From an uncultured Caryophanales bacterium (GTDB lineage: Bacteria; Bacillota_I; Bacilli_A; RF39; UBA660), in contig CAMVMQ010000004.1 of the NCBI GenBank assembly GCA_947168625.1, forward strand, positions 1 to 37,978: a stretch of DNA of 37,978 bases. Reading direction: 5' to 3'. The notes beneath the pieces were generated by a model, which saw only the letters and a list, made by a program, of their open reading frames with translations, was not told the DNA's origin and did no database searches. Shown piece after piece: positions 1 to 37,978 of this stretch; within the stretch, counting starts at the first letter, position 1; each line of letters starts with the position of its first letter. Made by a program: the position numbers and the translations under genes.

Positions 1-408
1 TTTTCCGCCTTCAACTAATGTAGCAATAACTTGTTCTGGATTTAAAATTTCTATATCAGAATCTTTCTCAATATCACCAGCAGTAATAACTCCCGGAGTA
101 TTCTTCTTTATACGTAAGATTTTCTCTTCACCACGAGCATGATTCTTTAGAACAATACTCTTTAAATTTAATACAATAGCAGTTACATCTTCAATTACGC
201 CATCAATCTTTTGAAATTCATGAGCAACTCCATCTATTTTAACAGAAGTAATAGCATCTCCTGGTAAAGATGATAGCATAACTCTACGCATTGCATTACC
301 AATAGTCGTTCCAAAGCCTCTTTCTAATGGCTCTAAAACAAACTTACCATAGAAATTATCTTTTACGTATTCTTTTATTTTATAATCTGGTTTTTCAAAC
401 TTTAACAT
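1..408 (-). CDS. rpoA: DNA-directed RNA polymerase subunit alpha, N-terminal part (runs off the window start)
   Basis: Minus-strand reading from ATG at 408: MLKFEKPDYKIKEYVKDNFYGKFVLEPLERGFGTTIGNAMRRVMLSSLPGDAITSVKIDG..., typical RpoA N-terminus; follows rpsK as in the alpha operon. Confidence 0.95.
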   Translation of the reverse strand, partial: MLKFEKPDYKIKEYVKDNFYGKFVLEPLERGFGTTIGNAMRRVMLSSLPGDAITSVKIDGVAHEFQKIDGVIEDVTAIVLNLKSIVLKNHARGEEKILRIKKNTPGVITAGDIEKDSDIEILNPEQVIATLVEGGK

Positions 409-425
409 ATGAATTCCTCCTTTAA

Positions 426-812
426 TTATCCACGTCTTCTCTTAGGTGGACGACAACCATTATGTGGAATTGGTGTTACATCTGTTATTGATTTTACTTC
501 TAATCCAACTGTCTGCAAACTTCTAATTGCAGTTTCTCTACCAGAGCCTAAGCCCTTTACAAAAGCATCAACTGTTTTCATACCAGCAGCTACTGCTTCT
601 CTTCCAGCAGCTTCAGCAGCCATACCAGCAGCAAATGGAGTAGATTTCTTACTTCCCTTTACTCCTTGTTTACCAGCAGAAGCCCAACTTATAACATTTC
701 CATCTAAATCAGTAATAGTTACGATAGTGTTATTGAATGTAGAATGAATATGTGCTTTACCGACTGGAACATTTTTCTTAGTTTTTCTTTTTCTTGAATT
801 ATACTTTCCCAT
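426..812 (-). CDS. rpsK: 30S ribosomal protein S11
   Basis: ORF track; [19 protein letters not shown]...[15 protein letters not shown]. Confidence 0.98.
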
Positions 813-825
813 ATTTTCCTCCTAA

Positions 826-1191
826 TTATTTTTTCTTATTAGCAACGACAGCACCTTTACCCTTACGAGTATGAGCATTACGATTTGTACGTTGTCCTCT
901 TACTGGAAGACCTTTTTTATGCCTTAAACCTTGATAAGAGCCAATTTCCATCTTAGTCTTAATATTAAGAGTTACTTCTCTTCTAAGATCTCCTTCAACT
1001 AAATGCTTATCAACTTCTTTTCTGATTCTAGTAAGTTCATCATCGGTTAAATCATTTGCTTTTTTGTTTAAATCTACTTTTGCATTTTTTAAGATTGTCT
1101 TTGAAAGATTTCTTCCAATACCATAAATGTAAGTAAGTGATATTTCAATACATTTATCTCCTGGAATATCTACACCTTTAATTCTTGCCAT
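826..1191 (-). CDS. rpsM: 30S ribosomal protein S13
   Basis: [26 protein letters not shown]...[17 protein letters not shown]. Confidence 0.98.
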
Positions 1192-1207
1192 TTTCTAATT
1201 CCTCCTA

Positions 1208-1321
1208 TTAACCTTGTTTTTGTTTGTGTTTTGGATTTTCACAAATAACCATTACTTTTCCATTTCTTTTAATTATTTTGCATTTATCACAAATTTTCTT
1301 TACTGATGCTCTAACTTTCAT
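1208..1321 (-). CDS. rpmJ: 50S ribosomal protein L36
   Basis: Absent from the ORF track (37 aa); minus strand reads [37 protein letters not shown], a zinc-type L36; located between infA and rpsM. Confidence 0.95.
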
Positions 1322-1333
1322 TTATCATCACTC

Positions 1334-1561
1334 CTATTTCTTATTATAAATAATACGCCCTTGTGTTAAATCGTATGGTGACATAGCTAAAACCACTGTA
1401 TCACCTGGTAAGATACGTATGTTATTCATGCGCATTTTACCAGAAACATGGGCTACTACTACGTGGCCACCATCTAGTTCAACTTTAAACTTACCTTGAG
1501 GTAAGTTATCAATAACCTTACCTTCTACTTCGATTAAATCTTCTTTACTCAAGTCTATCAT
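1334..1561 (-). CDS. infA: Translation initiation factor IF-1
   Basis: [44 protein letters not shown]. Confidence 0.97.
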
Positions 1562-2303
1562 CTCCTGTTAATATTTCACAGCCGTCTTCTGTAACAATAA
1601 CAGTGTGTTCAAAGTGGGCTGATGGTTTATTATCACCTGTTATTATTGTCCAATCATTATCTAGAATATAAACATTTCGTGTACCTAAATTTAACATAGG
1701 TTCCACAGCAATTGTCATACCTTTTTTTAATATTGGACCACTACCCTTTTTTCCATAATTGAATACATCAGGGTCTTCATGTAAATTACTTCCAATGCCA
1801 TGACCAGTAAGTTCTCTTACTACTCCTAATTTATGCTTTTTAGCATATTCTTCAATAGCATTAGATACATCTCCTAAATGCACACCATCTTTAATTTTAG
1901 ATAAGCCTTCATATAAAGCTTTCTTAGTATGTTCTAAGAGATATTTTTTATCATCCGAGATATCTCCTACTGGATATGTCCAAGCACTATCACCATGATA
2001 TCCTTTATAACAAGCACATATATCTAAGGTGACAATATCACCATTTTTTAGTTTTCTCTTACCTGGAATACCATGGACTACTTCCTCATTTACCGAAATA
2101 CATATACTCTTAGGAAAGCCATCGTAATTTAGACATGATGGATAAGCATCATTTGCTATGATAAAATCATGAGCAAGATTGTCTAACTCTTCTGTTGTTA
2201 TTCCTGCCTTTATATAAGGCATTAAATACTTATGTGTATCGTAGACAATCTGCCCAGCCTTACGCATTAAGGATAATTCATAATCACTCTTAATTGTTAT
2301 CAT
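1545..2303 (-). CDS. map: Methionine aminopeptidase type I
   Basis: [37 protein letters not shown]-like IAVEPML motifs. Confidence 0.97.
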
Positions 2304-2953
2304 TTAATAGCCTTCTTTATCTCTTCAAATATAGCATCAGGACTCTTTCCTTCAACATCCACCACTAAAAGATTATTATTATCTTCATAGTATTTTATTA
2401 ATGGATAAGTTTCCTTCATATACGTGTCAAATCTATTTATAAATGTTTCTTTATTATCATCACTTCTAGTTACTAATGAACTATCACAGTGATCACAAAT
2501 ATTTTCTCTTACTGGAGATAACTCAGTATTACTAAGGTTATAAGTAGCGCCACATTTAGGACAAATAACTCTACTCATTGACCTTAATAGAGCCTCTTCT
2601 TTACTTATTTTTAAGTATATAATCGTACCAATATCAAAAGATAATTCTTCTAATATTCTCTCATACTCTTTAGCCTGATTAATATTTCTAGGATATCCAT
2701 CTAAAATATATCCTTTCTTGCAATCCTTATTACTTAGTCTTTTTATAAGTAACTTAGTTATTATCTCGTCAGAAACAAATTCTCCTCTAGCCATACTATC
2801 TTTAATTTCTTTACCAAGTTTAGTCATGTGGGCTATCTCATCTCTTAGCAAGTCACCAGTAGATATGTGAGGTAAATTAAAGCGATGCTCTAATATTTCT
2901 GAAATAGTTCCTTTACCCGCTGCGGGAGGAGCAATAAATATAATATTTTTCAT
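2300..2953 (-). CDS. adk: Adenylate kinase with four-Cys LID domain
   Basis: APPAAGKGT P-loop; HISTGDLLR; CPKCG...CDHC in LID; overlaps map start as ATGA. Confidence 0.96.
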   Translation of the reverse strand: MKNIIFIAPPAAGKGTISEILEHRFNLPHISTGDLLRDEIAHMTKLGKEIKDSMARGEFVSDEIITKLLIKRLSNKDCKKGYILDGYPRNINQAKEYERILEELSFDIGTIIYLKISKEEALLRSMSRVICPKCGATYNLSNTELSPVRENICDHCDSSLVTRSDDNKETFINRFDTYMKETYPLIKYYEDNNNLLVVDVEGKSPDAIFEEIKKAIK

Positions 2954-4215
2954 TATCTTGCTCCTTTATAATTACGATTGATTAAACTACTTTCTAATTG
3001 CTTATATGTTTCAATTGCTACTCCTACTACGATTAGTACTCCAGTACCACCTACTGTAACAGATGATGGTAAACCTGTATTAATAAAACTACTAAAGATA
3101 ATAGGTAAAGCTGCAATTGCTGAAATAAATACTGAACCCAAGAAAGTAATTCTATTTAGAATCTTCTTAATATACTTTTCTGTTTCAGTTCCAGGTCTAA
3201 TACCAGGAATATATCCACCACTCTTATTTAAATTCTTAGCTAGCTCTTTTGGATTAATCTGCATATTAGTGTAGAAGAATCCAAAAACAAAGATAAGAAT
3301 GATATATAAGACAAAACCAGTTGGTGTTGTATAATTTATATATTTAGATACAAATACTGAGAACTTAGAAGATTCTCCTACTAAACCAGAAATAAATGAC
3401 GGAATAGTTAGTATTACCGAAGCAAAAATTACTGGCATTACACTAGCACTATTTAACTTAAATGGTATATAGTTTTGTTTAGCACCATATGCTGAATTAG
3501 TCCTATTAGAATATTGAATAGGTATTCTTCTTTCTGAATTCTCTTCAAATACTATACCAACTATTATTAATAGATACACTAATGCAAAGATAATAAATCC
3601 TATAATACCAACAAATAATGAACCAGTTCTATCTAATACTAGAGATGTAAAGGTATCAATAAACATTTTAGGAACAGTATATATAATACCAGCCATAATT
3701 AGAAGGCTTATTCCATTGCCAATACCTTTCTGAGTAATTTGATCTCCAAGCCATAATAGAAAGGCAGTACCAGCAGTAAGTATTACTGCTATTTTAAGAT
3801 ACTCTAAAGTACCAGCATCCTTTACAAACGTAAATGCCATTGCAAAACCTTGAATAAAGGCTAAGGCAATACCAATATACCTATTTATTTGATTAATCTT
3901 TTGTCTTCCTTGTTCGCCAGATTCTTTTAATTCTGTAAAATAAGGAATAATATCCATTTGTAAGATACCAGTTACGATACTAGCGGAGATATAAGGCATA
4001 ACACCTAGAGCAAAGATTGAAAAATTCTTTAATGCTCCTCCTCCAATAGCATTATAAAGTTCCCATAATCCTAAACTAGAGATAGCTCCCTTAGTTCCAG
4101 GAACAGGAATAGTAGTACCTAAAGCAAATATTAATAGTCCAAATAATGTAAAACCAATTCTTTTTCTGATATCCTTATTTTTTGGACTGAAGATTAATTT
4201 TAGATTTTTAAACAT
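2953..4215 (-). CDS. secY: Preprotein translocase subunit SecY
   Basis: Polytopic membrane protein; ALGVMPYISASIV, GIGNGISLLI, GGYIPGIRPGTETEKY. Confidence 0.97.
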   Translation of the reverse strand: MFKNLKLIFSPKNKDIRKRIGFTLFGLLIFALGTTIPVPGTKGAISSLGLWELYNAIGGGALKNFSIFALGVMPYISASIVTGILQMDIIPYFTELKESGEQGRQKINQINRYIGIALAFIQGFAMAFTFVKDAGTLEYLKIAVILTAGTAFLLWLGDQITQKGIGNGISLLIMAGIIYTVPKMFIDTFTSLVLDRTGSLFVGIIGFIIFALVYLLIIVGIVFEENSERRIPIQYSNRTNSAYGAKQNYIPFKLNSASVMPVIFASVILTIPSFISGLVGESSKFSVFVSKYINYTTPTGFVLYIILIFVFGFFYTNMQINPKELAKNLNKSGGYIPGIRPGTETEKYIKKILNRITFLGSVFISAIAALPIIFSSFINTGLPSSVTVGGTGVLIVVGVAIETYKQLESSLINRNYKGAR

Positions 4216-4659
4216 CTAAATCACCTCAGTTTTTCCACCATTAGCATTAATCTTTTCGATGGCACTTCTTGTGAAAGCATTAGCTCTAACAGTAAGTTTC
4301 TTTTCTAACTTACCATTTCCCAATACTTTTACTCCATCTAATTCTTTATTAATAAGACGAGCTTCTTTAAGAAGTTTAATATCTACGACAGTATCATTAT
4401 CGAATCTATTTAAGTCTTCAACATTTACTGTACTATATACAGTTCTAAAATTATAGTTATTAAATCCTCTTTTTGATAATCTTCTAAATAATGGTAATTG
4501 TCCACCTTCAAAGCCAGGTCTTACACCGCCACCACTACGAGCATTTTGTCCTTTTTCACCTTTACCACTAGTTTTACCTGTGCCAGAGCCTTGACCACGT
4601 CCGACTCTTTTTCTATTCTTAACAGAACCTTCGATTGAAGTTAATTCATGTAATTTCAT
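4216..4659 (-). CDS. rplO: 50S ribosomal protein L15
   Basis: [51 protein letters not shown]; start ATG shares a base with the rpsE stop (TAATG). Confidence 0.97.
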
Positions 4660-5288
4660 TATCTCAACTCCTCAACTTTCTTATCTCTTAAGAAGGCAAC
4701 ATGTTCAGGTGACTTCTGTCCTTTTAGTGCTCTTAGAGTAGCACGAGCAGCATTAATCTTCGTACTAGATCCTAAGCTCTTAGAAAGTACATCTTTAACA
4801 CCGGCAAGTTCTAGAACATCTCTTACAGGACCTCCAGCTTTAACTCCAGTACCTTCTTTGGCAGGCTTAAGCATAACTCTAACTGCGCCTTCCTTAATAG
4901 TGATATCATGTGAAATTGTACGATTATCAATTAAGTCAACTTTAATAACATTCTTTGATGCTGCTTCTGTTGCTTTCTTTACAGCATCTGGCATTTCTTT
5001 AGCCTTACCAGTTCCTAAACCAACTAGTCCTTTACGATTTCCTACTACTACAGTAGCGGCAAATCTAAATTGACGACCACCTTTAACAACTTTAGTAACT
5101 CTTCTAATTTCGATAACTTTATCTTCTAAATCAGATTTAGGTTTACTATTTCTTCTTTCATTGTTTCTAGGACGTTTGTTCTTATCGAACTTACGAGGTT
5201 TAGAATCATGTGTTTTTTCTGCTTTTTCTACTACTTCTTTTTCAGTAGTTTTAACAGTCTTTTCTTCTTTCTTTATTTCTTCGTTCAT
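4659..5288 (-). CDS. rpsE: 30S ribosomal protein S5 with a charged N-terminal extension
   Basis: Core [39 protein letters not shown]; about 50 extra K/E/R-rich residues at the N-terminus. Confidence 0.96.
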
Positions 5289-5303
5289 GAAGTTATCCTC
5301 CTT

Positions 5304-5666
5304 CTAGAATTCTAATCCGCCTTCACGTGCAGCATCTGCTAGAGCCGCTACACGTCCATGATATAGGTATCCGCCTCTATCAAAAACAACGGTTTTAATT
5401 TTTGCTTTTTTAGCTCTTTTAGCGATTTCTGCTCCAACAACTTTAGCAGCTTCAATGTTACCACCATTTTTAAGTTTTAATTCCTTATCAAGAGAACTAG
5501 CACTTACTAAAGTTACACCGTTAACATCATCGATTATTTGAGCTTCAATATTAGCATTTGATCTAAACACGCAAAGTCTTGGCATTTCTTTAGTACCACT
5601 TAAATTTTCTCTAATTCTTGCGTGCCTTACTTTTCTCATTTCATTTCTTGAAACTTTCTTAATCAT
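5304..5666 (-). CDS. rplR: 50S ribosomal protein L18
   Basis: [34 protein letters not shown]...[26 protein letters not shown]. Confidence 0.97.
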
Positions 5667-5684
5667 CTAAATACCTCCTATTAA

Positions 5685-6224
5685 TTATTTAGAAGCTTTC
5701 TTTCCTTCTTTACGACGGATAGTTTCACCTTTGTACTTAATACCTTTACCTTTATAAGGTTCTGGTCCTCTTACTTTACGTACATTAGCAGCAAACTCTC
5801 CTACTAATTCTTTATTAATACCTTCAATATCAATTTCAGTATTACTTATTCCCTTTACTGTAAGTCCATTAGGTACTTCCATAATAACGGGATGAGAATA
5901 TCCTGCTGATATAGTTAGTTTATTTCCACTTACATTAAACTTATAACCAACACCAACAATCTCTAAACTCTTTTTATATCCACTAGTTACACCATCAATC
6001 ATATTTTTGATATTAGCATTAGTGGTTCCATGCATAGCATGAGTAAATTTATCATCTTTTAAAGTTTCAACTTTAACTTCACCATTTTCAGCAGTAACTT
6101 TAATGTTCTTAACAAGCTCTAAAGATAATTCTCCTTTAGGTCCTTTAACTGTTACAGTACTACCTTCGATATTAACATTAACATTTTCAGGAATAGATAA
6201 AACTCTTTTACCAATACGACTCAT
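5685..6224 (-). CDS. rplF: 50S ribosomal protein L6
   Basis: MSRIGKRVLSIPENV...VRKVRGPEPYKGKGIKYKGETIRRKEGK. Confidence 0.97.
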   Translation of the reverse strand: MSRIGKRVLSIPENVNVNIEGSTVTVKGPKGELSLELVKNIKVTAENGEVKVETLKDDKFTHAMHGTTNANIKNMIDGVTSGYKKSLEIVGVGYKFNVSGNKLTISAGYSHPVIMEVPNGLTVKGISNTEIDIEGINKELVGEFAANVRKVRGPEPYKGKGIKYKGETIRRKEGKKASK

Positions 6225-6230
6225 TATCTA

Positions 6231-6620
6231 TTACCATACATAAGCAATTACTTCTCCACCTAAAGAATTAGCTCTAGCTTCTTTATCAGTCATAATTCCT
6301 TTAGATGTAGAGATAATAGCAATTCCTAACCCATTTAATACTGTAGGTATTTCTTCTTTACTAGAATATACTCTAAGCCCAGGTTTAGAAATTCTCTTAA
6401 GTCCTGTAATTACTCTTTCTTTATTTTTATATTTTAGTGTTAATGTTATCATTTTTTGAACGCTTTTAGATGATACTTTATAATCTTCAATAAATCCTTC
6501 TTCTTTTAATATTCTAGCAATCTCTTCTTTAGTTTTAGATGCTGGAACATCAACAGATTGAGCTCTATTTTGATTAGCATTACGTATTCTTGTAAGCATA
6601 TCTGCGATTGGATCTGTCAT
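6231..6620 (-). CDS. rpsH: 30S ribosomal protein S8
   Basis: [17 protein letters not shown]...[31 protein letters not shown]. Confidence 0.97.
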
Positions 6621-6648
6621 TATAAATCCCTCCTTCTTTTATCTTATC

Positions 6649-7299
6649 TTACGATTCTTTCTCTTTTTCTTTAATCTTTTGTTTTGGTTTATCTTTTTCT
6701 AATTCTAAGAAATCATTTAATGCATTTTGCATTTTTTCATAAGTTAATTGTCTTCCATCATTCTGAACTTGTAAATCAAATAAATATTCTATAAATTCAT
6801 TTACATATTCATAATTTTTAAAGTCAGTATGACATAAAATAGTAGAATCCAAAGCATAATCATCAAACAAATCATATTTGTCTAATAATTTATCAAATGT
6901 TATATAATATAATTTTTCTAAATTAGGACCACATTTACACATAGCATTATAATAAATATCAATATAATTTTCTGAAGTATCAACTGATTTTAGATATTTT
7001 GCATATTTTCTTTCAGCCTTTTTATCAGCAAAATCTTTTGATATTGAAATAGCAACTTTTCTAAAGCCATTAAACTCTACTCCTTTATTATAAATTATTG
7101 GCCCAAACGAATTGTTTTCTTTAATTGTAAGTAAATCTGCAATTATCTGTATTATATCAAAAGTTCTAAAAGTCAAACTTGATTTTAATAATCTTTTTAA
7201 TTCAGCATTCTTTATTTTTTCTTTTCTAATTAATTCTAACAACTTATCATATTCATCTTTAGCTATATCTAACTTATATAATAATTCTTCTGAATTCAT
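6649..7299 (-). CDS. Uncharacterised ~217-aa protein inserted between rpsH and rpsN
   Basis: Long ORF (222 aa in track); best ribosome-binding site (GGGAG, 7 nt spacer) points to MNSEELLYKLDIAKDEY at 7299. No family recognised; Lys-rich C-terminus KPKQKIKEKEKES. Confidence 0.8.
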   Translation of the reverse strand: MNSEELLYKLDIAKDEYDKLLELIRKEKIKNAELKRLLKSSLTFRTFDIIQIIADLLTIKENNSFGPIIYNKGVEFNGFRKVAISISKDFADKKAERKYAKYLKSVDTSENYIDIYYNAMCKCGPNLEKLYYITFDKLLDKYDLFDDYALDSTILCHTDFKNYEYVNEFIEYLFDLQVQNDGRQLTYEKMQNALNDFLELEKDKPKQKIKEKEKES

Positions 7300-7326
7300 A
7301 ACCATACTCCCATACAAAAGATTAAA

Positions 7327-7512
7327 TTACCAACTTGATTTTTTTACACCAGGTATTTGACCTTTATATGCAAGTTCTCTAAAGCAAATACGGCAAATTC
7401 CATATTTTTTAAGAACTGCATGAGGTCTTCCGCAAATACTGCATCTAGTGTATTTTCTAACCTTAAATTTAGGTTCTCTTTCTGATTTAACTATCATTGA
7501 TTTTCTTGCCAT
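7327..7512 (-). CDS. rpsN: 30S ribosomal protein S14, zinc-binding type
   Basis: [61 protein letters not shown]; start trimmed from the ORF-track Met at 7548. Confidence 0.96.
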
Positions 7513-7525
7513 TTTCTTTATCTCC

Positions 7526-8065
7526 TTATTTCCTAAAAGGAACTCCAAGTTCTTTTAATAAATCAAATGCTTCTTCGTTAGTTTTAGCAGTAGTTACTAA
7601 TACTACGTCCATTCCTCTAACTTTTTCAACTTCATCAAAATTAATTTCAGGGAAAATTATTTGTTCTTTAATACCGATTGTATAATTTCCTCTTCCATCA
7701 AAACTCTTAGGAGATAGTCCTCTAAAGTCTCTTACACGAGGAAGTGAGATACTGATTAACTTGTCTAAGAAAGTATACATTCTCTCTCCTCTTAAAGTAA
7801 CTTTACAACCAATTTTATGACCTTCTCTTATTTTAAATGAAGCAATTGACTTTTTAGCAGTTGTTTCGACAGCTTTAAGACCAGTAATTTTTTCTAGTTC
7901 TTTAACTGCTTCTTCAAGATACTTTGAATTAGCAACAGCATCTCCAACTCCCATATTTACAACTATTTTTTCTAGTTTAGGTACTAACATAGGTGTCTTA
8001 TAGTTATATTTTTCTGTTAAACTTGGAACAACTTCTTTTACATATTTTTCTTTTAGGCGATTCAT
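7526..8065 (-). CDS. rplE: 50S ribosomal protein L5
   Basis: [20 protein letters not shown]...[15 protein letters not shown]...[34 protein letters not shown]. Confidence 0.98.
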
Positions 8066-8085
8066 ACTTACGCCCTCCTTCCAAA

Positions 8086-8373
8086 TTAATCTACTTTCTT
8101 AGTAGCTTTTTTTGATACTTTTGTTTCTTTCTTTGCAGTCTTCTTTGGCTCTTTCTTAGCATCAATAACTTTAACATTAGATGCGTGGATACTAGCCTCA
8201 GTCTCAATTATTTCACCATTACCATTATTGTTTTTAGGTTTTAAATGTTTTTTAACAATATTAACACCTTCAACAATAACTCTATCTTTTAATATTTTAA
8301 GGATTTTTCCTTCCTTACCTTTATCGTCTCCGGTAATGACTACGACTTTGTCGCCTGTTTTTAGTCTGTTCAT
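8086..8373 (-). CDS. rplX: 50S ribosomal protein L24 with K/A-rich tail
   Basis: [39 protein letters not shown]; tail [23 protein letters not shown]. Confidence 0.95.
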
Positions 8374-8388
8374 ATTTCCTCCTTATTC

Positions 8389-8757
8389 CTATAGCACATC
8401 TTTAGCTAAACTTACAATCTTTGTAAAATCTTTATCTCTAAGTTCACGTGCTACTGGACCTAAAATACGTGTACCTACTGGACTCTTATCATCTTTAATG
8501 ATAACACATGCATTATCATCGAATCTAATATAACTTCCGTCGTCTCTTCTAACTCCTCTTTTTGTTCTTACGATAACGGCTTTTACAACTTTACCTTTAC
8601 CTATAGTACCATTCGGAGTAGCTTTTTTAACTGTAGCAACAACGATATCTCCAATATTACCCGTTTTAACTTTGCTTCCACCTAGAACTCTAATTACTAA
8701 TACTTCACGAGCTCCACAGTTATCAGCAACTTTTAATCTTGTTTCTTGTTGTACCAT
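8389..8757 (-). CDS. rplN: 50S ribosomal protein L14
   Basis: [28 protein letters not shown]...[28 protein letters not shown]. Confidence 0.98.
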
Positions 8758-8784
8758 ACTTTTTTCCTCCTTATCTTAGAAGAG

Positions 8785-9039
8785 TTATAGAATAACAGCT
8801 TTCTCTATTACTTCTACTAATTCATATCTTTTAGTTTTTGATAGTGGTCTAGTTTGGGCTAAGCGAACTTTATCACCAACATGAGCAGTATTATTTTCAT
8901 CATGAGCAGCATATTTCTTAGAATATTTAACTCTTTTTCCATATAATGGATGTTTTTTATAAGTTTCAACTTTAACAGTAATTGTCTTATCAGCTTTATC
9001 TGAAACAACTGTTCCAATTAGTTCTTTTCTTTCTTTCAT
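8785..9039 (-). CDS. rpsQ: 30S ribosomal protein S17
   Basis: [47 protein letters not shown]. Confidence 0.97.
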
Positions 9040-9047
9040 AATTTCAC

Positions 9048-9251
9048 TTACCCTTCTCTTCTCTCATTAAGAATAGTATTCATTCTTGCTACTTCTTTAC
9101 GAAGTTCATTAATTCTTGAAGGTTTTTCAAGATTACCAGTAGCTTTCAACATTCTTAAATTGAAAAGTTCTTCCTTATTTTCATGTATTTTCTTATTAAG
9201 TTCTTCGGTGGTTAATTTCCTAAGTTCATTAGTCTTCATTTTTTTCACCAC
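9048..9251 (-). CDS. rpmC: 50S ribosomal protein L29
   Basis: [60 protein letters not shown]. Confidence 0.96.
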
Positions 9252-9660
9252 TTTCTTCTCTCTTTACAAACTTACATTTGATAGGTAACTTATGAGATGC
9301 AAGTCTTAAGGCTTCACGAGCAGTTGCTTCATCAACTTCCCCTATTTCAAACATAATTTTGCCCTCTTTAACAACAGCAACCCAAACCTCTGGATTACCT
9401 TTACCTTTACCTTGTCTTGTTTCAAGAGGCTTCTTTGTTAGTGATAAGTCAGGGAATATATTAATCCATACCTTACCACCTCTCTTCATATATCTTGTCA
9501 TAGCAATTCTGGCAGCTTCGATTTGATTAGTAGTAATCCAAGCTCCTTCTTTAGCCATAAGACCATATTCACCAAAATGAAGAGTTGTATTTCCTTTAGC
9601 TTTTCCTTCGTATTTTCTACGGAAAGTCTTTCTATGTTTAGTTCTTTTTGGCATTAACAT
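9229..9660 (-). CDS. rplP: 50S ribosomal protein L16
   Basis: [66 protein letters not shown]; start trimmed to 9660 (or 9654); overlaps the rpsC 3' end. Confidence 0.96.
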
Positions 9661-10303
9661 GAGAATTACCTCCCTTACTATCCAAGATTTCACCTTTATA
9701 GATCCATACTTTTACACCAATCTTACCATAAGTAGTATCGGCTTCTGCTGTAGCGTAATCGATATTAGCTCTAAGTGTATGTAGAGGAATAGTTCCCTCA
9801 GAATAACCTTCACCACGAGCGATATCAGCGCCACCTAAACGTCCAGATACTAAAGTTTTAATACCTTTAGCTCCAGCTTTCATTGTATTACGAATAGCTT
9901 TCTTTTGAGCTACTCTGAATGATACTCTGTTTTCGATGTTGTGAGCAATATTATCTGCTACTATTTGTGCATCCATATCAGGTGTTTTAACTTCAACTAC
10001 TGATATTTGAACGTCTTCATTAGTTAGCTTAGATACTTCTTTTTTAATTTTTTCTACTTCAACACCACTTTGACCAATAATCATACCAGGTTTAGCAGCA
10101 TAGATGAATACTTCACATCTCTTCGGATTTCTTTCAATAAGAATCTTAGAAATAGAAGCTGTCTTAAACTTTTTATTTAAATACTGTCTAATTTTGTAAT
10201 CATTAATAAGGTATTTAGAAAAATCATTCTTTGTATACCATTTAGATTCCCAGTCTTTATTGATACCTATTCTAAGTCCTGTTGGACTAACTTTTTGACC
10301 CAC
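9638..10303 (-). CDS. rpsC: 30S ribosomal protein S3
   Basis: [23 protein letters not shown]...[52 protein letters not shown]. Confidence 0.98.
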
Positions 10304-10319
10304 CTAAATGTCCTCCTAT

Positions 10320-10661
10320 CTATTTTTCTGCCACAATTATTGTAATGTGACTTGTCTTGTGATCATTTCTTCCTGTACGACCACGAGAATCAAATTTAAT
10401 TCTTTTAATTACTAATGCTTCATCGACGAAACATGTCTTAACATAAAGATTTTCTTCATTCATGTTAAAATTATTTACAGCATTGCTAGTAGCTGATTCA
10501 AGTACTTTAGAAATTACTCTAGATGCTCTTTGAGGCTGATTAGCAAGGATAGCCCTCGCATCATTTACACTCTTACCTCTTATTAAATCAATAATAAGTC
10601 TTGTCTTTCTAGGGGAAATTCTAACAGTCTTTGCTACTGCTTTAGCTTCCGTTCTTTCCAT
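10320..10661 (-). CDS. rplV: 50S ribosomal protein L22
   Basis: AKAVAKTVRISPRKTRLIIDLIRGKSVNDARAIL...DSRGRTGRNDHKTSHITIIVAEK. Confidence 0.97.
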   Translation of the reverse strand: MERTEAKAVAKTVRISPRKTRLIIDLIRGKSVNDARAILANQPQRASRVISKVLESATSNAVNNFNMNEENLYVKTCFVDEALVIKRIKFDSRGRTGRNDHKTSHITIIVAEK

Positions 10662-10683
10662 TATTTTTCCTCCTTATAGAAAA

Positions 10684-10953
10684 TTATTTTACTTTGTTTT
10701 GACCGTGTCCGCCAAACTTTCTAGTAGGAGAAAATTCTCCTAATTTATGTCCTACCATATCTTCTGTTACATATACGGGAATAAATTCTTTACCATTATG
10801 TACGGCAAATGTATGACCAATAAATTCAGGAAAGATTGTTGAACGACGTGACCAAGTTTTAATAACTTCCTTTTTACCAGTTTCATTTAATGCCTTTACT
10901 CTCTTTAATAATCTATCAAATACGTAAGGGCCTTTTTTAATACTTCTAGCCAT
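10684..10953 (-). CDS. rpsS: 30S ribosomal protein S19
   Basis: [22 protein letters not shown]...[17 protein letters not shown]. Confidence 0.98.
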
Positions 10954-10970
10954 ATTTAATCTTCCTTTCT

Positions 10971-11795
10971 TTATTTCCTACGAGTCACAATATACTTATT
11001 TGACTCTTTCTTATTCTTTCTAGTCTTATATCCTAGAGCAGGTTTACCCCAAGGAGTCATAGGTCCACTACGACCAACTGGAGCTCTACCTTCACCACCA
11101 CCATGTGGGTGATCATTAGGGTTCATAACAGAACCTCTTACTGTAGGTCTAAATCCCTTATGTCTTGTTCTTCCAGCTTTACCAATCTTAACAAGTGAAT
11201 AATCTTCGTTACCTACAGCACCAATAGTTGCCTTACAAGTACCTAAAATTTTTCTTGTCTCACCACTTGATAATCTAATAAGAACATATTTATCTTCTCT
11301 ACCAAGAATTTGAGCACTAGCACCAGCACTTCTAGCAAGTGTTGCACCTTTACCTGGTCTTAATTCAATATTATGAATAACAGTACCAACAGGGATATTC
11401 ATAATAGGAAGAGTATTTCCTACTTTAATATCAACGTTATTTCCTGATACAACAATATTTCCAACTTCTAATCCTTTTGGAGCAATAATATATGCTTTTT
11501 CACCATCAATATAAGTAATTAATGCAATATTAGCACTTCTATTAGGATCGTACTCAATAGCGGTAACTCTAGCAGTTACATCAGTCTTATTTCTCTTAAA
11601 ATCAATAAGTCTATATTTTCTCTTAACACCGCCACCTCTATGTCTAACAGTAATTTTACCTTGATTATTTCTGCCATCAGTTTTTTTCTTAGAAACTAAT
11701 AGACTCTTTTCAGGAGTACTCTTGGTAATATCACTTACTAGTACAGATCTTTGTCTTGTACCAGCTGTCATAGGTTTATAATTTCTTATTGCCAT
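10971..11795 (-). CDS. rplB: 50S ribosomal protein L2
   Basis: [18 protein letters not shown]...[40 protein letters not shown]. Confidence 0.98.
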
Positions 11796-11813
11796 CTCTA
11801 ATTCCTCCTTACA

Positions 11814-12092
11814 TTAGTCGAAACTAATAGTATTTCCTTTCGCAAGTGTTACGATAGCTTTTTTGTATTTACTAGTCATTCCAGTATATTTACCTATTCT
11901 TTTCTTTTTAGGTTTAGAATTAATTGTATTTACACTAGCTACCTTAACATTAAATTTCTTTTCAATAGCCTGTTTTATTTCTGTTTTATTAGCCTTATTA
12001 GAAACTTTAAATGCATATCTGCCAACAGATTCCATACCAGCTGTTTTTTCAGTAATAATTGGTGCTAAGATGATATCTAAATAATTATTCAT
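11814..12092 (-). CDS. rplW: 50S ribosomal protein L23
   Basis: IILAPIITEKTAGM...YAFKVSNKANKTEIKQAIEKKFNVKVASVNTINSKPKKKRIGKYTG. Confidence 0.97.
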   Translation of the reverse strand: MNNYLDIILAPIITEKTAGMESVGRYAFKVSNKANKTEIKQAIEKKFNVKVASVNTINSKPKKKRIGKYTGMTSKYKKAIVTLAKGNTISFD

Positions 12093-12721
12093 TATTTAAG
12101 CACCTCCTCTAAAGTGTTTAGAGCTTTCTCAGTAATAAGTAGAATATCAGATGATACTAAATCAAAAGTATTTACTTCTTCTGGAAGAACAATCTTAACA
12201 TTAGCAAGATTACGTGCTGCTAAGCATACATTCTCTTCTAATGTTTCAGTACAAACTAATACTTTCTTGTTAGTTAGTTTTAAACATTCTAATAAAGAAG
12301 TCATCTCTTTAGTCTTATTAGTTTTAAATGATAGAGATTCTACTACTACTAATTCTTTATCAAGTTCTTTATAAGTTAAAGCACTCTTTAAAGCAAGTCT
12401 CTTTTCTTTTTTATTCATTTTCTTTGAATAGTCTCTTGGAACAGGTCCAAATACTATTCCACCATGACGGTATTGTGGAGCTCTAATACTACCTTGACGA
12501 GCATTACCAGTTCCTTTTTGTCTATATGGTTTTCTTCCACCGCCTGACACTTCACTTCTACCTTTAGTTTTAGCAGTACCTTGTCTAGCACCTGCCATAG
12601 CAGCTACTACTGCATCTTTAATGACAGCATCATTTGGTTTAATATTAAATATGTTATCTTCTAATTTTATATCCTTTACCTTTTCGCCTTTTAGGCTTAC
12701 AACATCTATTTTCTTAGACAT
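12092..12721 (-). CDS. rplD: 50S ribosomal protein L4
   Basis: GTAKTKGRSEVSGGGRKPYRQKGTGNARQGSIRAPQYRHGGIVFGPVPRDY; start trimmed to MSKKIDVVSLKGEKV. Confidence 0.97.
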   Translation of the reverse strand: MSKKIDVVSLKGEKVKDIKLEDNIFNIKPNDAVIKDAVVAAMAGARQGTAKTKGRSEVSGGGRKPYRQKGTGNARQGSIRAPQYRHGGIVFGPVPRDYSKKMNKKEKRLALKSALTYKELDKELVVVESLSFKTNKTKEMTSLLECLKLTNKKVLVCTETLEENVCLAARNLANVKIVLPEEVNTFDLVSSDILLITEKALNTLEEVLK

Positions 12722-12770
12722 AATTTCCTCCTTAATCATCACAATTATATTATCTTATTTGCTTTACTAA

Positions 12771-13547
12771 TTACTCAGCAGTTTTTTCAGTCTCTTGTGA
12801 TGCTTCCTCAGTCTCAGCCTCTGCTAATTCTTCTTCGATTGTCTCCATAGTTTCTTCAACTACTTCTTCAGAAGATTTACCTTCTTCATAAACAATTAAT
12901 TCTACTGGTTCTTTTTTATTGTCACCAGTCTTAATAGCAGTTCTAACTAATACTAAAGAGTTTTTAGGTCCAGGAACACTTCCTTTAATTAAGATAACAT
13001 TATTTTCTAGGTCAACTGAAATAACTTCCAAATTTTGAATAGTTACTTTTTCGTTACCCATATGTCCAGGTAATTTCTTTCCTGGTAAAACTCTCATTGG
13101 TAATAGTGTACCCATTGAACCTACACCTCTATGATACTGACTACCATGACTCATAGGCCCTCTATGTTGGTTATGTCTCTTAATAACACCCTGGAAACCT
13201 TTTCCTTTAGAAGTGCCAGTTACATCAACCATTTCTCCTGCTTCAAAAGCATCAACTTTAAGTGTATCACCTAAAGTGTAATTGCTAACATCTACACCTC
13301 TAATTTCCTTTAAGAAGCGCTTAGGCGTAGTGTTTGCTTTTTTTAGATGACCTTTTTGTGGTTTATTACTTCTATGGTCTTTTTTTTCTACTGTAGCAAG
13401 TTGAATTGCATCATATCCATCAGTATCTTTAGTTTTAATTTGTGATACAACGTTATCTTCAACTTCAATTACAGTTACTGGAATAAGTTTACCGTCAGAA
13501 GTAAATACTTCAGTCATCCCTTTTTTTCTTCCTAAGATTCCTTTCAT
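12771..13547 (-). CDS. rplC: 50S ribosomal protein L3 with an acidic C-terminal tail
   Basis: [15 protein letters not shown]...[29 protein letters not shown]; tail [38 protein letters not shown]. Confidence 0.97.
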
Positions 13548-13559
13548 TTTTTCCTCCTA

Positions 13560-13868
13560 TTATTTTTTAATTTTGATATCAACACCACTTGGTAAATCTA
13601 AGTGAGCTAGTGCATCAATAGTCTCTTTACTTGGATTTTTGATATCGATAAGTCTCTTGTGAGTTCTCTTTTCGAATTGCTCTCTCGAATCTTTGTACTT
13701 GTGTACCGCTCTTAAGATTGTAATTTTTTCAATCTCAGTAGGAAGTGGTACAGGTCCAGATACTTCTCCACCAGTTCTCTTAACAGTAGCTACTATTTTA
13801 GCAGCAGCACTATCAATAATGCGATGGTCAAAAGCTTCTAATTTAATCCTCACAGTCTCCTTTGCCAT
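13560..13868 (-). CDS. rpsJ: 30S ribosomal protein S10
   Basis: [17 protein letters not shown]-like; [39 protein letters not shown]. Confidence 0.98.
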
Positions 13869-13998
13869 AAGTTGTCCTCCCTTCGCCTATATCTTAGTAT
13901 AGACATAGCTCCATATGAATTACCTGATACCCCATTATTTGTTTGACAACTTAACCGGGTGTATCAGCAACTTCACACATCTAAGCCAGTCACACGTT
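13869..13998 (-). promoter_or_regulatory. 5' leader of the S10-spc-alpha operon with two hairpins (candidate cis-regulatory RNA)
   Basis: About 130 nt between the promoter and rpsJ. Minus strand: CTGATACACCC(GG)...GGGGTATCAG (13967..13924) and CTATGTCT-atacta-AGATATAG close to the rpsJ ribosome-binding site GGGAGG. Confidence 0.5.
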
Positions 13999-14002
13999 TA
14001 TA

Positions 14003-14031
14003 ATTATACAAGATAATTCTATGAAAATCAA
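14003..14031 (-). promoter_or_regulatory. Sigma-A-type promoter for the S10 operon
   Basis: Minus strand TTGATT-N17-TATAAT (-35 at 14031..14026, -10 at 14008..14003). Confidence 0.75.
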
Positions 14032-14253
14032 GCAAAAATATGACTTTTTTTTAACTTTTTCAAGATAAAAAAGAAAAAAAGATAATTTTTTTTATCTTTT
14101 TACTTATTTTAAACAATTATGCATACTCCATTACTAAAACCAACTTCCTTTGCACTATCATGTACAGTTAATTTAATATCACTCATTAATACTCTTTTAA
14201 ACATTATTTTATTCTAAGTTAATGAACATATCATATATTACTTAATAAGTTAA

Positions 14254-14277
14254 GAAAAAAAGAACAATAGTGTTCTT
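14254..14277 (-). terminator. Rho-independent terminator after the 14276..14728 gene
   Basis: Minus strand AAGAACA-ctat-TGTTCTT followed by a T-run; the stop codon overlaps the stem. Confidence 0.8.
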
Positions 14278-14728
14278 ATAGAAATTCCTTTAATTTTTCT
14301 ACAGCTTCTTCCTGCATCTCGACATATTCGTCAAGGAGTTTATTTATTTGTTCATCTTCTCCTTTATGATTAAGTAGCCTTCTTCCTTCAATGATTCCCA
14401 TATTAGTACCTTGCATAAGTATTTCTGCAAGATGAGATGTTGAGTCATCGTTCATGGTCTTCATTTCAATACCTGACCATGTCATAAATCTATTCATAGC
14501 ACTAGTTTCATGTGGTTCTTCATCTTCATCTTCTACATATTCAGGATAAAGTTTATGAATTTCATCAGAAATTACCTTATATTTGTGATACTGTCTATTT
14601 AGTTCCTTCTTTAAAGCATCATCTTCAACCTTATCCATAATATAATGAATTGCATCCTTACCCATTGATGCTCCTTTATTTAATTCATCTAAAACATTTA
14701 CTTCATTATTTTCTTTTTCTTTTGCCAT
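14276..14728 (-). CDS. Small acidic, mostly helical protein, possibly ferritin-like four-helix bundle
   Basis: 150 aa; LNKGASMGKDAIHYIMDKVEDDALKKELNRQYHKYKVISDEIHKLYPEY...GTNMGIIEGRRLLNH. Family call is tentative. Confidence 0.7.
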   Translation of the reverse strand: MAKEKENNEVNVLDELNKGASMGKDAIHYIMDKVEDDALKKELNRQYHKYKVISDEIHKLYPEYVEDEDEEPHETSAMNRFMTWSGIEMKTMNDDSTSHLAEILMQGTNMGIIEGRRLLNHKGEDEQINKLLDEYVEMQEEAVEKLKEFL

Positions 14729-14925
14729 AATAGCCTCCTAGTGATAGTATGGCATAATAATCGAAAACTATGTATTATTTATTTTGGTTTTAAATTTCTT
14801 TCTCTTTCTAAGTTTCATAATTGCTTTATTACATATTTGATTTGCTCTTTGATGCATACAGTTAAATAAATTCCCAAGTTCCTTAAGTTTATAAATATAT
14901 ATATAACTTTTCTTTAAAAAATATT

Positions 14926-15288
14926 CTAGATGGATACTTTACTATCTATGTATTCTTCTAACATAGATGATGATGCTAAAAGAGTATTATTAAAATTCTT
15001 TAATTTAGTCAAATAATCTTTGTAAGATGAATTATTATTTAATTCTTTTGTTTTTTCTTCAATAATATTATCTATTTCTTTATATTTATCATCACCATTA
15101 TATTCTAATTTAGTGGCTTCTTTTTCTAATGTTTTTATTTCATTTATTAAATTCATTATTTCTTTATTGTTATTTAATTTTTCAGTTATGCTTAAATATT
15201 CTTTATATTCTTTAGAATTATTAATACTATTAAATAAACATTCTATACTACTATCTATCACTTTACTATTTCCCCTTCTAGTGACCAT
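14926..15288 (-). CDS. YlbF/YmcA (RicA)-like protein
   Basis: Small helical protein (SKEYKEYLSITEKLNNNKEIMNLINEIKTLEKEATKLEY) directly downstream of miaB, matching B. subtilis ymcB-ymcA synteny. Confidence 0.7.
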   Translation of the reverse strand: MVTRRGNSKVIDSSIECLFNSINNSKEYKEYLSITEKLNNNKEIMNLINEIKTLEKEATKLEYNGDDKYKEIDNIIEEKTKELNNNSSYKDYLTKLKNFNNTLLASSSMLEEYIDSKVSI

Positions 15289-16676
15289 GTTTTGGCCTCT
15301 GTTATCTTTATATCTACTATTTTACCAATATAACTTTTATCTGCAGCTATATTAACTAGTTTCATCGTATCAGTATATCCCATTACTTTATTATTTTTAT
15401 CTGATTCACCTTCAATTAATACTTTTACTACTTTGCCAACATATTTTTCATTATTTACACGTGCATACTTATTTACTATTTCGTTTAATCTTTGAAGTCT
15501 ATCTTCTTTTTCTTCCATAGATACACTGTCTTCCATAACTGAAGCTGGTGTTCCTTCTCTTTTTGAATAGATAAAAGTATATGCTAAATCATATTTTAAA
15601 TCATTATATATTTTTAATGTTTCTTCAAAATCTTCTTCTGTTTCATTAGGAAAGCCAACGATTATATCAGTGGTAATTGCACAGTTTGGCATAGCCTTCC
15701 TTAGCTTACTAAATAACTCTCTATATTCAGCATTTGTATATCTTCTATTCATTTTCTTTAGTATTTTATCGCTTCCTGATTGAAGTGGAAGATGAATATA
15801 TGGCATAATATTATCATATTTAGCTATTACATTTATCATATCATCAGAAAAATCCCAAGGATGAGATGTTACAAATCTTACTCTATCAATACCAGTAAGA
15901 GAGACATCTTCAAGTAAATTAGCCATCGTATAATCTTCTTCTAAATCTTTACCATAAGCATTTACATTTTGTCCAAGAAGTGTTACTTCTAAATATCCTT
16001 CTTCTTTTAATTTTTTTACTTCTTCTATTATATCTTTTGGTAGTCTACTTCTTTGTTTGCCTCTCGTATAAGGTACGATACAATATGAACAAAATTTATC
16101 ACAGCCATACTGAATATTTACCCATGCTTTATATTTAGAGTCTCTTACTACTGGCAAGCATTCAATAATGTCTCCTTCAATAGAGTATACTTCAATATTT
16201 TGTTTTTTATCTTTATATGCTTCATCTAATAATTTAGGAAGATCATATATATTATGCGTACCCATAACAATATCTACCCATTTATATTTACTCTTAAGCA
16301 TATTAGCAATACCCTCTTCTTGAGCCATACATCCTGCGAATACTGTTATGATATTAGGATTATCTTCTCTTAATTTTTTAATTCTACCAAGTATACCTGT
16401 TACTTTATTATGGGCATTCTCTCTAATAGCACAAGTATTTAGTATTATTACATCAGCGTCTTCAAAGTTTTCTTCTCTATTATAACCCAACTCTTCCATA
16501 ATACCAGCTATGTTTTCACTATCATGGACATTCATCTGACACCCATAAGTTAAAATAGTATATTTTTTATTCTTACCTATTTCTTTTAACTTTTCATCTA
16601 GCTTATATTTATCATAATAGACATTTACTTTATTCTTTGTTCTTTTTCTTGCTTCATTTATATTTGGCAAATTCAT
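15258..16676 (-). CDS. miaB: tRNA-2-methylthio-N6-dimethylallyladenosine synthase
   Basis: TYGCQMNVHDSENIAGIMEELGY; radical SAM CDKFCSYCIVPYTRGKQRSR; TRAM-like C-terminus. Confidence 0.96.
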   Translation of the reverse strand: MNLPNINEARKRTKNKVNVYYDKYKLDEKLKEIGKNKKYTILTYGCQMNVHDSENIAGIMEELGYNREENFEDADVIILNTCAIRENAHNKVTGILGRIKKLREDNPNIITVFAGCMAQEEGIANMLKSKYKWVDIVMGTHNIYDLPKLLDEAYKDKKQNIEVYSIEGDIIECLPVVRDSKYKAWVNIQYGCDKFCSYCIVPYTRGKQRSRLPKDIIEEVKKLKEEGYLEVTLLGQNVNAYGKDLEEDYTMANLLEDVSLTGIDRVRFVTSHPWDFSDDMINVIAKYDNIMPYIHLPLQSGSDKILKKMNRRYTNAEYRELFSKLRKAMPNCAITTDIIVGFPNETEEDFEETLKIYNDLKYDLAYTFIYSKREGTPASVMEDSVSMEEKEDRLQRLNEIVNKYARVNNEKYVGKVVKVLIEGESDKNNKVMGYTDTMKLVNIAADKSYIGKIVDIKITEAKTWSLEGEIVK

Positions 16677-16680
16677 GTTA

Positions 16681-18540
16681 TCACTTCTTTTCTAATTCTA
16701 ATATTTTTCCATTTCTTCTTAAATAGCAGTACTCTTCGACAAAAGAATTATTTTCGGCTATTTTATTACTAGCATATTCACACCAATATTTTATTTCTTT
16801 TTCCCAGAAATAATACTTATAATCTAAGTCTCCTTCATCTCTATTTATTATTAAATCATAAATTATATATTCCGCTAAAGCATTCATTGCATCTCTAACA
16901 GAAGCACCAACTTTTACATATCCATCTATTCCAAGACCGGCATGACCAATATTTTCATATGAATAATAACTTCTTGGAAAATAATCTCTTGCTACTCTCT
17001 TTAAGGCATCACTCATTTCATCAATATGATCAATCTCATCTAATATTTTCTTAGCATATTCTTCATCAAATTTAGGACAGACTCTCCATGGCATAATTAA
17101 ATTAAGATTATGATACTTATTCATCATTGGAATAAATCTACCTGATAATACCATACTGTGCTCTACTATTAAATGTGCGGGTGAAGTATCTGATTTAAAA
17201 CTATTTGTATCATTTCTCTGAGATAAAATATTTTTAAATTTGTGAAAGGACTTTACCCTTAAATTATCCCTTGATAGCTTATTAAAAATTTCTAGTAAAA
17301 GATTTAATTTTTCGCTTAAAGGAGTATTTCCTTTCCTTAATATATCATCTGCTTCATCATATGAAAGCTTATGTCTACTTATAATTCTTCCAGGTATTAT
17401 TGTAAGCGTATCCAATAATAAACTATAATCGGTATCAACATCTACTATATATGTTAAAGTATTTGTTACCTTATTAGGAAGTATTGATAAGATTCCACTA
17501 GACAAATATTTCTCAAATATTGGTATATCACAATCAGGAAGATATATTGTCTTTTGCCTTTTCAATGCCTCTCTCATTGTATTTGACACATAAGGTATTG
17601 TTTCAGGAATATTAGCGGTATGAATATACAATGTATATGTTCCATTTTTATTTTTCTTAACAAAAAGTCCATCATCTAGGCAAGTATCTCCAGCATTATC
17701 AATGGTAAGTACTTCTTGCTTTGTAAAATCTTTAGTGTTACCACTTTTATATTCATATTTTTCTTTACATGGTGGAAAATAGAAAGAAACTCCATAAGCA
17801 TTTGCCACTTCTTCTTTAGACATAACGAAATTATTTTCTATTTTACATATTAAATCCCATACAAAACTCTTATCTGACTTTTTTAATATTTCCATGTAAT
17901 CATTATTGGATAATAGTTTTTCTCCTAATTTTCCTCTCAAGAATAGATATAATACTTCATTAAAATATTTTATTTCATACTTATTATCTTCATCTATATT
18001 TATGTATCTTTCAATGATATTTGCAAATACCGAAGGGAGAATATTGTTACTAATAATTAATTCTTGCATATTATTCATCATGTATTTTCCTAATAGTTCA
18101 ATATCTCTTTTCTTAAATACTAAATACATGATAAAATTATATTTGTCACCTTTTCCTTTAGAATTACTAGATATTAAACATCTATTTTGAACATTAACTA
18201 GATTAATTATATGTTCTTCTGCTTTCATTGTTTCTTCCCAATTTAAGCTTTTAGAAAGATTACTTAGCTTTATATCTATTTTTTCATACAACTTATTTAG
18301 GACATTTTTATTTTTACTCTTACTAGCAAAATTATTTAAAAGTGTAATTAAGTGTCCCACTATTTCATTATTATTTATATTTTCGATTTTTCTAAATAGT
18401 TTTAAGATACCATTTAGTATAGCAGTTACTGCTTCATCAAAATTAGTAGTTAAATAATTATAGATTACATCATAATTTGGTGTACAAGAAAGTATATCTA
18501 TCGTTATTTCTTTTGTTACTGTTTTTGCTTTTTTACCCAT
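16681..18540 (-). CDS. Divergent RNase II/R (RNB)-domain protein
   Basis: VLTIDNAGDTCLDDGLFVKKNKNGTYTLYIHTANIPETIPY...LPNKVTNTLTYIVDVD...VEHSMVLSGRF...GHAGLGIDGYVKVGASVRDAMNALAEYIIYDLI. No C-terminal S1 domain evident. Confidence 0.8.
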   Translation of the reverse strand: MGKKAKTVTKEITIDILSCTPNYDVIYNYLTTNFDEAVTAILNGILKLFRKIENINNNEIVGHLITLLNNFASKSKNKNVLNKLYEKIDIKLSNLSKSLNWEETMKAEEHIINLVNVQNRCLISSNSKGKGDKYNFIMYLVFKKRDIELLGKYMMNNMQELIISNNILPSVFANIIERYINIDEDNKYEIKYFNEVLYLFLRGKLGEKLLSNNDYMEILKKSDKSFVWDLICKIENNFVMSKEEVANAYGVSFYFPPCKEKYEYKSGNTKDFTKQEVLTIDNAGDTCLDDGLFVKKNKNGTYTLYIHTANIPETIPYVSNTMREALKRQKTIYLPDCDIPIFEKYLSSGILSILPNKVTNTLTYIVDVDTDYSLLLDTLTIIPGRIISRHKLSYDEADDILRKGNTPLSEKLNLLLEIFNKLSRDNLRVKSFHKFKNILSQRNDTNSFKSDTSPAHLIVEHSMVLSGRFIPMMNKYHNLNLIMPWRVCPKFDEEYAKKILDEIDHIDEMSDALKRVARDYFPRSYYSYENIGHAGLGIDGYVKVGASVRDAMNALAEYIIYDLIINRDEGDLDYKYYFWEKEIKYWCEYASNKIAENNSFVEEYCYLRRNGKILELEKK

Positions 18541-18566
18541 ACTTACACCTCAAATAATTATATATT

Positions 18567-20354
18567 TTAATTTTTCTTATAATCTGTTAAAATACTTAAG
18601 AAAGCTTCAGCAGGTATCTCTACTCTACCTATTGTTTTCATTTTCTTTTTACCTTCTTTTTGCTTTTCAAGAAGTTTTCTCTTACGTGTTATATCTCCAC
18701 CATAACATTTAGCTAAAACATCTTTTCGCATTGCTTTAATATCACTTCTTGCGATTACTTTACTACCAATAACTGCCTGTACTGGTACTTCAAATAGTTG
18801 TCTTGGGATAATATTTTTTAAATTATCAACCATTTTTCTTCCTCTATCATATGCAAAATCTTTATGTACTATTAATGATAGAGCATCGACTATCTCACCA
18901 TTAAGTAAAATATCCATCTTTACTAAATCACTTTCTTTATATCCTATTACTTCATAATCAAAAGATGCATATCCCTTAGTAGAAGATTTTAACCTATCAA
19001 AGAAATCATATACTATTTCTGATAAAGGAAGTTCATAATGAATATTTACTCTAGTCTTATCTAAATAGTCCATTCCTTTATAGATACCTCTTTTATCTTG
19101 ACATAGTTCCATAATTGGTCCTATATAATCACTAGGTACTAAAATATTAGTAAAGATATAAGGTTCTTTTATACTTTTAATTCTTACTTTATCCGGCATC
19201 ATACTAGGATTATCAATGAAGATTACTTCCCCATCAGTAAGTGTTATTTCATAATTTACGGATGGCGTTGTTGCAATTATATCTAGATTAAATTCTCTTT
19301 CAATTCTTTCTGCAATTATTTCTAAATGAAGTAGCCCAAGAAAGCCCATACGAAAGCCAAAACCTAAAGTACTAGAAGACTCCATCTCATAAGTTAAAGA
19401 AGCATCATTTAGTTTTAATTTTTCAATTGCTTCCTTTAAATTAGGGTATTTAGCAGGTTCAATAGGATATATACCGCAGTAGACCATTGGTTTCATAGGT
19501 TTATATCCAGGTAATTTTTCTTCTGCTTCATCATCTGCATCAGTAATGGTGTCTCCTACTTTAACAGATTCCAAACTCTTAATCGAAGCCGTAATAAAAC
19601 CAACTTCTCCAACTCCTAGAGAATCTACTTCTTTTTCAAATGGTGTATGATATCCAAGACTTACAACATCATAAGTGTCTCCTGTCTCCATCATTTTAAT
19701 TTTTGTTTTTTTAGATAACCTGCCAGATACTATTCTAACTAGTATTACTACTCCCCTATAAGGATCAAAATAACTATCAAAGATTAAACATTTTAATTTA
19801 TCTTTGCACTCATTGGGACTAGGTACTCTTTCTATTACCCTATCTAATAGTTCTCCTACTCCTTCACCAGTTTTCGCAGAAACTTTAATTATTTCTTCAC
19901 TCTTAAAACCGAAAGTATCAAATAATTCTCTTTCTACTTTAGGAATATCAGCACTAGGTAAATCTATTTTATTAATTACTGGTATTATTTCCAAATTATT
20001 ATCAAGTGCTAAATAGACGTTAGCAAGAGTTTGGGCTTCTATTCCTTGCGTTGCATCTACTACTAGTATAGCACCTTCACAAGCAGCAAGACTACGAGAT
20101 ACTTCATAACTAAAATCGACATGTCCTGGGGTATCAATAAGATTAAGAGTGTATCCTTTATAATTTAGTCTTACTGTATTTAACTTAATAGTAATTCCTC
20201 TTTCTCTTTCAATATCCATATTATCAAGTAGTTGGTCTTTCATTTGTCTTTTATCAATAGCTCCAGTGTACTCTAATATTCTATCAGCAAGAGTACTTTT
20301 ACCATGATCAATATGTGCTATAATACTAAAATTTCTTATCTTACTAGTATCCAT
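18567..20354 (-). CDS. lepA: Elongation factor 4
   Basis: [26 protein letters not shown]...[36 protein letters not shown]. Confidence 0.98.
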
Positions 20355-20397
20355 CTATATCACTGCCTTCCTTCCTATTATAACAAAATTTAAATAT

Positions 20398-20434
20398 AAA
20401 AAAAAGAAGAAATTATTACTTTTCTTCTTTTTTA
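20398..20434 (-). repeat. 37-bp direct repeat copy A: copy of the rplT 3' end and terminator, downstream of the toxin gene
   Basis: + strand aaaaaaaagaagaaattattacttttcttctttttta, identical to 21040..21076; forms hairpin AAAAAAGAAGAAA...TTTCTTCTTTTTTTT on the minus strand. Confidence 0.9.
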
Positions 20435-20446
20435 ATTCATCAATTA

Positions 20447-20728
20447 TTATAGTCTATCATATTGAGTCCACATTCTAATTATATGAATTTCTTTTTTTTG
20501 CTCATCAACTTCATATACAATTCTATGTTGCCTGTTAATTCGTCTAGAATATAATCCTGTTAAATCACCGCTTAATTTTTCATAAGATGGTGGATAGCCA
20601 AAAGGGTCTTCCATCATTAATACTAAAATATTTATAGCATTTTTATCTAATCCAGAACTTTTGAGTTTAATTTTATCTTTTCCAGCTTGCTTTGAAAATA
20701 ATATTTTGTATTTATTGCCACTCTTCAT
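20447..20728 (-). CDS. yoeB: Txe/YoeB-family toxin
   Basis: MKSGNKYKILFSKQAGKDKIKL...YEKLSGDLTGLYSRRINRQHRIVYEVDEQKKEIHIIRMWTQYDRL; start trimmed to 20728, overlapping the antitoxin by 17 nt. Confidence 0.9.
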   Translation of the reverse strand: MKSGNKYKILFSKQAGKDKIKLKSSGLDKNAINILVLMMEDPFGYPPSYEKLSGDLTGLYSRRINRQHRIVYEVDEQKKEIHIIRMWTQYDRL

Positions 20729-20972
20729 TTGGATCAAACTCCTTAGCACTACTCCAATCCTCTTTTTTTCTTATTTCATTAATTCTTTCTACATATCCAG
20801 GAATACTTGATAAATATAATGTTTCTTCAATATTTTTCCACTCATCCTCAGATATCAAAACAGCATTTTTACCTTTATTATTAACAATTGTAATAGGATT
20901 AAAGCCAACATTTACATCAGATACTAATTGAAATAAATTAGCTCTTGCATTAGTAATATTTATTGTGCTCAT
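20712..20972 (-). CDS. yefM: Phd/YefM-family antitoxin
   Basis: MSTINITNARANLFQLVSDVNVGFNPITIVNNKGKNAVLISEDEWKNIEETLYLSSIPG; GAGGTG ribosome-binding site 7 nt upstream of 20972. Confidence 0.92.
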   Translation of the reverse strand: MSTINITNARANLFQLVSDVNVGFNPITIVNNKGKNAVLISEDEWKNIEETLYLSSIPGYVERINEIRKKEDWSSAKEFDPNEEWQ

Positions 20973-20990
20973 CTTTCTCACCTCACTTAC

Positions 20991-21019
20991 ATTATAACGT
21001 ACTTTTTTGCGTACGTCAA
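20991..21019 (-). promoter_or_regulatory. TA promoter with overlapping inverted-repeat operator
   Basis: TTGACG-N17-TATAAT; the spacer region carries ACGTAC-gcaaaaaa-GTACGT (20997..21016). Confidence 0.85.
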
Positions 21020-21039
21020 GTATATATTATTATTATATG

Positions 21040-21076
21040 AAAAAAAAGAAGAAATTATTACTTTTCTTCTTTTTTA
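21040..21076 (-). repeat. 37-bp direct repeat copy B: native rplT terminator including the last five codons and stop
   Basis: Identical to 20398..20434; minus strand T AAA AAA GAA GAA AAG TAA TAATTTCTTCTTTTTTTT. Confidence 0.9.
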
Positions 21077-21576
21077 GTAGTTGTCTTTTTAGCAGAAGCT
21101 TTTTTAGTAGTAGTACTCTTTTCTGTTTCCTTTTTAGCAGCTGGTTTCTTTTCTGTAGTTTTAGCTTCTTTTACAGTCTCTTCTTTCTTTGCACTTACTG
21201 TTTTAGGAGTATAAGCTTTTCCTGCTAATGCATCTTTAGCAATAGTTACTAAATCACTAAATGCCTCCATATTATCAATAGCAAGTTCACTAAGCATCTT
21301 TCTATTTACTGTAACTCCAGCTTTATTTAAGCCATCAATAAATCTAGAGTAAGAAATACTATTTTCTCTACATCCAGCATTTATTCTTGTAATCCATAAT
21401 TTTCTAAAGTTTCTTTTATTTTGTTTTCTATCTCTAAATGCATAAACTCCTGAATGCATTACTTGCTCATGAGCGGTTTTATATAATCTATGTTTACTAC
21501 CAAAGTAACCTTTAGCTTCTTTTAATACTTTTTTTCTTCTTGCACGTGCAACTGTGCCACCTTTAACTCTTGTCAT
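21058..21576 (-). CDS. rplT: 50S ribosomal protein L20 with long K/A/T-rich tail
   Basis: [83 protein letters not shown]; tail of about 50 aa. Confidence 0.97.
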
Positions 21577-21589
21577 TTTATATACCCTC

Positions 21590-21793
21590 CTATATTAAAT
21601 CTTTAATTCTTTTTAAATCAGAATTAGATAGACTAGTACCTTTCTTTTTACTACTTGCTCTAGCAGCACTATTCTTACCAGTATTATGAAGTACTCCTTG
21701 TCTTCTCTTACTTATAGAACCACTTTGTCTAACATTTAAAACTTTTTTAAGCCCCTTATGTGTCTTCATTTTATTCTTCTTAACTTTTGTCAT
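21590..21793 (-). CDS. rpmI: 50S ribosomal protein L35
   Basis: [46 protein letters not shown]. Confidence 0.95.
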
Positions 21794-21805
21794 AATATCC
21801 TCCTT

Positions 21806-22327
21806 CTATTTCTTAGGTGCAAGCACCATAAACATTGTTCGGCCTTCAATCTTTGGTTTAGATTCGACCTCAGCAATATTACTTACTTTTTCATAAAATC
21901 TATCAAGAACTTCTTTAGCAAGTTCCGGATGAGTTATTTCTCTTCCTTTAAATCTAATACTTGCTTTAACTTTATTTCCTTTACCTAAAGCTTTAGATGC
22001 ATTATTAACCCTTGTCTCAAAATCGTGTATATCAATCTTAACAGAAAGTCTAAATTCTTTAGTCTCTACTATTGCATCTCTCTGCTTTTTTAGCGATTCC
22101 TTTGATTTTTTCTTCTTTTCATACTTAAATTTGTTATAGTCCATTATTTTACATACTGGTACTTTACCAGTATCACTCATAAGAACTAGATCAAATCCAG
22201 CATATCCGGCTAAAGTAAGAGCATCTTGTTTACTCTTTATACCAAGCTGTTCCCCATTAGGTCCAATAACCATCATTTCCTTACATCTAATTTGTTCATT
22301 GATAGGATTATCCTTTAAAGTAGCTAT
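21806..22327 (-). CDS. infC: Translation initiation factor IF-3, probable non-canonical ATA start
   Basis: LKDNPINEQIRCKEMMVIGPNGEQLGIKSKQDAL...; the ribosome-binding site GGAGG sits 8 nt before ATA at 22327..22325. The ORF-track Met lies inside the leader hairpin. Confidence 0.9.
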   Translation of the reverse strand: MATLKDNPINEQIRCKEMMVIGPNGEQLGIKSKQDALTLAGYAGFDLVLMSDTGKVPVCKIMDYNKFKYEKKKKSKESLKKQRDAIVETKEFRLSVKIDIHDFETRVNNASKALGKGNKVKASIRFKGREITHPELAKEVLDRFYEKVSNIAEVESKPKIEGRTMFMVLAPKK

Positions 22328-22340
22328 AGCTAACACCTCC

Positions 22341-22367
22341 AAAAAATGAATACTTAAAGAAGTATCC
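22341..22367 (-). terminator. Candidate attenuator hairpin in the infC leader
   Basis: Minus strand GGATACTT-cttt-AAGTATTC followed by ATTTTTT, just before the infC ribosome-binding site. Confidence 0.65.
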
Positions 22368-22474
22368 ATTTATCCATAAAAAGCTCTTATCAAAATTGTA
22401 TTTACTAAGTTGGCTTTTTTACCTACTACTATATGTAATCAGGTGAGATAAATATAATCTTCTTTCCGTTTCTG
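22368..22474 (-). promoter_or_regulatory. infC-rpmI-rplT leader (L20-leader-like)
   Basis: About 110 nt upstream of the attenuator with long-range pairing AAAAAGC...GCTTTTT; same genomic context as the L20 leader of B. subtilis. Confidence 0.55.
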
Positions 22475-22479
22475 TAATA

Positions 22480-22508
22480 ATTATATTATAGTAAATTCTA
22501 AAAGTCAA
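22480..22508 (-). promoter_or_regulatory. Sigma-A-type promoter for infC-rpmI-rplT
   Basis: TTGACT-N17-TATAAT on the minus strand. Confidence 0.8.
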
Positions 22509-22540
22509 CCAAAAAGTAACCTTTTCTTATTCTTTTTAAT

Positions 22541-22570
22541 AAAAATGAAGATTATTTTTTTAAATCTTCA
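22541..22570 (-). terminator. Terminator after cdd
   Basis: Minus strand TGAAGATT...AATCTTCA then TTTTTATT; the cdd stop codon is inside the hairpin. Confidence 0.75.
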
Positions 22571-22941
22571 CTTCCAAAAGGATAAGGGCATAAGTCTTTT
22601 ACAGTATATATCTCTCTATCATAATCATTACTGTATAAAATAATTTCATCGTCTGGAGAAAAAAATTCACTTATTGTTTGTCTACACAAGAAGCAACATG
22701 AAGCAATTCTTGGAGTATCACACATAACATATAATTTACTAAATTCTCCTTTTTTATATCCACTAGCTATTGCACTTGTAATAGCTACTCTCTCGGCACA
22801 AATAGTAGCTCCATAAGAGGCGTTTTCAACATTAACACCTCCAAAGCTTTTGCCATCTTTCATCAAACAAATAGCGGCTACTTTAAATGCGGAATATGGA
22901 CTATAACTATTTTTAAGTAATCTCTTTAAACTCTCTTCCAT
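22552..22941 (-). CDS. cdd: Cytidine deaminase
   Basis: YSPYSAFKVAA...GVNVENASYGATICAERVAI...CFLCRQTISEF. Confidence 0.95.
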   Translation of the reverse strand: MEESLKRLLKNSYSPYSAFKVAAICLMKDGKSFGGVNVENASYGATICAERVAITSAIASGYKKGEFSKLYVMCDTPRIASCCFLCRQTISEFFSPDDEIILYSNDYDREIYTVKDLCPYPFGSEDLKK

Positions 22942-22964
22942 AAATGCCTCCCCTTAAATTATTA

Positions 22965-23405
22965 TTATCTAGTTATACCAAAGCCATCTAGCAATTTATC
23001 CTGCTTACTAAACATTATTTTTTCTTCTTCTTTATTCATGTGATCATAACCTAATAAATGCAAAATACCATGGGTAGCTAAAAAGCATACTTCTCTTTCT
23101 CTTGAATGATTATATTCTAAAGCTTGATCATAAGCAACATCAATAGCTATATAAATGTCTCCTAGTAATCTAAAATCTTTATACACAACGTCCTCATTGT
23201 CCTCTAATGCAAAAGATATGACATCAGTTACTCTATCAGTATTTCTATAATTCTTATTTATTTCATGAATTTCTTCATTGCTAACAAAAATAATATTAAA
23301 TATTCCTTTTTCAATCTTTAACTCTTTAGTAGCATATTTTAGATATTTCCTTAATACATCTATTTCCTCAATATCTTTATTGGTATTATTAAATATATCA
23401 AACAT
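22965..23405 (-). CDS. ybeY: Endoribonuclease YbeY
   Basis: NKNYRNTDRVTDVISFAL...LGDIYIA...HGILHLLGYDH. Confidence 0.96.
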   Translation of the reverse strand: MFDIFNNTNKDIEEIDVLRKYLKYATKELKIEKGIFNIIFVSNEEIHEINKNYRNTDRVTDVISFALEDNEDVVYKDFRLLGDIYIAIDVAYDQALEYNHSREREVCFLATHGILHLLGYDHMNKEEEKIMFSKQDKLLDGFGITR

Positions 23406-23410
23406 AATAA

Positions 23411-24028
23411 TTACCCCCTTATCATACCAAATATATTAATATTAAATGAATACATAATAACAATTAATAATAATAATATTACTAAAATATCCACTACTGT
23501 ATCATTTCTAAGTATCTTAATTTTACTTCTAATGGCATCCATACCAACAAATAATAGTCCTCCAGTTATTCCTCCTATAACATTTAATATAATGTCATCA
23601 ATATCAAATACTCTTCCAATATAATACTGTACTATTTCAATTGTCAAGGATACAATTAAAGAAAGAATAAAAGTTATACTAATTTTTTTATTATTTAATA
23701 TGTAGGATGCAATGAAACCATATGGAATAAATAAAACAATATTTCCTAAAATATTTTTTATAAATTTATGAGTTCCTAGTCTATATCTAAATATTTCTTT
23801 AAAAGGAACATAATTAGATACCCCATAATTTCTATCTTGAAAAGTTACAACATAGAATAGACATAGTATATAAATAATAGCAATTAAATAGATAAGTTCT
23901 TTATGAAATTGAAATTTCTTATGTCTGGTGATTAAATATGTAATTCTAAGACTACATACAATAACTAGAATAATAACAATCATTGGCCATACATCTGGGA
24001 TTGTCTCTAAAAATATATCCTTAATCAT
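23411..24028 (-). CDS. VanZ-like family membrane protein
   Basis: NYVPFKEIFRYRLGTHKFIKNILGNIVLFIPYGFIASYI...EIVQYYIGRVFDIDDIILNVIGGITGGL. Confidence 0.88.
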   Translation of the reverse strand: MIKDIFLETIPDVWPMIVIILVIVCSLRITYLITRHKKFQFHKELIYLIAIIYILCLFYVVTFQDRNYGVSNYVPFKEIFRYRLGTHKFIKNILGNIVLFIPYGFIASYILNNKKISITFILSLIVSLTIEIVQYYIGRVFDIDDIILNVIGGITGGLLFVGMDAIRSKIKILRNDTVVDILVILLLLIVIMYSFNINIFGMIRG

Positions 24029-24039
24029 ATACCCTCCTA

Positions 24040-24071
24040 AAATAAAGTTACCAAGTACAACCTTGATAACT
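24040..24071 (-). terminator. Terminator after divIVA
   Basis: Minus strand AGTTATCAAG-gttgta-CTTGGTAACT then TTATTTT; overlaps the TAG stop of divIVA. Confidence 0.7.
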
Positions 24072-24507
24072 ACTTTTTATCAATATCATATTTATCTAAT
24101 TCATCAGCAAGTTCAAGTTGTGCTTTAATAATATTTTTTATTCTATTTTTATATACGACAATATTCTTTCTAAGTAGTGATGATTCATCTTCTACTTTTT
24201 GCGCATTTACTAAAGACTCGTGAATAATAGAATTGGCATTATTTCTGGCTTCTTCTAATATAATACTTGCTTCTTCTCTAGCTAAAGATTTAATTTTTTC
24301 TGAAGCTGATTGTGCTGCCATAAAGGCCTCTGACATCTTGGCTTCGGTCTTCTTTGCATTCTCTAAATCTTCCTCTAATGAAGAGATTTTCATCTGCAAA
24401 AGAGAATTCTCACTATTTAATTTTTCTAATCTCTTAATTACAACATCAATAAAACGATTTACTTCATCAACATTATAACCTTCTTGACTAATTGTAAACC
24501 TCTTCAT
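24070..24507 (-). CDS. divIVA: DivIVA-domain protein
   Basis: KRFTISQEGYNVDEVNRFIDVVIKRLEKL followed by coiled coil. Confidence 0.88.
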   Translation of the reverse strand: MKRFTISQEGYNVDEVNRFIDVVIKRLEKLNSENSLLQMKISSLEEDLENAKKTEAKMSEAFMAAQSASEKIKSLAREEASIILEEARNNANSIIHESLVNAQKVEDESSLLRKNIVVYKNRIKNIIKAQLELADELDKYDIDKK

Positions 24508-24529
24508 AAGTCACCACTCTATCTATTTA

Positions 24530-24910
24530 TTACCACTCTACATCAATATCATTTTTCTTTTTATTTTTTTCTTCTTCAGAAATAGTTCCTTCAACATTAA
24601 CATTTTTAGGAGTACATAAGAATATTCCCCCACCTATTTTTTGAAGGTCTCCACCTATTGCATAGACAGTACCAGACAAAAAATCTACAATTCTTTTTGC
24701 TTGGTCAGGAGTTACTCTTTTCATATTGACAACAACAGTATTTCTTTTCTTTAAATGATCCGCTATTTGTTGGCTTTCTGAATAAGCTCGAGGTTCAAGT
24801 AAAATCATCTTCCCATTACCAGGAACCTTTTCTGCTTCATAATATTCATCTTCTGATGCTTCATCCATAACCTCTTCCGTTACAAATTTTTTAAGTTTGT
24901 TAAGTGCCAT
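24530..24910 (-). CDS. sepF: Cell division protein SepF
   Basis: [67 protein letters not shown]. Confidence 0.95.
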
Positions 24911-24972
24911 AAATTATCCTCCTATTCTTCTTTAATTTTAGCATATATTTTTTTAAATTACAATACTTTTTT

Positions 24973-25338
24973 CTAACTTTCGCAAGTGACATTTTGTCTA
25001 TTATTATCTACGACACTATAAGTAAAAGTCTTGTTTGTACAATCATAGGTAATTTTAACTTCTGAGCCAATTGTATCTGTTCCTTCTTTTAAGTAACCAT
25101 TTTCTTTTAAATATGATATAGCAACAAAATTATTATCTCCACAATTGATTTTTTCATATTTATTATCGGCTACATACATTTTAGCAGTCGCTATAATATT
25201 TTCTATTGTTCCTTCGCATGCTTTTTTTCTATTCTTATTAATTAAAGTAATAACATTTGGTACTATTGCCATTAAAATAACTCCAATAATAGCAATGACC
25301 ATTAATCCTTCAATTAGTGTAAATCCTTTCTTATTCAT
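24973..25338 (-). CDS. Type IV pilin/pseudopilin-like protein
   Basis: Class III signal MNKKG/FTLIEGLMVIAIIGVILMAIVPNV, then a ~95-aa extracytoplasmic domain with cysteines. Confidence 0.88.
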   Translation of the reverse strand: MNKKGFTLIEGLMVIAIIGVILMAIVPNVITLINKNRKKACEGTIENIIATAKMYVADNKYEKINCGDNNFVAISYLKENGYLKEGTDTIGSEVKITYDCTNKTFTYSVVDNNRQNVTCES

Positions 25339-25925
25339 GCTGATGCATCACCACCATTGGAAATATTCGTTAGATATAAAGTGCAATTAGCATCACTTGT
25401 AACATTTTTAAAAATGACTGTTACTTCTCCCATCAAATAATCATTCTCCCAAGTAATGTTTGGTCTACAATCAATTCTTGAAAACTTTTTTCCTCCTGGA
25501 ACTTGAAATGATACTGAAACTTCTCCACCTTCATTAACTGTTAATGGCGAAGATGGATTAAACACAATTCCTCCAGTATTAGAGGTTAAATTAATATTAT
25601 ACGTTGTTACAGTATTATTACCATTGCCTGTATCATCAGGAACTGTTTCTCCACCAGCATTGCTTCCCGAATTATCATCACCAGAATTATTTCCTGAATT
25701 TTCACCTGGAGTATTATCCTCATTTAATTCATCATCATTATCATCAATATTATTATCAACTGAACTTACACCGTTATAAATATTTTCGGCATCTTCGATA
25801 AGATTATCAAGTCTATTCTTTTTTGCAGATAATATAAGTAAATATGAACTAACTAAAATAACAAATAAAATTAGTAATCCATATAATACTGCTGTTATAG
25901 CAAAGCCTCTATTATTTAATTTCAT
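25335..25925 (-). CDS. Pilin-like surface protein lacking Glu at +5, with N/G/D/S-rich linker
   Basis: MKLNNRG/FAITAVLYGLLILFVILVSSYLLI; linker DNNIDDNDDELNEDNTPGENSGNNSGDDNSGSNAGG; ATGA overlap with the downstream pilin gene. Confidence 0.7.
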   Translation of the reverse strand: MKLNNRGFAITAVLYGLLILFVILVSSYLLILSAKKNRLDNLIEDAENIYNGVSSVDNNIDDNDDELNEDNTPGENSGNNSGDDNSGSNAGGETVPDDTGNGNNTVTTYNINLTSNTGGIVFNPSSPLTVNEGGEVSVSFQVPGGKKFSRIDCRPNITWENDYLMGEVTVIFKNVTSDANCTLYLTNISNGGDASA

Positions 25926-25934
25926 ATTATCCTC

Positions 25935-27194
25935 CTAGTAGGTTATTATTTTCTTACTTGTTTCTGCTAATCTACCACTATCTGATTCTTTTATGGTGAT
26001 TACATTCTTATTACCATCTGAGATATATCTTGTATTTTTTAGTATGTTAAAGACCATTTGAATATCAAATTCTTTACCATTATTGTCATAAGCTCTGCAT
26101 CTTTTTAAAAAGGTTTTATCAAAATCTTTATCATAAGAAGAATACTCTGGTTCCCATCCTACTCTTAAAGCTGCTTCTGTTTCATATGTCTTACCATTAT
26201 AAGTACTGGATAAAACATATTTAAAGTTATCATGTGTTTTAACATAAGGACTGCCAAATGGAAGAGCTATAATTTTAATATACTTTCCTGGTATTATCTC
26301 TTCTAATTTATCATAAACATAACCTATTTCCTTTTGAACTTCTTCTGAACTTGATTTTTTTATATCAAGATGATACTGCGTGTGATTACCAACATCATAA
26401 CCATTATCAACGAGAAATTTTAGAATCTTTTCATTATAATCATTTTGATTGAAAATACCACCATTTACAAAGAATGTTGCTGTTACACCAGCATCAGAGT
26501 GTTTATTACGAAATTCTTCCATTATACCAACTGCACTATTTTTGTCAATAACAATATTACCATCATCATCTAATCCTGTAACTCTAATATTATCTTCATT
26601 GCCATCATCAAAAGTTAGAATAATTGGACTCTTTCCGTATGGAACATCAATATCTCCATGAATAAAATCAATAAGTCTAATCATATAATAACCATTATCA
26701 TAATAGAACTCTAAATCTTCGCGAAAAGCCTCTGGTGTTCTATTATAACCGTCTTTATCAACATTACCTCCTACTGTACCGGTACTATTAGAGGTTTTCT
26801 CTCTAATACCATGATACATCATAATAGGAACTTTACCGAGTTCATTAATATTATCACTAGCTAATTTTTCTTTATCTAATTTACCAAGAGAAATAACAAT
26901 GTCAAGATTCATATTATCTTTAAGTTTAGTCTTTTCCTTAATGCTTTGAGAAATAACTTTATCTTTTTCTATTTCATCACTATATTCATATGTAATATTA
27001 ACATTCATCTTGTATTTGTCTTTAATAGTGTCTATATCATTTATATTAGTAAGTAAAGGCATATAATCTATTTTTTTATTTTTAACATTCTTATCACTAT
27101 TAAAGGCAATATAAAAGGCTAATGCCCCTATTAATATTAGGCAAGGTATTAAATATACTATTTTTTTTATTTTTCTTTTTCTTGTCTTGGTCAT
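25935..27194 (-). CDS. Membrane-anchored polysaccharide deacetylase with PASTA-like segment
   Basis: N-terminal TM; NINDIDTIKDKYKMNVNITYEYSDEIEKDKVISQSIKEKTKLKDNMNLDIVISLGK (PASTA-like); NodB motifs SPIILTFDDG and VGNHTQYH. Confidence 0.85.
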   Translation of the reverse strand: MTKTRKRKIKKIVYLIPCLILIGALAFYIAFNSDKNVKNKKIDYMPLLTNINDIDTIKDKYKMNVNITYEYSDEIEKDKVISQSIKEKTKLKDNMNLDIVISLGKLDKEKLASDNINELGKVPIMMYHGIREKTSNSTGTVGGNVDKDGYNRTPEAFREDLEFYYDNGYYMIRLIDFIHGDIDVPYGKSPIILTFDDGNEDNIRVTGLDDDGNIVIDKNSAVGIMEEFRNKHSDAGVTATFFVNGGIFNQNDYNEKILKFLVDNGYDVGNHTQYHLDIKKSSSEEVQKEIGYVYDKLEEIIPGKYIKIIALPFGSPYVKTHDNFKYVLSSTYNGKTYETEAALRVGWEPEYSSYDKDFDKTFLKRCRAYDNNGKEFDIQMVFNILKNTRYISDGNKNVITIKESDSGRLAETSKKIITY

Positions 27195-27217
27195 TTTATG
27201 GTCTCCTATCTAAAATA

Positions 27218-27246
27218 ATTATAATGAAAAGAAGAAGAAAAATCAA
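27218..27246 (-). promoter_or_regulatory. Promoter of the polysaccharide deacetylase gene, -35 inside the preceding terminator
   Basis: TTGATT-N17-TATAAT; the -35 (27246..27241) is part of the terminator 3' arm. Confidence 0.7.
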
Positions 27247-27266
27247 GGCTATTAGTCTTGATTTTT
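27238..27266 (-). terminator. Terminator after the 27272..28072 gene
   Basis: AAAAATCAAG-N9-CTTGATTTTT perfect stem with T-rich tail. Confidence 0.85.
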
Positions 27267-27271
27267 AAATA

Positions 27272-28072
27272 TTATTCGCTTAATAATTCTATTAGTGGTA
27301 CTATATCATATCCCTTACTGTAAATATATTTTTTAATAATGTTAATATTATCTATGTTTGGAATGAGAATAATACTTCCGTTTTTTAAATTATCTTTTAT
27401 TTCTTTGTAGTCTCCTATTAGATTAGGGATTACTGTATACATATCATTTTCTTTGCAGATGTTTAATGTCTCATAATCTTTATCTTTACTAAGGCAGTAA
27501 TTTGATCTACTATTAGTTAGTGTATTAATTAGAGTATTATCATTAAGAAGTATTTCTTTACTATATTTTCCATTATTTCCATATGTATATATTTCTTTAC
27601 TTTTTAACTTATTTAAATTGTCAATTGTTAATAGATTATGATTAATAAATAGGGTAACATTATTAATATCTTTATATTTATTAATATTATTGTTTATAAT
27701 TATGATAATAGCTACTTTCTTTTTCTTATTATTACCGCTAATTATAAATTTATCCATATTGCTAGAAATACTAATTCCTGGAACAATATCATCATATATT
27801 ATATTTTCTTCTCTAAAAGTATTATAATCTTTCATATTATCAAATGACTTCTTTATATTTACTCTTCTTCCTTTAATACCTGGTATTACTTCATCTTCAT
27901 AAATAGTAGCATTAACTTCTTTAATCTCATAAGTACTACTTTTACTCTTAATTGTTTTCATTAAAGTACTATGATTATTAATAAAATTAAGTACCCTGTC
28001 TGTATAAAAAAAACTAAAACATACTAGAATTAATAAGGATAGTTTTCTCATTATTTCTTTCAAAATAACCAC
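27272..28072 (-). CDS. Secreted/membrane protein, possible degenerate polysaccharide-deacetylase relative
   Basis: N-terminal hydrophobic segment; C-terminus NIIKKYIYSKGYDIVPLIELLSE resembles deacetylase C-termini, but no TFDDG or HTxxH motif is present. Confidence 0.65.
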   Translation of the reverse strand: MVILKEIMRKLSLLILVCFSFFYTDRVLNFINNHSTLMKTIKSKSSTYEIKEVNATIYEDEVIPGIKGRRVNIKKSFDNMKDYNTFREENIIYDDIVPGISISSNMDKFIISGNNKKKKVAIIIIINNNINKYKDINNVTLFINHNLLTIDNLNKLKSKEIYTYGNNGKYSKEILLNDNTLINTLTNSRSNYCLSKDKDYETLNICKENDMYTVIPNLIGDYKEIKDNLKNGSIILIPNIDNINIIKKYIYSKGYDIVPLIELLSE

Positions 28073-28106
28073 CTAATTAATCATATGTTTTAGTTTTATA
28101 ATTATA

Positions 28107-29417
28107 TTATCTACGTTTTTTATTTTTACCCTTTTTTATTAAAATAATAGCTAAGGTGATAATCAATACACCTACTAATGCTATAGAAATATATAAATAA
28201 AGATTTGCTTTATCAAGTTTATTCATATAATACATTACTAAATCTTCATTATATCTTTGAATTGTTCCTTCTTCCTTATCGTAGATATACATTCCCTTTT
28301 TACCATTATCTTCATTTTCAGCATATACTAGATAGAATGAGCTTCCTTTTACTTTATCTGACGCAGCATATGTAACGCCTTTCTTAAAATACTGGTATCC
28401 TTCTATTTTATCATCATCGTAAGTAAAAGTAACTTTGGCATAACCACTTGGTAATAATTTTTTAGGTATGCTTAGTAATTTTAAGCTAATGCCATTTACG
28501 TTAATATTCTTATATGGTGTATATTTACCAGTCTTTTCATCATAAATAAAATACTTTGATTCTTTTCCATCAGATAATCCAACTAAAATACTATTGGTTT
28601 TTTTATTTTTATAGCATAATATATCATTTCCATCTATTTTAATAGATGACTTTTCATAACTAACAGGGGTCTCTAATAAACCTTCTTTCCTAATAATAGT
28701 ATATTTTTTATTATTAATCATTACTTCAATTGGATCTAATTCTTTAACAGTAACATTAACAACATATGTCTTAACATTACCATTTTCTGCTTCTACCTTA
28801 ATTTCAAACTTATTTAGTCCTTCAATTACTTCTTTTTCTCCAGTACCACTAATACTAGCTTTACTATCTTCTTTATCTGCATTTATAGTAATTTTCTTTG
28901 TATCATTAGGAACTTCTATACTATACTCTAAGGTGTCTTTGTTAAATTCAGGACTTAAAGAATAACCTTCTACTGAAAGAGCTTTTAGATTATTGTTACT
29001 ACTATAAACTTTAGGGGCAACCACAGCTGGCTGCTTAACACTAATAGATAGGCTCTTATTGTCAAGAGATTGCCATGAATCAGAAGACATATTAGTAATA
29101 CGTACTCCTGAAGTACTACAAGTAACTGTTCCACTTAAAGTAGGTTTAATAGTTATACTATAACTCTTACTCTTAATTGAATTACTAGAGTCATCAAAGA
29201 CCATATCAAGTCCTTCACTTACTCCTGCCCCCTTGCACATAAATGTACCTTCAATACTAACTAGAGGACTATCAGATGATACACTAGCAGTAATTGTAAC
29301 GCTGTTTCCTTTCGTTACTGAAGTATTTCCTCCAATAGTAACACTACTAGCAAAACAATAAGTGCTAAAACTTATGAATAATACTATGCTAATTATCAAA
29401 TATTTAATCTTTCTCAT
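28107..29417 (-). CDS. Membrane-anchored surface protein: cohesin/Big-like N-terminal domain plus cadherin-like beta-sandwich
   Basis: Signal peptide; SVTIGGNTSVTKGNSVTITASVSS...SGTVTCSTSGVRI; SSNNNLKALSVEGYSLSPEFNKDTLEYSIEVPNDTKKITINADKEDSKASISGTGEKEVIEGLNKFEIKVEAENGNVKTYVVNV; C-terminal TM and KKGKNKKRR. Confidence 0.8.
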   Translation of the reverse strand: MRKIKYLIISIVLFISFSTYCFASSVTIGGNTSVTKGNSVTITASVSSDSPLVSIEGTFMCKGAGVSEGLDMVFDDSSNSIKSKSYSITIKPTLSGTVTCSTSGVRITNMSSDSWQSLDNKSLSISVKQPAVVAPKVYSSNNNLKALSVEGYSLSPEFNKDTLEYSIEVPNDTKKITINADKEDSKASISGTGEKEVIEGLNKFEIKVEAENGNVKTYVVNVTVKELDPIEVMINNKKYTIIRKEGLLETPVSYEKSSIKIDGNDILCYKNKKTNSILVGLSDGKESKYFIYDEKTGKYTPYKNINVNGISLKLLSIPKKLLPSGYAKVTFTYDDDKIEGYQYFKKGVTYAASDKVKGSSFYLVYAENEDNGKKGMYIYDKEEGTIQRYNEDLVMYYMNKLDKANLYLYISIALVGVLIITLAIILIKKGKNKKRR

Positions 29418-29426
29418 ATATACCTC

Positions 29427-31916
29427 CTACTGAGTTATTTTCTTATATCCATAATAATCTCTTAATACAGCTAAATAATCAAGCTTATCAACGTTACCAT
29501 CACGATTAACATCTGCTGCTACTTTATAAGCACCACTATACTTTGTATAACCATAATAATCTCTTAAAATAGCTAAATAATCGAGTTTGTCAATAGTACC
29601 ATCCCCATTTACGTCTCCATAAATAACAATATTGTACGAGCTTTCTTTTCCGGCAATTTTAATTTTTAGAGTATCTCCTGTTACAAAAGTGCCACTTTTT
29701 TCTATTCCATTCTTATCATCTACTCGAGCACTGATACCATCACTAACTTTCTTTAGATTATTAATAAGACTATTAATACCTGTATTAATATCTATGCCAT
29801 AAATATAATCATTATTATACTTAATACCACTAGAACTCAACGCCTTATCAACACTTACTTCACTTCTTCTGATATTTAAAATATACTCTTTAACACTACC
29901 ATCTTCAGCTTTAACACTAATATTAATTTTATTTAATCCAACAATTAAATCAAAATTCTTAATATTATCACTTGTACTAGTAGTATCTTCAAATTCATAA
30001 GTTAAATTAATATTATTTACCTCAAATGGAACTTCTAAATTATATTCTAAAGTATTTTTATCAAAAGTAAAATCAAGTTTATCTATAGTTAAACTCTTCA
30101 AACTATTATTACTAGATAAAGTAATATTTTCTTCTTTAGCCTTTTTTATAATAGTTAAATTGTAATAACTAACATCGCCATTTTCTGCAGTAACTGTAAT
30201 AGTTTTTTTATTTTCCCCTGGAAGAAGATTTATAGAACCAGTACCAGACACTGATGCTTTACTACTAATAGAAGAAGCTTCTAGTAATACCTCATTAGTG
30301 GTACTTTCTACTTCAATAAGATAATTAAGATTATTATACTTAAAGTTATCAATATCATCGCCATCTATTTTAATAGTTTTTAGATAGCTATTAGGATTTT
30401 TATTAGCAGGCGCAGCAACTTTATTACTTGGCATATTTTCATAAACTGGAATAATAAAAGCTAAAGGTTCATCAAAAATACCAGATATTGCACTATAACT
30501 ATTATAAGTACTAAGCCCCTCAGTTAAAGGTGCAGTAATATTTTGCATATATTGATGACTATATCTGTTAGAATCAGTGACATTAAATTTCTGAAAATAT
30601 AACGTATTCTGTCCAACACTAATATAATCTTCGCTCAAGAATCTAGCTCCTCCATTAATTGATTTATATGGAGTATCCCATGGTCTTAAATAAGAAGTAC
30701 CACTATGATCTTCTCCCCCCATTGCCCAAACTAGACCATTAATTGCTGGATTACTACCGGTTGCTTTAATATTATAAAAATTATAATATCCTGAATATTT
30801 ATTACCATTATAGGTAAATTCATTACCCAATGAAGCAATACTACCATTTATTCCTTGTTCTTGGAGAACTCTACTAGCCAAATGTACTGGGCTAACATTA
30901 TAATTGTTCGCAGCATCCATAAAAGCCGTAGTATAACTATCTTCACTATACTTTTTATAAAGTCCAGGCATAAAACTATTTCCAAGAATCTTATCAACTA
31001 CATCTGATGTCTGAAAAGATGCTTCATAAGACAAAGACTCAAACATGAAGATATTCTTGGTATTTAAATAATTTCTTGGATCCATAAAATACTTAATTGC
31101 CTCTTCACTAGCATACCACCAATTAACTTCTGTATTATGGCGATAATACTCATCTTTCTCATAACTATAACTATAATCTTTCTTGCTACGATAACCCTCG
31201 CCATATGTGTAATAAACAAGATTCCTTCCTTTTACACTCTCATTTTCGATTACTGTATTCCAATCTAAATTAGTTTTGTACGCGATAAAATTCCATTTAG
31301 GATACATTAAATGAATTTTAGTTAAATCATCTATATAGCTCTCAGGAAAACCAGCTGATTTAAGGCTTTCCTTATACAAAGTAACACTTTCATCATTATC
31401 ATCTACTTCTACATCGGTAATAACATAAGTTCCGCAAACATATCCTTCTTTATTATCTCCGTAAGATACTTTGTACCAGTTTGAGCAATAGCCAGCAGCT
31501 CCTAAAGTATCATCAAGAACAGTCATTTCAGTATCACATGATAATCTATCAATAATTTTACCATTAATACTCTCTCTTACTGTTAATGGATCATCATTCT
31601 CAATACATGATACTTTTCCTTTAATATTCTTATTAACTTTATTAATACTAATATATTCTCCACAAGAAAAGCCTTCAAGAATGCCTTGCTTAATTTGATA
31701 CCATTTACTACAATTATTATTACTACCAGCATTATTATTTAGTATTTCAACTGAAGAATTACAAGAAAGTCCTCCTATTACATTACCATCGATACTACTT
31801 CTTACATTTAATGGGGATGTATCTCCTCCTGAACATATAACGGTCCCAGTATCTGCTTTAACACTGTGTACAATAGATATAAATATTATAAATATAAATA
31901 ATAAATATTTCTTCAT
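29427..31916 (-). CDS. Secreted N-acetylglucosaminidase with two SH3-like domains, cadherin-like beta-sandwich repeats and a C-terminal dockerin
   Basis: Signal peptide; two PLNVRSS/PLTVRES SH3b units; glucosaminidase region (SPVHLASRVLQEQGINGS...YYNFYNI); dockerin YGDVNGDGTIDKLDYLAILRDYYG...AADVNRDGNVDKLDYLAVLRDYYG. Confidence 0.9.
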   Translation of the reverse strand: MKKYLLFIFIIFISIVHSVKADTGTVICSGGDTSPLNVRSSIDGNVIGGLSCNSSVEILNNNAGSNNNCSKWYQIKQGILEGFSCGEYISINKVNKNIKGKVSCIENDDPLTVRESINGKIIDRLSCDTEMTVLDDTLGAAGYCSNWYKVSYGDNKEGYVCGTYVITDVEVDDNDESVTLYKESLKSAGFPESYIDDLTKIHLMYPKWNFIAYKTNLDWNTVIENESVKGRNLVYYTYGEGYRSKKDYSYSYEKDEYYRHNTEVNWWYASEEAIKYFMDPRNYLNTKNIFMFESLSYEASFQTSDVVDKILGNSFMPGLYKKYSEDSYTTAFMDAANNYNVSPVHLASRVLQEQGINGSIASLGNEFTYNGNKYSGYYNFYNIKATGSNPAINGLVWAMGGEDHSGTSYLRPWDTPYKSINGGARFLSEDYISVGQNTLYFQKFNVTDSNRYSHQYMQNITAPLTEGLSTYNSYSAISGIFDEPLAFIIPVYENMPSNKVAAPANKNPNSYLKTIKIDGDDIDNFKYNNLNYLIEVESTTNEVLLEASSISSKASVSGTGSINLLPGENKKTITVTAENGDVSYYNLTIIKKAKEENITLSSNNSLKSLTIDKLDFTFDKNTLEYNLEVPFEVNNINLTYEFEDTTSTSDNIKNFDLIVGLNKINISVKAEDGSVKEYILNIRRSEVSVDKALSSSGIKYNNDYIYGIDINTGINSLINNLKKVSDGISARVDDKNGIEKSGTFVTGDTLKIKIAGKESSYNIVIYGDVNGDGTIDKLDYLAILRDYYGYTKYSGAYKVAADVNRDGNVDKLDYLAVLRDYYGYKKITQ
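29430..29630 (-). repeat. Duplicated Ca-binding dockerin repeat, period about 100 nt
   Basis: D(V/N)NxDGxxDKLDYLAxLRDYYGY occurs twice; the DNA copies near 29450 and 29550 are also similar. Confidence 0.85.
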
Positions 31917-32000
31917 CCAATCTACCTCTAATTAATTATATCATTCTTCTAATCTTTTTTCTACCCCTACTTCTCTATTTTACACCTAGATTGTCAAAAT

Positions 32001-32030
32001 TAAAAAGCAAGCACATAATAGTGCTTACTT
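32001..32030 (-). terminator. Terminator after the 32025..33161 gene
   Basis: Minus strand AAGTAAGCAC-tattat-GTGCTTGCTT-TTTA; stop codon lies in the stem. Confidence 0.82.
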
Positions 32031-33161
32031 TACTCTTCCAACACTTTGATAATTAATTGAGTAGTTGCTTGTTACATCATTACCATTTTGATCATATATA
32101 ATAGCTCTACTAGGAGATATTATATCCTTAGTGTCTGTTTTAATTCTCTCTAATTTGATGCTATTTACTTTATGTCCTTCTACTAAGTTAATAGTGGATA
32201 TATATTCTGGATTACTTGCAAATGATGAATCATCTTGATCTAGTGTGCTTATTGTTATACTTCTCTTTTTAACAGTACAAGTAAGAATATAATCACTATT
32301 TGTATTATCATCCCACTTGTAACTTTTTTCTAATTTAGCAATAACATTATATTTGCCAGCATCAATTGCACTTCTTTGATTTACTATTATTCCATTAGAT
32401 ATCGTAGTTAAAGTTAAATTACTGCCATCATAGATAAGATTAGGATTACATACTGGTCTATTAACGATAGTATTATCTTCCATGCAGTTTATCTTTTCAG
32501 AAGTTTCTCTTTTATGAATAACTTTACTTTTAGTTGAAGTTTCAATACTAATTTCTGCTTTTATCTTCTTGCCAAGTAAATTGGATTGATCATTTTTATC
32601 TTTGCATTCACTAATGTTTCCATGGCAAGATTCCTCGATATAGATGGCAACAAGATATTCATCTTCATTTAAAGTTAAATCCTGCTGTGTATCAGTAAGT
32701 AATAATCTATTATTAGGCATAGTATCATACCTAGGAGATAAATTACCATTATATAAAAGATTATTATTCTTATAAAGTAACCATTTGACACTTTCATCTT
32801 TTAATTCACAATCAATATCAACATTATGAAGGGCAATATCATAAATGCTTTCCTCTGGATTATCAGCATTTCCTGATACCCAAAACTTAAGTTTAAGTAC
32901 TTCTTTTTTATTCATAACAGTATTTATATCACTAGTATCTATTGTCACAGGAATCATCATTCCTTCACTAGATAATACTCTAATATCATTTCCTTCAGTA
33001 TCTTTATCATATCTAATATTAGGGATAATATCCTTAGTAATTAAATTAATATTAGATGTATCACTTGTATTAATAGCAAGAGTTACACCTACTACCGAAA
33101 GCAAGATAACTATAAATAAAAGAGCAATTACCCTAACATTTTTTTTAATAAAATCTTTCAT
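32025..33161 (-). CDS. Membrane-anchored surface protein with MBG/YDG-like C-terminal domains
   Basis: N-terminal TM IALLFIVILLSVVGVTLAI; NLIYDGSNLTL...DAGKYNVIAKLEKSYKWDDN and LVEGHKVNSIKLERI...PSRAIIYDQNGNDVTSNYSINYQSVGRV. Confidence 0.72.
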   Translation of the reverse strand: MKDFIKKNVRVIALLFIVILLSVVGVTLAINTSDTSNINLITKDIIPNIRYDKDTEGNDIRVLSSEGMMIPVTIDTSDINTVMNKKEVLKLKFWVSGNADNPEESIYDIALHNVDIDCELKDESVKWLLYKNNNLLYNGNLSPRYDTMPNNRLLLTDTQQDLTLNEDEYLVAIYIEESCHGNISECKDKNDQSNLLGKKIKAEISIETSTKSKVIHKRETSEKINCMEDNTIVNRPVCNPNLIYDGSNLTLTTISNGIIVNQRSAIDAGKYNVIAKLEKSYKWDDNTNSDYILTCTVKKRSITISTLDQDDSSFASNPEYISTINLVEGHKVNSIKLERIKTDTKDIISPSRAIIYDQNGNDVTSNYSINYQSVGRVK

Positions 33162-33188
33162 TCTTTTTCTCTCCTATTCTCAAGTATA

Positions 33189-33217
33189 ATTATATAATAA
33201 AAGAACTTGAAAAACAA
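33189..33217 (-). promoter_or_regulatory. Promoter of the MBG-like surface protein gene, -35 inside the preceding terminator
   Basis: TTGTTT-N17-TATAAT on the minus strand. Confidence 0.6.
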
Positions 33218-33221
33218 GTCC
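33197..33221 (-). terminator. Terminator after the TtcA-like gene
   Basis: Minus strand GGACTTG-ttttt-CAAGTTC-TTTT; touches the TAG stop. Confidence 0.72.
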
Positions 33222-34042
33222 TATTTATCATAATCTTCTAAAAAAGAATGATAAGTTTTAGCTATTTTATATCCTATAATACAGTTTAAATTTACATTAT
33301 TTAAACTTCTAAAAATATTTAAATCAATATCATTATTCTTTTTTTTAAGTTCTCTTATTAACTCTTTTATTTCTTTTCTCTTACTTATATCTTCTCGACT
33401 AGCCTTTTCAGTAAACGAACATGCACAGTTGATAAAATTAAGTTCATTCTTATCTTTCCAGGCTATAATAGCACTTTCTTTAACTAAGTATAATGGTCTA
33501 ATAAGTTCTAATCCTGGAAAATTATCACTATGTAATTTAGGCATCATTGTCTTTATCTCAGCTCCATAAAACATCGATAATAAAGTAGTTTCAATAACAT
33601 CATCAAAATGATGACCTAAAGCAATCTTATTACATCCCAATTCTTTGGCTTTATTATAAAGAAAGCCTCTTCTCATTTTAGCACACATATAGCAAGGACT
33701 ATCAGGAGATAATTTACCTGCTACTTCAAAAATATCTGATTTGAATATCTCTACTTGTAAATTAAGTTCATTAGCAGTATCCTCTATCATCTTGCGATTA
33801 TAATCACTGTACCCTGGATCCATAACTACGTATTTAGCTTCAAAGGGAAACTTACCATGTCTTATTAATTCTTCTATACATTTAGCCATTAAAAATGAAT
33901 CCTTGCCGCCACTTATACATACCATAATTTTGTCATTTTCCGTAATCAATTCATAATCTTGAACAGCCTTTATAAACTTGCTCCAGATATCTTTACGATA
34001 AGTAGTGATGATACTTCTTTCAACTTCTTTATATTTTTCCAT
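33221..34042 (-). CDS. TtcA-like tRNA 2-thiolation protein (PP-loop ATPase)
   Basis: CISGGKDSFLMAKCIEEL PP-loop; SPCYMCAKMRRGFLYNKAKELGCNKIALGHHFDDVIETTLLSMFYG. Confidence 0.88.
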   Translation of the reverse strand: MEKYKEVERSIITTYRKDIWSKFIKAVQDYELITENDKIMVCISGGKDSFLMAKCIEELIRHGKFPFEAKYVVMDPGYSDYNRKMIEDTANELNLQVEIFKSDIFEVAGKLSPDSPCYMCAKMRRGFLYNKAKELGCNKIALGHHFDDVIETTLLSMFYGAEIKTMMPKLHSDNFPGLELIRPLYLVKESAIIAWKDKNELNFINCACSFTEKASREDISKRKEIKELIRELKKKNNDIDLNIFRSLNNVNLNCIIGYKIAKTYHSFLEDYDK

Positions 34043-34083
34043 ACATTTTCTTCCTCCTCGTTAGTATATCACAAAAAAGATAT

Positions 34084-34473
34084 TTATGGTACCTTTTTAA
34101 TATCATAAATATCGCTAAAAGGAATTTTAATTCCTCCTAGTAGAATAATGTACTTATTATCTAAATCCAGTCTTCTTACTTTTTTCCTAATTGTTAAATA
34201 TTTACCGCCATCTTTATTTACATCCTTTTTAAAATAAACAATGTCATAAATACTCTCTAAATCAACATTTAAAAGTTTATCATTTATTTCTTCTTCTTTA
34301 TCTATACTTATATCTATCTTATTATCCATTACTTTTTCTTCTTCAAGTAATGCTTCTTTATATCCTGTTAAAGCTGCAAAGGGAGCAAAAATACCCGCTC
34401 TAAGTTTTATATTCATCTTCATATGATTAGATTTTGGCCTTTCCAAATTTATAATATCATCATACCTACTCAT
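34084..34473 (-). CDS. YolD-like protein
   Basis: MKMNIKLRAGIFAPFAALTGYKEALLEEEKVMDNKIDISIDKEEEINDKLL; downstream partner of a Y-family polymerase, as in yqjX-yqjW. Start trimmed to MSRYDDI. Confidence 0.82.
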   Translation of the reverse strand: MSRYDDIINLERPKSNHMKMNIKLRAGIFAPFAALTGYKEALLEEEKVMDNKIDISIDKEEEINDKLLNVDLESIYDIVYFKKDVNKDGGKYLTIRKKVRRLDLDNKYIILLGGIKIPFSDIYDIKKVP

Positions 34474-35941
34474 GATGTCCTCCAATCATTTTATTTCGCA
34501 TAATAGTAGTAGCTCCGTCTTCTAAATCCATTCCTTTATATATAGCATTCTTTCCGTATTTCATTTTTATTTCCAAGATAACCTCTTCTACCCTCTTATC
34601 TTCTTCTTGGTCATCAAAAGTATTATTGCTAAATAAGTCTAACTGTTTAATCTTTCCTCTTTTCTTATATTCTTCTTCATTAATAACATCAAATGATACA
34701 TATATTTTTCTTATTAATAAATTTCTTTTAACAATATCATCATATAACTTAAGAATATTATCCATAATTATTCTAAATGAATATGTATAATCTTCAAGTG
34801 AAATACTTTTATGGCTTTCTTTAGGGATTTCTCTTCCGTAATAATCTCTCTTTACTTCACCACTATAACCATTAAAAATATTTTCTCGGTCATAAATAAT
34901 AGTGAGATAAATTCTGTTGCATACAAGGTTTTTCTTAATTAAATCTAGACATAGTAAATCAGTCATTTCTTTAACAATAACTTTAGCTTTTATATAGTCA
35001 TAAGGTTTTAGTAATACTTGACCGCTTGATATACTGTTCATTCTTGGCTTATAGTCTTTTATATCCTTAATAGTACAAGGTTCTATTCCCCAGGCATGAT
35101 CAATAAGTATCTCAGCATTCACACCAAATAACTTATATAATAGTTCTTCATTATATTTATCACTTAAACTTCCTAAAGAACATCTAGCAATATCTCCCAT
35201 TGTATAAAGGTTATTATCCCAAAGTTTCTTTGCATAACCTTTTCCTACACGCCAAAAATCAGTAATAGGTGTATGTTCCCAAAGTAATTTTCGATAGTTT
35301 ATTTCATCTAAAGAAGCAATTCTGACCCCATCATTATCTGCTTTAATATGCTTAGCAACAATATCCATTGCTACTTTTGCTAAATATAGATTAGTACCAA
35401 TACCAGCAGTCGCAGTTATTCCTGTTTCTTTTAATATATCTTTAATAATTTTCATAGTAAGTTCATGAGCATTCATCTTATACATTTCTAAGTAATTAGT
35501 AGCATCAATAAACACTTCATCAATTGAATAGACATGAATATCTTCTTTTGCAATATATTTTAAATAGATATTATATATTTTTGTACTATACTTAATATAT
35601 AAACTCATTCTAGGCTTTGCAATAATAAAATCGAGTTCTAGGTAAGGATTCATTTTTAAAATATTATTATTATATGTTTTATCCGTAAACTTTTTATAAT
35701 TAATATTTTTTCTTCTTTCTTTATTTACTTCTTTTACCTTTCTTTGAACTTCAAATAATCTTTCTCTTCCTCCAATACCATAGGCCTTAAGAGAAGGACT
35801 TACTGCAAGACATATAGTCTTAGAAGTACGTGAAGAATCCGCTACTACTAAATTAGTTGTAAGAGGGTCAAGATCTCTTTCACGACATTCAACGGAAGCA
35901 TAAAAACTCTTTAAATCAATAGCAATATATACTTTATCCAT
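34466..35941 (-). CDS. Y-family DNA polymerase (UmuC/UvrX-like)
   Basis: MDKVYIAIDLKSFYASVECRERDLDPL...VYSIDEVFIDATNYL...ITATAGIGTNLYLAKVAMDIVAKH; start trimmed to 35941. Confidence 0.93.
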   Translation of the reverse strand: MDKVYIAIDLKSFYASVECRERDLDPLTTNLVVADSSRTSKTICLAVSPSLKAYGIGGRERLFEVQRKVKEVNKERRKNINYKKFTDKTYNNNILKMNPYLELDFIIAKPRMSLYIKYSTKIYNIYLKYIAKEDIHVYSIDEVFIDATNYLEMYKMNAHELTMKIIKDILKETGITATAGIGTNLYLAKVAMDIVAKHIKADNDGVRIASLDEINYRKLLWEHTPITDFWRVGKGYAKKLWDNNLYTMGDIARCSLGSLSDKYNEELLYKLFGVNAEILIDHAWGIEPCTIKDIKDYKPRMNSISSGQVLLKPYDYIKAKVIVKEMTDLLCLDLIKKNLVCNRIYLTIIYDRENIFNGYSGEVKRDYYGREIPKESHKSISLEDYTYSFRIIMDNILKLYDDIVKRNLLIRKIYVSFDVINEEEYKKRGKIKQLDLFSNNTFDDQEEDKRVEEVILEIKMKYGKNAIYKGMDLEDGATTIMRNKMIGGHHE

Positions 35942-35957
35942 CTCTACCACCATATTA

Positions 35958-35986
35958 ATTATATAAAATATCCTTCTTTTAGTCAA
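35958..35986 (-). promoter_or_regulatory. Sigma-A-type promoter of the Y-family polymerase gene
   Basis: TTGACT-N17-TATAAT on the minus strand. Confidence 0.78.
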
Positions 35987-36020
35987 CAATTTTATAGTAC
36001 GTATGTTTGCCAATAAATAG

Positions 36021-36051
36021 AAAAAAATATAGAGTTATATTCTCTATATTT
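36021..36051 (-). terminator. Terminator after the lipoprotein gene
   Basis: AAATATAGAG-N7-CTCTATATTT followed by a T-run on the minus strand; stop codon overlaps the stem. Confidence 0.8.
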
Positions 36052-36472
36052 AATTATTAATTGTTACTTTAATATCATTACTATCTAAATCTTTTAAATC
36101 ATTAATATGACCTATCTTAGTATAACTATAATTAGTCGTAAATGACTTATAAAATATTACCAAGCAATTATTCCCGTATAACATTACATCCCCTTTATTT
36201 ATCATTTTAGGAATACTAGGATTTGTAGTAAATCCATTATCTAAATAAACATATTTTTCATTGCCATTTAACTCTTCCATATTAATATCTAAGGGTAATA
36301 TATTTAATAATTCTTTAACGGTTTGGTTATCTTCTAAATCTAAAATATAATCATCATTATCAATTGTAATATTTATCTTATCCATAATATCTTTCACTCT
36401 CTTATCTTCTTTTTTACTAGCACAGCCTACTAATAATAGGAAACAGATAATTATTAATACTGATTTTTTCAT
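36050..36472 (-). CDS. Lipoprotein with cyclophilin-like fold
   Basis: Lipobox LLLVGCAS; KINITIDNDDYILDLEDNQTVKELLNILPLDINMEELNGNEKYVYLDNGFTTNPSIPKMINKGDVMLYGNNCLVIFYKSFTTNYSYTKIGHI. Confidence 0.85.
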   Translation of the reverse strand: MKKSVLIIICFLLLVGCASKKEDKRVKDIMDKINITIDNDDYILDLEDNQTVKELLNILPLDINMEELNGNEKYVYLDNGFTTNPSIPKMINKGDVMLYGNNCLVIFYKSFTTNYSYTKIGHINDLKDLDSNDIKVTINN

Positions 36473-37377
36473 AATTTACTATTTATGTATTTAATTGCTT
36501 CAGTAGAGGCTACTGCTCCATCACTTGTGGCTGTTACTAACTGTCTTAAATTCTTAGTGCGAGCATCTCCTGCTACAAAAATACCCTTTCTATTAGTATG
36601 ACAATTTTCTTTAGCTATAATATATCCCTTATCATCCAAATTAATAATCTTAGCAAAATTTTGATTTTCTGGTATTTGACCGACTGCTATAAAAAGAGCT
36701 GATATTTTTAATTCTTTTCTATTATTATCAATGTCCATTACTTCAATACTATCTAGTTTATAACTTCCGTTTAACTTAGTTACATTACTATTATAGATAA
36801 AAGTAATATTATCTTTTTCTTTTAATTTATTTAATGTAGATTCTTCCCCTTTAAAAGTATTCCTTCGATGAATTAAATATACTCTACTTGCAATATCTGA
36901 TAAATATATAGCATCTTCTAAAGCAGTATTTCCTCCCCCTACTACTGCTACTATTTTGCCTTTATAAAAAGCTCCATCACAAGTAGCACAATATGATACT
37001 CCTTTTCCTACTAAATCGCCTTCATTAACAAGGCCTAATTTTCTATTTTCACTTCCTGTTGCAAGTATTAAAGCTTTGCATTTATATTTGCCATTATTAG
37101 TTACTACTTCCTTATACTTAGAATAATTTTTAATTTCAATTACCTTATCAAAAACAAACTCAGTACCTGATTCTTTTGCCTGATTATACATATTAGTAGC
37201 CAAGTCAAAACCAGATATATGATTATTAGCGGGATAATTTTCTATATCCAAAGTATTAATAATTTGTCCACCATAAGCTTTTGCCTCAAGGACTAAGACT
37301 TTTTTATTAGCACGCCTAGCATATATGGCGGATGTTAACCCTGCTGGTCCTGCTCCTACTACAATAATATCATGCAT
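36469..37377 (-). CDS. trxB: Thioredoxin reductase
   Basis: VVGAGPAGLTSAIYARRANKKVLVLEA; CATCDGAFYKGKIVAVVGGGNTALEDA. Confidence 0.96.
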   Translation of the reverse strand: MHDIIVVGAGPAGLTSAIYARRANKKVLVLEAKAYGGQIINTLDIENYPANNHISGFDLATNMYNQAKESGTEFVFDKVIEIKNYSKYKEVVTNNGKYKCKALILATGSENRKLGLVNEGDLVGKGVSYCATCDGAFYKGKIVAVVGGGNTALEDAIYLSDIASRVYLIHRRNTFKGEESTLNKLKEKDNITFIYNSNVTKLNGSYKLDSIEVMDIDNNRKELKISALFIAVGQIPENQNFAKIINLDDKGYIIAKENCHTNRKGIFVAGDARTKNLRQLVTATSDGAVASTEAIKYINSKL

Positions 37378-37925
37378 TATTTTTCCTCCAATAATCTTAT
37401 TATTTCCTCTTCCATATTCTTTGGATTAAAAGTCGGATCATATCTTTTTACAACATTACCTTTTCTATTTACTAAAAACTTTGTAAAATTCCAAACAATA
37501 TCCCCTTCTTTTTTACATGTCGTACTTATTTTTCTAATAGCTTTCATAGCAGTCTTATTTTTAAGTCCTTGTACTTCTTCAGTAGGCATTTCTTTCTTTA
37601 AATATGTATATAAAGATATTTCATTATCTCCATTTACTTCTATTTTAGACATTTGATCAAACTTAGTATCATATTTCATTGTACAGAATTCATGGATTTC
37701 ATCATCTGTTCCTGGTGCTTGATGACCAAATTGGTCACAAGGAAAATCTAATATTTCTAATCCTTTATCATGATATTTTTCATATAACATTTCTAGTCCT
37801 TCATACTGCGGAGTAAAACCACATCCAGTTGCGGTATTTACTATTAATAGTACTTTATCTTTATATTCATTTAATTTAATATTACTCCCATCTCTTTTCT
37901 TTACTTCATAATCATATATACTCAT
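37377..37925 (-). CDS. Glutathione peroxidase-family thiol peroxidase
   Basis: VLLIVNTATGCGFTPQYEGLEMLYEKYHDKGLEILDFPCDQFGHQAPGTDDEI...VWNFTKFLVNRKGNVVKRYDP. Confidence 0.93.
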   Translation of the reverse strand: MSIYDYEVKKRDGSNIKLNEYKDKVLLIVNTATGCGFTPQYEGLEMLYEKYHDKGLEILDFPCDQFGHQAPGTDDEIHEFCTMKYDTKFDQMSKIEVNGDNEISLYTYLKKEMPTEEVQGLKNKTAMKAIRKISTTCKKEGDIVWNFTKFLVNRKGNVVKRYDPTFNPKNMEEEIIRLLEEK

Positions 37926-37948
37926 ATTATCTTCCTTTCTATAATTTA

Positions 37949-37977
37949 ATTTTATAATAATTGCTTTTATGTGTCAA
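37949..37977 (-). promoter_or_regulatory. Promoter for gpx-trxB-lipoprotein
   Basis: TTGACA-N17-TAAAAT on the minus strand. Confidence 0.65.
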
Positions 37978-37978
37978 T

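Follow-up and report, generated by a model that had tools for sequence, protein, structure and literature searches.

The window, by which we mean the whole 37,978-nucleotide stretch of DNA analyzed here, carries the S10/spc/alpha ribosomal operons on its minus strand. Few gene orders in bacteria are as stable as that inside the spc operon. Between rpsN and rpsH of the window operon lies an additional, co-directional ORF for a protein of 216 amino acids, separated by spacers of 27 bp from rpsN and 28 bp from rpsH.

An additional ORF within the spc operon

The features of this region are as follows.

7327–7512 (stop codon 7327–7329), minus strand: rpsN (S14), the upstream flank of the inserted ORF
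7307–7311, minus strand: GGGAG ribosome-binding site of the inserted ORF, 7 nt before its ATG, seen directly in the sequence
6652–7299 (stop codon 6649–6651), minus strand: inserted ORF of 216 amino acids, ATG at 7299, assigned to an unnamed accessory superfamily
6231–6620, minus strand: rpsH (S8), the downstream flank, ATG at 6620; its own AAGGAGGG site lies at the 3' edge of the inserted segment

An earlier note on this DNA had described a co-directional ORF of about 217 amino acids in the S14–S8 junction, with its own GGGAG site, short spacers on both sides and a basic tail. All of these features were found: the site runs from 7311 to 7307, the gaps are those given above and the COOH-terminus of the product is basic; the span of 6649–7326 assigned earlier had taken in the upstream spacer.

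A scan of the window region found no terminator-like site between rpsN and rpsH, and promoter-like sites near the inserted ORF numbered 6, compared with 7.6 expected from shuffled sequences, so that a promoter of its own was not supported. Given the lack of a terminator-like site and the chance level of promoter-like matches, the ORF is most likely transcribed as part of the spc operon, and the expression with the ribosomal operon proposed in the earlier note is thus probable. The codon adaptation index (CAI) of the ORF, 0.736, fell between the extremes of the ribosomal protein genes (0.64 and 0.82), and its G+C content of 0.218 was lower than the comparison values of 0.29 to 0.36. The ORF is coding rather than a chance reading frame, given that intact homologues are found at this position in two further members of the genus and that a profile built without this genus recovers its product. 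Elsewhere in the window, a 100-amino acid ORF (20447–20749, minus strand) encodes what we take to be a YoeB/RelE-type toxin of a toxin-antitoxin pair.

The rpsN–rpsH junction and the divergence of the ORF among relatives

We measured the gap between rpsN and rpsH by tblastn in 98 genomes, 10 of the window genus and 88 of other genera in the same family; all compared sequences are from draft genomes, at least some of which are metagenome bins. Of the 88 genomes from other genera, 87 had a gap of 12 to 52 bp and one a gap of 106 bp, confirming that the junction normally lacks a cargo gene, as the earlier note had assumed. With only short gaps in the other genera, the insertion is specific to the window genus, where it is decaying. 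Intact ORFs were present in three genomes of the genus, with gaps of 706 bp in the window genome (G000), 780 bp in G002 and 629 bp in G007. In G008 (665 bp) the ORF is frameshifted into two pieces, G004 (307 bp) has an internally deleted copy, G003 (89 bp) has a scar, and the slots of G001, G005, G006 and G009 are empty (29 to 31 bp). Of the 10 members with a readable junction, 7 therefore lack an intact ORF, through absence, a frameshift, a deletion or reduction to a scar; an eleventh genome of the genus, G010, was left out of this count, as its contig ends inside rpsH and L5 was not found.

The occupied junctions of G000, G002, G007, G008 and G004 have in common the 5' sequence TTTAAT.TTTTGT after the rpsN stop codon (with one base more or less in some), and the G003 scar and the G004 remnant end alike. 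In a tree of the five flanking ribosomal genes, the intact copies fall in a group of G000, G007 and G002 and the broken copies in a group of G008, G004 and G003. Deeper branches of this tree have weak support (42 to 73%), so that the number of losses is not fixed. Given that the 5' junction and remnants of the 3' tail are shared, the simplest history has the ORF inserted once, at the root of the sampled genus or close to it, and then lost repeatedly. The insertion itself is thus older than the recent event suggested in the earlier note; it is the replacement of the ORF body, described below, that is recent.

Comparison of the three intact alleles divides the ORF into two parts.

6784–7299, minus strand: hypervariable body, residues 1–172, with 22 to 35% amino acid identity among the G000, G002 and G007 alleles
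6652–6747, minus strand: constant tail, residues 185–216 (LTYEKMQNALNDFLELEKDKPKQKIKEKEKES), with 87 to 93% nucleotide identity between alleles and a basic COOH-terminus

The body of the window protein consists of a long NH2-terminal helix, a core motif, DIIQIIADLLTIKEN, that contains a near-invariant Glu (E61), and a beta region. Between the close relatives G002 and G007, the flanking genes for L5, S14, S8, L6 and L18 specify the same residue in 648 of 662 codons (98%), with a synonymous fraction, the share of same-residue codons that differ, of 0.077, whereas the ORF body shows 28% amino acid identity over 131 aligned codons, with a synonymous fraction of 0.324. Synonymous divergence is thus fourfold higher in the body than in the flanks (Fisher p = 3.3e-5). 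The last 31 codons are 92.5% identical at the DNA level in the same pair, and the sequence through the stop codon into rpsH is nearly unchanged. For G000 and G002, amino acid identity of the body is 35% and the synonymous fraction is 0.389, compared with 0.182 in the flanks (p = 0.001); for G000 and G007, the contrast was in the same direction (p = 0.058). A higher rate of amino acid change does not by itself explain a fourfold rise in synonymous divergence, so that the bodies appear to be older than their flanks and to have been brought in by replacement. We therefore infer that the body was replaced by recombination rather than evolved in place, a conclusion that draws on this contrast in divergence and not on a discordant tree: topology tests on body and tail could not discriminate between trees with exchange and the species tree.

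No donor allele came to light: even the nearest paralogue (on contig 14 of G007) is no more than 56.8% identical at the DNA level to the G002 body. The rpsN gene of G002 is 97.8% identical in nucleotide sequence to that of the window genome, compared with 91.1% for L5 and 88.1% for S8, and is slightly less similar to that of G007 than are L5 or S8. These values are only suggestive for so short a gene, but the exchange tract may have reached into rpsN of G002.

An unnamed protein superfamily and its genomic settings

The earlier note had stated that the protein matches no recognized family, and our searches agree: those of Pfam, NCBIfam and PHROG yielded no significant match to the protein, those of the PDB no informative one, and no Pfam, NCBIfam, PADLOC or PHROG model was common to its relatives. 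Profile hits to influenza haemagglutinin HA2 in the PDB (E ≥ 0.027) were dismissed as heptad-repeat similarity. PADLOC gave weak matches to single members of the superfamily only, and thus no shared anti-phage defense model, and tblastn with two queries found no match in 50,697 phage records. No link of the superfamily to phage, defense or toxins was therefore apparent from PADLOC, PHROG or the phage records. AlphaFold2 models obtained from a four-sequence alignment were poor (pLDDT of 61.5 and 52.9), and their Foldseek matches were dismissed as meaningless.

Relatives were recovered by widening profile searches stepwise from the genus (A1) to the family (A2, A3). Members show an NH2-terminal coiled-coil-like helix of variable length, the motif ystFd..ig.iia.L.s..Egk.Y.y, a beta-rich middle and the end f.Yi.dFId.li.YR.en.l..is.eel..ll..Fi. 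Most conserved positions are occupied by hydrophobic or aromatic residues (F, Y, L), along with one near-invariant Glu; Glu, Tyr and Phe at profile positions 68, 166 and 198 (E61, Y165 and F197 in the window protein) are near-invariant across about 40 members. To guard against circularity, we made a profile with seeds from other genera alone, although these members had first been reached via the window protein; it recovered that protein with E values of 9.2e-7 (7 seeds) and, after iteration, 2.4e-12 and 1.3e-12 (Z = 500,000). Of 147 sampled genomes in the family, 25 had a match to the superfamily profile at E ≤ 0.001, although the weakest few of these may be helix noise. UvrC-like, MreC-like and other coiled-coil matches in the genomes (L005, L031, L034; E of 1e-4 to 1e-3) were dismissed as such noise. 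Across the phylum, 3 of 396 genomes had matches, all in the same taxonomic family, and none was found in the approximately 376 sampled genomes that, judging from the listing order, lie outside it. On the basis of these profiles, the protein is a divergent member of a previously unnamed, fast-changing superfamily that, in the genomes sampled, is confined to a single taxonomic family.

Neighbors of the superfamily members were recognized by eye from flanking ORF sequences, without a database test. One member adjoins what we take to be tuf (G148), another (L065, 1429–2061) has a dnaA-like gene on one side and an rnpA-like gene on the other, presumably at the replication origin of G211, and a third (L088) lies between apparent mutS-like and cvpA-like genes; others presumably adjoin prfB, metG, rpe, purB, ttcA or a sirtuin-like gene. 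Further members are situated among genes without recognized function. Members occur singly or in tandem. Two members stand in direct tandem after another unrecognized ORF in L041 (1234–2897), and the long forms L047, L048 and L061 apparently contain the domain twice. Split copies and fragments are frequent (L007, L050, L096, G008). A full-length paralogue of the window ORF in the same genus (L008, contig 14 of G007, 1057–1770) is flanked by genes that we take to encode a polysaccharide deacetylase-like protein and a DacA-like D-Ala-D-Ala carboxypeptidase. On contig 13 of the same genome (L007, 1489–1677), a stand-alone 62-amino acid copy of the constant COOH-terminal tail region adjoins unrecognized genes; it shares 67% identity with the window protein and is either a remnant or a mobile tail module. 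To judge from these settings, the superfamily has the pattern of a patchy, gained-and-lost accessory gene and not that of a ribosome component.

Interpretation of the inserted ORF

One reading given in the earlier note is a lineage-specific ribosome or stress factor, and a ribosome-associated or translation factor of this kind might be placed in the operon for co-expression. Its position in the spc operon, the basic tail, a codon usage (CAI of 0.736) inside the range of the ribosomal protein genes and the translation genes beside some relatives (tuf in G148; prfB and metG) are consistent with such a role, but the ORF is broken or missing in 7 of 10 readable genus members, its body is 28% identical where the ribosomal proteins are 98% identical, and most relatives lie beside unrelated genes (mutS/cvpA, purB, ttcA, the sirtuin-like gene). 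Wholesale exchange of the body between close relatives is also hard to reconcile with a conserved ribosome contact. Ribosomal protein and translation factor models of Pfam and NCBIfam included none that matched the protein significantly and none common to its relatives. The reading was thus not sustained, and a dedicated ribosomal or stress factor is unlikely. The abundance of superfamily pseudogenes and fragments (G008, L007, L050, L096) and the low G+C content (0.218 against 0.29 to 0.36) would also fit an ordinary accessory ORFan without strong selection, which was inserted once, drifted and decayed, and whose divergent versions are separate imports. We regard this as a real possibility, although not the probable one: full-length ORFs remain intact in three genomes despite deep divergence, the shared 5' junction and constant tail argue against independent imports of the whole gene, and the near-invariant E, Y and F across about 40 members indicate that selection acts on the fold.

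Empty sites, patchy presence and nearness to highly conserved genes, as well as the possible converted tract in rpsN of G002, are features that might be expected of a free-standing endonuclease of the homing type, able to invade conserved genes with co-conversion of the flanking DNA, and LAGLIDADG nucleases were the top PDB fold matches of one AlphaFold2 model. These fold matches were noise, however (E ≥ 1.2, probability ≤ 0.07, TM of about 0.2), and were absent with the second model; no Pfam nuclease match was common to the 21 scanned members, and just one acidic residue is near-invariant, rendering a homing nuclease very improbable. An assembly or binning artefact might be suspected given that all the genomes are drafts and that the G010 contig ends inside rpsH, but each of the three intact copies comes from a different assembly and lies on a contig that extends through the operon in both directions, the junctions match, and this explanation is largely refuted and scarcely credible.

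We somewhat favor the interpretation that the ORF is a dispensable accessory gene of the superfamily, an old insertion that has been repeatedly lost and whose divergent bodies have been swapped by recombination, with a recognition-type role for its product. The shared 5' junction and 3' remnants show that the gene entered the rpsN–rpsH junction early, at the root of the sampled genus or close to it, and it has since been lost or broken repeatedly. Homology arms would be provided by the conserved rpsN gene at one end and by the constant tail together with rpsH at the other, and homologous recombination through these arms would be the most economical mechanism for the exchange of old, divergent alleles. 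The operon promoter and the ORF's own ribosome-binding site would then express whichever allele is present. The predominance of aromatic and hydrophobic residues among the conserved positions, with just one near-invariant Glu, suggests a role in binding or recognition and not in catalysis, and the maintenance of divergent alleles, which usually means diversifying selection, points in the same direction; our best guess from the sequence is thus a variable recognition or accessory protein. Diversifying selection on a recognized target, be it a phage component, a competitor's molecule or a self molecule, might keep divergent alleles circulating, although the data showed no sign of such selection on a ligand. 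More speculatively, and rather improbably, the rpsN–rpsH junction might be a swap slot driven by recombination through these homology arms, for phage-facing or self/non-self recognition alleles expressed at the level of ribosomal proteins, with other members placed likewise beside other core genes.

A dispensable gene whose body has apparently been replaced beside nearly identical ribosomal neighbors would constitute a clear-cut example of allele swapping at a site where it was not expected, and the searches define a protein superfamily, previously unnamed, in uncultured bacteria about which little is known (Firmicutes, Bacilli-type). If diversifying selection does maintain the alleles, the slot would offer a direct handle on what bacteria with small genomes must recognize or evade.

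Type I restriction specificity genes and capsule loci are polymorphic loci at which alleles are swapped between conserved flanks. The inserted ORF resembles them in that divergent central segments appear to have recombined via conserved flanks, but it is a single gene in a ribosomal operon, with no restriction, capsule or other known function detectable. Core operon clusters of Bacilli carry inserted genes, such as nrdHEF or ilv-leu (PMC8046335), and these are likewise extra genes among conserved ribosomal and transcription operons; they are, however, known metabolic gene sets located between operons or in the rpoBC operon, whereas the present insertion is a single gene of an unnamed family inside spc. 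In streptococci, rpsN has been exchanged for a different isoform by recombination at rplE-rpsN-rpsH (Genome Biol Evol 2021, PMC8046335), so that the recombination mechanism has a precedent at this very place. In both instances one coding sequence is swapped inside the spc operon with its neighbors untouched, but the streptococcal exchange replaces an essential ribosomal gene with its paralogue, whereas in the window genus the gene exchanged is accessory and not ribosomal, its replacements are divergent alleles, and the constant tail is kept.
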